From Nitrosospira briensis (GTDB taxonomy: Bacteria > Pseudomonadota > Gammaproteobacteria > Burkholderiales > Nitrosomonadaceae): 62,963 nucleotides of DNA. Below, one piece after another: positions 1 to 62,963 of the stretch. The translations under genes were made by a program, and so were the position numbers. The notes beneath the pieces are model-generated. The model did not search any database and was not told the DNA's origin. It worked only from the letters and a program-made list of their open reading frames with translations. Each line of letters opens with the position of its first letter. Positions within the stretch are counted from its first letter, which is position 1. The DNA is taken from assembly GCF_900115125.1 (NCBI RefSeq), contig NZ_FOVJ01000010.1, positions 1 to 62,963 of the forward strand. The letters are read 5' to 3'.

Positions 1-171
1 TGGTTCATGGAAGAACTCTTCAGCGCGCCATTGCATTGGGGCTTCGTGGTATTGGCATGGGCTGCCCTGTTTGCTGGCGGTGTCGCGGTGCAGATTATTG
101 CCCGCTTCTCCAATCTGCTGGACGTGCAGTGGAACAACCAAAGCAGGGCGATTCTGGATGACGTCGTCTAA
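1..171 (+). CDS. amoC: Ammonia monooxygenase subunit C, 3' end (partial)
   Basis: The gene enters from the left edge in frame 1 and stops with TAA at 169-171, leaving 56 residues. The fragment begins [17 protein letters not shown], which I recognise as the conserved C-terminal part of AmoC, including its last membrane helix, and ends in the polar tail seen in Nitrosomonadaceae AmoC ([10 protein letters not shown]). AmoC is an integral membrane subunit of the copper-containing ammonia monooxygenase that oxidises ammonia to hydroxylamine. In amoCAB operons amoC is followed by amoA. Here a strong terminator comes 26 bases after the stop and no amoA follows, so this is probably a singleton amoC copy. 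The upstream part lies outside the window, so a rearranged operon cannot be excluded. Confidence 0.9.
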
Positions 172-196
172 GTCCAGACGGTAACGGTCGTTGTAC

Positions 197-234
197 AACC
201 CCATCCCTTTTCCTAGTGGGGGATGGGGTTTTTT
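197..234 (+). terminator. Rho-independent terminator after amoC
   Basis: A perfect 11-base-pair stem (AACCCCATCCC at 197-207 with GGGATGGGGTT at 220-230) closes a 12-base loop and runs into four more T. It sits 26 bases after the amoC stop and should end that transcript before any downstream gene. Confidence 0.9.
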
Positions 235-426
235 GTCGCCGATTAAGGTAAACCCGAAAGAGTGTCTTTACACGACACACTCTAAGTACACCATAAAGAA
301 ACGTGTTTTTGGAAGGGTGCGGGAAGCAACTGGCGCCGCCGCACCATCAGTTCCGCTTATGACAGCTCGAACATAGCGATATTCGCGCTTCGCAGAAACC
401 TTAACCTCAAATGCCAGCGATTGCGG

Positions 427-729
427 TCAGCTCGGGAGCTTAACGCCAAGGACATCTACATGTTCAATTTGCGGGGGCTCAGCCAACAGATCCGCAGCGT
501 TGGCCATCAGGGCTTCGGCAATCGGGCCGGACAAATGTGCTGATCGTCCTGCCTCATCGACAAATGCGTCAAAAATACCGAAAGTAGACGGGCCGAGACG
601 CAGGGCAAACCAGATTGGAGTAGTAGTTTCCTGACTCGCCATAGTTAATCCTTGCCTTAAAAAATTCTCTACGTCAGCTTCTCTCCCCGGTTTGGCTTGT
701 AATCTTACAAACAGCGCCACTGTTACCAT
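427..729 (-). CDS. Antibiotic biosynthesis monooxygenase (ABM) domain protein, putative quinol monooxygenase
   Basis: The 100-residue protein fits the single-domain ABM/YgiN-type dimeric alpha-beta barrel. The N-terminus (MVTVALFVRLQAKPGREADVE) is a typical first strand and helix of the fold, and the middle IFDAFVDEAGRSAHLSG matches the conserved strand-helix with the family His. These small cofactor-free enzymes usually act on quinols or aromatic electrophiles in the cytoplasm; the substrate cannot be told from sequence. The ATG at 729 is preceded by AAGGAAA at good spacing. It is divergent from the GlxA-type regulator, with about 100 bases between starts, so that regulator may control it. 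Confidence 0.8.
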   Translation of the reverse strand: MVTVALFVRLQAKPGREADVENFLRQGLTMASQETTTPIWFALRLGPSTFGIFDAFVDEAGRSAHLSGPIAEALMANAADLLAEPPQIEHVDVLGVKLPS

Positions 730-813
730 TTTGATTTCCTTTTTAAGTTGATCAATCGAGACTCAACTCTAGTCATCAAAACACCTTTTGCCTAGTGGCA
801 AGATTGACAGATT

Positions 814-822
814 TGATATAAT
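814..822 (+). promoter_or_regulatory. Extended -10 promoter element for the AraC-type regulator (possible leaderless mRNA)
   Basis: TGATATAAT is a perfect extended -10 (TG-n-TATAAT) ending 7 bases before the ATG at 830. Transcription would start at or within a base or two of the start codon. No Shine-Dalgarno sequence lies between them, which suggests a leaderless transcript. A TTGACA at 804-809 is too close (7-base spacer) to serve as its -35. Confidence 0.5.
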
Positions 823-829
823 TATCGCC

Positions 830-1804
830 ATGCGTATCCACATACTCGCACTCGATGAGGTTTTTGACACCGGACTATCGACACTCCTCGATACATTGAA
901 TATCGCAAATGATCTTGCGAGTTCCGTTGATGCTCTTTCGACGCGCTTCACCGTGACTGTTATCGGTATGCGCAGGAGAATCCGCACGAGCCACGGATTT
1001 ACCGTGCCGATAGTAGCCACCTCACGAAGCGAATCTCCAGACGTAGTATTGATTCCGGCGTTAGGGGCAAAAATGCCCGAAACACTGGAGTTGGCGCTCA
1101 AGCGAAAAGATGTACGTGATGCTGGCTCTCTGCTGCGCGAATTGGCGGGGGCCGGTACTCTGGTTGGCGCCGCGTGTACCGGGACGTTTGTTCTTGCAGA
1201 CACTTCACTCCTTGAAGGGCGAAGTGCTACCACGTCATGGTGGCTGGCTCCATTGTTCCGCGAACGTTATCCCGGTGTGCGGCTTGAAGAGTCCCGCATG
1301 GTTATAAGCTCATCCGGATTTGTCACTGCCGGCGCTGCACTGGCCCATATTGATCTGGCACTGTGGCTTATACGCCGCAGCAGTCCAACGCTCGCGGAGT
1401 TGACCGCGCGATTTCTGTTGATTGAACCGCGGAGTTCGCAGGCGGTTTTCGCAATACCTGATCACCTGTCACACGCGGATACGCTGGTTCAAAGGTTCGA
1501 GCTCTGGGCGCGATGTCGATTGGGAAAGCCTTTCTCCCTTGGCGACGCCGCAATTGCGACTGGCTCAAGTGAGAGAACACTTTCACGCCGCTTGCAAGCA
1601 GTGGTAGGCAAGTCTCCACTTTCTTATTTTCAGGATCTTCGTGTGGAGCGCGCGATCCATCTTCTGAGAACAAGCAGCGATAACGTCGATTCGATCGCCG
1701 CTCAGGTTGGTTATGCAGATGGCGCAACATTGCGCTCGCTTCTTCGACGCAAAACCGGACGTCCTGTCAGCGCACTTCGGATACCGCCCTGGGGGCAGCC
1801 GTAA
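830..1804 (+). CDS. GlxA-family transcriptional regulator (DJ-1/PfpI domain plus AraC-type HTH)
   Basis: A 324-residue cytoplasmic regulator. Residues about 1-190 form a DJ-1/PfpI class I glutamine-amidotransferase-like domain with GAACTGTFVLA as the nucleophile-elbow region, probably a sensor rather than an enzyme. Residues about 220-320 form an AraC-type double helix-turn-helix, ending in the signature SIAAQVGYADGATLRSLLRRKTG. I chose ATG 830 over the TTG at 788 because 788 lies upstream of a perfect -10 element and the protein from 830 begins with the usual first strand (MRIHILALDEV). It is divergent from the ABM monooxygenase gene, its likely target. The ligand is unknown. Confidence 0.85.
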   Translation: MRIHILALDEVFDTGLSTLLDTLNIANDLASSVDALSTRFTVTVIGMRRRIRTSHGFTVPIVATSRSESPDVVLIPALGAKMPETLELALKRKDVRDAGSLLRELAGAGTLVGAACTGTFVLADTSLLEGRSATTSWWLAPLFRERYPGVRLEESRMVISSSGFVTAGAALAHIDLALWLIRRSSPTLAELTARFLLIEPRSSQAVFAIPDHLSHADTLVQRFELWARCRLGKPFSLGDAAIATGSSERTLSRRLQAVVGKSPLSYFQDLRVERAIHLLRTSSDNVDSIAAQVGYADGATLRSLLRRKTGRPVSALRIPPWGQP

Positions 1805-1973
1805 GGCGAATCAAACTTGCCTGCCTCATATAATTCATCAACCAGTTGACGGGCTGACATGTTCGGTTTCAGTCTATTCATGCTGGCGATCATCAAACAT
1901 CAGCGGGCCGTGGGGTAGCATGTCTTCTAGTGTAAAATGATGTGTTTTCCATTGTCGAATGAATAGATAGTTT

Positions 1974-4900
1974 ATGCTTCGACTTCAGGGCGGCAACGCC
2001 CTCTCCCCTTTCCGTCTTGAAAAACTGAGGAACGCCCTGAGAGTCGCCGTTCCGCAAGTCTCCGGCATTCATGCGGAATACTGGTATTTTTGCGCGACCG
2101 GGCGCGATCTGAAGGCCGGCGAGGTTGCCATTCTTGAGAGGCTGCTCAAGTGTGCGCCGAAGGAACGGGCAGTCCAGCAGGCTGAGCATGCCAAAGGCGA
2201 ATTGTTGCTGGTCGTGCCCCGTCCCGGCACCATATCTCCATGGTCTACCAAAGCCACTGATATTGTCCACAATTGCGGGTTGGGAGCGGTGGAACGGGTG
2301 GAGCGCGGCGTGGCTTTTTACATTTGGCCAGGAAGCGAAGATTCCGCCAGATTGTCTCCCGAAACCGGAACCGGGGATGCACGGCTCGCGCTGATACACG
2401 ACCGCATGACCGAGGCGGTATTTGGCTCTTTCGATGACGCGGAACAACTGTTCAGGCATTTCCCTCCGCAACCGCTGAAAACCGTTGATGTGCTAACCCG
2501 TGGAAAAGAAGCACTGGAAAAGGCAAATAGCGAGATGGGACTCGCATTGTCATCTGATGAAATCGACTATTTCGCCGCTTATTTCATGCGCATCGCGCGT
2601 AATCCCATGGACGTGGAATTGATGATGTTCGCGCAGGCGAATTCAGAGCATTGCCGCCACAAGATCTTCAATGCGGACTGGGTAATAGATGGCGAGCCCC
2701 GGACGAAGTCGTTATTTTCAATGATACGCAATACTCACGAGCAGAATCCGCAAGGTACGGTGGTAGCGTACGCGGATAATTCGGCTGTGATGGAGGGCGC
2801 CGCGATTGCCCGCTTCTACCCCGGCAAGGATAATGCGTATGGCTATGCCGAGGAGCAGACGCATATCCTGATGAAAGTGGAAACGCACAATCATCCTACC
2901 GCGATTTCGCCTTTTCCGGGCGCCGCTACCGGCGTGGGAGGGGAGATTCGGGACGAAGGCGCCACAGGCCGCGGCGCCAAGCCCAGGGCTGGACTCAGCG
3001 GCTTCTCGGTTTCCAATTTGAGTATTCCCGGATTTATTCAGCCCTGGGAGGCCTGTCCGGAAATGGAACCGGGTCATTCATACGGCAAGCCGGCGCGCAC
3101 CGCGTCGGCTTTGCAGATCATGCTGGAAGGCCCCATCGGGGGTGCCGCATTCAACAATGAGTTCGGCCGGCCTAATCTCGCAGGGTATTTCCGTACCTTC
3201 GAGGAGCACGTCGGCGGCGAGATGCGCGGTTACCACAAACCTATCATGCTGGCCGGCGGCATCGGCCATATTGCGGAACGTCATTCCTTTAAGGAAGAGT
3301 TTCCGGCCGGAGCGCTGTTGATCCAGTTGGGCGGACCAGGCATGTTGATCGGTCTGGGCGGCGGCGCGGCGTCCAGCATGGATACGGGAAAAAATGCGGA
3401 GAGCCTTGACTTCGACTCGGTTCAGCGCGGCAATCCGGAAATGGAGCGGCGTGCGCAGGAGGTTATCGACAACTGCTGGCAGATGGAAAGACGTGGTGAG
3501 CCTAACCCTATCCTTTCAATTCATGACGTTGGCGCGGGCGGCTTATCCAATGCGCTACCGGAGTTGTTGCACGGTTCGGGACGGGGGGGCTGTCTCGATT
3601 TACGCGCTATTCCCTCCGAGGAGCCCGGCATGTCGCCGATGCAGATCTGGAGCAATGAGGCGCAGGAACGGTATGTGCTCGCAATCAGACCCGAGTCGCT
3701 GGAATTATTCCTGGCAATTTGCGAGCGCGAACGCTGCCCGTTCGCGGTGGTGGGGACAGCGGCGGCACAGGAGCAACTCGTCGTAACTGATTCCCTCTTC
3801 GGCAACCGGCCGGTGGATATGGATCTTTCCGTATTGCTGGGCAAACCGCCGAAAATGACGCGTGATGTGACACGCATTAAAAAACAGCTCAAGTCTTTTG
3901 ATGCGCCGGGAGTAAATCTCCGGGAAGCAGCATATCGTGTGCTTCGGTTGCCCACGGTGGCGGACAAGACTTTTCTCATCAGCATCGGTGACCGAAGCGT
4001 TGGGGGAATGACCGCACGTGACCAGATGGTGGGACCGTGGCAGGTTCCCGTTGCGGATGTTGCGGTAACATTGATGGGTTATCGCACGTACCTGGGCGAA
4101 GCCTTCGCGGTCGGCGAGCGCACGCCTGTGGCGCTGGTTGATCCCGCTGCTTCGGCACGGATGGCGGTGGGCGAGGCCGTTACCAATATCGCGGCGGCGC
4201 TGATTGAAAACATCGGTGAGATCAAGCTTTCCGCAAACTGGATGGCCGCGGCGGGGCACCCGGGCGAAGACGCCGCCCTGTTCGATGCGGTACACGCGGT
4301 AGGCATGGAATTATGTCCACGGTTGGGAATCAGCATTCCGGTGGGCAAAGACTCGATGTCGATGAAAACCGTGTGGGCATCGGATACTGCCCAGGAAGGC
4401 CAGGGGGAAGAAAAAGAAGTGATTGCTCCCTTGTCGCTGATCGTTTCCGCGTTTGCGAGAGTGACAGATGTGCGCAAAACGCTGACACCGCAGTTGCGCG
4501 TCGATCATGGGGAGACAGAACTGATTCTGATCGACCTGGGGGAAGGCAGGAACCGTCTGGGCGGTTCGGCGCTGGCGCAGGTTTATAAACAGGTAGGCGA
4601 TGACGCGCCGGATTTAGAGAGTCTGGAAGGAGCGGATATACTTAAGGGTTTCTTTTCAGCCATACAGCGCCTGAACCGTGAAAACAGGATAGCCGCGTAT
4701 CATGACCGCTCCGACGGCGGTTTGTTTGCGGTATTGTGCGAGATGGCTTTTGCGGGACACGCAGGCTTAAGCATCAACCTGGATCAGTTGTGTTTCGATG
4801 CGCTCGCGACCGATATCGATGGCAGCGAACGCCAACCGGAAGCACTGGGCGGAAGATTCCTGGAGCGCATCCTGTCTGTTCTGTTTAACGAAGAACTGGG

Positions 4901-6002
4901 CGCAGTGATCCAGATAAAGACTGGCGATCGCCGGGATGTGCTGGCTGTGTTGTCGGAAGAAGGTTTGCGTGACCTGAGTTTTGTCATTGGCAACGTTAAT
5001 GACGGAGATGAAATCAGGTTTCTGCGCAACAATAAGGCGATATTTTCTGAAAAGCGCGTTGACTTGCATCGCGCCTGGTCGGACACCACTTACCGGATGC
5101 AAAAGCTGCGCGACAACCCGGAATGCGCGCAACAGGAGTACGATCGCATACTCGATGTTCGTGATCCCGGTCTATACGCGCAACTGAGTTTCGACGTGGA
5201 GCATGACATTGCGGCGCCCTACATCCAGGCAGGCACCCGGCCACGAATCGCGATTTTGCGCGAACAAGGCGTAAATGGTCATGTCGAGATGGCTGCGGCC
5301 TTCGATCGGGCCGGATTTGCCGCGACCGATGTGCACATGAGCGATATCATTGCGGGGCGGGTTTCCCTTAGAGATTACAAGGGCTTCGCCGCGTGCGGCG
5401 GATTTTCATATGGTGACGTGCTGGGCGCCGGGGAGGGTTGGGCCAGTTCCATCCTGTATAACGCTCGCGCCCGGGACGAGTTTGAAGCTTTTTTCGCGCA
5501 GAAGGACACCTTTGCTCTGGGCGTATGCAATGGCTGCCAGATGATGAGCAATCTGCGGGAAATCATTCCCGGAACAGCCCGGTGGCCAAAATTTGTGCGA
5601 AACAAATCTGAGCAGTTCGAGGCCCGCTTTGTCATGGTGGAAGTGCCGCAAAGTCCGTCACTGTTTTTTGATGGTATGGGCGGGAGCAGTATGCCGATTG
5701 CGGTGGCGCATGGCGAGGGCTGTGCGGAATTTGCCGATGAGGGTGGCGCCTCCATGATCTCGTCCCTGGTTGCGATGCGTTTTGTGGATAATCGGGGCGA
5801 ACCCACCGATGTTTACCCACTCAATCCCAGCGGTTCTCCTCAGGGCATTGCCGGTGTGACGACAACGGACGGGCGTTTCACCATCCTCATGCCCCACCCC
5901 GAGCGCGGAGTCCGGGCGGTGCAGAACTCGTGGCATCCGGGATGGGCGGAGGACGCGCCCTGGATGCGGATGTTCAGGAACGCGCGTAAATGGATGGGAT
6001 GA
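1974..6002 (+). CDS. purL: Phosphoribosylformylglycinamidine synthase (single-chain PurL)
   Basis: This enzyme converts FGAR plus glutamine and ATP to FGAM, the fourth step of purine synthesis, in the cytosol. At 1342 residues it is the long fused form, slightly longer than the 1295-residue E. coli enzyme. An N-terminal PurS-like part is followed by two AIRS-type ATP-binding halves ([10 protein letters not shown] near residue 225; [18 protein letters not shown] near residue 305) and a C-terminal glutamine amidotransferase from about residue 1085. The triad is visible: Cys1185 in GVCNGCQMM, and His1308 and Glu1310 in PHPERG. It stands alone between the regulator and the ChaN-like gene. Confidence 0.97.
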
Positions 6003-6161
6003 GCGAAGGGCGCGACTGTAAGCGGTAAGTGTCCGTGGAGCATGTTCTGATCGAGATGTCTCGAGGTTGCTTGAGCCAGGGAATTTTCGCCTTGCGAAGC
6101 CAGGGAGATTGGGTGGAGGAGTTGAGAGAGTTCGCCTGTTCATGATGAAGGAGTATGCGGT

Positions 6162-7406
6162 TTGAAAATTTTTTGGAATGCGTTCTTTGCCCCCTTGAGA
6201 GTGCTTCTCGTCTTTGCCTTATTTGTTTCCAGCGTTTCCCTCAACAACGCGTTGGCGCAGACGAAGGCGGCCGCCGACAGCCAGAACAAGGAAAGGGGAA
6301 GCGCGAACTGTGCGCCAGCCGGAAGCTGGACCGTGCCCGGCAAGGGAGAGATATCCGTGACTGATGTCATTGCGGCCGCCGCCAAGCGTTCGGTGGTGCT
6401 GCTTGGTGAAATGCACGATAACACCGAGCACCACCGGTGGCAATTGCAGACGCTGGCAGCGTTGCACGCCGAGCATCCAGACATGGTAATCGGTTTCGAA
6501 ATGTTTCCGCGCCGCGTGCAGAAGGCGCTCGATCAGTGGGTGGCGGGCGAACTGACCGAGTCGCAATTTCTAGCCGCGTCCGACTGGAACGCTGTCTGGA
6601 GCACCGATGCGCGTCTCTATCTGCCGCTGTTTCATTTTGCGCGCATGAACCGCGTGCCGATGGTGGCGCTGAATATCGATACGCGGTTGAGACGCTCGGT
6701 TGCGGCGAAGGGTTTCGGCGCCGTTCCCGAAAATGAACGTGAAGGCGTGCTGCCTCCTTCTGCGCCGAGCGCTGCCTATCTTGGTTACCTGCTGCCCATC
6801 TACGGTGAGCACGAGCGTGCCGGCAAAAAGAAAAATCCGGGGCGCGACGATCCGGATTTTCTGCGTTTTGTCGAGGGCCAGCAGCTCTGGGACGGGGCAA
6901 TGGCGCAGGCGATAAATGCCGCGCTGAGCAGGCCAGGACGTCCTCTTGTCGTTGGAATCATGGGTTCGGGCCACATCAAGCATGGATATGGGGTCCCCCA
7001 TCAGTTGAAGGCCCTCGGCGTAAGCGACGTGGGCACTCTTCTGCCGTGGAATAGCGGCACGTCTTGCGGACAGATGATCGCAGGATTGGCGGATGCGGTA
7101 TTTGGTACGGCATCGTTATCGTTCGTGGGGCATGACGCGCCACGGCAGCGTCTTGGTATCCGCTTTGAATTGGCGGAGGACGGTGGCGCTCGCGTGCTTC
7201 AGGTGGAGAAGGGGAGCATCGCGGATAAATCGGGGATCCGCGACAGCGACATAATCAGCGAAGCCGCGGGTTTTTCGGTCAGACGGCTCGAGGATATCGT
7301 CGAAATAGTGAAGCGCCAGGCGCCAGGTACATGGTTGCCGCTCAAGCTTAAACGGGGCGGCGATACGATCGAGATCATCGCCAAGTTTCCGGCGATGCCG
7401 AAGTGA
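6162..7406 (+). CDS. ChaN/Tiki-superfamily exported protein with C-terminal PDZ domain
   Basis: A 414-residue exported protein. The first ~33 residues form a signal peptide (hydrophobic VLLVFALFVSSVSLNNALAQ). Residues about 55-290 match the ChaN-like haem-binding/Tiki fold, with the signature LLGEMHDNTEHH and later GFEMFPRR. Residues about 320-410 form a PDZ domain (RLGIRFELAEDGG, then GSIADKSGIRDSDII). I chose TTG 6162 because AAGGAG at 6148-6153 is 8 bases before it; the ATG at 6155 is in another frame and too close. Its stop overlaps the next gene's earliest possible start, so the two are probably co-translated. ChaN proteins bind haem and relatives act as metalloproteases; the role here is inferred. 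Confidence 0.8.
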   Translation: MKIFWNAFFAPLRVLLVFALFVSSVSLNNALAQTKAAADSQNKERGSANCAPAGSWTVPGKGEISVTDVIAAAAKRSVVLLGEMHDNTEHHRWQLQTLAALHAEHPDMVIGFEMFPRRVQKALDQWVAGELTESQFLAASDWNAVWSTDARLYLPLFHFARMNRVPMVALNIDTRLRRSVAAKGFGAVPENEREGVLPPSAPSAAYLGYLLPIYGEHERAGKKKNPGRDDPDFLRFVEGQQLWDGAMAQAINAALSRPGRPLVVGIMGSGHIKHGYGVPHQLKALGVSDVGTLLPWNSGTSCGQMIAGLADAVFGTASLSFVGHDAPRQRLGIRFELAEDGGARVLQVEKGSIADKSGIRDSDIISEAAGFSVRRLEDIVEIVKRQAPGTWLPLKLKRGGDTIEIIAKFPAMPK

Positions 7407-7426
7407 TACTAATGATGAGGTGGATG

Positions 7427-9511
7427 ATGAAGTTGATGGCAGGGTTGCGCATATTGAATATCTGGAGTGGCATTGCATACATCCTGGTCCCGATTTTTAC
7501 TTTAACCTCGATCACTTTAACTACCTCAACCAGCGCATTTGCCGCTTCCAGCGAAGCGGCGGACACCGCCGAGGTTCACTACGATATTACCGTGCGGATT
7601 GACCCGGTGGCGCGCAGCATAGAAGGGCGCAGCGTTATCACGGTGAACACGCCTGACGAGTTGACCCTGATGCTGGGACGCCGTTTCGGGGTTATGCACG
7701 CGCGGGTGGACGGCACATCCCTGGGGCCGGCCGCAAGCATGGGAAAGATGCGGGTCTGGGGGATTTCGGGTGGTCAGAAAATTCCGCGCCGTATCGAGGT
7801 TCGATGGGGCGGAGAGCTTTCCGCGCTGGATATCTCGCTCGATCATCCCCAGACGCTCGGACGCGACGAGCCTGCAAGTGGAGAGGCGGGCACTTTCCTG
7901 CCTGATTCAAGCGGCTGGTACCCGTACATTGCGGGAAAACTTGCCAGTTATCGCTTGAATATCGAGCTGCCGGCGGGGCAGCGCGGCATCGTCCCCGGCC
8001 GGTTAATAGAGGAATCCGAGTCAAACGAGGGATATCATGCCCGTTTTGAATTTCCTTCCCCCACCGGTGGCATCGATCTCATGGCCGGCCCTTACACTGT
8101 CGAGACACGAACCATGCGCAGCGCGGGCGGCAAGCCGATTCAGTTGCGGACCTATTTCCACCCGCAGATTGGCGATCTCGCCCCTGCCTACCTCGATTCG
8201 GTAAAGGAGTATGTCGAGCTCTACGAATCCTGGATCGGCGCCTATCCATTTTCCGAGTTCAGCGTCGTATCGAGCCCGACGCCGACAGGCTTTGGCATGC
8301 CGACGCTCACCTATCTGGGGATAGATGTGCTGCGGCTGCCGTTTATCCGGTCCACCTCGCTCGGCCATGAGGTGCTGCATAACTGGTGGGGAAACGGCGT
8401 ATACCCCGACTATGGCAGAGGCAACTGGTCGGAGGGGCTTACCACCTTCATGGCGGACTACGCTTACAAGGAGCGTGAAAGCCCTGAAGCGGCCCGCGAG
8501 ATGCGGCGCGGTTGGCTGCGCGACTTTGCCGCGTTGTCCCCTGGCCAGGATGCGCCCCTTTCCACCTTTACCTCGCGTACGCACGGAGCGACGCAAATCG
8601 TTGGGTACAACAAGGCGGCAATGATTTTCTTCATGCTGCGAGATTTGCTCGGGCGTGAAACCTTCGATCGCGCGCTCCAGACGTTTTGGCGCGAACAGCG
8701 CTTTCGCATCGCATCATGGGCTGATTTACAGCGCTCATTCGAAGCCGCTTCCGGACAGGATCTCAGCGTTTTCTTCGACCAGTGGCTCTCTCAGGCAGGC
8801 GCGCCGGTTGTACGCATCGCGGACGCGGCGCACGTGAAGCCGGAGTCGGGCCAGCATCGTCTTACCGTCACGCTTGAACAGACCGACCCGCCATACCGGT
8901 TGCGCGTGCCTGTCGCGGTACGTACTGGCGAGAGCGAGGAACTCCATACGCTTGACCTTGAGAGCGGGCGCCGGGTATTCACGCTCGACGTGGCCGCACG
9001 GCCACTGGAAGTGGTTCTGGATCCGAATCTCCAGTTGTTCCGCCGCCTGATGCCCGACGAGGCGCCCCCGATCCTGCGGCAGGTGATGGTAGACAAAGCA
9101 GCCGTCACCGTTTTGCTTCCGGAAAGCGGAGACTTGCGCGAGGCCGCCGAAACGCTTGCGGCGAAACTTCAACACCGCGCGCCGAAACTGGTTTCCGGGA
9201 CGGACAGCGCGCCGTCTGTGCCGACTCTCGTGATCGGCCTGCAGGAGCAGGTGGATACGTGGCTTTCGCACCACCGATTGCCTGCGCGGCCTGAAGTCGT
9301 GCGGGGTAAAGGTTCCGCGCAGGCGTGGACGGTCATGCGGCCGGATGGCGTGACGCTCGCTGTCGTATCCGCGCGTGATCCGGCATCCCTGGTAGCACTG
9401 ACACGTCCGCTGCCACACTACGGCCGCCAGAGCTATGTCATTTTCGACGGCGCAAAGGCGATCGCCCGAGGTGCATGGACAACGCGCCCCCAGGTGGTAA
9501 AGCTGCATTGA
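7427..9511 (+). CDS. M1-family-like metallopeptidase, exported, atypical active site
   Basis: A protein of about 694 residues with an N-terminal signal peptide ending near SAFAAS. The zinc site reads HEVLHNWWGN (first His near residue 314) with a Glu in NWSEGL, so zinc binding is intact. The spacing HExxH-x17-E is one shorter than the usual x18. The expected GAMEN aminopeptidase motif reads GFGMPTLTYLG, without the N-terminus-binding Glu. About 150 C-terminal residues match nothing I recognise. GTG 7403 and ATG 7412 are in-frame alternatives; I chose ATG 7427 because GAGG at 7417-7420 is 6 bases before it. It is coupled to the ChaN-PDZ gene and probably acts in the periplasm. Confidence 0.75.
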   Translation: MKLMAGLRILNIWSGIAYILVPIFTLTSITLTTSTSAFAASSEAADTAEVHYDITVRIDPVARSIEGRSVITVNTPDELTLMLGRRFGVMHARVDGTSLGPAASMGKMRVWGISGGQKIPRRIEVRWGGELSALDISLDHPQTLGRDEPASGEAGTFLPDSSGWYPYIAGKLASYRLNIELPAGQRGIVPGRLIEESESNEGYHARFEFPSPTGGIDLMAGPYTVETRTMRSAGGKPIQLRTYFHPQIGDLAPAYLDSVKEYVELYESWIGAYPFSEFSVVSSPTPTGFGMPTLTYLGIDVLRLPFIRSTSLGHEVLHNWWGNGVYPDYGRGNWSEGLTTFMADYAYKERESPEAAREMRRGWLRDFAALSPGQDAPLSTFTSRTHGATQIVGYNKAAMIFFMLRDLLGRETFDRALQTFWREQRFRIASWADLQRSFEAASGQDLSVFFDQWLSQAGAPVVRIADAAHVKPESGQHRLTVTLEQTDPPYRLRVPVAVRTGESEELHTLDLESGRRVFTLDVAARPLEVVLDPNLQLFRRLMPDEAPPILRQVMVDKAAVTVLLPESGDLREAAETLAAKLQHRAPKLVSGTDSAPSVPTLVIGLQEQVDTWLSHHRLPARPEVVRGKGSAQAWTVMRPDGVTLAVVSARDPASLVALTRPLPHYGRQSYVIFDGAKAIARGAWTTRPQVVKLH

Positions 9512-9728
9512 CGTGCTGTTCGAAGCATGGAGCATGAAAAGAAATCTATCTGAACCGGGGAAGACATAAAACATATCCTCAACGGCGCGGGACCTATTCA
9601 TCGGTTCCATTGTCGTATCGTTTCGCAGGTATACGTCCAGGCCGTTGCAGTCGGTTTCCGATTTCCCGACTTCGGAGGGGGTTTTTTTGTTAAAATGTAT
9701 CTAATTTATTAATTTAACGGAGTATTTA

Positions 9729-10154
9729 ATGGCTGTCGAGAGAACCCTGTCTATCATCAAACCTGATGCGGTAGCAAAAAACGTGATCGGAGAAATCTAT
9801 TCGCGCTTCGAAAGCAACGGATTGAAAATAATCGCGGCGCGGATGCTACATCTGTCGCAGGCGGACGCGGAGGGTTTTTACGCAGTGCATCGCAACCGGC
9901 CTTTCTTCAACGATCTGGTGAAATTCATGATTTCCGGGCCGGTAATGATACAAGTACTGGAAGGCGAGGACGCGATCAGAAAAAACCGGGAACTGATGGG
10001 GGCAACCGACCCGAAGCAAGCCGGGAAAGGGACTATCCGCGCAGATTTCGCAGACAGCATCGATGCCAACGCAGTGCATGGCTCTGATGCAGTTGAAACC
10101 GCAGCGGTTGAGATTGCTTATTATTTTCCCGAATTCAACATTTATTCCCGATAA
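9729..10154 (+). CDS. ndk: Nucleoside diphosphate kinase
   Basis: The enzyme moves the gamma phosphate from ATP to nucleoside diphosphates through a phospho-histidine. At 141 residues it has the standard bacterial length. The N-terminus [15 protein letters not shown] and the active-site segment NAVHGSDA, with the phosphorylated His at residue 117, are typical. The ATG follows an AACGGAG ribosome site. The ndk-rlmN order, with only 21 bases between them, is common in proteobacteria and suggests one transcript. Confidence 0.97.
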
Positions 10155-10175
10155 AACGGACCCCGGCTCAACACT

Positions 10176-11273
10176 ATGAGCGTTAATCTCCTCGATTTCG
10201 ATGCGAAAGGTCTCGCTGGTTTCTGTGTGGAAATCGGCGAGAAGCCTTTTCGCGCCAGGCAATTGTTGCGTTGGATACACCGGTCTGGCGAGGTGGATTT
10301 CACGGCAATGAGCGATTTGGCGAAAGGGTTGCGCGATAAGCTGTCGACTACGGCCATGATTGAACCGCCAGAGGTTACCGGCGATCATACCGCCGCCGAC
10401 GGCACGCGCAAGTGGCTCTTGTCAGTGGGCGCCGGTAACGGCATCGAGACGGTTTTCATCCCTGAAACCAACCGGGGGACGCTGTGTATTTCCAGCCAGG
10501 TCGGTTGTGCGCTGGCATGCAGCTTTTGCTCTACAGGGAGGCAGGGGTTTAACCGGAACCTCACGGTAGCCGAGATCATCGGTCAGTTATGGTGGGCGAA
10601 CAAAGCGCTGCGGGAAGAGCTCGATCCCGCGCGGGGGCGAGACCGCGCCGTTACCAATGTCGTAATGATGGGAATGGGTGAGCCGTTGGCCAATTTTGAA
10701 AATGTAGTGACCGCCCTCGATCTGATGCTGGACGACAATGCCTATGGGTTGTCGCGGCGTCGGGTCACGGTCAGTACCTCGGGTCTCGTGCCCGCCATGG
10801 ACAGGCTGCGCGAGCGCTGTCCTGTGGCGCTGGCGGTATCCTTGCACGCGCCCAATGACGCGTTGCGGGATCAACTGGTTCCGATTAACAGGAAGTATCC
10901 AATAAAGGAATTGTTGGCGGCCTGCCAGCGCTATCTTCAATCCGCGCCGCGAGATTTCATCACGTTCGAATACGTCATGCTGGATGGCGTCAATGACAGC
11001 GTGGCCCATGCCCATGAATTGGTGCGCCTGGTGCGGGACACGCCTTGCAAATTCAACCTGATTCCATTTAATCCATTCCCCAATTCCGGCTACAGGCGTT
11101 CGCCGGCAGACACGGTATGCCGTTTTCGGGACGTGTTGATGCAGGCGGAGCTGATCACCACGGTACGCAAGACGCGGGGTGACGATATTGACGCGGCCTG
11201 CGGCCAGCTTGCCGGAAAAGTGCACGATAAAACCCGGCGGGCAATCCGCGTGCCAATGGAAGTGGCGCGATGA
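10176..11273 (+). CDS. rlmN: Dual-specificity 23S rRNA/tRNA adenine-C2 methyltransferase RlmN
   Basis: This radical SAM enzyme methylates C2 of A2503 in 23S rRNA and of A37 in some tRNAs. The 365-residue protein has the family cluster motif CxxxCxxC (Cys111, Cys115 and Cys118 in [11 protein letters not shown]). The GMGEPLAN motif comes next, and the acceptor Cys342 lies in DAACGQLAG, where the methylated-Cys intermediate is resolved. It follows ndk closely and precedes rodZ, as in many beta- and gammaproteobacteria. The pilF/pilW-type gene often found between rlmN and rodZ is absent. Confidence 0.96.
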
Positions 11274-11381
11274 GGCACATTCGGGCCGCTTTTTTTTCAG
11301 CAGCATTCGTGCCGTACCGTGGTAGCGCGGTTTCCGGCTACGAGGCAGGTGCCGGATGCTGCACGATGACGGATTCGAGCG

Positions 11382-12386
11382 ATGGATTCTCCTGATAACA
11401 AGGACATCAACGGGCAAGAGGAGGCAGCGCCAGCGTTGGTCAAAAAACCCCCTCGCGTGGGCCAATTGCTACGGGAAGCACGACTGGAGCGTGGATTAAG
11501 TATCGACGATGTCGCGCGTCAGTTGCGTTTGTCCGTGCGGCAGGTTACTGCACTGGAGGCGGATGATTACGACAACGTGGCGAGCGGAACATTTCTGCGC
11601 GGTTTCGTACGCAATTACGCCAAGCTGCTGCAGATGGATGCGGCCCCATTATTGCAACAACTGGAGGAATTCCTTCCACCTCCGCCGACTCAGATCATTT
11701 CAAATCCGATTGAAGGAATTCCATTTCCTTCGAATCAGAAATCAGGAAGGCGTAACCTGATTATTGCGGCAGCAGCAGTTCTGGCGCTGTTTCTGCTGAT
11801 TTATGAAATTTATCGCGGCAATGAGGCGAATGTTGAAAAGGAGCCAAGCGTGCAGTCCGAAGCCGGGATCGAGGCTGAGCCGGCAATGGAGCCGCCGCAA
11901 TTTCAATCGTCCGGCGCAATTCCGGGCGGGCGGGCGGATGGCATGGCAACTGCTGAGAACACGGGAATGCTTGAACAAAAAAGCAGTGTTTCGCCTTCTG
12001 CTCAGGAACGTGCTCCCTTGCCTTCGGAGCAGCGGGTTCCTCCCGCAGAGATTGTTCCCCCGCCGGCAAACTCGGTTTCTCCGGGACCGGCAAACCCTGA
12101 ATCTGCAAATATCGCCGTTGCCCCTGGATTCGTCAATAACGGAGGGAACGGTGTCCATTTGATATTCGAGGGAGAATCATGGACTGAAATCAGGGACGGT
12201 GGGGGCAGATTGCTTCTTTCGCGAATTAATCCTCGTGGCACGGAGCAAGTCGTACACGGCACGCCCCCGTACTCCCTGACGATCGGTAACGCGGCAGAAG
12301 TCAAGCTGGTCTACAATAACAAGCCGGTTGATCTGGCGCCCTTTACCAATGCTTACGGCGGAACGGCACGTCTGTCGCTCAAATAG
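11382..12386 (+). CDS. rodZ: RodZ-like cytoskeletal HTH membrane protein
   Basis: A 334-residue bitopic membrane protein. A cytoplasmic N-terminal helix-turn-helix at about residues 24-85 ([19 protein letters not shown]) would bind MreB rather than DNA. One membrane helix lies near residues 124-145 ([19 protein letters not shown]). A proline/serine-rich periplasmic linker follows, then a C-terminal DUF4115 beta domain ([18 protein letters not shown]). RodZ links MreB to the elongation machinery and sets rod shape. The position between rlmN and ispG is the conserved one. Confidence 0.88.
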
Positions 12387-12420
12387 AACTTCAACATTCA
12401 TAAGATTTTTTATACCTGAT

Positions 12421-13680
12421 ATGACTATGTCTGATAATACTTTTCCCCAACGACGAAATAGCGTGGGCGTTCGCGTGGACGACATCAAGATTGGCGGCGG
12501 TGCGCCGGTAGTGGTGCAATCCATGACCAACACGGATACGGAAAATGAGGTTGCCACTGCGGTACAAGTGGCGCAACTTGCACGCGCGGGGTCGGAACTG
12601 GTTCGCATCACGGTTAATACCGCCGCGGCAGCGCAAGCCGTGCCGGGCATCCGGTCGCGTCTTGATGACATGGGGCTTGATGTGCCCCTGATAGGCGATT
12701 TCCATTTCAATGGTCACAAGCTGGTAACCGACTTTCCTGATTGCGCGAAGGCGCTGGCGAAATACCGTATCAATCCGGGTAATGTGGGACATGGCAGGAA
12801 ACGCGACGAGCAATTTTCCATTCTGATCGAAACGGCATGTAAATATAACAAGCCCGTGCGCATAGGCGTTAACTGGGGCAGTCTCGATCCGGAACTGCTG
12901 GCGCGGGTAATGGATGAGAACGCGCGCTCGAGCGATCCAAAGGATGCGGCACACGTAATGCGTGAGGCGCTGATTACCTCCGCCCTGGAGAGTGCAGCGA
13001 GAGCGGAAGAGATCGGGCTGGGCCGCGACCGTATCATATTGTCCTGCAAGGTAAGCGGCGTAAGGGACCTGATTTCGGTCTACCGCGACCTGGCAGCGCA
13101 GTGCGATTACGCACTGCACCTGGGATTGACCGAAGCAGGCATGGGTTCCAAGGGAATTGTCGCCTCCACCGCCGCCTTGTCGGTTTTGCTCCTCGAAGGC
13201 ATCGGCGACACCATACGCATATCACTGACCCCCGAGCCGGGCGGCGACCGTTCGCGCGAAGTGATCGTGGCGCAGGAAATCCTGCAGACGACGGGACTCC
13301 GCGCCTTTGTGCCATTGGTAGCGGCATGTCCCGGCTGTGGTCGCACCACCAGTACCTATTTCCAGGAATTGGCGGAAAGCATTCAGGGCTACGTGCGCAG
13401 CCAGATGCTGGTATGGCGCGAAGAATACGATGGCGTTGAGAATATGACGTTGGCGGTGATGGGATGCGTGGTCAATGGGCCGGGCGAAAGCAAGCATGCC
13501 AATATCGGCATCAGCCTGCCGGGCTCCGGGGAGCGGCCGGTTGCGCCGGTTTACGTCGACGGGCAGAAGTCCGTGACCTTGAAAGGCGACAATATCGCCG
13601 GAGAGTTCCGCCAGATCGTCGATGAATACGTACAGACGAAATACCCGAAGAAATCCGTCAGTGCCGTCAATGCCCACTAG
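12421..13680 (+). CDS. ispG: 4-hydroxy-3-methylbut-2-enyl-diphosphate synthase (flavodoxin/ferredoxin)
   Basis: IspG (GcpE) converts MEcPP to HMBPP in the non-mevalonate isoprenoid pathway, which also feeds the hopanoid gene hpnD at 37.3 kb. The 419-residue protein shows VQSMTNTDT near the N-terminus and the 4Fe-4S ligand segments [10 protein letters not shown] and GCVVNGPGE near the C-terminus. A reading frame is open from 12328, but that would place the start inside rodZ. ATG 12421 (or ATG 12427) gives the family's N-terminus. Its stop overlaps the start of hisS. Confidence 0.96.
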
Positions 13681-14962
13681 AGGAATACAGGCAATTCGCG
13701 GGATGAATGACATCCTGCCTGATCAGATATACCTTTGGGAGTTTTTCGAACAGGTCGTTCGTGACTGGATGGCGGCCTATGGCTACCGTAACATCCGCAT
13801 GCCGATCGTGGAGCAGACCGATTTGTTTGTGCGTTCCATTGGCGCCGTCACGGACATCGTCGAAAAAGAGATGTACACCTTTCTGGATCATCTCAACGGG
13901 GACAGCTTGACTTTACGGCCTGAAGGAACGGCTTCCTGCGTGCGCGCCGCGCTGGAACACAATCTGCTCTACGCCGGACCGCAAAGGTTGTACTATTCAG
14001 GTCCGATGTTTCGTCACGAGCGCCCGCAAAAAGGACGTTACCGCCAATTCCATCAGGTGGGCGCCGAAGCACTGGGCTACACCGGTCCCGATATCGACGC
14101 CGAGCTGATAGTCATGTGTGCGGAATTATGGAAAAGGCTGGGTATTTCCGGTGTCCGCCTGGAAATTGGCACGCTTGGCAATACGGAATCGCGCGCGGTA
14201 CACAGGGCCAGGTTGATCCAGTATCTGGAGCGGCATCTGGGCGATCTGGATGAAGACGCTTCGCGGCGACTGCACAGCAATCCGCTACGGATACTCGACA
14301 GCAAGAATGCCGCGATGAAGGAGATCATTGACGGCGCACCACGCCTGCTGGATGACCTGGATGAGGATTCGCTGGCGCATTTCGAGCGACTGCAGCAAAT
14401 CCTGCGCATCCAGGGAATGAACTTCGAGATCAATCCCCGGTTGGTGAGAGGATTGGATTATTACAACCGCACGGTATTCGAATGGACTACCGACAAGCTT
14501 GGCGCGCAAGGCACGGTATGTGCAGGAGGACGCTATGACGGACTGGTGGAACAGATTGGCGGCAAGGCCGCGCCAGCGTGCGGTTTTGCATTGGGAGTGG
14601 AGCGCGTGCTGGCGCTGATGGTGGAAAACGCCAGTGAAATACCGTGTCCCGTGCCTGACGCCTATGTGATACATCAGGGTGAAGCCGCGCATGATCTCGC
14701 GTGGAAAATGGCGAGACAATTGCGAGACGAGGGACTCAAGGCGGTTTTGCATTGCGGTGAGGGCAGTTTCAAGGCGCAGATGAGGAAAGCCGACGCCAGT
14801 GGGGCTCGCTTTGCCATCATCATTGGAGATGACGAGGCGCAAGCCGGAGAAATAAGCATCAAACCTTTGCGAGAAGCAGCGGAGCAGGTAAGAGCCGGAC
14901 TGATGGAAGCAGCAGATTTGCTTAAAAAGAACCTTAGAGAACTCGAACCAGAAAATTCTTAA
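13670..14962 (+). CDS. hisS: Histidyl-tRNA synthetase
   Basis: A class II aminoacyl-tRNA synthetase that charges tRNA-His. The 430-residue protein carries IRGMNDILP at its N-terminus, motif 2 ([15 protein letters not shown]) and the histidine-binding segment [12 protein letters not shown], followed by the C-terminal anticodon-binding domain. The start at 13670 overlaps the last codons of ispG by 11 bases, indicating translational coupling. An upstream in-frame ATG at 13622 would extend into ispG and is unlikely. Confidence 0.97.
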
Positions 14963-14975
14963 TTAGAGAAGCTAA

Positions 14976-15602
14976 ATGGCAGCCTATAATCCGGAAGAGC
15001 AAGAAAACATAGAAGAGTTTAAAACGTGGTGGAACACCTATGGCACCCTGATAATTGTTGTTGTGGCGGCTTTTATTACCGGTATAGGTGGCACGCAAGC
15101 CTGGAATTACTACCAGAGGCAACAGGTCGAGCAGGCGGCGGAACTGTACGATTCGCTTCTCCAGGTTCAGGCGAGCGAAGATCCCAAGAAAATCAACGAT
15201 GCCGCCAAGCTGCTTATGGAAGGTTTTTCCGGTAGCGGCTATGCGTCGCGAGCCGCTTTGATCTCCGCCCGGGCCAGCCTGGGCGCAGGGGACTTGCAAA
15301 ATGCAAAAAGCCGTTTGCAGTGGGTGCTGGATAACTCAAAGGAAGATGAACTGAAGGACCTTGTACGCCTGCATCTGGCGAGCATATTGCTGGATGAAAA
15401 AAAATACGACGACGCACTGCGTCTGTTGGAGGCCAAACACGGAGAATCCTTTGATGGCCTCTACGCCGATCTCAAAGGGGACGTGCTCACCGCGGCAGGC
15501 AAGGTTGCCGAGGCGAGAACTGCTTATCAAGTGGCGCTCAGCAAGATGGGCGGGAAAAGCAGCTACAGCGATATTGTTCAAATAAAGCTGGATGCTCTTT
15601 GA
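14976..15602 (+). CDS. YfgM-like tetratricopeptide membrane protein
   Basis: A 208-residue protein anchored by one N-terminal helix (about residues 20-43, LIIVVVAAFITGIGGTQAW). A periplasmic TPR-like alpha-helical domain follows (repeated alanine/leucine helices such as ARASLGAGDLQNAKSRLQWV). The YfgM family (DUF2133/TPR_21) is an ancillary SecYEG partner that passes clients to periplasmic chaperones, and ppiD, its usual partner, is also in this window. It starts 13 bases after hisS, in the conserved hisS-yfgM-bamB order. Confidence 0.88.
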   Translation: MAAYNPEEQENIEEFKTWWNTYGTLIIVVVAAFITGIGGTQAWNYYQRQQVEQAAELYDSLLQVQASEDPKKINDAAKLLMEGFSGSGYASRAALISARASLGAGDLQNAKSRLQWVLDNSKEDELKDLVRLHLASILLDEKKYDDALRLLEAKHGESFDGLYADLKGDVLTAAGKVAEARTAYQVALSKMGGKSSYSDIVQIKLDAL

Positions 15603-15945
15603 GCCCCCCTTGCTCCTTGAATCTTTTTGTATCCTTTGCACCCCTTCAAGCGGTAAAGCCCAACAAATATCCGAGCCTGTAAATTGAAGGCCGAACAAGA
15701 CGGAAGTTGAAAAATTATCGAAGATAAGGCCGGAGTGGGTACATCGATCCATTCAAGGACTTGGCATGACCGAAAGCGGCCATCAAAACGCATCCCGTTT
15801 TTCGCAGTAACCTCCTTTACCATGAACTGGAACCATGCCCGTAGTCGAACCGGCATCTTTGAATAAGTCCCCGTTATCGCGGCATGGGATCGCGCCTGGG
15901 AGGCGCGTGCCACATGGACGATTTAATCGAGGAATCCTCCACATA
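15603..15945. other. Intergenic stretch between yfgM-like gene and bamB
   Basis: These 343 bases hold no gene I can support, although yfgM and bamB are usually adjacent. A perfect 6-base-pair hairpin (CGCGCC, TGGGA, GGCGCG at 15891-15907) lies 38 bases before the bamB start and has no T-run. A frame in phase with bamB is open from 15835 but lacks protein-like sequence before the lipoprotein signal. Confidence 0.5.
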
Positions 15946-17151
15946 ATGGGATCCATCCGGCGATATATTTTACTGCTGATGTCGTCATTGATCCTCTCGG
16001 GATGTGCCGGTGCCATAGAAATGGTGCGCGATCTGGCACGCGACCTTTCCGATATCGACGTTTCCGGCATTACAGATCTGTTCGGGGGCGGGGTCGAGTT
16101 GAGCGAGGAGCAGATTGCCCAGTTGGCGGTGATCCCCGAGACACGCTTGTTATGGCAGAACGGCGTTGAGGAAGGTGAGGCAGCAATATTCGTGCCCGTG
16201 CTGGGAAGCGACGCGGTCTATGCAACCGGCGCGGATGGCCGCCTGGTGCGTTTCGATCCCGTGTCGGGCAAGGCATTCGGCGTCATCGATACCAAGCATC
16301 GGTTGTCGGGTGGCATTGGCAGGGGCGACGGTATGTTGCTAGTCGGGACTTTCAAAGGCGAAGTCCTGGCATTTGAAGAAAAAAGCGGTAATCCCTTGTG
16401 GACGGCACTGGTATCCAGCGAAGTGCTAAGTCCGCCGCAGGCGTCGAACGGCATGGTAGTGGTTCGAACCGGCGACGGCAGGATCTTCTGTCTCGATGCG
16501 GCCACGGGCAAGCGCAAGTGGATTTACCAGGGCGCCACTCCATCGCTGACGGTGCGCAGCTTTGCCAGCGTTTTGATCGCTAACGACATAATCTACGCTG
16601 GTTTCGCCGGCGGAAAACTTATAGCCATAAATCTGCTCACTGGCAAGGTGGCCTGGGAAGCTGTCGTGGCGCGGCCGCGGGGGGCAACAGAATTGGAGCG
16701 GATTGCCGATATCACCAGTTTGCCGGTCATGGATGAGCAGCAGGTATGCGCTGTAGCCTATCAGGGGCGTGTTGCCTGCTTTGAAATTGCTACAGGTAAC
16801 CAGATCTGGACACGCGATGTATCCAGCAATGCCGGCTTGGCCATGGATGATCATTACCTTTACGTAAGCGAGAACCAGGGCGCCATCGTGGCCTACGATA
16901 AAAAGGACGGCACCAATATATGGAAGCAGGACTTGCTCAACGGATTGAAACTGTCCCCGCCGCTCGTCCAGGACGCACGCGTAGCGGTGGGAGATTCCCA
17001 AGGCTATGTGAACGTGATCAGGAATGACAATGGCGCCATCATCGCTCGATCTTTAACTGACGAGAGCGCCATCATTACCCGCCCCGTACCTCTGCCGAAT
17101 GGTTTTATGGTACAGACGCGAAAGGGTGGAGTTTACGCATTTGGCATATGA
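15946..17151 (+). CDS. bamB: Outer membrane protein assembly factor BamB (lipoprotein)
   Basis: BamB is the beta-propeller lipoprotein of the BAM complex, which folds proteins into the outer membrane. The 401-residue product starts with a lipoprotein signal whose lipobox is LSGC, giving a lipidated Cys near residue 20. Several PQQ/WD-like propeller blades follow (repeats of the type GRLVRFDPVSGKAFG and GNPLWTALVSSEV, each with a W or F on the final strand). I chose ATG 15946 because only this start puts the lipobox at a sensible distance. It lies between yfgM and der, as usual. Confidence 0.93.
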   Translation: MGSIRRYILLLMSSLILSGCAGAIEMVRDLARDLSDIDVSGITDLFGGGVELSEEQIAQLAVIPETRLLWQNGVEEGEAAIFVPVLGSDAVYATGADGRLVRFDPVSGKAFGVIDTKHRLSGGIGRGDGMLLVGTFKGEVLAFEEKSGNPLWTALVSSEVLSPPQASNGMVVVRTGDGRIFCLDAATGKRKWIYQGATPSLTVRSFASVLIANDIIYAGFAGGKLIAINLLTGKVAWEAVVARPRGATELERIADITSLPVMDEQQVCAVAYQGRVACFEIATGNQIWTRDVSSNAGLAMDDHYLYVSENQGAIVAYDKKDGTNIWKQDLLNGLKLSPPLVQDARVAVGDSQGYVNVIRNDNGAIIARSLTDESAIITRPVPLPNGFMVQTRKGGVYAFGI

Positions 17152-17277
17152 TGGCGGCTATGGCGGAGCAATGGTAAAAAGTCATTCATCCGTAAGTCAA
17201 TCACTGCAGAAAACGCAAACATCGACTTTTTCCTTCCGTGCAGAAGGGCTGAGTTCGTCTCAAAACATGCTGAAACC

Positions 17278-18678
17278 ATGAAACCCACCCTCGTACTGGT
17301 AGGGCGGCCCAATGTCGGCAAATCGACCCTTTTCAACCGTATGACGCGTAGCCGCGACGCCATCGTCGCAGATATTCCCGGACTGACGCGAGACCGTCAT
17401 TATGGCCACGGCAGAATGGGGGATAAACCTTATCTGGTAGTGGATACCGGTGGTTTCGAGCCAACCGTGACGGAAGGCATACTGCACGAGATGGCGAGGC
17501 AGACGCGACAGGCAATCGACGAAGCTGACCTTGTGCTATTCATCGTTGATGGCAGAACGGGTCTGACGCCCCAAGACAAAATCATTGCGGAACAACTACG
17601 CAAGACCGGCCGCAAAATCTTGCTGGTGGTAAATAAAACCGAAGGCATGGCCTCCTCAGTGGTAACGGCGGAATTTCACGAACTGGGGCTGGGCGACCCA
17701 TGCGCGGTCTCCGCCGTGCATGGGGACAACGTGAATGAACTGGTGGAGTTGGCGTTACTCGATTTTCCTCAACCGGAGGAAGATGAAACCAAGGACAAGC
17801 ATCCCAAAATTGCTATCGTAGGACGCCCGAACGTCGGTAAATCAACGCTGGTGAATACGTTGTTGGGAGAGGAGCGCGTAATCGCCTTTGATCAGCCGGG
17901 CACAACCCGTAACAGCATTTATATTGATTTCGAACGCAACGGCCGCCCATACACGCTGATTGATACTGCAGGCTTGCGCCGTCGCGGCAAGGTACTCGAA
18001 ACGATAGAGAAGTTTTCCGTGGTGAAAACCCTGCAAGCGGTAGAGGACGCCAACGTGGTAGTGCTGGTCCTGGATGCGAGCAGCGAGATTTCCGACCAGG
18101 ATGCGCATATTGCCGGGTTTATCCTGGAGGCGGGACGGGCGCTGGTACTGGCGATTAACAAGTGGGATGGACTGGATAACTATCAGCGTGACACCATCAA
18201 GAGCGAGATAGCCCGGAAACTGCCTTTTCTACTGAATTTTGCCAAATTTCACTACATCTCGGCGTTGCGCGGCACAGGCATAAAAGGGTTGCTGCCTTCA
18301 ATTGATGCGGCCTATGCGGCCGCCACGGCCCAGCTTTCCACCCCCAAGCTCACGCGCATCCTGATGGCGGCGGTCGAGAAGCAGCCACCCCCGCGTGCGG
18401 GTGTATCCCGCCCCAAACTGCGCTACGCGCACCAAGGGGGCTCCAACCCGCCATTGATCGTGATTCATGGCAACGCTCTCGATCACGTGTCCTCAACCTA
18501 TCAACGGTATCTCGAAAATACATTCCGGACTGCCTTTCAACTGGAGGGCACGCCGTTACGGGTGGAGTTCAAGACCGGCCGCAATCCGTACGCGGGGAAG
18601 AGCCCTGCGCCGCTTAGCGAAGCCGAAGCAAAACGTGCCCATCGCCGGCGCCGATTCGGCCGCAAGAAGTACGGCTAG
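17278..18678 (+). CDS. der: Ribosome biogenesis GTPase Der (EngA)
   Basis: Der matures the 50S subunit. The 466-residue protein has two tandem G domains, each with the P-loop [10 protein letters not shown] (starting near residues 9 and 182), followed by DTGGF or DTAGL switch II motifs and NKT or NKWD specificity motifs. A KH-like C-terminal domain follows, with a basic tail ending [12 protein letters not shown]. Tandem P-loops are diagnostic of Der. It closes the conserved cluster and is convergent with the PhoX-like gene. Confidence 0.97.
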
Positions 18679-18832
18679 GGCAAATCAGCAGGGAATGGGC
18701 CGGGGAATGCATCTTCTCCAAGGGTGGCTCAACTGCGCCACGGGAGTCAATTTTTTCGCATTAAGGTGTCAACAGGAAGAGCCAGGCCCTTGACCTCGGG
18801 CAAACGAATAACAGAGACACCACCGTTCCGGT

Positions 18833-20317
18833 TCAGGAAATACTGGTTACAGATCTGCGGAGAACAATAAAGCCCATCAAGGCCATCAAGCCCATACCAG
18901 ACAGTAACACGGACAGAGCGTTGGATTCCGGCATTGCGGAGATTGGATCCGGTCCCGGCAGCCCGGATTCCGGAATTGCAGAGGCCAGATTCGGTTCTGG
19001 AATTGCGGAGATCATGATCGTACTGTCCACGAGACTATCCGGGTGTTGCACATTCACATAGGCTACATTGTTATCAAACTTGTCAAAATAAAGGCCGGTA
19101 GCCTCCGCCCCGACGGTGGACAGAGATGCCCAGCGAGCAACAGAATCAGCTACGCCGTCGTTGTCGGCATCCCGGGCGAACCAGATGTCCGCCATTCCGG
19201 CGGGCTGGTCCTCAACAATATAAATATTTCCCGCCGCATCGATCGCCAGATTATCGGGGTTGGCCAAGGCGGTGCCTACTGATACGCCCGTGGACTTATC
19301 AACGGTGTCACGGTTGACAAAGAGCTTTACCTGATTGGAGTCAAGATTAATGGAGTACACCTGGTGGGTTGCCGTGGTGGCCACAAACAACATTTCATCT
19401 CCGTTGGCCAGGGTTTTAATCTCCATATCCTCGGGGCGCTGGTAACCGGTACCTTTCACCATTTTCGCTGTCTCGCGGCCATCAATGGTTCCATCGGCAT
19501 TCATCACCGATACCCCATCAATAGGACCTCCAGCCGTGTCAGTAATCGGGATCCATATAAAAGACCCGACTGCATTGGCATTGTCCCCCCCGTTTATCTG
19601 CAGGACAAAGGTCTGTCCGGCCGAGAAATACTCGTTACCCGTAGGGGCAGTGCTCTGGGCCGGCACATATTTGTAAATACTGCCGCCGTTGAACTCGTCA
19701 ACGAAATACAGGTTGTTCTCTCTGTCAAAGGCAAGCCCTTCATGCGCTACACGCGGCACGATAGACCGATGGACGAAATTGGAGTCGCTGCCGCCCGTAG
19801 CAGTTGTCGGATTGGTAAGCTCAAATAAACGTCCTTTAGTACTTCCCTTTTCCCAGGACTCCTCCGCGGTCAGATAGCCGCCCCAAGGTGCCCAGCGAGA
19901 GGCATCCCCCTTGGTGAAGCCTTGAGTGCCAGGCTGAACGAGAGTTGTGGTCAGTCCTGTTTTTAAATCCATGCGCTGTACTCCCGCTTCCAAAGTTTCA
20001 AAAGGGATAAACAGGTAGCGGCCGGCGTCAAACCCGGTCTCGTTAGCGGTGATCATGTCCCAGCCACCAGAGTTGGGTTCGCCAAGCCTGAGCTGGCTCA
20101 TGCGATCCGCAATCCGGACCTGCGAGAAACTCGTTGAAGAAAACGTAAACGGAGAACTCTCCGGGAGGGAGCCGGCAGCAACGCTGCCCGGGCTAGCATG
20201 AAATTTGGCGAAATGCGTATCGGCAACTGTAGCGTGTGCCGTGGTAGCCATTACCAGAAGTATCGCTACAACAATAAACCTCGAAATTTTCTGTTTAAAC
20301 ATGGCATGGAAGCTCAT
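18833..20317 (-). CDS. DUF839/PhoX-like secreted protein with PEP-CTERM sorting tail
   Basis: A protein of about 494 residues with a signal peptide (FIVVAILLVMATTAHA). The large central domain resembles PhoX/DUF839 propeller phosphatases (AHEGLAFDRENNLYFVDEFN, DNLAIDAAGNIYIVEDQPAG). The C-terminus has a PEP-CTERM-like signal: MPESNALSVLLSGMGL, a hydrophobic helix and an RR end. Exosortase would recognise it and direct export or anchoring. The PE motif occurs three times (AIPEPN, AIPESG, AMPESN). A Pho-box-like site and TATATT -10 at 20389-20394 set the start downstream of about 20385, so ATG 20317 or 20302, not upstream in-frame codons. Phosphatase activity is inferred. Confidence 0.75.
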   Translation of the reverse strand: MSFHAMFKQKISRFIVVAILLVMATTAHATVADTHFAKFHASPGSVAAGSLPESSPFTFSSTSFSQVRIADRMSQLRLGEPNSGGWDMITANETGFDAGRYLFIPFETLEAGVQRMDLKTGLTTTLVQPGTQGFTKGDASRWAPWGGYLTAEESWEKGSTKGRLFELTNPTTATGGSDSNFVHRSIVPRVAHEGLAFDRENNLYFVDEFNGGSIYKYVPAQSTAPTGNEYFSAGQTFVLQINGGDNANAVGSFIWIPITDTAGGPIDGVSVMNADGTIDGRETAKMVKGTGYQRPEDMEIKTLANGDEMLFVATTATHQVYSINLDSNQVKLFVNRDTVDKSTGVSVGTALANPDNLAIDAAGNIYIVEDQPAGMADIWFARDADNDGVADSVARWASLSTVGAEATGLYFDKFDNNVAYVNVQHPDSLVDSTIMISAIPEPNLASAIPESGLPGPDPISAMPESNALSVLLSGMGLMALMGFIVLRRSVTSIS

Positions 20318-20388
20318 AATTGAACAGCCGTCGCAACTGAAAAGCACAGCAGCTCTCAGCCTTGCCCTCAACTGATTCACGGGGTCGA

Positions 20389-20421
20389 ATATACCTTTAG
20401 AATATGACCGGACGATGACAC
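20389..20421 (-). promoter_or_regulatory. Pho-box-like operator and -10 for the PhoX-like gene
   Basis: On the minus strand GTGTCATCGTCCGGTCAT (20421 to 20404) gives two half-sites, each with 6 of 7 matches to the PhoB half-site CTGTCAT, with the correct 4-base spacer. About ten bases later TATATT (20394-20389) is a good -10. This is the normal geometry of a PhoB-activated promoter. Transcription would start near 20382, upstream of ATG 20317 and 20302. Confidence 0.6.
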
Positions 20422-20581
20422 TGTTGCTGCGAGCATTGCGGTTAGGGATCCGCAAATTTGAAAGCAGTTTGATTTTCATGGGCACGAAAAAAGCCGCACG
20501 GCATAAAACTTCATTATTTCGCATAAATACTGCAACACGCCGTCGTTAACATGGGCGCTCCAATACAACCAGGAGGGCGCC

Positions 20582-20809
20582 ATGCCTAACTATGCTGTCT
20601 ATACGAGAACCTCCGCCGAACATGTCGTTCGCGTCAGGAATCTCTCTACCAGTTATCCCTACGATCTTTTAAAGCTCCATTTTCATAAAGAATCACTTAC
20701 CGGCTTTCCCGAGAACACCGTATTCTGGATAAACCGCGAAGGCCCCAGCGTGGGCTTTGCGCTCCGCTCAGACACACAAAACCCGCCAGCTCAGGGTGGG
20801 TTGAAGTAA
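20582..20809 (+). CDS. Small protein of unrecognised family (paralogue of 27466-27708)
   Basis: A 75-residue protein that I cannot assign to a known family. It is real: AGGAGGG lies 5 bases before the ATG, and a paralogue with about 45 percent identity over the conserved part is encoded at 27466-27708 on the other strand. Shared blocks are YAVYxRT at the N-terminus, PYDL in the middle, and HxExLxGFPExxVxWxNxxGPSVGxA in the second half. The protein is soluble, with no signal peptide or membrane helix. It is divergent from the PhoX-like gene and convergent with the porin, inside the phosphate block. Confidence 0.75.
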   Translation: MPNYAVYTRTSAEHVVRVRNLSTSYPYDLLKLHFHKESLTGFPENTVFWINREGPSVGFALRSDTQNPPAQGGLK

Positions 20810-21169
20810 GCTACCTGGATTGGCACACACCGATCTCCAGCTACTTTATTTCCCCCTGGAACATTCGCTCGTAATCAAAGCCTGAGCTAATCCATCCTGA
20901 TCTCCGGATCATGGCGATCGCAAAATATCCCACAGCATCATCCGTAGCTTCAACGGGTCGAGAGTGACCGCACACCCTCGGCGCAATGGTCCTCATGAAA
21001 AGATACGATATAAATTTTCAAATCCTTAAAGCAAAAAAACCCGCTGGATTAGCGGGTTTTTTTGCGGGCATTTCTCGATCTATGCAAGCAGAGGCAACAT
21101 TTGAGGCGTTTTTCGTTACAAAGTTAATGCCGTTGACTCGTCATCACGCACTTTCTCAGCGAATCGGTA
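20810..21169. other. Intergenic stretch between small gene and porin (convergent)
   Basis: These 360 bases hold no supportable gene. The only clear element is the bidirectional terminator at 21040-21063, about 230 bases after the small gene and 107 bases after the porin stop. Confidence 0.5.
21033..21063. terminator. Bidirectional rho-independent terminator
   Basis: CCCGCT (21040-21045) pairs with AGCGGG (21051-21056) around GGATT. Seven A precede it and seven T follow it, so it can work on both strands. It lies between the convergent small-protein and porin genes. Confidence 0.9.
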
Positions 21170-22672
21170 TCAGAACGCTATTTGGCTCCGGAACATAAAG
21201 GTATGCAGGTCATCCGGTTTTCCACCGCTTGCCGTCACCAGCGGTGAATCCTTGATTTCCAGGATTTTGTCGTAGTTGAACATGAAGCGAACATTGTGGT
21301 TCACGTACCAGTTCAGGGCAGCGGTAAAGTTTTTCATCTCGCCTGCCCTGAAGGCGCCATCGTTCATATCCACTCCCCCGATACGTGCTGCCAACTCCCA
21401 TGCGCCCCATCCGCCCTTCGAAAAACTGAAGTCTCGGGCCGGCTCAATTCTGAAGAATTTTCCTTCCTTGTAGTTACGCGATTCCCCAGTCAGCGTCCAT
21501 GCCGCTTCGCCATACCAGCCATTGAAGCTTAGCGAATCCAGGCCATTGTTGCGGCCAATCCAGCTATGGGTATATTCGCCTCCGGCGCTGAACGGGCCAT
21601 ATACGCCACTGGCCTCCAGGCCAAGCATCTTGACGTCCTCGATATTACCCAGGGTGCCCGAATCGATCGGAAACAGGTTAGTCAGATGCGACGTTTCATG
21701 CCTGAATCTTACCCCATTGGAGGGACCGAACAACTGGCCGCTGCCGCTCGGTTTACGATAGTTTCCCGCCACGCCTAAATGGATAACCCTGTCCTTTTCG
21801 TTAATGGGCGCAAAAGTGACACGCGAACTGGTTCCCCAGCTTTCATCCAGGCTGTTGTTATTGGCGTCGATCGACTCGCCATAAAGTCCAACCTGTCCAG
21901 TCCAGTTTTTACCGGTGTTTGACACATTCAGACCAATCGCCCGATCTACGAGCGGTGCGTTAAGCACATTCATTAATGATCTTTCCACAAACATGAGATC
22001 GTTGGAGCTTTCCTGCAACTCACGGCTGAAAGGCTGTTTCTGATGGCCGAGGTTGACCTTTGCGAAATCCAGCCCTTTATATGAGATAAACATATCCTTG
22101 ACGCCGACACTGTTATCAGCAAAGTCGATCTGGCTCTTGAAATCCCAGTCCTTGAAGAAAGTGCCTGAGAACTCCAGTCGCCCCCTGCGCAACTCTGCCC
22201 CATCATTGGCTTGAACCGGAGTGCCGTCCCTGAAGAAGAAATTATCATTACTGCTATGGCTGTAATCCGTGTGGATCCGGCCCCCGATCTTGAACTTGAA
22301 ATTCTTGTCTGCCGATTCGAATTGCAAGCCGTTTTTATCCAGCTTGAGTTGCTTTTGGCTTTCCTTGACACGTTCCTCAATCGACTCAACCTTGCCGATG
22401 AGCTGAGCCCGCTCCGCCTTTTCTTTTAATCTCGCGCTTCTGTCGCCGGACGCTGGCTGGCCGGCTCTCTCTGCCTCCGGCGCAGGCGCTGGATTGTTCG
22501 ATGAGGCACGTTCGACTCTTTCAAAAGTACCTATAGGTTGCCGGTCAGTCCCCGGCTCTCCATATATCTGCTTGGTTTTGGTATCGATATAAAGGTCAAT
22601 CGCAAAAGCCCCTGATGATACGCTTGCCCCCAGGGCAGCTGCCGCTGTCAATATAAGTCTCGAAAATTTCAA
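21170..22672 (-). CDS. Phosphate-selective porin (OprP/OprO family)
   Basis: A 500-residue outer-membrane porin. A signal peptide (LILTAAAALGASVSSGAFA) is followed by a coiled-coil stretch near residues 75-115 (ARLKEKAERAQLIGKVESIE), as OprP trimers often have. The beta-barrel begins FKIGGRIHTDYSH and includes ELRRGRLEFSGTFFKDW and KVNLGHQKQPFSRE. The C-terminus ends in Phe (SQIAF), the BAM recognition signal. The start is TTG 22672, with GGGAG 7 bases upstream. A near-consensus Pho box lies 94 bases before the start, so phosphate-starvation control by PhoB is likely. It is downstream of pstS on the same strand. Confidence 0.88.
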   Translation of the reverse strand: MKFSRLILTAAAALGASVSSGAFAIDLYIDTKTKQIYGEPGTDRQPIGTFERVERASSNNPAPAPEAERAGQPASGDRSARLKEKAERAQLIGKVESIEERVKESQKQLKLDKNGLQFESADKNFKFKIGGRIHTDYSHSSNDNFFFRDGTPVQANDGAELRRGRLEFSGTFFKDWDFKSQIDFADNSVGVKDMFISYKGLDFAKVNLGHQKQPFSRELQESSNDLMFVERSLMNVLNAPLVDRAIGLNVSNTGKNWTGQVGLYGESIDANNNSLDESWGTSSRVTFAPINEKDRVIHLGVAGNYRKPSGSGQLFGPSNGVRFRHETSHLTNLFPIDSGTLGNIEDVKMLGLEASGVYGPFSAGGEYTHSWIGRNNGLDSLSFNGWYGEAAWTLTGESRNYKEGKFFRIEPARDFSFSKGGWGAWELAARIGGVDMNDGAFRAGEMKNFTAALNWYVNHNVRFMFNYDKILEIKDSPLVTASGGKPDDLHTFMFRSQIAF

Positions 22673-22765
22673 AGCTATGCTCCCGGTTATGATGTTTATG
22701 GTTATGTTTATTGCTAAAACCGGAGCAAGAATAGGGAAAGAAGATGACCGCCTTATTAACCTTTT

Positions 22766-22783
22766 GTAACAGTTCTATGACAG
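22766..22783 (-). promoter_or_regulatory. Pho box upstream of the porin
   Basis: The minus strand reads CTGTCATAGAACTGTTAC. The first half-site matches the PhoB half-site CTGTCAT exactly, the spacer is 4 bases and A-rich, and the second half differs from CTGTCAY by one base. A TTAATA -10-like hexamer follows at the expected distance (around 22753-22760). Confidence 0.8.
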
Positions 22784-23341
22784 TACCAAGGGCAGAGTTG
22801 AACGACGATGGCTTGGCTGATCCACTCCGGGTATGGGATGGTTTTCCATAATGGCTTACCATGCAACAAGTAATTGAAGGAGCAGTCTCTTCAAGGGCTC
22901 CCATGCAACTGAAGGTTTCAATAAAAGGATGGGTGGAACGCCTGGTCCGTCCCGTTTTCGGGTGCGGTTCCGGAGATAACGGTGAAGAAGCCGGATGAAC
23001 GAGATTTCTTGCTCCTTGGCCTGGCTCGAACCAGCATCGGGTGCATTCGCTGGCATTCCGGCAGAGAACAATCACCTGGGGTAGGGGGGGCGAAGAGGAA
23101 ATGGGCCGTCCGTGATAAAAACTTGTGGAAATGATAGATGGAACTATGGGGGTGGAAAGCCCTGAAGATGGAGGACGTACTTTTGGATAGAATTGCCGGT
23201 AGCTGAAAGCTGACCACCTGCTGGACAGCCTGTATTTAGCCAACTACCAACAATTCCCGGTCCGCGCTATTCTTCCCCCGAAGATTTAAAGGCTTGAATA
23301 GCAGTGCTTATGCATTTTGCCACCTTATCTTTTTCGTGGTA
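22784..23341. other. Long intergenic stretch between pstS and the porin
   Basis: About 560 bases separate the pstS stop from the porin's Pho box. Open frames occur on both strands, but none shows a ribosome site, domain or protein-like composition. I see no gene, tRNA or repeat. Because the porin has its own Pho box, pstS and the porin are probably separate transcripts. Confidence 0.5.
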
Positions 23342-24346
23342 TTACAGGCTGGCTTCACGCTTGAGCAGCTCATCGATCTTGAGCCCCACTTCTGGTTGGC
23401 CGTTAAATACCGTGCCAACTCTCTTCTTGTTCAGATGCTCCAGATTAGTGGTGTAAGCTTGCGCTGGCAGCGGAAAATATTTAACTTCCCTTACCAGAGC
23501 CGGTCCTTTTTTCATATAAAACTCCACAAACTCTTTGACCCCCGGTTTTTCTGCCGCCTTGACATTCACGTAAATAAAAATCGGGCGTGACAATGGCTGG
23601 TAGCTTCCATCCTCCACGGTTTTAATGGATGGGATAATACTGCCTTTGCCTCCATCAACAGCGAGTGCTTTGATCTTTTTCTGATTTTCAAAGTAGTAAG
23701 CGAAACCAAAAAACCCGAGCCCGTTTTTATTGCTCGCCACCCCCTGTACAAGCACGTTGTCATCTTCGGAAGCAGTGAAATCTCCGCGGCTCGATTTGGC
23801 CTTTCCGACGATGGCTTCAGTAAAGTAGTCAAAGGTGCCAGAATCCGCTCCGGGACCGTAGAGGCTTATCGGATCATCAGGCCAGCCCGGGTTTACTTGA
23901 TTCCACTTGGTTATTTTCCCCTGCGCATCGGGCTCCCAAATCTTTTTCAGTTCTGCAACGGTGATAACCTTAACCCAGTCATTTTTTGGATTCACCACAA
24001 CCGTCAACGCATCGTACGCCACTGGCATTTCAACGTATTGCACTCCCACGGCTTTACAATCGTCCATTTCTTTTTTCAGGATAGGGCGCGAAGCATTGGC
24101 GATATCAATTTCACCGCGGCAAAATTTCTTGAAGCCGCCGCCCGTGCCCGAAATACCAACTGTCACTTTAATGGCACCGTTCCTGGCTATTTGAAAATCT
24201 TCCGCCACTGCTTCGGTAATGGGATAAACAGTGCTGGAGCCATCAATTTTTACAACCGGCTCAGCATGCACAACACTGCCAGCTCCAAGCAACGCACCCA
24301 ACACAATTACTACTGCCATTAAGTCAATACCCCGCAATTTCAGCAT
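23342..24346 (-). CDS. pstS: Phosphate ABC transporter substrate-binding protein PstS
   Basis: A 334-residue periplasmic protein that binds phosphate for the high-affinity Pst importer. The signal peptide ([18 protein letters not shown]) is followed by the phosphate-contact segments [33 protein letters not shown] and [14 protein letters not shown], which identify PstS/SphX. ATG 24346 has GGAG 7 bases upstream. No pstC, pstA or pstB lies nearby, so it works with permease genes elsewhere or as an accessory copy. A weaker Pho-box-like site lies upstream at 24472-24489. Confidence 0.93.
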
Positions 24347-24678
24347 TTTTTTCTCCGTAAAATGGATAAGGTGCCACTTCCAGCGTCGTCGCTACCCTGG
24401 TTAATTCTTGCCTCTTTATAGGAAACCATTCGGAGAATACGGCCCGCATGTGTCGGTATCATTTCCGTTTTGTGGCGTTTTCATGACACGGGCGAGCTTG
24501 GCCATAATGAGAGGCGGAGTGAGCGAGGCAATCACAGGAGAGTTCAAGCCGGCACGGCCGGAAGATGCATGGGTAATGAAACGCGATGATGGGTATTGTT
24601 AACTTGTGGTTTTGTTCCCATCCCTGACTTGAACGACAGGCTCGCCTTTACCATGATCGAAATCGATTTTTCTATTCT
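24347..24678. other. Intergenic stretch upstream of pstS
   Basis: These 332 bases lie between the pstS start and the MFS stop. Apart from the ribosome site and the weak Pho-box-like sequence listed separately, I see no gene or repeat. Confidence 0.5.
24472..24489 (-). promoter_or_regulatory. Weak Pho-box-like site upstream of pstS
   Basis: The minus strand reads GTGTCATGAAAACGCCAC. The first half-site has 6 of 7 matches to the PhoB half-site and the spacer is A-rich; the second half matches at only 4 of 7. It is 126 bases before the pstS start. Its place in front of a classical PhoB target supports it more than its sequence does. Confidence 0.4.
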
Positions 24679-25926
24679 CTAGCCTCGATCCGCCGGAACA
24701 TTCAGGCGCCGAAAGGATATCAACAACGCCAGATCGTAGGTGATCTTCAAAACTCCACAGGCAATCAAAGGTGCACTCAGCAGTCCGCTGGCCAGCATAG
24801 CACCAGTCAAGGTTGGACCCGCGATAGAAGCAAGGCTGCGGGATACTGCGGTGAAGCTTGCAGCGGCAGTGCGCTCCGCCGGGGTGACCACAGCCATTAC
24901 ATAGGCAGTACGTGTAGGGACATCCATCTGCGATAATGCACTGCGTACGAGCAGCAGAGCGAGTGCGACCTCGAGATTTGGGGCGATTGCAGCAAAAATG
25001 AGGCACACACTGGCAGGAATGTGGGTGAAGACCATGGTGTTGAGCAGCCCGATCCTTTGTGCGATGGCCGGTGCGGCAAGCTGGGATCCGGCCGACAGGA
25101 GTCCGGCGCAGAAGAAGAATGTACCGGCCTCTCCGAGCGACAGTCCAAACCGCTCGAAGAGCCAGAGCGTCAGCAGCGAGTTTCCCAACAATCCCCCAGC
25201 AAACGCATCAATGCTGAATAACATGGCAAGCTTGAACACAATGCCGCGTGACGGACCCAACGGCTGTGATAACGGGGCACTCCGGACTTTAATCACCGGC
25301 AGAGTTCGATAGAGCAGCCAGACGGATCCGCCCAGTAGACCATACAGCACGAACATTGCGCGCAGGCCATCAATTAAAGAAAGCCCCAACCCTGGCACCA
25401 GCCAGGACGGGATGCCGGCTGCCGAGGCACCAACGGCGGCGCTCAGTGAGCCAATAAGCGAATAACGAGCGAACAGTGCGGTGCGCGCGTTGCCGCTGGC
25501 CGCTTTTGCCAGGCGGGCATGTTCCAGCGGCAAGAATATGCTTACATCGGCAGAACCCGGATTAAGGGTTCCTACGAATGCGACAACAAATAGTGGCCAA
25601 AACGAGGTAACGCTCGCGAAGCTGAAGCCGGTAATTGCCATTAACAAGGCAGCGGACAGCAGCAGCCGGCGACTTGTCCATCTATAGCCAATTGCACCGA
25701 GCCCGAGCATCGCCAAAGCCGACCCTGCTAACGTTGCCGTGGTTAAAAAGCCTACGTCCAGTTGATCAAATCCCAGCGCCAGCAGATAAGCCGGCAAAAG
25801 CACAGCAACATAGCCATCGCCAAAGGCGCGCAATGCTCGAGCTGCCAGTAATGGGTAAGCGGTTTCAGCTACTCCCACAGGCATGAGCAAACGGGTAAGC
25901 ATCCTGCGCCCAACGCCTGCTTTCAC
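24679..25926 (-). CDS. Major facilitator superfamily transporter
   Basis: A 415-residue inner-membrane protein with about 12 hydrophobic helices. The loop between helices 2 and 3 is MFS-like (GAIGYRWTSRRLLL), and mid-protein helices include LSAAVGASAAGIPSWL. Substrate and subfamily cannot be told. I chose GTG 25926 because GGAGG at 25936-25940 is 9 bases upstream; the TTG at 25959 has no ribosome site. The promoter region, including that ribosome site, lies in an 89-base sequence repeated at 27787-27875. Its place between pstS and the sulfate-type binding protein suggests a role in nutrient or anion transport, but this is inference. Confidence 0.8.
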   Translation of the reverse strand: MKAGVGRRMLTRLLMPVGVAETAYPLLAARALRAFGDGYVAVLLPAYLLALGFDQLDVGFLTTATLAGSALAMLGLGAIGYRWTSRRLLLSAALLMAITGFSFASVTSFWPLFVVAFVGTLNPGSADVSIFLPLEHARLAKAASGNARTALFARYSLIGSLSAAVGASAAGIPSWLVPGLGLSLIDGLRAMFVLYGLLGGSVWLLYRTLPVIKVRSAPLSQPLGPSRGIVFKLAMLFSIDAFAGGLLGNSLLTLWLFERFGLSLGEAGTFFFCAGLLSAGSQLAAPAIAQRIGLLNTMVFTHIPASVCLIFAAIAPNLEVALALLLVRSALSQMDVPTRTAYVMAVVTPAERTAAASFTAVSRSLASIAGPTLTGAMLASGLLSAPLIACGVLKITYDLALLISFRRLNVPADRG

Positions 25927-26354
25927 TGATTTGATCCTCCATTCGTAATCTATCTGCAAGTAATGCCGAATTAGCCGCTCAGGGTTTATTCAGCGCTACC
26001 TTGTGCATCAAATACCTTTTTTTATGGTTTTCCGCAGCTGATACTGATACTCAACGGCATGACGTGCGAAAAACCGTCATTGCATCGATAACGCGGTCAT
26101 CTTAGTAGATATATTCGACTGGAGGGTACCGCAGCCTGACGTGATGTGGCGGCCCCTTCTGCAAATGAGGCCGGCGCCCTCGTGATCCGCTGGCGCTCGA
26201 CCTGGTGCTTGTGTGGCCGTGGATCGGGGAACTCCCGCTAATCAGGTTTCCCCAATTAGAGTGGACGTAAAGTGGACGAACTGTTGATAACTACCCTTGC
26301 GGCCGCTCGAAATCTTTAATTCTTGAGGACGGGTAAATTATCCATCGCGCTTAT
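25927..26354. other. Intergenic stretch between MFS gene and sulfate-type binding protein gene
   Basis: About 430 bases without a supportable gene. It contains the 89-base repeat copy at 25928-26016, an imperfect dyad (ATGACG at 26059-26064, CGTCAT at 26075-26080) upstream of the MFS promoter region, and a short tandem (GTGGACGTAAA then GTGGACGAA) near 26262-26281. Confidence 0.5.
25928..26016. repeat. 89-base upstream repeat, copy B
   Basis: It aligns without gaps to 27787-27875, with 64 of 89 identical bases by hand count. Strong blocks are GATTTGATCCT, AATGCCGA and TGTGCATC. This copy carries the MFS ribosome site and lies immediately in front of that gene. Confidence 0.8.
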
Positions 26355-27431
26355 CTACAACGCGGCATCGGTAGAGACCTTCAGGGCGACAGAATCTGCA
26401 ACATTACCGGTGATCTGGTCAAACACACCGCCCCTGGCAAAATGCATCTGCTGGGCTTTCTGCCAGCCGCCGGACACCTCGTCAACCGTAAACAGCTCAA
26501 GGTGGGGAAACCGATCCTCATACTTGCCCGCAACGGACGGATCACGGGGACGGTAATAGTGCTTGGCGGCGATATGCTGCGCCTCGGGTGTATAGAGGTA
26601 CGCGATGTATGAAGCCGCTACACCGCGCGCGCCATTCCCATGTGCAGCCGCATCCACTACGCTTATAACAGGCTCAGCCACAATGGACATGGACGGGGTA
26701 ACGATTTCAAACTTATCGTTTCCGCTATTCTGAACGATCAGGTTCGCTTCATTTTCCCATGTGAGGAGTACATCGCCTATATTGAGAAAGACAAAGGCAG
26801 TAGCCGAGTTTCCCGGCTTTTTACCATTGGAGTCCACGGTCTGGGCGTTGGCAAATAATTGGCTGACAAATTCACGCGCGGCCTGTTCACTGCCGCCAGA
26901 TTGCCTCATCCCGTATTCCCAGGCCGCAAGATAATTCCACTGACCGCTTTCAGAGCTTTTCGGGTTTGCGGTAACTAGTTTTATATCAGGACGTGCCAGA
27001 TCGCTCCAGTCCTTCAGTTCCTTTGGGTTGCCTTTCCGTACGAGGAACACGATCGGGGACGTATAGGGTGAAGGATAAGAGCCAACCCGGGAATCCTGCG
27101 CGAAAAGTTCGCGGGGACCTGGGGCGATAAATCTTTTTCTATCATGCAGCTTGCTCACGTCGTAGGACAACGCAAGGGCGGGAACATCGAGTCCATCGAC
27201 CGTAATATGCACGGGCTTTCCGGACTTGCTCCGCGCTTGCTCCACCTTGATATCCATGCCCGTCACGGTTTTCCAGTGAGAGGCAAACTTAACACTCAAA
27301 TCCTCATGTAACCGCCCCGCGGCACCGGGTGCAGGACGACCTGGAAAATTGGTCAGGGTAGCGTAGGCGGCGCCCAGGCTCACCAGCGCTATAAATATAC
27401 CAACAGCGAAATGGGAAGTATTGAGAGTCAT
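26355..27431 (-). CDS. Sulfate-type (Sbp/CysP-like) ABC substrate-binding protein, divergent
   Basis: A 358-residue protein with an N-terminal hydrophobic export signal (FAVGIFIALVSLGAAYA). The body matches Sbp-type proteins: FASHWKTVTGMDIKVEQ, PALALSYDV, SPIVFLVRKGNPKEL, WNYLAAWEYG and GDVLLTWENEA. The ligand-site segment that reads TSGGARWNYLAA in classical Sbp reads SSESGQWNYLAA here, so the bound oxyanion may differ. ATG 27431 has GGAGG about 9 bases upstream. It starts 34 bases after the small paralogous gene and is probably co-transcribed with it. No cysT, cysW or cysA is nearby. Confidence 0.85.
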   Translation of the reverse strand: MTLNTSHFAVGIFIALVSLGAAYATLTNFPGRPAPGAAGRLHEDLSVKFASHWKTVTGMDIKVEQARSKSGKPVHITVDGLDVPALALSYDVSKLHDRKRFIAPGPRELFAQDSRVGSYPSPYTSPIVFLVRKGNPKELKDWSDLARPDIKLVTANPKSSESGQWNYLAAWEYGMRQSGGSEQAAREFVSQLFANAQTVDSNGKKPGNSATAFVFLNIGDVLLTWENEANLIVQNSGNDKFEIVTPSMSIVAEPVISVVDAAAHGNGARGVAASYIAYLYTPEAQHIAAKHYYRPRDPSVAGKYEDRFPHLELFTVDEVSGGWQKAQQMHFARGGVFDQITGNVADSVALKVSTDAAL

Positions 27432-27465
27432 TTTTAATTTCCTCCAGTTGCCAAGCAGCTTTGCT

Positions 27466-27708
27466 CTAGGCAACCAATAATTTGGGGGAGTTGCTATCAG
27501 CGTTAATAGGGGCTATCCCTACGCTGGGCCCTGTACTGTTTTTCCAGAGCACGACTGATTCAGGAAAACCGACAAGCGCTTCTTCGTGCACATAGGGGGA
27601 TAACGAACCATAGGTTCCTCGCAAATCGTAAGGCAGATTGGAAATAACATTATTCATGCGTTCGATATAGCCTTCTTCAGTCCGGACATACACTGCGTAT
27701 TCAAACAT
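27466..27708 (-). CDS. Small protein of unrecognised family (paralogue of 20582-20809)
   Basis: An 80-residue soluble protein without recognised domain, signal peptide or membrane helix. Blocks shared with the protein at 20582-20809 are YAVYxRT, PYDL and HEEALVGFPESVVLWKN with GPSVGIA. It has 6 extra residues between PYDL and the His. AGGAG lies 7 bases before ATG 27708. The gene leads a likely two-gene transcript with the sulfate-type binding protein. The two paralogues face inward and bracket the nutrient block. Confidence 0.78.
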   Translation of the reverse strand: MFEYAVYVRTEEGYIERMNNVISNLPYDLRGTYGSLSPYVHEEALVGFPESVVLWKNSTGPSVGIAPINADSNSPKLLVA

Positions 27709-28206
27709 CGTTCACTCCTGCAAGAAGATTCGGTTCGCAAATCTTACTGCGGGTTTGTTACAGCATTTTTAAGGGGCTCACGGCTTGATTTGATCCTACA
27801 TGTGCGATCTGTCGACAAGCAATGCCGATTTCGTCACTTTTGGTCTATCCGGCGCTGCTCTGTGCATCTAATGTCGTTATGCAGCGCAGCCGGTTGGAGC
27901 CGAGGATGAAAGCTACATGCAGGAGGAGCGGACTCCGAAGTCACTTGCGCTGGAAAACCTTAATCAGCGGTCGAAGCAATCAAAGGAAGGCCAGTCAGGC
28001 AACGGAAGAGGGGGCGAGAGCCTGTTCGAGAACGGGCTTCCTCTCAGATAGCTCAGACGATCGCGAAGATGAAAAAACGAACTGGTCGGGTCGGCGGGCA
28101 TGACTATCTAGCTTGCGCCAGCTGACGAATATTTCGAGGAAGGAGCGCGCGGGACTACCCGTGGACATTTGCCACCAGAGGGGCGTCGTGGGATTGCCAG
28201 GTACTC
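27709..28206. other. Intergenic stretch between small gene and apaG
   Basis: About 500 bases without a supportable gene. It holds repeat copy A at 27787-27875. Frames on both strands here lack ribosome sites and recognisable domains. Confidence 0.5.
27787..27875. repeat. 89-base upstream repeat, copy A
   Basis: Ungapped match to 25928-26016 (64 of 89 bases) at an offset of 1859. It lies 79 bases upstream of the small paralogous gene. The position equivalent to the MFS ribosome site is CCTAC instead of CCTCC, and no MFS-like coding sequence follows. It may be an upstream region left from a duplication, or a shared regulatory element. Confidence 0.8.
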
Positions 28207-28590
28207 CTAATGCAATATTCTTGGTACGCTCAGGATAAATTCCGGGATGGGCGCATCGAAGCGAAGACCATCTTCGGCCACCATCTGATAGCTGCCTTTC
28301 ATCGACCCCACAGGGGTGGAAATAGCAGTGCCACTGGTATATTCGAAGCTGTCGCCGGGCTTTAGCAGCGGTTGCTCGCCTACCACTCCCAGGCCTCGCA
28401 CCTCCTGAATACCTCCGCTCCCATCCGAAATGATCCAATGACGGCTGATGAGCTGTGCCGGGACGGTTCCGATATTGGAAAGAACAATGGTATAGGCGAA
28501 CACATAACGATCGAGCGCCTCGTCCGATTGTTCCGGGAGATAGGTCGTGTGAACCTTTACAACAATTTCGTATTTTTTCTCTTCAGGCAT
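28207..28590 (-). CDS. apaG: ApaG protein
   Basis: A 127-residue beta-sandwich (fibronectin III-like) protein of the ApaG family, historically linked to Co2+/Mg2+ efflux; its biochemical role is unclear. Family segments are YEIVVKVHTTYLPEQS, YVFAYTIVLSNIG, SRHWIISDG and a conserved GTAISTPVGSMKGSYQMV. ATG 28590 gives the usual family length; a further frame extension to 28638 has no support. It is divergent from rpe, a frequent arrangement in Betaproteobacteria. Confidence 0.93.
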   Translation of the reverse strand: MPEEKKYEIVVKVHTTYLPEQSDEALDRYVFAYTIVLSNIGTVPAQLISRHWIISDGSGGIQEVRGLGVVGEQPLLKPGDSFEYTSGTAISTPVGSMKGSYQMVAEDGLRFDAPIPEFILSVPRILH

Positions 28591-28753
28591 GGTGGCATTG
28601 CACACTATTTTCACCCTCTCGGCAAGGGCGGCATCCAAAAATTAGTTCAGGCTTTAAAAAAAATCGAGGATAAGGGTTTCCAAGTTGAAGCCGTTAGCGT
28701 GAAGCTGTAATTGCGGTTAAAATCGGGTTTTTTTGATCACAAGGAAGCCCTTC

Positions 28754-29437
28754 ATGGCTAATTATCGCATCGCTCCAAGTATTCTTTCCGCAAACTTTGC
28801 CAAACTGGGGGAGGAAATTACTGCTGTCATCGATTCCGGTGCGGATTTTATCCACTTTGACGTAATGGATAATCACTACGTGCCCAATCTTACCATTGGC
28901 CCACTGGTATGCGAGGCCATTCGACCCTTGACCGATGCGGTTATCGACGTCCATCTGATGGTTGAACCGGTAGACCGTATTATTCCCGACTTTGCCAAGG
29001 CTGGAGCCAATATCATTTCCTTTCACCCGGAAGCCTCCAGGCACATTGATCGCACTATCGGGCTTATCAAGGAACAGGGGTGCAAGGCCGGCATGGTGTT
29101 CAACCCTGCGACGCCTTTGAATTATCTCGACCATGTGCTGGAAAAACTGGATCTGGTGCTGATAATGTCCGTGAATCCCGGGTTTGGCGGACAGCAGTTC
29201 ATTCCCGAAGCATTGGAAAAACTCAAATCGGTTCGAAAGCGTATTGATGAAACGGGAAAGAATATTCTGCTGGAGATCGACGGTGGCGTGAAAGTAGATA
29301 ACATCGCTGAAATCGCCCGCGCGGGAGCCGACACTTTCGTTGCCGGTTCCGCTATTTATGGCGCAGGCAGGGACAGCGATCCGCATCGCTACGACTCGGT
29401 TGTGGCGGCTCTGCGAGCGGAGTTGGCAAGGGTCTGA
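28754..29437 (+). CDS. rpe: Ribulose-phosphate 3-epimerase
   Basis: Rpe interconverts ribulose 5-phosphate and xylulose 5-phosphate in the pentose phosphate and Calvin pathways. The 227-residue TIM barrel begins [18 protein letters not shown] and contains the metal/catalytic segments [28 protein letters not shown] and EIDGGV. ATG 28754 is preceded by AAGGA; an in-frame ATG at 28733 is not. It leads rpe-gph-trpE. Confidence 0.97.
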
Positions 29438-29486
29438 AGTAGCATATCGCATATATGATCTTATCGACTATCAGGAATAACACCAA

Positions 29487-30215
29487 GTGAACGAAACCCT
29501 CTCGCCCCTCGCAGATGCTTCTGCGATTGAAGTTAAATATCCCCTATCGGTGAAAGCCGTGATGATCGACCTGGACGGCACGCTTCTCGATACAGCAAGT
29601 GATCTGGCTACGGCAGCCAACATGATGTTGCGGGAAGTGGGCCGCGCTGAGCTTCCACCCGAAACGATTCAGTCATACATCGGCAAGGGAGTAGAGAAGT
29701 TGGTGAAGCGCTCGCTGACAGCCAGCATGGACGGTGAACCCGAAGCGGAACTGTTCGACAGGGCTATGCCGATATATGAGCGGGATTATGCTAAAACGCT
29801 GTGCGTGGACACACGGCCGTATCCAGGTGTCCTGGACGGCCTGGGCGCGTTACGGGAAAGCGGTTTCCGCCTGGCCTGCATTACCAACAAGGCGGAGGCT
29901 TTTACCCTGCCTCTGCTTCGCGCCACCGGCTTGCTGGAATTTTTCGATCTTGTTCTTTCCGGCGATACCCTGCCTAAAAAGAAACCCGATCCCATGCCTC
30001 TACTGCACGCGTGCAAGCAATTCAATATCGAACCGGGCGAGATGCTGCTGATCGGAGATTCGCTGAACGATGCGCAGGCCGCCCGTGCGGCGGGTTGTCA
30101 CATCTTTTGCGTACCCTATGGCTACAACGAAGGACGGGACGTGCGCGAACTTGATTGCGACGCGGTTGTTGCGACGTTATACGAAGCGGCTAAACTGATC
30201 CGAAAATCGCCATGA
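29487..30215 (+). CDS. gph: Phosphoglycolate phosphatase
   Basis: A HAD-superfamily hydrolase of 242 residues that removes phosphate from 2-phosphoglycolate, a Rubisco and DNA-repair by-product. HAD motif I is MIDLDGTLLDTASDLA with the nucleophile and acid/base aspartates. A cap domain follows, then motif II in CITNKAEA, the lysine in KKKPDPMPLLHAC, and motif IV GDSLNDAQAARAAG. Position between rpe and trpE is conserved, and phosphoglycolate removal fits a Calvin-cycle autotroph. Confidence 0.92.
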   Translation: MNETLSPLADASAIEVKYPLSVKAVMIDLDGTLLDTASDLATAANMMLREVGRAELPPETIQSYIGKGVEKLVKRSLTASMDGEPEAELFDRAMPIYERDYAKTLCVDTRPYPGVLDGLGALRESGFRLACITNKAEAFTLPLLRATGLLEFFDLVLSGDTLPKKKPDPMPLLHACKQFNIEPGEMLLIGDSLNDAQAARAAGCHIFCVPYGYNEGRDVRELDCDAVVATLYEAAKLIRKSP

Positions 30216-30365
30216 CTCACGAAAAAACCGAAATTGGAAGATATGCGGCGAAAGCGCGGCGTCCCTGGCGCCGAAGCCTCGCTCGTTGGTGTGTCTGCTG
30301 CTAAAGGATTCACGCCGACACACGCTGCTGCCTTTCCTTTTTCCGGTTTTTTGTGGAGTTAAATC

Positions 30366-31850
30366 ATGACTGAAGCTGAATTCGACGAGCTGGCGGCACA
30401 GGGCTACAATCGCATCCCCCTGGTTTTAGAGACCTTTGCTGATCTCGACACTCCTTTATCAGTTTATCTGAAGCTTGCCAATCAGCCTTATTCCTACTTG
30501 CTGGAGTCGGTGCAGGGTGGCGAGCGCTTCGGACGTTACTCGTTTGTCGGCCTGCCCGCCTCAAGCCGTGTCGAGGCCCGCGGTAACCATATCCACGTCG
30601 TTAATCCTGACGAACGGCAGGAGTTCGAAGCAGAAAACCCGCTAGCTTTCGTCGAATCCTATCTATCGCGTTTCAAGGCCGCACCATATCCTGGTTTGCC
30701 TCGTTTTTGCGGGGGACTCGCCGGCTACTTTGCCTACGATACCGTGCGCTACATCGAGCGCAAGCTGACCCATCATATCTGCCGCAACACCCGTCCCGAC
30801 AAATTGGATACGCCGGACATACTATTGCTGTTGTCCGAAGAGTTGGCGGTGGTGGATAACCTTTCCGGAAAGCTCTATCTCATCGTCTACGCCAATCCAA
30901 GCGTGGCGGGGGCGTATCATTCGGCGAAGGCGCGTCTGAAAGAACTGCTTTCGAAGCTACGCAACCCTGTGGAAATTCCGGTTGAAGCATCATGCGAATC
31001 GAGCGAGGGTGTCTCGGAATTCAGCGAACTGAGTTTCATCGCGGCTGTGGAGCGCGCAAAGCGTTATATTTTTGATGGCGATATCATGCAGGTGGTGTTG
31101 TCGCAGCGTACCAGCAAGCCCTACGGCGCTTCACCGTTGGCGCTGTACCGTGCCCTGCGCAGTCTCAATCCCTCGCCGTACATGTTCTATTATCACTTCG
31201 GCGACTTTCATGTAGTAGGCGCATCACCTGAAATTCTGGTACGCCTGGAAGGAGAAACCGTGACGGTACGTCCTATCGCGGGTACGCGTCCCCGCGGTAA
31301 AACCTCACAGGAAGACGCTGCGCTGGCGACCGACCTGTTGAACGATCCGAAAGAACGCGCTGAGCACATCATGCTGATGGACCTGGGGCGCAACGACGTG
31401 GGCCGCGTAGCACAGACGGGCACGGTGAAGGTCACGGAAAACATGCAGGTCGAGCGCTATTCGCACGTCATGCATATCGTTTCAAATGTGGACGGGAAGC
31501 TCAAACCCGGATTGAACGCGATGGATGTACTGCGTGCCACCTTTCCCGCCGGCACCGTCAGTGGCGCGCCCAAGGTACGGGCAATGGAAATTATCGACGA
31601 ACTGGAAGTTTCCAGGCGTGGAATCTATGCCGGGGCGGTCGGCTACCTGGGTTTCAATGGGGACATGGATCTTGCCATCGCCATACGGACCGCGGTCATC
31701 AAGGACGGTTCGCTTTTCGTGCAGGCGGGCGCAGGCATCGTCGCCGATTCCCTGCCCCAAAGTGAATGGATCGAGACGCAAAACAAGGCCAGGGCGTTGC
31801 TGCGCGCGGCCGAAATAGCGGAAAGCGGATTGGATAGCAAGCTTGAGTAG
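30366..31850 (+). CDS. trpE: Anthranilate synthase component I
   Basis: TrpE makes anthranilate from chorismate with ammonia supplied by TrpG, the first step of tryptophan synthesis. The 494-residue protein has the feedback region [18 protein letters not shown] near residue 40 and the chorismate-binding half with [30 protein letters not shown] and [16 protein letters not shown]. The usual downstream trpG, trpD and trpC are absent; the next gene is the convergent dacB. The 150-base leader holds no clear Trp-rich leader peptide. Confidence 0.96.
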
Positions 31851-31973
31851 AAGGATTGGAAGTCCCGTTTTGATATCTCATTGCTTGCGGCTGTCATTGC
31901 AATCAGGATAGCGGAGCGGTTAAAGACCAGGCCGGGTAATGTCGCTTACCTACGCCTATTCACCAACAACCTG

Positions 31974-33560
31974 TCACGGCCTTTCATAAACCCAGTCCAG
32001 CAGTGTGTCCATTGCAGGCTGGCCGCTTCCCGCTTTGGGATGGTTAACAAAAAACACTACGACTACGCGCCTCCCCGATTTGTCCAGCACGTATCCCGCC
32101 ATGGTTTTCACGCCCTCCAGCAAACCCGTTTTGATGTGTGCCTGCCCCGCGGTAGCGCTGCCGTTCAACCGCTTTTTCATCGTTCCATCCACTGCCGCGA
32201 TCGGCAGCGATGAGATGAACTCGGGCATGACCGGGCTCTGAAACGCCGCGAGTAAAAGCTGCCCCAGATGGCGGCTGCTGATGCGCTCATTGCGAGATAG
32301 CCCGGAGCCATTTTCCATGATCAGTTCGGGGAAAGCCAGCCGTCTGGAGGCGAGCCATCGCTGCATGGCCATGTCCGACTTGGTGAGTGTAGCACGAGGC
32401 ATGCTTCTACCATCCGCCGCACTCATCGCCTCACCTTTGACCCCCCCTGTAACCATGCCATTGGTCAGGCCCAATGCAAGATATAGTTGCCGTGCCGCAG
32501 TGTTGTTACTGAATTTATTGATGTCGCGAACGATGTCGGAAAGCGGAGGGGATTCGTGAATTTCCAGTGGCGATATTCCTTCGGGCGCCTTGCCGGCGCG
32601 CACCTTGCCCCGAAAGCTGCCACCCTGTTCTTCCCACAACTGCCTGAACAACCCGAAGGTATAACTGGCCGTATCGTTTACGCTGAGGAACAAGGTTTTT
32701 TCGCCGCAATCCATTGAATAACTGCCGTTGAGCATGATCGATACACGGCTATTTTCATCATTATCAGTACGAATGGTACGGATATCGGTACCGAGGGCGT
32801 CCCGCCATTCATTGCAGAGACCATTGGTAAGCGTCAGGCCGTTCTTGAGGTCCAGTAACGACGGCAGCGGGTCGACGACAACCCGGATGGTTTTGCTTCC
32901 GGGTTGAGGAAGCAGACGCAATGCCACAGTCCGGTAATTCACCAGCAACGCTTCAGGGAGCACGTTGTAAGAGCGGTGGGGTTTGCCGTCGAACGCGGCC
33001 GGGTCGCCGACGGGTAGATCGAAGTGGCTGCTGTCCAGCACGAGGTCACCGGTGATCTCCCGCAGGCCTGTCTGGCGCAAGCGCCGCGTAAGCAACCAGA
33101 AATTTTCCAGATTCAGCTTGGGATCACCGTAGCCCTTGATTATCAAATTACCCTGGAGCGTGTCGCCCCGAATTGTGCCTTCGGCGTACAACTCGGTTTT
33201 CCAGGTATATGCTGGCCCCAACAGTTCCAGTCCGGCGAACGTCGTGACAAGCTTCATTACCGATGCAGGATTCATCGCCGTGGCGGCATTCACGGCCAGC
33301 AGGGGCTGGGTTGCGCCGACTTCATGAACATAGATACCCGTGGCGGATTCGGGAATGCGCGCCTGCTTGAGCGCCTGGCGAACAGGCGCCGGCAAAACAT
33401 GCGAATACGCGGTCAGTGGCAAGAAGGCAAGTGCAGAATATAGAACCGCACCCAGAATAACGGCAGATTTTCGCCCGAATGGTTTAAAACCGAAAACCTC
33501 CCGCTTTCGTACCGCTTCGCAACCGGCCTGGAGCATGCTGGCGTTCATCCGAAAGTGCAT
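31974..33560 (-). CDS. dacB: D-alanyl-D-alanine carboxypeptidase/endopeptidase (PBP4 family)
   Basis: A periplasmic class C low-molecular-weight penicillin-binding protein that trims or cleaves peptidoglycan cross-links. The three active-site motifs are present: SxxK in NPASVMKLVTT, SxN in NKFSNNTAARQL, and KTG in AHIKTGLLEG. A hydrophobic export segment (AVILGAVLYSALAFLPLTAY) precedes the mature part. The frame is open to a GTG at 33608. ATG 33560 or 33548 seem more likely, but no clear ribosome site decides between them. It is convergent with trpE. Confidence 0.9.
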   Translation of the reverse strand: MHFRMNASMLQAGCEAVRKREVFGFKPFGRKSAVILGAVLYSALAFLPLTAYSHVLPAPVRQALKQARIPESATGIYVHEVGATQPLLAVNAATAMNPASVMKLVTTFAGLELLGPAYTWKTELYAEGTIRGDTLQGNLIIKGYGDPKLNLENFWLLTRRLRQTGLREITGDLVLDSSHFDLPVGDPAAFDGKPHRSYNVLPEALLVNYRTVALRLLPQPGSKTIRVVVDPLPSLLDLKNGLTLTNGLCNEWRDALGTDIRTIRTDNDENSRVSIMLNGSYSMDCGEKTLFLSVNDTASYTFGLFRQLWEEQGGSFRGKVRAGKAPEGISPLEIHESPPLSDIVRDINKFSNNTAARQLYLALGLTNGMVTGGVKGEAMSAADGRSMPRATLTKSDMAMQRWLASRRLAFPELIMENGSGLSRNERISSRHLGQLLLAAFQSPVMPEFISSLPIAAVDGTMKKRLNGSATAGQAHIKTGLLEGVKTMAGYVLDKSGRRVVVVFFVNHPKAGSGQPAMDTLLDWVYERP

Positions 33561-33654
33561 ATAGGGGATTCTGATCAGGTAGAGGCTGTCGACGAGCATG
33601 TCCACCACATTACTTGACGATGCCAGAAAATACCACTCGCGTGAGCAATCCGTC

Positions 33655-34965
33655 TCAGCACGAGTCCAACGCGCGCACAGTTCCTGCTACCAGCAAATCG
33701 GTTTCATGCTCGTCAATTATATAAGGCGGCATGAAATAAACGGTGTTTCCCAGCGGTCGTAATGATAATTCCTGTTTGAGCGCCGCATGAAAGAAGTTTA
33801 CGGAAAAATCGGGATCGGATGTTTCGACCTCGAACGCCCAGATCATTCCGCAGTTACGAAAGTTTTTTACCCTGGGATGAGATGCGATCGGATGAGCTGC
33901 ATGGTTGAGATAGCTTGCCTTGATGCGGTTGGTGTCAATGATGTTGTCCTGTTCGAAAATGTCCAGGGTCGCGAGCGCAGCCCGGCACGCAAGTGCATTG
34001 CCCGCATGGGTATGCGAATGCAGAAAAGCGCGTGCTGTCTCAGCATGATAAAAAGCCGAAAATACGGCATCCGTGGTCATCACCACGGAAAGGGGAAGGT
34101 AGCCGGCAGTCAGGCCTTTCCCGAGGCATAGAAAATCCGGAACCATGTCCGCCTGCTCGCAGGCAAACATGGTTCCGGTTCTGCCAAAACCGACTGCGAT
34201 TTCATCCGCGATCAGATGTACCTGATACCTGTCGCACAGTTCCCTTGCACGCTTGAGATAATCGGCGTGGTACATGCCCATCCCCGCCGCGCCCTGAATG
34301 AGCGGCTCCACAATGAATGCGGCGGTCACTGCATGATTTTCCTGTAGATAGGTTTCGAGTGCAGTAGCGGCACGAAGCGCGTAATCCCTGCCAGATTCTC
34401 CCTCGGACGCATAACGCCAGTCCGGAGTGAGCACGTGCGTGCCGGGTCTCAGTAGTGGAGCATAGATATCCTTGAACAGCGCCACGTCGGTGACCGACAG
34501 CGCGCCCAGCGTTTCACCGTGATAGTCGTTCTGCAAGCTGACGAAACGGTTTTTTTCAGGATGACCGCTGTTGTACCAGTACTGAAAACTCATCTTCAAC
34601 GCGATTTCCACTGCGGATGCGCCGTCGCTGCTGTACGAACAATGACCAAGCTTGTTTGACAGCAGCTTGCCCAGGCGCTCGGATAGTTCCACCACCGGCT
34701 CATGCGTAAACCCGGCAAGCATGACGTGTTCCAGCCTGTCGAGCTGGTCGCGGATGGCGGCATTGATTTGTGGATTGGCATGACCGAACAGGTTAACCCA
34801 CCAGGATCCGATAGCGTCGAGGTAGCGCCTGCCGTCGAAGTCGTAAAGCCATACTCCTTCGCCCCGGGCGATTGTAACGAGAGGCTGTAATTCATGTTGT
34901 TTCATCTGCGTGCATGGATGCCAGACTGACCTCAGGCTGCGTTCCAGCAAGTATTTATTGACCAT
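33655..34965 (-). CDS. bioA: Adenosylmethionine-8-amino-7-oxononanoate aminotransferase
   Basis: BioA converts KAPA to DAPA in biotin synthesis, using S-adenosylmethionine as amino donor and PLP as cofactor. The 436-residue protein begins with the family segment SVWHPCTQMK and has GSWWVNLFGHANP, SSDGASAVEIALKM and DEIAVGFGRTGTMFACE. The PLP lysine lies in CLGKGLTAGYLPLS. No other bio gene is in the window. Its start codon is 5 bases from the groE promoter on the other strand, so the two genes share their regulatory region. Confidence 0.95.
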   Translation of the reverse strand: MVNKYLLERSLRSVWHPCTQMKQHELQPLVTIARGEGVWLYDFDGRRYLDAIGSWWVNLFGHANPQINAAIRDQLDRLEHVMLAGFTHEPVVELSERLGKLLSNKLGHCSYSSDGASAVEIALKMSFQYWYNSGHPEKNRFVSLQNDYHGETLGALSVTDVALFKDIYAPLLRPGTHVLTPDWRYASEGESGRDYALRAATALETYLQENHAVTAAFIVEPLIQGAAGMGMYHADYLKRARELCDRYQVHLIADEIAVGFGRTGTMFACEQADMVPDFLCLGKGLTAGYLPLSVVMTTDAVFSAFYHAETARAFLHSHTHAGNALACRAALATLDIFEQDNIIDTNRIKASYLNHAAHPIASHPRVKNFRNCGMIWAFEVETSDPDFSVNFFHAALKQELSLRPLGNTVYFMPPYIIDEHETDLLVAGTVRALDSC

Positions 34966-34968
34966 CTA

Positions 34969-34998
34969 CTTGAAATTCCCTGCCACAGACCCTATTAT
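34969..34998 (+). promoter_or_regulatory. groES promoter with overlapping sigma-70 and sigma-32 elements
   Basis: TTGAAA (34970-34975), a 17-base spacer and TATTAT (34993-34998) make a near-consensus sigma-70 promoter. The same bases read as a heat-shock promoter: CTTGAAA (34969-34975), a 14-base spacer and CCCTATTA (34990-34997). Transcription would start inside the CIRCE operator. Confidence 0.75.
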
Positions 34999-35024
34999 TA
35001 GCACTCGTTAGCCGAGAGTGCTAA
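34998..35024 (+). promoter_or_regulatory. CIRCE operator (HrcA-binding site)
   Basis: TTAGCACTC (34998-35006), a 9-base spacer and GAGTGCTAA (35016-35024) form a perfect copy of the CIRCE inverted repeat. HrcA bound here represses groESL. It also lies 33 bases upstream of the divergent bioA start. Confidence 0.97.
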
Positions 35025-35111
35025 TAATTTTTGAAAAAATCCTGGAAGTTCTGTAGATCGAGTCCTTCCAGGAGATTTAATGGTTTTAATTTTTAACACA
35101 GGAGAAGAAAT

Positions 35112-35402
35112 ATGCAAATTCGTCCCTTACACGACCGCGTTATTGTCAGGCGGCTGGAAGAAGAACGCAAGACCGCATCCGGCATCGTCATCCCCGACAG
35201 TGCTGCCGAAAAGCCCGATCAAGGCGAAATTGTCGCTGTAGGCAAGGGCAAGGCCGGCGACGATGGCAACGTCAGACCGCTGGAAGTGAAAGTCGGCGAT
35301 AAAGTTCTGTTCGGCAAATACTCCGGGCAGACGGTGAAGGTATCCGGGGAAGAGCTTCTGGTGATGCGAGAAGAAGACATCATGGGCGTTATCGAAGGTT
35401 AG
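35112..35402 (+). CDS. groES: Co-chaperonin GroES
   Basis: The 96-residue heptameric lid of the GroEL folding chamber. It starts [14 protein letters not shown], carries the mobile-loop region [16 protein letters not shown], and ends [10 protein letters not shown], all typical. AGGAGAAGAA precedes the ATG. It is the first gene of groESL behind the CIRCE-controlled promoter. Confidence 0.98.
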
Positions 35403-35441
35403 TTCCCAACGGCACCTTACACAACATTTTCTGGATATTAG

Positions 35442-37112
<1,671 letters not shown>

Positions 37113-37151
37113 GGTTCACCCTCGTATCAGCCGTAAAATGCAGCACATAAG

Positions 37152-37176
37152 AAACCCCGCTCCGGTGGGGTTTTTT
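37152..37176 (+). terminator. Rho-independent terminator after groEL
   Basis: AAACCCC (37152-37158) pairs with GGGGTTT (37167-37173), with two inner pairs (one G-T wobble), and the T-run continues to 37176. It is 40 bases after the groEL stop. Confidence 0.88.
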
Positions 37177-37332
37177 ATTGCGGTAAAGCCGGCTCCGGTA
37201 GAATCCGGGGGATCGCTGTATTGCATGATCACCCCGGCAGCATGGGAAGTTTAAACGAAATAAAGTATTCTTCAGGTTCCCAGGTAAGCGCAGCGCGATA
37301 CGCACCCATATTCTTTTCCTCAATTATTCATC

Positions 37333-38178
37333 ATGACCCCCGACCAGTATTGCCAGGAAAAAGCTGTTCAAAGCGGCTCAAGCTTCTATTACAGCTTTCT
37401 CTATCTACCGTTGGAAAAACGCCGAGCCATTACCGCACTCTACGCCTTTTGCCGTGAAGTGGACGACGTAGTGGATGAATGCACCGATGCGACGGTAGCG
37501 CGAGCAAAGCTCGCGTGGTGGCGCCAGGAAGTCGCCGCCATCTTTGACCCGGATCATGGCAACAAGCCCAGTCATCCGGTGGCGAAAGCGCTGGCGGATG
37601 TTGGACGCCCCTTTAATCTTACCGCCGAGCGCCTGAACGAAATCATAAACGGCATGGAGATGGACCTTGATTATAATCGCTATGCCGATTTCGACACGCT
37701 GCGTCATTACTGCTATCACGTGGCAAGCGTGGTGGGCTTGTGTTCGGCGGAGATATTCGGTTATCGTAATCCCGAAACGCTGAGATACGCGGAAGATCTG
37801 GGACTTGCGTTCCAGCTCACCAACATCATTCGTGATGTAGGTGAGGATGCATCACGCGACCGTATTTATCTTCCCCAGGACGAGCTCCTCCGCTTTGGAG
37901 TGAGCAACGCCGACATACTCAATTTACAAGAAACCGATAACTTCAGACGATTGATGGAGTTTCAGATCGAGCGGGCGGAAAGTTATTACACCCGGGCGTT
38001 CGCCGCATTGCCTGCAGAGGACCGAAAAAGCCAGCGGACCGGGATTATCATGGCGGGGATCTACCGGGCGCTGCTGAAGGAGATCAGGGATGACGGCTGC
38101 CATGTCCTCCGGCAGCGGGTCAGCCTTACACCCATGCGAAAATTATGGATCGCGTGGCGAACCTGGATGAAGGGGTGA
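37333..38178 (+). CDS. hpnD: Presqualene diphosphate synthase (HpnD-type squalene/phytoene synthase)
   Basis: A 281-residue member of the trans-isoprenyl diphosphate head-to-head synthases. The first Asp-rich motif is CREVDDVVDEC near residue 43, and the second is TNIIRDVGEDASRDRIYLP near residue 165. Length and N-terminus (YCQEKAVQSGSSFYYSFLYLP) fit HpnD, which makes presqualene diphosphate from farnesyl diphosphate for squalene and hopanoids. HpnC and HpnE are not adjacent. A carotenoid phytoene synthase is a less likely alternative. Confidence 0.88.
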   Translation: MTPDQYCQEKAVQSGSSFYYSFLYLPLEKRRAITALYAFCREVDDVVDECTDATVARAKLAWWRQEVAAIFDPDHGNKPSHPVAKALADVGRPFNLTAERLNEIINGMEMDLDYNRYADFDTLRHYCYHVASVVGLCSAEIFGYRNPETLRYAEDLGLAFQLTNIIRDVGEDASRDRIYLPQDELLRFGVSNADILNLQETDNFRRLMEFQIERAESYYTRAFAALPAEDRKSQRTGIIMAGIYRALLKEIRDDGCHVLRQRVSLTPMRKLWIAWRTWMKG

Positions 38179-38268
38179 AGGGTCTTTGCCGTTACGCACT
38201 GCCTCATCCTGCGCTTCCCCCGTTCCAGCATTACTCACCATGACTTCCAACCCCGCAAATTATCCTTC

Positions 38269-39015
38269 ATGAACGAATTTAAAGACTATAGCGCGCCCCA
38301 GGATTTGCTCAAGAATCGTGTCATCCTGGTAACCGGCGCGGGGCAGGGCCTGGGCCGCACGGCAGCGCTGACCTATGCCGCGCACGGTGCTACCGTGATC
38401 TTGCACGGACGCAATATCAAGAAACTGGAGAACGTTTACGATGAAATCGAGGCGGGAGGCGGTGCTCAGCCAGCAATTTTTCCGCTCGATCTGGAAAAGG
38501 CCGATGACAAGGATTTTGCGGCTATGGCACAAGCCATCAAATTACAATTGGGCACATTGGACGGGATTCTGCACAATGCTGCATTACTATTCAGCCTTAC
38601 GCCACTTGAGGCCCAGACCCTGGAGCAATGGCTGGCGCTGCTGCGCGTCAATCTTGTCGCACCATTTGCATTGACGCGAGCCTGTCTGCCGCTGATGAAA
38701 GCTTCACCAGACGCAAGCGTCATAATGACGTCGGATACCCACGGTCATGTTCCGGCTGCATATTGGAACGGCTTTGCCGTGGCCAAGGCGGGAATGGAGG
38801 CCTTGGTCAAAATTCAGGCGCAGGAATGGGAAATACTTCCGAATCTGCGCATCAATGTTTTGATCCCGGGCCCTGTGCATACGCCACAACGAAGCAGGAC
38901 GCATCCCGGGGAGGTCAAGCAGGGCATGCGCCAACCAGAGGATCTGATGCCATATTATTTGTACCTGATGGGACCGGACAGTAAAGCTGTGAGCGGTAAA
39001 ACCATATTATGCTAA
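38269..39015 (+). CDS. YciK-like short-chain dehydrogenase/reductase with substituted catalytic Tyr
   Basis: A 248-residue Rossmann-fold protein. The cofactor site VTGAGQGLGRTAAL and the NAG-like segment LHNAALLFS are intact. The length and the SDTHGH segment are close to YciK. Where the family has YxxxK, the sequence reads FAVAK (codon TTT), so the general-acid tyrosine is replaced by Phe while the Lys remains. It is 90 bases after hpnD and may be co-transcribed. Activity is therefore uncertain, and the substrate is unknown. Confidence 0.82.
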   Translation: MNEFKDYSAPQDLLKNRVILVTGAGQGLGRTAALTYAAHGATVILHGRNIKKLENVYDEIEAGGGAQPAIFPLDLEKADDKDFAAMAQAIKLQLGTLDGILHNAALLFSLTPLEAQTLEQWLALLRVNLVAPFALTRACLPLMKASPDASVIMTSDTHGHVPAAYWNGFAVAKAGMEALVKIQAQEWEILPNLRINVLIPGPVHTPQRSRTHPGEVKQGMRQPEDLMPYYLYLMGPDSKAVSGKTILC

Positions 39016-39142
39016 AGTCAGTTCCGGAGCCAAGAATGCGGGCCGGCAGGTGTCTCCTGTTTCCGCGAGGTTCTATTATGGCTGCCGTCCCCGGGAGAAA
39101 TAGGTATAATTAACCAGGGTATCAATGAGAATAACGCGGCCT

Positions 39143-39227
<85 letters not shown>

Positions 39228-39325
39228 GGGAACTGTAAGCCGTCCGGGCGAAGCTGCATCTACGGCCCTCGCGTTCCCCCGGCCGTTAACCCTGCGTCTC
39301 TGTTATCAACCAGTCAGGAAGTGCA

Positions 39326-40630
39326 ATGCAAACGAATGTTGAAGATCTCGGTGCGCTGGAACGCCGCCTTAACGTTTCGATCCCTCAGGAAAAAATCGAG
39401 ACGGAAGTCGAGAGTCGCCTGAAGCGATTGGCGCGCACGGCAAAATTGCATGGTTTTCGGCCCGGCAAGGTGCCGTTCAAGATCGTCATGCAGCAGTACG
39501 GCCCGCAGGTGCGCCAGGAAGTGATAGGCGACGTGTTAAAGAAAAACTTTAGCGAGGCTGTGCGCGAGAATAACCTGAAAATTGCCGGCTATCCACGTTT
39601 CGAACCGAAGCCATCGACCGAGAATGACAGCCAGTTTGAATTCAGCGCGACATTTGAGGTCTACCCTGATGTGGTGCCGGGAGATCTGGGCGGGGTCAGG
39701 GTCGAACGGCCCATAGTCGGCGTTACCGATGGCGATGTGGACAAGACGCTCGAGGTTCTGCGCAAGCAGCGAATTCAGTTTGAACCTGCTGAACGGCCAG
39801 CCCAGCCGGGGGACCGGATCAATATCGACTATAACGGTACTATCGACGGCGCAGAATTCGCGGGCGGCAAAGCGGAGAATTTCACCCTGGTGCTCGGGGA
39901 GGGCAGGTTACTCAAGGACTTTGAAGAACCGCTTACCGGTATGATCGCCGGACAGAGCAAAATCTTTGAAGTTACCTTTCCGGCAGACTATCATGGAAAG
40001 GAGGTCGCGGGAAAAACCGCCACATTCGACGTGAAGGTCAACGGAGTAGAGGGTTCGAAGCTGCCGGACGTTGACTCGGAATTTGCCATATCGCTCGGCG
40101 TCGCGGACGGCGACGTCGAAAAAATGCGGAAGGAGATCGAGGCTAATCTCGAACGCGAAGCGTCCAAGCGGGTAAGTGCGAGACTTAAGGAACAGGTGAT
40201 GCAGGCACTGCTCGATACGACCAGCATACAGGCACCCAAGGCTTTGGTGGAAGTTGAGCTGGAGCGCTTGACGCAGAGCACTAGAGATGATCTGGCGTCG
40301 CGCGGAATGAATGCCAGGGATGTCCCGTTGCCGGAGGATTTGCTGCGGGAGCGGGCGCAACGCCGGGTTAACCTGGGGCTGATTTTAGGAGAGCTGGTCA
40401 AGATGCACGGCCTGCATCCAAAGCCCGAACAGGTGCGTGCGGTGGTGGAGGATCTGGCGCAGAGTTACGAGAATCCGGCCGAAGTGATCAAATGGCATTA
40501 TTCCGTACCGGATCGCCTTAACGAGGCCGAGTCGGCGGCCCTGGAAGACAACGTGGTAAGGTGGGTATTGGATAAGGTCATGGTGGTGGATAAGGCGATG
40601 ACTTTGGATGAGTTAATGGGAAGATCATGA
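39326..40630 (+). CDS. tig: Trigger factor
   Basis: The ribosome-bound chaperone and peptidyl-prolyl isomerase that first meets nascent chains. The 434-residue protein has the ribosome-binding loop [12 protein letters not shown] near residue 45. The FKBP-like PPIase domain spans about residues 155-245 ([20 protein letters not shown]), and the helical C-terminal cradle follows. It is followed 2 bases later by clpP, giving the classical tig-clpP-clpX-lon order. Confidence 0.97.
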
Positions 40631-40631
40631 C

Positions 40632-41276
40632 ATGATGCAACAACTGGACTGGAAGCAGCGTAATCCCGAGCCAACCGGTTTGGGCCTGATCCCCATGGTG
40701 ATCGAAACTAGTGGGAGGGGGGAACGCGCCTACGATATTTACTCCCGTTTGCTGAAGGAGAGAGTCATATTTCTGGTGGGTCCCGTAACCGAGGCTTCCG
40801 CAAATCTGATCGTGGCGCAGCTCTTGTTTCTGGAATCGGAAAATGCCGACAAGGACGTTCACTTTTATATAAATTCTCCTGGCGGGCTGGTTTCTGCCGG
40901 AATGGCGATTTACGATACCATGCAGTACATCAAGCCCGACGTCAGCACGCTTTGCATAGGCCAGGCCGCGAGCATGGGATCGCTGCTGCTGACCGCGGGC
41001 GCAAAAGGCAAGCGTTTCTGCCTCGCGAACTCGAGGGTTATGATCCATCAACCGCTGGGCGGCTTCCAGGGTCAGGCTTCCGACATTGAAATACACGCCA
41101 AAGAGATTCTGTTTCTGAAGAGCCGGTTGAATGAATTGCTGGCCAAGCACACAGGTCAAAGCATAGAAACCATTGAAAGAGATACCGACCGGGATAATTT
41201 TCTCAGCGCGGAGCAGTCCGTGGAGTACGGATTGATCGATGCTATGCTAACCTACAGGAATGAGAGTACGAGTTGA
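40632..41276 (+). CDS. clpP: ATP-dependent Clp protease proteolytic subunit
   Basis: The 214-residue serine peptidase forms the double-heptamer barrel used by ClpX. Catalytic Ser114 is in [10 protein letters not shown] and His139 in MIHQPLGG; the 25-residue spacing equals that of the E. coli enzyme. A short N-terminal propeptide is expected to be removed. It lies directly between tig and clpX. Confidence 0.98.
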
Positions 41277-41347
41277 AATACAAGGAGCCATGCGGGAGTT
41301 AACTATTAACTACGGGCGCATCAGCTCGGATAATGCGGGATAAAACT

Positions 41348-42625
41348 ATGTCAGAGAAAACTGGCGGGGAAAAACTGCTTTATTGTTCCTTTTGCGGCAA
41401 GAGTCAACACGAGGTAAAGAAGCTCATCGCCGGTCCATCTGTATTTATTTGCGATGAATGTATCGAGCTTTGCAACGATATCATTCGGGAGGAAATACAA
41501 GGGGCGGAAGCGGCCAAGCTTACCAAGTCCGATCTGCCGGTGCCGCATGAAATTCGCCAGATCCTCGATCACTACGTGATCGGTCAGGAGCAGGCGAAGA
41601 AAATCCTTTCAGTGGCGGTATACAACCACTACAAGCGGCTAAGAAACCTTGCCAAATCCCCTGACGCGGACGATATCGAGCTGGCGAAGAGCAACATCCT
41701 GCTTATCGGTCCGACAGGGTCAGGCAAGACATTGCTTGCCCAGACGCTGGCGCGCCTGCTTGATGTCCCTTTTGTCATGGCAGATGCAACAACATTGACC
41801 GAAGCAGGCTATGTGGGTGAGGATGTTGAAAATATAATCCAGAAACTCCTTCAGAAATGTAATTACGACGCGGAAAAGGCCCAGCAGGGCATCGTGTATA
41901 TCGACGAAATCGACAAGATTTCGCGTAAAGCCGATAACCCTTCAATTACGCGGGATGTTTCGGGGGAGGGCGTGCAGCAGGCTCTGCTGAAGCTGATCGA
42001 GGGAACTGTCGCTTCGGTGCCTCCCCAGGGAGGAAGAAAACATCCCAATCAGGAATTCGTGCAGGTGGACACCACCAACATTCTCTTTATTTGTGGTGGC
42101 GCCTTTGATGGGCTCGACAAGGTAATACGCGCACGATCTGAAAAAGGCGGGATAGGCTTCAGCGCCAATGTGAGGAGCCGCGACAACCGCAAGGACGTCG
42201 GCGCGGTACTGCGTGGAGTAGAGCCGGAAGATCTGGTCAAATATGGGCTCATTCCAGAGTTTGTCGGTCGCCTGCCTGTGGTTGCCACCCTGGAAGAGCT
42301 GGACGAGTCAGCGTTGATTCAAATCTTGACGGAGCCGAAAAACGCGCTCATAAAGCAGTATCAGAAAATGTTTCATATGGAAGGGGGCGTCGATCTCGAA
42401 TTTCGTGAGCATGCACTCAAAGCGATTGCGAAGAAGGCGCTGGCACGCAAGACCGGGGCGCGTGGCTTGCGCTCCATTCTGGAGAATGCCCTTCTCGATA
42501 CGATGTTCGATCTCCCATCATTGGAAAATGTTGCCAAGGTGGTGATCGATCACGGCTCGGTCAATGGCGATATCAAACCCATCCTGATTTATTCGGATAA
42601 GCCCAAGATAGCCAAGAGCTGTTAG
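41348..42625 (+). CDS. clpX: ATP-dependent Clp protease ATP-binding subunit ClpX
   Basis: A 425-residue AAA+ unfoldase. The N-terminal zinc domain has [10 protein letters not shown] with CDECIELC, giving four Cys ligands. Walker A is [12 protein letters not shown], Walker [10 protein letters not shown], and the ClpP-contact loop region and sensor 2 ([11 protein letters not shown]) follow. ATG 41348 is preferred over ATG 41333 because GGGA precedes it at 7-8 bases and it gives the usual N-terminus. It works with ClpP, encoded just upstream. Confidence 0.97.
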
Positions 42626-42716
42626 TCCGAGTTCTGCACCTTGCCTGGTCCGTTGCCTTGAATTTTCTCTGCGGCGTCCCCATAACCCTCGTTTGTTTCT
42701 TATAGGTGAGCCGATT

Positions 42717-45128
42717 ATGTCTTCTCCATTTAACGACCCCAATCAGATTTCATTGCCGCTATTGCCATTGCGCGACGTCGTCGTCTTCCCGCATATGGTG
42801 ATTCCTCTTTTTGTCGGGCGGCCCAAATCCATCAAGGCGCTGGAAATCGCCATGGAATCCGACAAGAGTATTCTGCTGGTTGCACAGAAATTCGCAGCCA
42901 AGGACGAACCGGCGCCGGAAGACCTCTATGGCGTGTGCACTGTTGCAAACCTGCTGCAAATGCTCAAATTGCCGGATGGCACCGTCAAGGTTCTGGTGGA
43001 AGGCAACCGCCGCGCGCGTATTATGAAAGTAACCGATGACGGCACGTACTTTTCCGGTGAGGCCGCCTTATTGCCCCCGGATGCCGTTGACAACCATGAG
43101 GTGGAAGCAATGCGGCGCGCGATGCTCGCGCAGTTCGACCAGTATGTAAAGCTCAACAAGAAGATTCCTCCCGAAATATTGACCTCGCTCAGCGGCATAG
43201 ATGAAGCGGGGCGTCTCGCCGACACCATTGCTGCCCACCTGCCCTTGAAACTCGAGCAAAAGCAGGAAGTACTGGAAATTTTTGACGTACCGAAGCGTCT
43301 GGAACACCTGTTGGGGCTACTTGAAACCGAACTTGACATACTTCAGGTTGAAAAACGCATTCGTGGCCGAGTCAAGCGGCAGATGGAGAAAAGCCAGCGC
43401 GACTACTATCTCAATGAACAGGTGAAAGCCATTCAGAAGGAACTGGGCGAAGGTGAGGACGGCGCTGATCTGGAAGAGATCGACAAGAAGATACAGTCGG
43501 CCCAGATGTCCAGGGAAGCTCGTTCCAAGGCGGAAGCGGAATTGAAGAAATTGCGCTTGATGTCGCCCATGTCGGCTGAGGCCACCGTCGTGCGAAATTA
43601 TATTGACGCGCTGGTGGCGTTACCCTGGAAGAAAAAGAGCAAAATCAGCAAAAATCTGAGTACCGCTGAGGTTGTGCTCGAGCAGGACCATTATGGTCTC
43701 GAAAAAGTCAAGGAGAGAATTGTCGAGTATCTCGCCGTACAGCAGCGCGTGGATAAGTTAAAAGCGCCCATTCTTTGCCTGGTGGGTCCTCCTGGCGTGG
43801 GCAAGACGTCATTGGGGCAATCCATTGCCCGGGCCACGAATCGGAAATTTGTGCGAATGTCTCTTGGGGGCGTCCGTGACGAGGCCGAAGTACGAGGCCA
43901 CCGCCGTACTTACATTGGCTCGATGCCGGGCAAGATCTTGCAGAACATGACCAAGGTGGGTGTAAAGAACCCTTTGTTCCTGCTGGATGAAGTGGACAAG
44001 ATGGGCATGGATTTCCGCGGCGATCCCTCATCCGCGTTGCTTGAAGTGCTCGATCCGGAGCAGAACAATTCTTTCGTGGACCATTATATCGAGGTTGAGT
44101 ACGACTTGTCCGACGTCATGTTCGTCGCCACCGCGAACACACTGAATATACCTGCCGCGCTGCTCGACCGCATGGAGGTGATCAGGTTATCCGGCTATAC
44201 GGAAGATGAAAAGCTTAATATTGCGATGCGCTACCTGCTGCCCAAACAGATAAAAAACCACGGTTTGAAGGAAAATGAATTGGCGGTATCGGAATCGGCC
44301 TTGCGCGATATCACGCGCTATTACACGCGCGAAGCCGGAGTACGCGCGATGGAACGGGAAATTTCGAAGATATGCCGGAAAGTGGTAAAAGCCTTATTGC
44401 TGAAAAATGATCAGAAAAAGATTACCGTCAGCGGGCGGAATCTGGATAAGTATCTGGGCGTGAGGCGTTACACATATGGCGTTGCGGAAGAAAAAAATCA
44501 GATAGGGCAGGTAACCGGCCTGGCATGGACCGAAGTTGGCGGGGAACTGTTGACTATCGAGGCCGTAGTGTTGCCCGGCAAGGGGAAAACCATCACAACC
44601 GGAAAACTGGGTGAAGTGATGCAGGAGTCAGTGCAGGCCGCGCTCTCGGTGGTGCGAAGCCGCTCGAGGGCTCTCGGTATCGCTGATGATTTTTACCAGA
44701 AGAATGATATTCATATTCATTTGCCCGAAGGTGCGACGCCGAAGGATGGTCCAAGCGCAGGGATCGGGATCTGCATTGCGATGGTATCGGCTCTGACCGG
44801 GATTCCGGCTCGCGCGACCGTGGCAATGACGGGAGAGATCACCTTGCGTGGGGAAGTACTGCCCATCGGCGGGCTCAAGGAGAAACTTCTTGCAGCGCAT
44901 CGTGGCGGAATAAAAACGGTGCTGATTCCCGAGGACAACGTCAAGGACCTGACGGAGATTCCGGAAAATATTAAAAATCGGCTGGATATTCATCCGGTCA
45001 AGTGGATAGATCAGGTGCTGGACCTGGCATTGGAGCGCAAGCCGGACGCGCTTCCTGCCGCTGCGTCCCCGGTTCCCGGCCCTGTTGCGGTAGAGGGGGA
45101 GGCAACCCGCACTTTGATCAAGCACTGA
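42717..45128 (+). CDS. lon: ATP-dependent protease La (Lon)
   Basis: An 803-residue Lon-A type AAA+ protease. The N-terminal substrate domain begins [16 protein letters not shown]. Walker A is [11 protein letters not shown], Walker [10 protein letters not shown], and the C-terminal peptidase has catalytic Ser680 in [10 protein letters not shown] with the Lys in [16 protein letters not shown] 42717 fits; a TTG at 42693 is in frame but less likely. Lon degrades misfolded and regulatory proteins, and it is the last protease of the tig-clpPX-lon cluster. Confidence 0.97.
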
Positions 45129-45253
45129 GTTATTTTTGCATTTTTATCGCTTGACCGCGAATCGCTTTTACAGGCGAATTTACTTTCATGTTCGCGAGAA
45201 CTTCAGCCGTAAACAGGGTGTATGGAGCGTTTTCGAAATATTTCCACAATTGC

Positions 45254-45282
45254 TTGACCAAGCACAAGCGGCTTGATATAAA
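45254..45282 (+). promoter_or_regulatory. Sigma-70 promoter of the HU gene
   Basis: TTGACC (45254-45259), a 17-base spacer and TATAAA (45277-45282) make a near-consensus promoter 53 bases before the HU start, so hup can be transcribed apart from lon. Confidence 0.7.
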
Positions 45283-45334
45283 ACCGATTGCAGGGTTTTT
45301 GTAACTCTTTTAACAATAACGAAAGGGGAATCAC

Positions 45335-45607
45335 GTGAATAAATCTGAACTCATCGAAGCCATCGCCCAGTCTTCGGACATTTCCAAGGCGTCCGCCGGA
45401 AATGCGCTGGACGGTGCGTTATCGGCGATTAAAGCAGCTCTAAAAAAAGGCCAAAGCGTAACCCTGGTCGGATTTGGAACCTTCAAGGTGGGCAAACGCG
45501 CCGCCCGCACCGGCCGCAATCCGCGCACCGGCGCAGCTATCAAGATCAAGGAAACAAAGGTTCCGAAATTCACCGCTGGCAAGGCGCTCAAGGATGCAGT
45601 AAACTAG
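45335..45607 (+). CDS. hupB: DNA-binding protein HU
   Basis: A 90-residue histone-like nucleoid protein that bends DNA as a dimer. It begins [20 protein letters not shown] and contains the DNA-binding arm [20 protein letters not shown], as in HU-beta. The start is GTG 45335, with AAAGGGG upstream. The lon-hupB order is the common one in proteobacteria. Confidence 0.96.
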
Positions 45608-45619
45608 CGTTTTTCAATA

Positions 45620-45695
45620 GGGTGCTTAGCTCAGTTGGTAGAGCGTCGCCCTTACAAGGCGAATGTCGGCGGTTCGACCCCGTCAGCACCCACCA
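45620..45695 (+). tRNA. tRNA-Val (anticodon TAC)
   Basis: A 76-base tRNA with acceptor GGGTGCT pairing to AGCACCC and encoded CCA. Anticodon stem TCGCC/GGCGA encloses CTTACAA, giving anticodon TAC. It lies 12 bases after hupB and 16 bases before tRNA-Asp. Confidence 0.97.
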
Positions 45696-45711
45696 GCAGG
45701 TATTAATTGTT

Positions 45712-45788
45712 GGAGTGGTAGTTCAGTTGGTTAGAATACCGGCCTGTCACGCCGGGGGTCGCGGGTTCGAGTCCCGTCCACTCCGCCA
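45712..45788 (+). tRNA. tRNA-Asp (anticodon GTC)
   Basis: A 77-base tRNA. Acceptor GGAGTGG pairs with CCACTCC and is followed by GCCA. Anticodon stem CCGGC/GCCGG encloses CTGTCAC, giving anticodon GTC. The Val-Asp pair between hup and ppiD is conserved in related bacteria. Confidence 0.97.
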
Positions 45789-45806
45789 GATTTTGCGCTA
45801 AACCAG

Positions 45807-45830
45807 GGCGAACGCAAGTTCGCCTTTTTT
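45807..45830 (+). terminator. Rho-independent terminator after the tRNA pair
   Basis: GGCGAAC (45807-45813) pairs with GTTCGCC (45818-45824) around GCAA, followed by six T. It is 18 bases after tRNA-Asp and 19 bases before ppiD. Confidence 0.92.
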
Positions 45831-45848
45831 ATTCCTTTTAGTCCATTA

Positions 45849-47735
45849 ATGTTCGATTTTGTTAATAAAAAAAGGCGCGTGGTCCAGATCATCCTGGGGC
45901 TTGCCATGTTGCCCTTCGTATTCTGGGGCCTCGAGTCATATCAAGGCGCCGATGGCGAAGATATCGTCGCACATGCGGCCGGGGAGAAGATTCATCGCGA
46001 GGAATTTGCACAGGCGCTGCGCAACCAGCAGGAAAGCCTGCGAGCATCCATGGCGGGCGTGGTCAACGACGCAATGCTGGACTCTCCGGAAGTAAGATCG
46101 GCAGTACTGGAAGGGTTGATTCAGCAGCGGCTACTGCGGCATGAGGCATCGCGGGTGGGATTGATGGTGCCGGATTCCCAGCTGATAGAAATGATACAGA
46201 ATATTCCCGCGTTCCAGGAAAACGGCAAATTTTCCAAACAGCGTTACGAGGAGCTGCTGCGCGGTCAGGGATTGAGCCCGAAGGCATTTGAAGCACGCGT
46301 GCGCCAGGAACTGATGCGTCAGCAACTTATCGCTCCCTACAGCGAAAATGGTTTCATTTCCAGCTCAGTGGCAGAAAGAGTCATACGACTGGGTGAAGAG
46401 AAACGCGAAATCAATGTGGTTCAGATACAACCCGAGCAATTTCTGGCCCAGGTCAAACCCGATGACGAAGCCATCAAGTCGTACTACGATACCCATCAGG
46501 CTGAATTCCGGCTGCCGGAACAGGTGCGCGTCGAATATGTGGTGTTGTCACTGGATGAGCTGATCAATCAGTCGCATGTCAGCGACGAGGAAGTAACAAA
46601 GTATTTCAACGAGCACAAGGACGAGTTCGGGCAGGCCGAAGAACGCCGGGCAAGCCACATTCTGATCAGTGCCCCTGCTACCGCTTCAGATGCAGAAAAA
46701 ACTGCGGCGCGCACCAAAGCGGAGCAACTGGCGGACGAAATCAGAAAGGCTCCCCAGCGCTTCGAGGATCTTGCCAGAGAGCATTCCCAGGATCCAGGGT
46801 CTGCAGCCAAAGGAGGCGACCTTGGCTTTTTCCCACGGAACTCGATGGTCAAGACTTTCGAAGACGCAGTTTTTCAGATGAAGCTGGATGAGATCAGCGA
46901 TGTGGTCGAAACGGAACACGGTTTCCATATCATCAAGCTCGCCGGAATAAAGGGCGCAGAGCAGGTCAGTCTTGATAAAGTAAGAAATCAGGTTGAGCAG
47001 GAAGTAAAAAGACAAAAAGCCGAAAAGATGTTTGGTGAGATGGCGGAAGGCTTCGGCAATATAGTGTATGAGCAGAGCGACAGCCTGCAGCCTGCCGCCG
47101 AGAATTTCAACTTGCCCGTGCAGAAGAGCGAGTGGATAGCCAGGGATGCGGGCGAGCTTCCGTATTTCAGCAATGAAAGACTGCTGGAGGCAATATTCTC
47201 GGATGATGCAATCAAGGACAAACGAAATACCGAGGCGATCGAAGTTTCACCAAACGTCCTGGTAGCTGCCAGGGTAGTGGATCACAGGCCGGCGAGCCTG
47301 CCTCCTGTCACAGCATTGAGGGATAAAATTGCGGGACTCATAGCCCGGCAGGAAGCGGCCAAGGCGGCTGTAAACGAGGGAAAGGAAAAGCTTGAGCAGT
47401 TGCAGGCCGGCAAAGACGGGATAGTCAGGTGGGGTGCCGCTCAGCAAGTTTCGCGGACGGATCCCCAAGGTCTTGATGGCGAGATCTTGCGCGCTATTTT
47501 TAAAATTGAAGCGACCGAATTGCCGTCCTACACCGGAGTGGCAAATTCCCGGGGCGGATTTACCCTGGTTCGTGTCGGGCGCGTCACCGAATCCGCATCG
47601 CCGGATCCCGCCGAACGTAAAGCTTTTGCCGAGCAATTACAGCAGCTACTCGCCCAGCAGGAACTTGCATCTTATCTGGCCGGCGTCAGAAAGCGGTATG
47701 ACGTGTCGGTGAAGAATGAAAATCTTGAGAAGTAG
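45849..47735 (+). CDS. ppiD: Periplasmic folding chaperone PpiD (SurA N-domain, parvulin)
   Basis: A 628-residue inner-membrane-anchored periplasmic chaperone. One N-terminal membrane helix (IILGLAMLPFVFWGLESY, about residues 14-31) is followed by a SurA-like helical domain and a parvulin domain near residues 265-360 (ASHILISAPATASDAEK through DEISDVVETEHGFHIIKL). A long C-terminal helical part follows. PpiD assists proteins leaving SecYEG together with YfgM, whose gene is at 14976. It is convergent with fabI. Confidence 0.94.
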   Translation: MFDFVNKKRRVVQIILGLAMLPFVFWGLESYQGADGEDIVAHAAGEKIHREEFAQALRNQQESLRASMAGVVNDAMLDSPEVRSAVLEGLIQQRLLRHEASRVGLMVPDSQLIEMIQNIPAFQENGKFSKQRYEELLRGQGLSPKAFEARVRQELMRQQLIAPYSENGFISSSVAERVIRLGEEKREINVVQIQPEQFLAQVKPDDEAIKSYYDTHQAEFRLPEQVRVEYVVLSLDELINQSHVSDEEVTKYFNEHKDEFGQAEERRASHILISAPATASDAEKTAARTKAEQLADEIRKAPQRFEDLAREHSQDPGSAAKGGDLGFFPRNSMVKTFEDAVFQMKLDEISDVVETEHGFHIIKLAGIKGAEQVSLDKVRNQVEQEVKRQKAEKMFGEMAEGFGNIVYEQSDSLQPAAENFNLPVQKSEWIARDAGELPYFSNERLLEAIFSDDAIKDKRNTEAIEVSPNVLVAARVVDHRPASLPPVTALRDKIAGLIARQEAAKAAVNEGKEKLEQLQAGKDGIVRWGAAQQVSRTDPQGLDGEILRAIFKIEATELPSYTGVANSRGGFTLVRVGRVTESASPDPAERKAFAEQLQQLLAQQELASYLAGVRKRYDVSVKNENLEK

Positions 47736-47759
47736 AAGGAAGCAAGGACAAGCTTCCTT
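47736..47759. terminator. Hairpin between convergent ppiD and fabI
   Basis: AAGGAAGC (47736-47743) pairs perfectly with GCTTCCTT (47752-47759). It begins directly after the ppiD stop and lies 5 bases beyond the fabI stop. There is no T-run, so termination is uncertain. Confidence 0.4.
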
Positions 47760-47764
47760 GCAGA

Positions 47765-48547
47765 TCAAACGAGGTCAAATGCAACCGTATTAAAGCCTGC
47801 GTCTACATGAGTAATTTCGCCAGTAATCCCGCTAGCCAGATCACTGCATAGAAAAGCGGCGACATTACCCACCTCGATGATTGATACATTTCGTCGTAAA
47901 GGCGAGACTTTTTCGGTATAGCTCAGCAGCTTTCCGAAATTGCCGATTCCGGCGGCGGCAAGCGTTTTGATGGGTCCAGCCGAAATTGCATTGACCCGTA
48001 TCCCCTCGGGCCCAAGACTGGATGCCATGAAGCGAACATTCGCCTCAAGACTTGCTTTAGCCAATCCCATGACGTTGTAATTAGGCATGACCCTGGTCGA
48101 GCCAAGATAGGAGAGTGTCAAAAGCGAACCATTCCTGCCTTGCATCAGCGGCATCCCCGCTTTTGCCAGCGCAGTGAAACTGTAGGAACTGACGTCATGC
48201 GCGATGCGAAAAGCTTCCCGATTCACGCTTTCCACGTAGTTCCCGTTCAGCGCCTCGCGAGGAGCAAAGGCAATTGAGTGAACGATACCATCAAGGCTGT
48301 CCCAACGTTTCCCGAGATCGTCGAAACACCGCGTGATTTCTTCATCGTTCGAAACATCGCACGGAAACAGCAAATCGCTATCAAATTCACTGACAATTTT
48401 TGCGACTCGTTCGCGCACCGCCTCCCCTTGATAAGTAAAAGCCAGTTGCGCACCTTCACGGTGCATAGCTTTCGCAATGCCATACGCAATAGAGCGATTA
48501 CTTAGCAGTCCGGCGATGAGAATGCGCTTATCGGCGAGAAGAGTCAT
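47765..48547 (-). CDS. fabI: Enoyl-[acyl-carrier-protein] reductase (NADH), FabI
   Basis: FabI reduces trans-2-enoyl-ACP in the last step of each fatty-acid elongation round. The 260-residue SDR-fold protein has [20 protein letters not shown] as the nucleotide site and the FabI-type catalytic Tyr and Lys in [13 protein letters not shown]. The C-terminus [12 protein letters not shown]-like segment reads [19 protein letters not shown]. It follows ppiD on the opposite strand, a common betaproteobacterial neighbourhood. Confidence 0.97.
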
Positions 48548-48850
48548 GTCCTATCCTTGGAAATATTGAGTAGTAAGCGAACTTGCCCTGAAGACGAGGG
48601 TCAAGTGATGCAAAAAGCCTTGCTGCTCATGGCATTAAACTGAAAAATGAGCGGTAGCGACTCATCAAAAAGGTGAGGGCCAACTGATACAAAAAAAGCC
48701 TTTGTGGATCATAACGGTGAACTAAAAAAATAAGCGGACAACTGCCGATTAGAATTATAGCTTCAAGTCCGCCCTACTTGTAGAACCAATGATCGCCTGA
48801 GCCTCGGGCTCGGCTACCGTCTCCAATATTTAAGCTACACTATTGCATCA
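48548..48850. other. Intergenic stretch upstream of fabI and the peptide importer
   Basis: The 303 bases between the divergent fabI and substrate-binding protein genes must hold both promoters. A degenerate tandem repeat fills 48596-48742. No gene is visible. Confidence 0.5.
48596..48742. repeat. Degenerate tandem repeat in the fabI/peptide-importer intergenic region
   Basis: Two copies about 79 bases apart (48596-48658 and 48675-48742) share GAGGGYCAAxTGATxCAAAA, then AGCCTT, a CTxATGG-like block and TxAACTxAAAAAxTxAGCGG. Small insertions separate the blocks. It lies 50-195 bases upstream of fabI. Confidence 0.55.
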
Positions 48851-51169
48851 GTGAGGTCAGTGTTAATCGAACCTTTGAACAGATCTCCATTACTAGGAGA
48901 CGGCGGCCGCGTCCCTGTGCATCCTCTGGCAGTCGAAGCAGGGTCGACCATTTCCAGATTCCCCTCGTACTTGCCGCTGGTGCTCGCGGTGTTGATGTGT
49001 GCCTGTAGCGGCCCGTGGAACAATCCTTATCGTGAAAGCGAGGCGGGGAAAAATATTCTCTACGGCGCTTTTGCCGAGCGCCCCAAGCATCTGGACCCCG
49101 TACAGTCCTATAGCTCGAACGAAATCCTGATTACAGCACAGATTTATGAACCGCCATTGCAATATCATTACCTGAAGCGTCCGTACGAGCTGATTCCGTC
49201 ATCCGCCGAAAAAATGCCGCTGGTGCAACATTTCGACCAGAAAGGAGCGCGTTTGGGCGATGATGCCGATGCTTCGCGGGTCGCTTTCACAATTTACGAA
49301 ATCTCGATCAAGCCAGGTATCCGCTTTCAGCCTCATCCTGCATTTGCCAGAGACCAGCAGGGAGGATTTCTTTACCATGATATGGGAAAGACGGATTTGG
49401 CGGACATATATAAACTAGGCGATTTTTCTCACATGGGTTCCCGCGAACTCACTGCCGAAGATTATGTATTTCAGATCAAGCGGCTGGCACATCCGCGGCT
49501 GCATTCGCCGATTTTTGGACTGATGTCGGATTATATTAGCGGCCTGAAGGAATATGCAGCGACGCTGAGGGCTGTAGACGAGGCGCAGTTCAGGGAGCAG
49601 GGAAGTGGTGCCTATCTGGATTTGAACAACTACCCTCTTGAGGGCGCGGAAGCGGTTGATCGCTATACCTACCGCATTAAGATCAAGGGTAAATATCCCC
49701 AGTTCAAGTACTGGCTTGCCATGCCTTTTTTCGCACCTATTCCCTGGGAGGCGGAGCGTTTTTATAACCAGAAAGGATTGGCGGAAAAAAATATCAATCT
49801 CGACTGGTATCCCGTTGGTACCGGGCCTTATATGTTGGCGGAGAATGACCCCAATCGCGTGATGATCCTGGAACAAAACCCTAATTTTCACGGCGAGAGC
49901 TATCCGTCCGAGGGCATGCCGGAGGATGCGCAGGCCGACTTGTTGAAGGATGCGGGAAAGCCACTACCCTTCGTTGACAAAATCGTATACAGCCGTGAAA
50001 GGGAGAGTATTCCCCGCTGGAACAAGTTTCTGCAAGGCTATTACGATGCCTCGAACATCGGTTCCGACAGTTTCGATCAGGCGGTTCAGCTGACGGGGCA
50101 GGGGGAAGCAACCATCACTGAAGCGATGCGGGAGCAAGGTATACGATTGGAGACAGCCGTAGCGGCTTCCACCAATTACATGGGTTTCAACATGCTGGAC
50201 CCGGTTGTGGGCGGAGCGGGCAAACGGGGGCGCGAATCTGCCAGAAAACTGCGCCAGGCTATATCGATCGCGGTGGATTACGAAGAGTACGTATCGATTT
50301 TCGCCAATGGGCGCGGTATTCCTGCACAGGGACCGATTGCGCCGGGCATCGCCGGTCACCGGGATGGCAAGGAAGGGATAAATCCCGTGGTGTACGATTG
50401 GGTAAACGGCCGCGCGCGGCGCAAACCGATCGAAGCAGCCAGAAAACTGCTGGCGGAAGCGGGTTATCCCGACGGTATGGATGCGAGGACCGGCGCGCCG
50501 CTGGTGCTTTATTTCGATGTCACCACGCGCGGAACGGAGGACAAATCCAGTCTCGACTGGATGCGCAAGCAGTTCCGGAAACTCAACATTCAGCTAGTGG
50601 TTCGGAATACGGATTACAACCGCTTTCAGGACAAGATACGCAAGGGCAACGCACAAATTTTCGAATGGGGCTGGAATGCCGATTATCCGGATCCGGAGAA
50701 CTTTTTATTCCTGCTGCATGGTCCGCAGCAGAAGGTCGGCCAGGAAGGCGAAAACGCCGCCAATTATTCGAACCCGGAATATAACCGGCTGTTCGAGCAA
50801 ATGAAGAATATGGAAAACAGCCCTGAACGTCAGAAAATCATCGATCGCATGGTGACGATTCTTCGGCACGACGCACCTTGGCTGTGGGGCTACCATCCCA
50901 AGGATTACGGCCTCTACCATGCATGGTACGGCAATGTCAAGCCAAACCGGATGTCCAACAACAACGCCAAATACTTCCGGATAGACGCCGGTTTGCGGGA
51001 ACAGAAGCGTGCCGAATGGAATAAGCCGGTGCTGTGGCCCGTGATAGCGGGATTGATCGTGCTGATTGTCGGGCTGCTTCCAGCCGCCGTTATTTACCGC
51101 CGCAGGGAGCGAGGCACAGGAATAGCGAATACCGAGCCAAAGCATGAAACCGGGGGATCGCCCGCGTAA
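48851..51169 (+). CDS. Peptide ABC transporter substrate-binding lipoprotein (family 5, YejA/OppA-like)
   Basis: A 772-residue periplasmic solute-binding protein, longer than OppA (about 540) or YejA (about 600). A hydrophobic signal with Cys (LVLAVLMCACSG) suggests lipidation, and a second hydrophobic segment near the C-terminus (VIAGLIVLIVGLLPAAVIY) may add a membrane anchor. Family signatures are DPVQSYSSNEI, TAEDYVFQIKRLAHP and IFEWGWNADYPDPENF. The GTG 48851 start is the longest and has no clear ribosome site; a downstream start before the signal is possible. Its stop overlaps the next gene's ATG, and the four genes form one operon. Confidence 0.85.
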   Translation: MRSVLIEPLNRSPLLGDGGRVPVHPLAVEAGSTISRFPSYLPLVLAVLMCACSGPWNNPYRESEAGKNILYGAFAERPKHLDPVQSYSSNEILITAQIYEPPLQYHYLKRPYELIPSSAEKMPLVQHFDQKGARLGDDADASRVAFTIYEISIKPGIRFQPHPAFARDQQGGFLYHDMGKTDLADIYKLGDFSHMGSRELTAEDYVFQIKRLAHPRLHSPIFGLMSDYISGLKEYAATLRAVDEAQFREQGSGAYLDLNNYPLEGAEAVDRYTYRIKIKGKYPQFKYWLAMPFFAPIPWEAERFYNQKGLAEKNINLDWYPVGTGPYMLAENDPNRVMILEQNPNFHGESYPSEGMPEDAQADLLKDAGKPLPFVDKIVYSRERESIPRWNKFLQGYYDASNIGSDSFDQAVQLTGQGEATITEAMREQGIRLETAVAASTNYMGFNMLDPVVGGAGKRGRESARKLRQAISIAVDYEEYVSIFANGRGIPAQGPIAPGIAGHRDGKEGINPVVYDWVNGRARRKPIEAARKLLAEAGYPDGMDARTGAPLVLYFDVTTRGTEDKSSLDWMRKQFRKLNIQLVVRNTDYNRFQDKIRKGNAQIFEWGWNADYPDPENFLFLLHGPQQKVGQEGENAANYSNPEYNRLFEQMKNMENSPERQKIIDRMVTILRHDAPWLWGYHPKDYGLYHAWYGNVKPNRMSNNNAKYFRIDAGLREQKRAEWNKPVLWPVIAGLIVLIVGLLPAAVIYRRRERGTGIANTEPKHETGGSPA

Positions 51170-52146
51170 TGCTCAACTACATCATTCGGCGCGTGCTTTA
51201 CGCGGTTCCCATTCTAATCGGCGTGAACCTGATTACCTTCACCCTGTTCTTTGTCGTCAATACGCCTGACGACATGGCGCGAATGCAACTGGGCATCAAA
51301 CGGGTTACGCCCGAAGCTATTGCAAAGTGGAAACAGGAGCGCGGCTATGATAAGCCGCTGATATTCAACGATGCGGAAAATGGGGCCGCGAAATTCACGA
51401 ATACCGTTTTTTTTGAAAAGTCCGTTGCCATGTTCGCTTTCCGCTTCGGCCGTGCGGACGACGGCAGGGATATTGCCTACGAGATCAGAACCCGCATGAT
51501 GCCGAGCCTCGCCATCGCATTGCCCGTATTCTTGCTGGGCCTGGGCGTTTATATTGTCTTTGCATTGACCATGGTATTTTTTCGGGCCACCTATGTGGAT
51601 TTCTGGGGTGTGGTACTATGCGTCGCCCTGATGTCTATCTCCAGTTTATTCTACATTATCGCCGGACAGTTTCTGATCAGCAAATTGTGGCATCTGGTAC
51701 CCATTTCCGGTTATGGACAGGGGCTGGACGCTGCCAAGTTCCTCGTCCTCCCGGTGATTATCGGCGTGCTGAGCGGCGCCGGCGCCAACACACGCTGGTA
51801 TCGAACCCTTTTTCTGGAAGAAATGGGCAAGGACTATGTTCGTACTGCCCGGGCCAAAGGCTTGCCGGAGAGTATCGTGCTGTTTGGGCACGTGCTGCGA
51901 AACGCCCTGATTCCAATACTCACCGGAGCGGTAGTAGTGATTCCGCTGCTGTTCCTCGGCAGTCTCATTACAGAATCGTTTTTCGGAATTCCCGGCCTGG
52001 GCAGTTATACCATCGATGCAATCAACTCCCAGGACTTCGCAGTAGTGCGTGCAATGGTCTTTCTCGGATCGTTACTCTATATCGTCGGCCTGATATTGAC
52101 CGATATTTCCTATACGCTTGTTGACCCAAGGATCAGGCTGGAATGA
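51169..52146 (+). CDS. Peptide ABC transporter permease (OppB/YejB-like)
   Basis: A 325-residue inner-membrane permease beginning MLNYIIRRVLYAVPILIGVN, the OppB-type first helix. A periplasmic stretch of about 70 residues follows, then five more helices. The EAA loop that contacts the ATPase is EEMGKDYVRTARAKGLPE, and the protein ends YTLVDPRIRLE, typical of this family. The ATG overlaps the stop of the binding-protein gene (TAATG). Confidence 0.93.
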   Translation: MLNYIIRRVLYAVPILIGVNLITFTLFFVVNTPDDMARMQLGIKRVTPEAIAKWKQERGYDKPLIFNDAENGAAKFTNTVFFEKSVAMFAFRFGRADDGRDIAYEIRTRMMPSLAIALPVFLLGLGVYIVFALTMVFFRATYVDFWGVVLCVALMSISSLFYIIAGQFLISKLWHLVPISGYGQGLDAAKFLVLPVIIGVLSGAGANTRWYRTLFLEEMGKDYVRTARAKGLPESIVLFGHVLRNALIPILTGAVVVIPLLFLGSLITESFFGIPGLGSYTIDAINSQDFAVVRAMVFLGSLLYIVGLILTDISYTLVDPRIRLE

Positions 52147-52168
52147 CGCTATCCCGGGAAGCGCGGTG

Positions 52169-53677
52169 ATGTCTTTCAAGCCTGTGATTCTGTGGACTGA
52201 TGCACTCGTCTACTTTCTGGTTGCAGCCATGATCGTCTTTGCCTGGTACGTTCGGCGAAACGAGCACCTCCTGGCGCCCTGGCGGCGTGTCAGCCATAGT
52301 GCAAGCGGCATGGCGTCGCTTACCGTGCTCATTTTTTTTGTCATTATCGGTTTGCTCGATACCGTGCATCTGCGCCCGGCTGTGGAGAACAACAGCAGCG
52401 GCGCCGCCGAGACTGCTTACAGCGTGGAGGTGCTAAGCCTGTTTGACGTGATCGCGACCCCGTTGCGGACGCAGGTCGAAAAGACATATTCAGCGCCGTT
52501 CGCCGTATATCTTTACGCCCGGGAAACAGTGGAACTTCCGGGCGGGGGACAGACACGGGAGTTTCCTCGCCTGAAATACGGCGGAGCGCATCTGAAGGAC
52601 CCCGAAGCGCAGCTTTTCGCGGATATTATCGGGAAAGCAATAGCGGGCGCGAGCCTGGGTCTCTTCCTCTGGGGCCTTATCGTCGTCATGTTGAGCCTGG
52701 TATTGGCTCGCCGTAGCGGCGAATCGGTTCCATCGGTGCTCTCCGCAATTCGGCATGGCGCTACCGCCGTTTCATGGAAGACAATATCAGTCACACTTGC
52801 GCTCATCCTGATGCTGTTCGGCGCGGCACTGACTTTGTGCGGCAACTACCATATATTGGGCACCGACAAGGTGGGGCAGGACGTTTTCTACCAGTCACTG
52901 AAAAGCATACGCACCGGGCTCGTGATCGGAACGCTTACTACCTTGATGATGCTTCCCTTTGCGCTGCTCCTTGGCATCACGGCTGGTTACTTTCGAGGGT
53001 GGGCCGATGATGTGATTCAATACCTGTATACCACGTTGAGTTCAATTCCCGGTGTCCTGCTCATCGCGGCGGCGGTATTGATGACACAGGTATATATGGA
53101 GACTCACCCCGAGTTGTTCGATACGGTCGCCATGCGTGCCGATCTGCGCCTGCTGTTTCTTTGCATCATACTCGGGGTTACGAGCTGGACTGGTTTATGC
53201 CGTCTGCTGCGGGGCGAAACCTTGAAATTGCGGGAAATGGAATATATCCAGGCGGCTCACGCGTTCGGGGTTTCCCATTGGCGTATTCTCAGCCGCCACA
53301 TTCTTCCTAACGTGATGCACATTGTGCTGATTACTACCGTCATGGACTTCAGCGGCTTGGTCCTTGCAGAAGCCGTGCTCTCCTACGTGGGCGTAGGCGT
53401 CGATCCATCCACGATCAGTTTCGGCACCATGATTAACGCCGCCCGTCTGGAAATGGCGCGCGAACCCATGGTATGGTGGGCTTTATTCGCAGCGTTCAGC
53501 TTCATGTTCGCACTGGTATTGAGCGCAAATCTGTTTGCCGATGCAGTACAAAATGCGTTCGATCCGCGGGTGAAAACCTTGTCGGCAAGAACCGGGGCGT
53601 TGCGTCGAAAAATACGCAAGGAAGGGCCGGTGGCCAAACCCGCAGCAACCGGAGCCGAGGATTCCTTCTCGTCATGA
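52169..53677 (+). CDS. Peptide ABC transporter permease (OppC/YejE-like) with long N-terminal extension
   Basis: A permease of 502 residues from ATG 52169, against about 300-340 for OppC or YejE. The C-terminal ~300 residues are the usual permease: HILGTDKVGQDVFYQSLKSI, the EAA loop EMEYIQAAHAFGVSHWRIL and the end NAFDPRVK. The extra N-terminal part has three or so further hydrophobic helices and a periplasmic segment. Its stop overlaps the ATPase start by 4 bases (ATGA). Confidence 0.9.
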   Translation: MSFKPVILWTDALVYFLVAAMIVFAWYVRRNEHLLAPWRRVSHSASGMASLTVLIFFVIIGLLDTVHLRPAVENNSSGAAETAYSVEVLSLFDVIATPLRTQVEKTYSAPFAVYLYARETVELPGGGQTREFPRLKYGGAHLKDPEAQLFADIIGKAIAGASLGLFLWGLIVVMLSLVLARRSGESVPSVLSAIRHGATAVSWKTISVTLALILMLFGAALTLCGNYHILGTDKVGQDVFYQSLKSIRTGLVIGTLTTLMMLPFALLLGITAGYFRGWADDVIQYLYTTLSSIPGVLLIAAAVLMTQVYMETHPELFDTVAMRADLRLLFLCIILGVTSWTGLCRLLRGETLKLREMEYIQAAHAFGVSHWRILSRHILPNVMHIVLITTVMDFSGLVLAEAVLSYVGVGVDPSTISFGTMINAARLEMAREPMVWWALFAAFSFMFALVLSANLFADAVQNAFDPRVKTLSARTGALRRKIRKEGPVAKPAATGAEDSFSS

Positions 53678-55809
53678 GCCCCGTCCTGCGAATCAACAAT
53701 CTCGAAACCATACTCCATACCGAGGCAATGCCGGTTCGGGCGGTAGATGGGCTTACGCTGCAAATCATGAGGGGTGAGACCTTCGCCCTGCTGGGCGAAT
53801 CAGGGTGCGGCAAATCCATGACTGCGCTTTCGGTCATGCGATTATTACCCGATGCGGGTGAAATCATAGGCGGTTCTGTCAGGCTCGGGGAAGAGGATCT
53901 GCTTCTGCTGCCGGAAACCGCCATGCGTAGCATTCGTGGGAAAAGGATCAGCATGATCTTTCAAGAGCCCATGCTGAGCCTGAATCCTGTGATGACCGTG
54001 GCGGACCAGATTGGGGAGGTCTTGCAGCGGCATTTCAACTTGCATGGGGGGGTTGCCAGAAAACGAATACAGGAAATTCTGGACCAGGTAGGGATTCCGG
54101 ACCCGTCTCGCCGCATGGAGGAATACCCGTTCCAGTTTTCGGGCGGGATGAAGCAGCGGATGATGATAGCCATGGCGCTGGCGGGGGAACCGGAACTGCT
54201 TATCGCGGATGAGCCAACCACTGCCCTGGATGTCACTATTCAAGCCCAGGTTCTCGACCTCATGCGTAGCCTGCAGCAACGTGATGGCATGACGATTCTA
54301 CTCATCACCCACGATCTGGGCGTTGCGGCGGAAATAGCGCATCGGGTCGGGATAATGTACGCAGGAGAAATTGTAGAGACAGCGCCACGTGACGAGTTTT
54401 TCCGTGGCCCCGCGCATCCCTATTCGCGGAAATTGCTTGCCTCCTTGCCTGGAAGAGACAGACGCCGACAGGGTTTGCGGCTTGCTGCGATCAGCGGGAA
54501 TGTGCCTCCGCTGTCGCGCGAATTCAGCGGGTGCCGTTTTGCAGACCGTTGTGATCATGCCTGGGAACTATGCCACGAAGTCGCGCCGGGGTGGACCTCG
54601 TTAGCGGGGGAGCAGCAGGTAAGATGCCATCTTTTCAATCAGAATCCGGGGTCTCGTGTTCCGCAGCGACAATTCGAAGATAAGAGGCTTGATCCCGCGG
54701 TTCAGGCAAAGGGAAGTTCGGATAAGCCCGATTCCGGGGTGAGGCCGCCAGACGCGGAATCTCAAGTCTCCAATTTATTGACTGTCACCGATCTGAAAGT
54801 TTACTTTCCCATACACAAGGGATTGATAAAACATGTGGCTGGATACATCAAGGCGGTGGATGGCGTATCCCTGGAGATTTGCCGAGGCAAGACGCTGGCG
54901 CTGGTGGGGGAATCGGGCTGCGGAAAGACCACTGTTGGCAAGGGCATTCTGCAACTGATTCCGACTACTGGCGGCAGCGTGCGCTACGATGGGCTTGAAC
55001 TGGTGGGACTGGAACGCAGCCGGTTACGAAAGCTGCGCGCGGAACTCCAGCTCATATTTCAAGACCCGTATTCGTCGCTCAATCCGAGGATGCGTATCGT
55101 TGACGTTATCGAAGAGGGAATGAACGCCCTGAATGTCGAAGATGAAAGCGAAGCAGGTCGTGTGGAGCGCGCGTCCGGAACCAGAAGAAAGAAAGTGGAT
55201 ACGCTGCTGGAAAGTGTCGGCTTGCCGCCAGAAACCAAGTGGCGTTATCCGCACGAGTTTTCCGGCGGCCAGCGCCAGCGAATCGCCATCGCGCGCGCCC
55301 TCGCGGTCAATCCCAAGCTTATCGTGTGCGACGAACCGACCAGTGCCCTGGACGTATCTGTGCAGGCCCAGATATTAAATCTGTTAAGGGAATTGCAGAA
55401 CACGCTGGGATTAGCCTATCTATTCATCACTCACAATATTTCGGTCGTGGAGTATCTTGCTGATGAAGTGGCCGTAATGTATCTGGGGAGGATCGTGGAG
55501 CGTGGAGCAGTGGACGAGGTTTTGACCAGCCCCAGGCATCCCTACACTCAGGCCCTGCTGTCGGCGGTTCCCGTAATCGAACCTGCGTCGAAGCGCGAGG
55601 TCATTCACCTTCATGGTGATCTTCCCTCGCCGGCCAATCCACCGTCGGGCTGCCACTTTCACCCCCGCTGCCCCCACGTCATGCCGGTCTGCCGCGAAGT
55701 CTATCCGGGAACAAGCACATTCAGTTCAATGCATATGGCGCACTGCTATCTTTATCCGCAGCAGCAAGACACGGCGTGCGTGGAAGCACAAGCACAAGCA
55801 CAAGCATAA
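53674..55809 (+). CDS. Peptide ABC transporter tandem ATPase (YejF-like, DppD-DppF fusion)
   Basis: A 711-residue cytoplasmic protein with two ABC ATPase domains. The first has GESGCGKSMT near residue 42 and FSGGMKQRMM; the second has GESGCGKTTVGKG near residue 411 and FSGGQRQRIA. Each half has the oligopeptide-type C-terminal CxF/H zinc-like tail (FSGCRFADRCDHAW; SGCHFHPRCPHVMPVC). A linker of about 60 residues joins them. The start at 53674 overlaps the permease stop. The C-terminus AQAQAQA is encoded by a GCACAA repeat at 55786-55803. Confidence 0.92.
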   Translation: MSPVLRINNLETILHTEAMPVRAVDGLTLQIMRGETFALLGESGCGKSMTALSVMRLLPDAGEIIGGSVRLGEEDLLLLPETAMRSIRGKRISMIFQEPMLSLNPVMTVADQIGEVLQRHFNLHGGVARKRIQEILDQVGIPDPSRRMEEYPFQFSGGMKQRMMIAMALAGEPELLIADEPTTALDVTIQAQVLDLMRSLQQRDGMTILLITHDLGVAAEIAHRVGIMYAGEIVETAPRDEFFRGPAHPYSRKLLASLPGRDRRRQGLRLAAISGNVPPLSREFSGCRFADRCDHAWELCHEVAPGWTSLAGEQQVRCHLFNQNPGSRVPQRQFEDKRLDPAVQAKGSSDKPDSGVRPPDAESQVSNLLTVTDLKVYFPIHKGLIKHVAGYIKAVDGVSLEICRGKTLALVGESGCGKTTVGKGILQLIPTTGGSVRYDGLELVGLERSRLRKLRAELQLIFQDPYSSLNPRMRIVDVIEEGMNALNVEDESEAGRVERASGTRRKKVDTLLESVGLPPETKWRYPHEFSGGQRQRIAIARALAVNPKLIVCDEPTSALDVSVQAQILNLLRELQNTLGLAYLFITHNISVVEYLADEVAVMYLGRIVERGAVDEVLTSPRHPYTQALLSAVPVIEPASKREVIHLHGDLPSPANPPSGCHFHPRCPHVMPVCREVYPGTSTFSSMHMAHCYLYPQQQDTACVEAQAQAQA
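55786..55809 (+). repeat. Hexanucleotide repeat ending the tandem ATPase gene
   Basis: Three perfect GCACAA units (55786-55803) are followed by GCATAA, the same unit with one change that creates the stop codon. Gains or losses of whole units keep the frame and would only lengthen the Ala-Gln tail. Confidence 0.85.
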
Positions 55810-55821
55810 GGAATAATATAC

Positions 55822-57429
55822 ATGGTTGGTCATGAAGTCGCTCGACGGCGTACATTTGCCATTATTTCCCACCCGGATGCCGGTAAAACGACGCTTACCG
55901 AGAAGCTGCTGTTGTTTGCGGGGGCCATTCATATCGCCGGTAGTGTAAAGGCGCGAAAGGCGAGCCGGCATGCCACTTCCGACTGGATGGAGATCGAGAA
56001 GCAGCGAGGTATTTCGGTAGCCAGTTCAGTAATGCAGATGGAGTACGGGGGCTGCGTCATCAATCTTCTGGATACCCCGGGCCACCAGGATTTCTCGGAA
56101 GATACCTATCGCGTCCTCACTGCTGTGGATGCCGCCCTGATGGTGATCGATGCCGCCAATGGCGTCGAGGCCCAGACCTTGCGTCTGCTGAACGTGTGCC
56201 GTGCCCGCAACACCCCCATCCTCACTTTCGTGAATAAAATGGACCGCGAAGTGCGGGACCCACTCGACCTCATCGACGAGATCGAACGGGCGCTGAACAT
56301 GGCCGCGGTGCCTTTCACCTGGCCGATGGGTATGGGTCGCGGCTTCAATGGTGTATTCGATTTGCGACGCGATAGCATGCGCGTTTTTCGTCCGGGTTCG
56401 GATAGGCTGGATGATGAAGATGAAGTGATTGAGGGCCTGAACAACCCCGAAATCGCGGAGCGCTTCTCGAAAAATGCGGCAAACATGCAGCAGGAAGTTG
56501 AACTGATACGCGGCGCTTCACCCGAATTCAGTCACGCGGCATTTCTGGCCGGCCAGCAGACCCCGATATTTTTCGGCTCAGCCATCAATAACTTCGGCGT
56601 CCGTGAGGTTCTAGAGGCGCTGATCCATCTCGCTCCGCCGCCAGGACCGCGCAGCGCGCTGCAACGCCAGGTGCAACCGTCCGAACCAAAATTTTCTGGT
56701 GTGGTATTCAAGATTCAAGCCAATATGAATCCAGCTCACCGGGACCGTATTGCGTTCGTGAGAATCTGTTCGGGCAGGTTTGAGCGCGGCATGAACCTGA
56801 GGGTCGGGCGTAACGATAAGGATATCCGAACCAACGGGGTAGTATCTTTTCTCTCGCAGCGGCGCGACCTGCTAGACATTGCCTATGCCGGCGACATTAT
56901 CGGGATTCCCAACCACGGGACGCTCCAGTTGGGAGATACGCTCACGGAAGGCGAGCAGCTTCAATTTACCGGTTTGCCGTTTTTCGCGCCGGAAATCTTC
57001 CAGACGGTCGAGATTGCCGACCCGATGCGCAGCAAGCAACTCAAATTGGGGCTCGCTCAGCTGGGCGAAGAGGGTGCGATCCAGGTTTTCCGGCCGCACT
57101 GGGGCGGCACCTTGCTCCTGGGCGCCGTGGGTGCCTTGCAGTTTGAGGTAGTAGCCCACCGGCTGAAGCATGAATATGGGGTCGAGGCCCGGCTTGCACC
57201 TGCCAAGTACCAGTTAGCGCGCTGGATAACTGCCGACGATCCGCGCGAACTTAAACGATTCATAGACACTAACGCGCATCGGATTGCCTACGACGTGGTC
57301 GATGCCCCGACCTTTCTTGCTTCTTATGGAGCGGAACTGAGCGTAGCGGAGGAAAGCTGGAAAAACATCCGCTTCCACAGAATGCGGGAACATGCCGGAC
57401 TGGTGTTCGAGGCCCATCTCGACGGATGA
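55822..57429 (+). CDS. prfC: Peptide chain release factor 3
   Basis: A translational GTPase that recycles RF1 and RF2 from the ribosome. The 535-residue protein begins with RRRTFAIISHPDAGKTTLTE (the P-loop), then has switch II LLDTPGHQDFSED and the NKMD specificity motif in FVNKMDREVRDP. RF3 rather than EF-G follows from the length and from the GRGFNGVFDLRRD region. Twelve bases separate it from the ATPase gene. Confidence 0.97.
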   Translation: MVGHEVARRRTFAIISHPDAGKTTLTEKLLLFAGAIHIAGSVKARKASRHATSDWMEIEKQRGISVASSVMQMEYGGCVINLLDTPGHQDFSEDTYRVLTAVDAALMVIDAANGVEAQTLRLLNVCRARNTPILTFVNKMDREVRDPLDLIDEIERALNMAAVPFTWPMGMGRGFNGVFDLRRDSMRVFRPGSDRLDDEDEVIEGLNNPEIAERFSKNAANMQQEVELIRGASPEFSHAAFLAGQQTPIFFGSAINNFGVREVLEALIHLAPPPGPRSALQRQVQPSEPKFSGVVFKIQANMNPAHRDRIAFVRICSGRFERGMNLRVGRNDKDIRTNGVVSFLSQRRDLLDIAYAGDIIGIPNHGTLQLGDTLTEGEQLQFTGLPFFAPEIFQTVEIADPMRSKQLKLGLAQLGEEGAIQVFRPHWGGTLLLGAVGALQFEVVAHRLKHEYGVEARLAPAKYQLARWITADDPRELKRFIDTNAHRIAYDVVDAPTFLASYGAELSVAEESWKNIRFHRMREHAGLVFEAHLDG

Positions 57430-57556
57430 AGCGGATTTCCCGTCATGCGTGGTCATTATTCCGACTTGGCAGCAGACGCAGGCGCCCCATGCGCCGCGCT
57501 TCTTAAGCCCAGCCTGCTGATCAGGATTTATAAACAAGAACTCGGTTCAGCTTCAT

Positions 57557-58441
57557 TTACTTGACTTCCGAAAGCAGTTTTCCGATCATTTGTTCCGCCT
57601 GATTCTGATAGCCTCGGCCAAACAGGTTTAGATGGTTCAGTATGTGATAGAGGTTGTAAAGCGTTTTGCGGGTTTTATAGCCTGGATCAAGTGGATAGGT
57701 TTCCCGGTAGGCCGCATAAAACTCAGCAGAAAATCCTCCGAAGAGTTCGGTCATGGCGATATCCGTTTCGCGATCGCCATAATACACGGCCGGATCGAAT
57801 ACCAGCGGCTGTCCCGCGCCATCAAAACCGTAATTGCCACTCCACAAGTCGCCGTGCAATAGTGACGCAATCGGCTGCTTCCCCGTGAAAAAGAAATCCA
57901 GTTGCTCCAGCAACTGCTCACCCTGTGATTGTAGCCGTCCAGCGTAGCCATTGATTTTAGCCAATTGCAATTGATAACCCAGCCGGTATTTGCGCCAGAA
58001 TTCACCCCAGCTGGATGAGGTATTATTGATTTGCAAGGTTGTGCCAATGGTGTTGTCGCGCGTCCAGCCGAATTTTTCGGAGGAGAAACGATGCATGGCG
58101 GCAAGTCCACAGCCCAAGGCTGCGGCGCCGTTACGCGAACCCTTGCCTGTCTCCAGATATTCCAGCACGAGCCATGCATTGGACCTGTTTTTTCCCCAGC
58201 ATAAAGGCAGCGGAACCCGCAGGGTTCGCGAGCCGTGGATTTCCTGAAGACCTGCCGCTTCCGCCTCGAACATCGAGAGGCGATCCGCATTGTTCAGTTT
58301 GACGAAAAATAGTTGATCGTTGCCTTCAATCCGATGCGCATGATTGACGCACCCGCCGCCAATCGAAGAAACTTTTTCCACGGAAAAGGGGATGCCGATA
58401 GAGCGGGAGATTTGTGCGCCGATTTCGGTCCAGGGCAGCAT
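57557..58441 (-). CDS. Fructosamine kinase family protein
   Basis: A 294-residue protein-kinase-like-fold enzyme of the FN3K/YniA family, which phosphorylates ketoamines formed by glycation. The catalytic segment is LLHGDLWSGNYGFDG, followed by VFDPAVYYGDRETDIAMTEL, with the Asp residues for ATP/Mg. The N-terminal SIGGGCVNHAHRI is the glycine loop. It starts 13 bases after argH on the same strand and is convergent with prfC. The substrate in this organism is not known. Confidence 0.88.
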   Translation of the reverse strand: MLPWTEIGAQISRSIGIPFSVEKVSSIGGGCVNHAHRIEGNDQLFFVKLNNADRLSMFEAEAAGLQEIHGSRTLRVPLPLCWGKNRSNAWLVLEYLETGKGSRNGAAALGCGLAAMHRFSSEKFGWTRDNTIGTTLQINNTSSSWGEFWRKYRLGYQLQLAKINGYAGRLQSQGEQLLEQLDFFFTGKQPIASLLHGDLWSGNYGFDGAGQPLVFDPAVYYGDRETDIAMTELFGGFSAEFYAAYRETYPLDPGYKTRKTLYNLYHILNHLNLFGRGYQNQAEQMIGKLLSEVK

Positions 58442-58454
58442 TAGCAGGCAGGGC

Positions 58455-59891
58455 TTACCGGATTGCCGGGTTGCTGCTCGAGGATAGCCATTCCCTCGCG
58501 CGACCGATTGCGGCGTTCACTTGAGCCGGCGCCGTTCCGCCGATATGGTTGCGGCTACTGATCGAACCTTCCAGCGTCAGCACGGCGAAGATGTCGTCCG
58601 CAATCAACGAAGAGAATTGTTGCAATTCCGGCAGGCTCAGCGCACTCAGGTCCCGGTTGTTCTTTTCCGCGAAACGCACCGCTTGCGCCACTGCTTCGTG
58701 CGCTTCCCGGAAAGGCATCCCTTTTTTCGTCAGGTAGTCGGCCAGATCGGTAGCGGTGGCATAACCGTGCATCGCGGCGGCCCGCATTGCGTCCTGATTG
58801 ACGCGGATACCGGTCAGCATATCGGCATAAATACGCAAGGTGTCGGTAAGCGTATCGACGGTGTCGAACATGGGTTCCTTGTCTTCCTGATTATCTTTAT
58901 TGTAAGCAAGTGGCTGAGCCTTCATCAGCGTAAGCAGCGCGACGAGGTGACCATTGACGCGTCCCGTCTTGCCGCGCACCAGCTCCGGCACATCGGGGTT
59001 TTTCTTTTGAGGCATGATGGATGAGCCCGTGCAGAACCGGTCGGCGAGATCAATAAAGCCGAACGAGGGGCTCATCCATAAAATCAATTCTTCGGATAAT
59101 CGCGAAAGATGCGTCATGATCAGCGCAGCAGCGGCGCAGAATTCAATGACAAAGTCCCGGTCCGAAACGGCATCCAGCGAGTTTTCGCAAACGCCGTCGA
59201 ATCCCAGCTCTCGTGCTACCGCTTCACGATTGACAGGATAGCTGGTCCCTGCCAGCGCCGCGGCGCCGAGCGGCAATTTATTCACGCGCTTCCTGCAGTC
59301 GGATAGGCGCTCGACATCGCGTTTGAGCATTTCGAAATACGCCATGAGATGATGCCCGAAGACTACCGGCTGCGCCACTTGCAAATGAGTGAAGCCGGGC
59401 ATGACGGTATCGAGGTTCTTTTCGGCGAGATCCAGCAGCGCGAGCTGCATTGCATGGATAAGGTTGATCAGGTTGTCGATTGCGTCGCGCAAATAGAGCC
59501 GCACATCGGTGGCTACCTGATCGTTGCGTGAGCGCGCGGTATGAAGCCTCTTTCCCGCATCGCCGATCAGGACGGTGAGGCGTCTCTCGATATTGAGGTG
59601 TACATCCTCCAGTTCCAGCCGCCACACAAAATCGCCGCTGTGGATTTCTTCGCGGATCTGGCTCAGGCCAAGTTCGATAGCGGTCAGGTCATCCGCATCG
59701 ATGATGCCTGTAGCTTCGAGCATTCGTGCGTGGGCAAGCGATCCGCGAATATCGTAGTCGGCCAGTCGCCAGTCGAAGCCTACTGATGCGGTATATCGCT
59801 GCACCAGTTCCGAGACAGGTTCGTTAAACCTTCCCGACCATGTGTTTTTGCTTTTTTCAGCGGGTACGCGGATCTTTTTCGAAGCCATCAT
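58455..59891 (-). CDS. argH: Argininosuccinate lyase
   Basis: ArgH splits argininosuccinate into arginine and fumarate, the last step of arginine synthesis. The 478-residue protein has the fumarase/aspartase signature [12 protein letters not shown] with the catalytic Ser region, [13 protein letters not shown], and [12 protein letters not shown]. No other arg gene is nearby. The 3' neighbour on the same strand is the fructosamine-kinase-family gene. Confidence 0.97.
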
Positions 59892-60090
59892 ATCTCGTGG
59901 ATTGGGGTGTACGCCTTTCTAAGCGGTGCTCTCGCTGTTATGGCTTTGAAACGATGAGTATAAATCAAACACCCATCCCTATGTTCCATACCCTGACCGT
60001 AGGGGAGCAGGACTGGATGAACGTGGAATCTTAGTGTCATGTAAATATCGGGAATGGAAAAGCAGCTTCGCAGCCTGAAATACTTCAGCT

Positions 60091-62292
60091 TCAGAAATCC
60101 ATTGGATCCACATCCACTGTCCAGCGCACCTTGCGGCTGGGAAGCGCGTCAAGCTTTGTGCGCCAAGCCCCAAGGAACGCCTGTAATTTTTTGCGCGAGC
60201 CGGATTGTACCAGCAGGTAAGCGCGCTCCATTCCCTTTAGCCGTGCCATCTGCGCTGGAACGGGGTCGAATACCTCGATCTCTCCTAGGGCCTTCGCCAC
60301 TGCCACTGCGCTGGTGAGAAAACCGAGGGCAGTATCAATTTTCGGCGCCTCTGCCCGCAGCAGCGCTTGGTAGACGAACGGCGGGAACCCCGCGGTTTTT
60401 CTTTCTTCCAGCAGCGTTTGCGCGAGCAGGTCGTAATCATGCTGTCGCAAAGCATGGTACAGGGGGTGATCGGGGAACTCGGTTTGAATGAGGACTTCCC
60501 CTGGAATCCCGGCGCGGCCGGCTCGGCCCGCCACTTGCATCAGTTGAGCAAACAGGCGTTCCGAAGCGCGAAAATCCGTACTGAATAGCGAAGCGTCGGA
60601 ATTCAGAATGCTCACCAGCGACAGCTTTGGAAAATCATGTCCTTTCGCAAGAATCTGAGTTCCCACCAGAATATCCACGCGTTGTTCGTGGATGTCCCTC
60701 AGCATGTGTTGCCAGGCGTCTTTCCGGCTCGTACTGTCGCGATCGATGCGCATGATCCGCGCGCCAGGGAAATACTCGGCCAGCGCCGCCTCTACCCGCT
60801 GTGTGCCGTGGCCGAAAGGGACAACGTCCTGATCCCCGCATTCCGGACAGACGTTTGGAAATCGCTCCTGATGTCCGCAGTGATGGCAGCGCAGTCTTTT
60901 ATCACGCAGGTGCACTACCAGCCGGCTGGCACAGCGCTCGCATGTCGCTGCCCACCCGCACGACTTGCACAGCAGCACCGGCGCATAACCGCGCCGGTTT
61001 ATGAAAACCAGGCTTTGCTGATTCAATGCAAGACATCTTTCCAGCGCAGAAATCACCGGTGGGGAAAAGCTTTCTTTAGTCTTTGCGGCACGGGTATCAA
61101 TACAGCGCACAACGGGGAGCGCGGCATTCTTCACCGCCCGAGACGAAAGCCTCAGCCTGAGGTAGCGGCCTGTAACTGCATTGTAATGACTCTCAAGCGA
61201 GGGCGTGGCGGAGCCAAGAATCACCGGCACGCCAGCCTGCTTGGCGCGGAAGATAGCCACGTCTCGCGCTGAATAACGCAACCCGTCCTGCTGTTTGAAT
61301 GAGGCATCCTGTTCCTCATCCACTATTATCAGCCCAAGTTTCGGCAGCGGCGTGAATACGGCGAGCCGTGTGCCCAGCACTATTTCCGCAGCGCCCTCTT
61401 GCGCCTGTAGCCAGCCAGCCGCGCGCTCCGAAGGGCTGAGTCCGCTATGAAGGCTTACCAGCCGCAAGGTGGGAAAGCGCGCACGGAACACCGCTTCCAG
61501 TTGCGGCGTCAGGTTGATTTCAGGAACCAGTACCAGGGTTTGCCGCGCTTGCCGCAACACAAGCGAAATCAGGCGCAGGTAGACCTCCGTTTTTCCGCTC
61601 CCCGTTACCCCATGCAATAGCCACGTATTGAATTCGCCTATTTCAGGGGCAATCACATCGACAGCGTTTCTCTGATCGGTAGTAAGAACGGGAATTTGCA
61701 GGGCTTGCGCAGCGGGAACGGGGGTAGCGGGATGCGCAAACGGTATTTCCTCGATCCAACCCAGCGTTATCAGTTCATTCAGTGCCTTAGGTGCTCGCGG
61801 GGACAGTTGTTTTGCATCGCTGATACTCATCACGCGGGATTCTCTCAGCCTTGCCAGAAGCCTGTGTTTAACGATGTGGCGCGCGGGGATGATCGATGTA
61901 TCGGCTTTACGTCCTGTCAGGGTGAGACCGTATTGGCAGGCAGAAGGAACCTTCCGGGTAAAAGGCTTATTGCTACGGAGTCTGTTGGGCAGCCCGTTCA
62001 TTACCACCTCTCCCAAAGGATGGTGATAATACTCGCTGCAGAAACGGAATAGAGCAATCAACCCTTCGGGCAGCGGAGGAACATCCCTGAATATATGCGC
62101 TGCGTGCTTGAGTTTGGGGGAAGGAACAGAGGAGTAAGCGGTTACTTCCATAATCACCCCTGTCATCATGTTTCTCCCGAAGGGGACAAGCACGCGAGCC
62201 CCTACATCTTGCGCCGTTATCTCCGTATCCGGCGCAAGATAGTCGAACAGAGTATTGAGAGGAACATCAAGCGCAACACGTAGAATGGCCAT
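60091..62292 (-). CDS. priA: Primosomal protein N' (replication restart helicase PriA)
   Basis: A 733-residue DEXH helicase that reloads the replisome at stalled forks. The N-terminal 3'-end-binding domain begins RVALDVPLNTLFDYLAP. Walker A is GVTGSGKTEVYLR and Walker B DEEQDASFKQ. Eight zinc ligands lie in CKSCGWAATCERC and CHHCGHQERFPNVCPECG, and the helicase motif QVAGRAGR follows. About 200 bases without a visible gene separate it from argH on the same strand. Confidence 0.97.
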   Translation of the reverse strand: MAILRVALDVPLNTLFDYLAPDTEITAQDVGARVLVPFGRNMMTGVIMEVTAYSSVPSPKLKHAAHIFRDVPPLPEGLIALFRFCSEYYHHPLGEVVMNGLPNRLRSNKPFTRKVPSACQYGLTLTGRKADTSIIPARHIVKHRLLARLRESRVMSISDAKQLSPRAPKALNELITLGWIEEIPFAHPATPVPAAQALQIPVLTTDQRNAVDVIAPEIGEFNTWLLHGVTGSGKTEVYLRLISLVLRQARQTLVLVPEINLTPQLEAVFRARFPTLRLVSLHSGLSPSERAAGWLQAQEGAAEIVLGTRLAVFTPLPKLGLIIVDEEQDASFKQQDGLRYSARDVAIFRAKQAGVPVILGSATPSLESHYNAVTGRYLRLRLSSRAVKNAALPVVRCIDTRAAKTKESFSPPVISALERCLALNQQSLVFINRRGYAPVLLCKSCGWAATCERCASRLVVHLRDKRLRCHHCGHQERFPNVCPECGDQDVVPFGHGTQRVEAALAEYFPGARIMRIDRDSTSRKDAWQHMLRDIHEQRVDILVGTQILAKGHDFPKLSLVSILNSDASLFSTDFRASERLFAQLMQVAGRAGRAGIPGEVLIQTEFPDHPLYHALRQHDYDLLAQTLLEERKTAGFPPFVYQALLRAEAPKIDTALGFLTSAVAVAKALGEIEVFDPVPAQMARLKGMERAYLLVQSGSRKKLQAFLGAWRTKLDALPSRKVRWTVDVDPMDF

Positions 62293-62963
62293 GCAGGGGA
62301 AGTCTTAAAAGCTGATTACCGGAGTATGGAGAAATTCAGGAGCCCGTTGTTGCCGATTTGGAGCAGCGGCAAAATTCACCTGGGTGCAGATAAAGGTGGG
62401 TTTCCTATTTCATAAAGTGGTGAATTCACTGCGAGGCGGTTTCGGGATAATTGTAACCGTTGCGCGTGGCTGTGAATACACGGAAGCGCGCAGGATGAAC
62501 AACGGGAACAGGGGATGGCTCCTTTACTTATAAGGCAATAAATCTGCGTTACCTGCGAGCTCATCCGCCTGTAAAAAATTAGCGGAGTTTGTCGCATTTC
62601 CTTACATATCGCTCACGGGAATATTAAAGGTAGATTCCAAGTTGCTGATTGAGTGGGACTATGAAATGCTGGCATGGGATATGCTTACAGTGAAAAAACG
62701 CGCAGCCTCCAGCGAGTTCGAAGAGAGGTGTCTTTTCGCGTGGAAACCGTACTGTCGCCATTACCCGACAAACTGCTTGACTTGGGTTATCTTCGGGGAT
62801 AGTCTTTGCACGGTTATGAGTATGTAAAGTATTGGTAACAGAGTTGTGGTAATACCGGTTTGGTTGTAACAGATTGGCGAAGCTTCTGCCGGTGGATTGA
62901 AGGGAGGAGATACTTTTCGCCGGCGGGGCGCAGTACTTGATTAACGAATAGTAGGAGAAAACA
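62293..62963. other. Upstream region of a gene beyond the right edge
   Basis: About 670 bases between the priA start and the window edge. No frame with a recognisable protein is present. The window ends TAGTAGGAGAAAACA, a good ribosome site, so a plus-strand gene probably starts within a few bases of the edge. A sigma-54-like site lies at 62670-62685, and a weak dyad (TCCGC/GCGGA) near 62564-62586. Confidence 0.5.
62670..62685 (+). promoter_or_regulatory. Sigma-54 (RpoN) promoter-like site
   Basis: TGGCATGGGATATGCT has the invariant GG (-24) and GC (-12) at the right distance. It matches TGGCAYRNNNNTTGCW at every defined position except one (A for T). It points toward the gene beyond the edge, about 280 bases away. 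Confidence 0.5.

Follow-up and report, generated by a model that had tools for sequence, protein, structure and literature searches.

Two small genes that flank a phosphate and sulfate uptake block of Nitrosospira briensis are members of an undescribed protein family that is also found in phages and on plasmids. Both lie in the window, by which we mean the whole stretch of 62,963 nucleotides that was analysed. Proteins of this family have 60–90 residues and, judged by structural models, are predicted to be built of beta-sheet. The reading that we favor, with a probability of roughly one half, is that of a phage-derived accessory family that moves among chromosomes, plasmids and phages, and whose members were domesticated and became numerous within the Nitrosospira group; its phage origin is fairly supported. 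The nutrient bracket around the uptake block is a local feature and not a family-wide one. If this reading is true, a widespread group of soil nitrifiers bears an undescribed, selected family of mobile origin, at as many as 14 places in one genome and under a promoter that hardly occurs elsewhere in these genomes, i.e. a compact and testable system of one motif, one protein and one regulator. It also illustrates that a scattered, mobile-derived family can pass for a pathway component when two of its copies flank a nutrient block.

Two homologous small genes in the window

Copy 1 (P0001; 20582..20809, plus strand, 75 aa) and copy 2 (P0002; 27466..27708, minus strand, 80 aa) both begin with ATG and face inward, which matches the positions, strands and sizes given in an initial annotation of this DNA. 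The ribosome sites claimed there for both genes are likewise present as Shine-Dalgarno-like sequences before the starts (AGGAGG for copy 1, AGGAG for copy 2). BLASTP aligned the two proteins with 32/75 identities (43%), 46/75 positives and an E-value of 4e-20, leaving seven gap positions in one gap of six and one of one, so that the homology, estimated earlier by hand at about 45% identity with one 6-residue gap, stands while the gap count was one short. When the own genome was searched, the two copies were the sole matches at E < 0.1, with a third at E 0.78. Together with 10 invariant columns among 56 non-redundant relatives and with the pN/pS values, this indicates that their likeness is more than chance.

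Compared with their orthologues in genome G010, copy 1 had a pN of 0.094 and a pS of 0.368, and copy 2 a pN of 0.038 and a pS of 0.286. Pooled pN/pS reached 0.46 and 0.28 in the orthologous groups of the two window genes and ranged from 0.27 to 0.46 across six such groups, which are under purifying selection; this fits a benefit to the host without showing one. The proposal of a new, duplicated small-protein family under selection is supported.

Relation to described families and predicted fold

Curated families (Pfam, NCBIfam, PHROGs and PADLOC) gave zero matches above cut-off, with none at 0.1 in PHROGs and none at 10 for the two window proteins in NCBIfam. The best Pfam listing was OB_RNR_2nd (E 0.011, below its cut-off, 2/56 members), the best in PADLOC was a weak one to AbiEi (E 0.045, 1/60 members), and the best among PDB sequences was CD276 (E 6e-4), a weak, 16-residue local likeness. 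The statement that the proteins belong to no recognised family therefore holds for these five collections as searched, and searches of the open-access literature listed no paper on the family. Two AlphaFold models had pLDDT values of 79.6 and 93.1, with a pTM of 0.79 for the confident one; compared with PDB and BFVD they returned no convincing structural match, but only weak listings (trigger factor, EVH1, FKBP and Dcp1), on which no fold assignment was based.

Distribution and copy number

About 110 family places occur across 21 of the 23 Nitrosospira-group genomes (111 counted, including at least one genomic repeat, L091 2954, drawn in via a fused tail), with 2–14 places per genome when decayed copies are included; the 95 copies termed intact have an open reading frame of at least 58 aa and are defined by nothing more. 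These places fall into 40 genomic sites, which vary widely in copy number and position among genomes, and one genus member that is 99% complete (G017) has no copy. Beyond the group, one weak match was all that came from another 102 genomes in the bacterial family. An alignment of 56 of the 62 non-redundant members, from which six fragmentary or frameshifted ones had been dropped, found a single match outside the genus (E 0.0066) in overlapping draws at the level of order (399 genomes), class (369) and phylum (398), which are small samples of 97,973 available genomes. A seven-row alignment that includes mobile members gave, at E <= 0.001 in 398 genomes, matches in the own genome of the window only, and a scan of 84,980 species with one pattern returned 21 relatives, all from Nitrosospira or Nitrosovibrio.

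Phage and plasmid relatives

Four viral contigs, as well as three conjugative plasmids, carry relatives of the family. Among the viral contigs, the one of 46.6 kb has terminase, portal and RusA genes, the one of 51 kb an integrase, an excisionase and a reverse transcriptase gene, the one of 8 kb Sak4-like and helicase genes, and the one of 61.9 kb primase and exonuclease genes. Profile comparison tied the members of three of them to the family with E-values of 1.1e-11, 6e-17 and 1e-17, and a plasmid protein with 2e-10; the remaining viral member shares 61% identity with a chromosomal Nitrosovibrio copy. On a phage contig the family gene is divergent from a spanin-like lysis gene across a gap of 148 bp, and a spanin-like gene or its remnant is divergent from a family gene at four chromosomal places (three of the 40 sites), with gaps of 55–66 bp. 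In an unrooted tree of 69 columns, with six fragments left out, the phage members nest among chromosomal ones. A search of 50,697 annotated phage records gave no family match, and the family is therefore rare in sequenced phages. The plasmid relatives in Xanthomonas have a host far from the Nitrosospira group; those of Xanthomonas translucens are flanked by an N-6 DNA methylase gene on one side and by genes for DUF932, DUF2688, SSB and VbhA/Fic on the other.

Another gene beside the family copy on a phage contig (L177 7169-7699) has homologues 0.5–6.2 kb from copies at six loci; having no PHROGs match, it was not counted as a phage marker.

A putative promoter nearly private to the family

A 32-bp element lies upstream of 28 of the 62 non-redundant members and of none of 565 control genes. 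For copy 1 it spans 20521..20552 on the plus strand (E 6.5e-5), its -10-like end being 29 bp before the start codon, and for copy 2 it spans 27741..27772 on the minus strand (E 2.3e-6), ending 32 bp before the start codon. Genome-wide, where scoring covered the 150 best first-pass candidates of each genome, 39 of the 40 matches at E <= 0.01 were at a family copy, and the one other match was at a copy's remnants; the 60 bp preceding the element have near-zero conservation. The element is a putative promoter, nearly private to the family. It holds a CTGYAAC unit 10 bp before a -10-like box, and a modest 11-bp repeat (39/2000 shuffles), the latter of which suggests a regulator of the OmpR/PhoB type. 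On inspection by eye only, the element was not taken for a promoter of the ECF-sigma, sigma-54, heat-shock or FliA type. Among the members checked, neither those from phages nor those next to spanin remnants have the element, so that the element and the phage link concern different members.

The nutrient block and its Pho-type promoters

Between the two copies lie, all on the minus strand, genes for a phosphate-selective porin of the O/P family (21170..22651; PF07396, E 1.7e-59), a PstS-family phosphate-binding protein (23342..24346; TIGR02136, E 1.3e-96), an MFS transporter (24679..25959; PF07690) and a sulfate-type substrate-binding protein (SBP) (26355..27431; NF008022, E 1e-96; TIGR00971). 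A PhoX-like protein (18833..20479, minus strand; PF05787, E 1.9e-17) is divergent from copy 1. As had been described, copy 1 is a neighbor of phosphate genes, and two of these have Pho-type promoters: one with Pho half-sites before the porin gene (22728..22783, minus strand), which is in the training set of our Pho matrix, and one before the PstS-family gene (24434..24467, minus strand), which reaches 29.0 bits under a matrix derived solely from porin promoters (24 of 30) and served as the control for the family element. Copy 2 lies 34–37 bp upstream of the SBP gene on the same strand, and this short gap, together with a pairing that is conserved in 11 of 11 places (a family copy or its remains upstream, gap 5–164 bp elsewhere), supports the likely operon suggested earlier.

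The initial annotation had further proposed a small regulatory or accessory protein linked to anion limitation; on this view the proteins would be made when phosphate or sulfate is limiting and would act on the uptake systems next to them. The constant pairing with the SBP gene does suggest that this branch has a nutrient role, and the position of copy 1 adjoining Pho-type genes fits as well, yet 34 of the 40 sites have no transporter neighbor: only 20 of the 111 places, in six sites, are within three genes of the block. Homologues scattered with no tie to transporters, the pattern named at the outset as counting against the proposal, are for the most part what was observed. The copy 1 orthologue sits elsewhere in seven of nine genomes. 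Genomes G019 and G020 keep the order SBP-MFS-PstS-porin-PhoX with no family copy between porin and PhoX, and in both an intact SBP reading frame follows a truncated family copy; family copy and SBP gene decay independently of each other. Other SBP paralogues of the genus have, by coordinates, no copy nearby. The CTGYAAC unit recalls the Pho half-sites of the porin promoters, and the best Pho-matrix site is in exact register with the element in at least eight of the 28 element-bearing members; however, the matrix that finds the PstS-family gene so clearly placed only 2 of these 28 at or above the 95% point of controls, where 1.4 are expected. Mean matrix scores were -11.2 bits for family sites vs -14.8 for controls, and in a consensus test 24% of 91 members reached the control 95% point, with none above 12.75 of 15. 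By these tests the element is not a canonical Pho box, and the idea that a Pho box accounts for all of it was rejected on the matrix result; the CTGYAAC unit at Pho-like spacing and the 11-bp repeat keep an OmpR/PhoB-type regulator open as a candidate. With a family-wide link to anion limitation not borne out by either neighbors or promoters, we consider anion starvation an unlikely account of the family.

Origin and possible function

Two other explanations of the family were weighed. A selfish or addictive cassette, in which a small gene and its promoter copy themselves and persist without benefit to the cell, would fit the tandem and dispersed copies, many of them decayed, and the gene-sized duplications that carry the element, e.g. 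the recent pair L124/L125, whose shared stretch runs from -94 to +338 with respect to the gene and stops near a short palindrome. Purifying selection over orthologues argues instead for use, and the one pair inspected showed no transposase, terminal repeats or target-site duplications, which leaves this cassette distinctly improbable. We regard as quite unlikely, too, that the family simply has a house-keeping role in the genus and was merely acquired from hosts by phages and plasmids: chromosomal copies do far exceed mobile ones in the data searched, and the likeness of one viral member to a Nitrosovibrio copy fits as well, but a nearly complete genus member does without a copy, copy number and sites differ widely, the plasmid relatives are in the distant Xanthomonas, and the spanin pairing is present in chromosomes as a remnant.

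Under the favored phage-derived reading, decaying prophages would leave family genes in chromosomes, the host would retain those that benefit the cell, and gene-sized duplications would carry gene and promoter to new sites. In the window such duplications would have reached both ends of the phosphate/sulfate uptake block, copy 2 thereby becoming the first gene ahead of the SBP gene. Least certain, and rather less likely than not, is the part on function: like many accessory genes of temperate phages, the protein may intervene within the cell when mobile elements compete, for instance by keeping out a second phage or weakening a defence, and would be made from its own promoter, probably under OmpR/PhoB-type control. 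For such an anti-defence or superinfection-exclusion role the genomic position of the mobile relatives is the one line of evidence. It seems improbable that the whole amounts to a genus-wide, multi-copy system of protection from, or mediation between, mobile elements, run from the 32-bp promoter by a dedicated OmpR/PhoB-like regulator, with one branch coupled to sulfate/phosphate uptake.

Comparison with known systems

The gene neighbors of the Xanthomonas translucens relatives resemble those of plasmid leading regions, in which such categories (N-6 methylase, SSB, VbhA/Fic) are reported to be enriched (PMC11541004). Judged by gene content only, the plasmid block may be a leading region of this kind. 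The window resembles the SBP operons of sulfate ABC transporters (cysP/sbp type) in that copy 2 is followed, 34–37 bp on and in the same orientation, by a sulfate-type SBP gene; it differs in that no permease or ATPase gene adjoins the SBP gene, and in the Nitrosospira group other SBP paralogues have no such pairing. The likeness to the Pho regulon consists of neighbors with Pho-type promoters and of the shared CTGYAAC unit with its 10-bp spacing to a -10-like box, whereas the element fails the Pho matrix and occurs almost only at family copies. Temperate phages carry accessory ("moron") genes, a class of which lies near the lysis region. The family resembles these in that its genes are small, that some adjoin a spanin-like gene and run opposite in strand to the lysis genes, and that hosts have probably kept them after prophage decay. 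It differs in that described genes of this class gave no sequence match and no convincing fold match, and in that it has expanded to 2–14 chromosomal places in a genome and has a promoter element common to many copies.

Conservation and distribution of the small-protein family

An ORF check of the window, which is a whole contig within a 3.23-Mb genome, located the two small, inward-facing reading frames of the initial annotation at 20582-20809 on the plus strand (copy 1, 75 residues) and 27466-27708 on the minus strand (copy 2, 80 residues), and protein comparison established that they are homologous (E 4e-20). The observation is confirmed, and was understated. Across genomes of the bacterial family, copies were found in 21 of the 23 belonging to the genus, with none found in G002 (80% complete) and G017 (99% complete), and the 102 other genomes gave one weak match (E 0.0056). 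Genome draws from the order, class and phylum yielded nothing convincing outside the genus. The host itself belongs to the Nitrosospira group: each of the 21 named relatives that the species collection yielded is a Nitrosospira or Nitrosovibrio tenuis, and among the genomes compared G010 is the closest relative. We collected 111 places across 21 genomes (2 to 14 each), at least one of which is spurious, and an ORF of at least 58 residues is present at 95 of them; tandem pairs approximately 100 bp apart are frequent, and some places are decayed. Residues conserved in the alignment are Y7, R9, R17, P49, E50, V53, W55, G60, G64 and A66 (copy 2 numbering). Pooled pN/pS was 0.27-0.46 in six orthologous groups, showing that these are protein-coding genes under selection.

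At loci L086, L091 and L092, in G012 and G014, decayed or truncated copies are joined to an interspersed repeat about 85 codons long. One genome carries a recent duplicate pair (L124 6082-6420 and L125 6331-6670; 89.7% over 435 bp); the stretch common to both spans positions -94 to +338 relative to the gene, stopping close to a short palindrome past the stop codon.

A nearly private promoter element

A 32-bp promoter-like element, TAAAAAT-n-CTG[CT]AACAAACC-n-TC-a-GTACAAT, is common to 28 of 62 family members differing by more than 15%, typically ending 27-41 bp upstream of the start codon, and occurs in none of 565 other genes at the same loci. Its model gave 40 matches at E<=0.01 across the 23 genomes, 39 of them 9-95 bp upstream of a family copy and the last before a collapsed copy in G009. 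The 60 bp upstream of the element show almost no conservation and the sequence downstream of it little. Among the non-redundant members that lack the element, several are the second gene of a tandem pair.

Phage and plasmid relatives

Scans of viral contigs revealed family members on four, each with phage genes, and a more distant relative (33% identity; family profile E 2e-10) lies on three conjugative plasmids of Xanthomonas translucens. On a 46.6-kb phage contig, the family gene is divergent from a spanin-like gene 148 bp away (PHROGs Rz-like spanin, E 8e-5), and the same divergent pair recurs at three chromosomal sites, comprising four places, where the two genes are 55-66 bp apart, the chromosomal spanin gene being a remnant at least in the G015/G022 site; no such spanin match was found elsewhere in 1.4 Mb of host sequence examined. 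In a small tree the phage members are nested among chromosomal members, and one of them shares 61% identity with a copy from Nitrosovibrio. Family genes have therefore moved between phages and these hosts, in a direction that we infer.

The viral contig L175 (56-1123, 3492-5562) carries a reverse transcriptase, and its distant family relative lies within a row of small ORFs adjoining integrase and excisionase genes. A phage-contig gene of no assigned function (L177 7169-7699) has homologues at L067, L106, L108, L117, L137 and L140, each at a distance of 0.5-6.2 kb from a family copy.

Genomic placement and possible roles

In the window, the nutrient block runs from a PhoX-like gene through genes for a phosphate-selective porin and a PstS-family protein to an MFS gene and a gene for a sulfate-type binding protein (SBP). 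Pho-type promoters before the porin and PstS-family genes are the top two sites window-wide, the porin site being itself a member of the matrix training set. The initial annotation took the bracketing of this block as meaningful and proposed a link to anion limitation. This interpretation is partly supported: its new family and its operon-like pairing with the SBP gene stand, while a link to anion limitation is not supported for the family in general. The 111 places correspond to 40 sites, of which six (20 places) are near the block. Orthologues of copy 1 occur in nine genomes, at the block only in the N. briensis window and G010, and G019 and G020 share the block order but lack a copy between porin and PhoX, having instead two between PstS and porin. 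The bracketing is thus not a conserved feature.

The SBP gene is the exception. A same-strand copy (seven full-length, three decayed) lies upstream of it or its remains in 10 of 11 places, and at the eleventh, in G009 (L129 2857-3444), all that is left of the copy is its promoter and the first few codons, before a broken SBP gene. Copy and SBP gene decay independently of each other: in G019 and G020 a truncated copy precedes an intact SBP frame, whereas in G003 an intact copy accompanies a broken SBP gene. A nutrient role for the branch beside this gene is the main rival to the reading that we prefer, and in our estimate an improbable one. Phage and plasmid position instead suggests a role in conflicts between mobile elements, a tentative reading to which we assign a probability of roughly 0.3. 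The most likely picture is of a small protein, all-beta as modelled, expressed from its own promoter and retained by selection. We regard the finding as of moderate interest, chiefly for the nearly private promoter and the phage link.

Comparison of the element with Pho-type promoters

Pho-type promoters of Nitrosospira porins (L222, L230, L231, L236, L239) contain runs of at least three 11-bp repeats, with units CTGTNACAAAA / CTGCAATAAAA / CNGACAT, that stop 10 bp upstream of a TATTCT-like -10 box.

The element is not a canonical Pho box by either a matrix built from 24 porin promoters or a consensus count: mean matrix scores were -11.2 bits for the element vs -14.8 bits for controls, with 2 of 28 element-bearing members above the control 95% point, and the mean consensus count was 10.4 for family members vs 9.9. 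The element has a modest 11-bp repeat and a Pho-like CTGYAAC unit 10 bp 5' of its -10-like box, and for at least 8 of 28 members the best matrix site is in register with it. As a reasonable guess, the element may be controlled by an OmpR/PhoB-class regulator.
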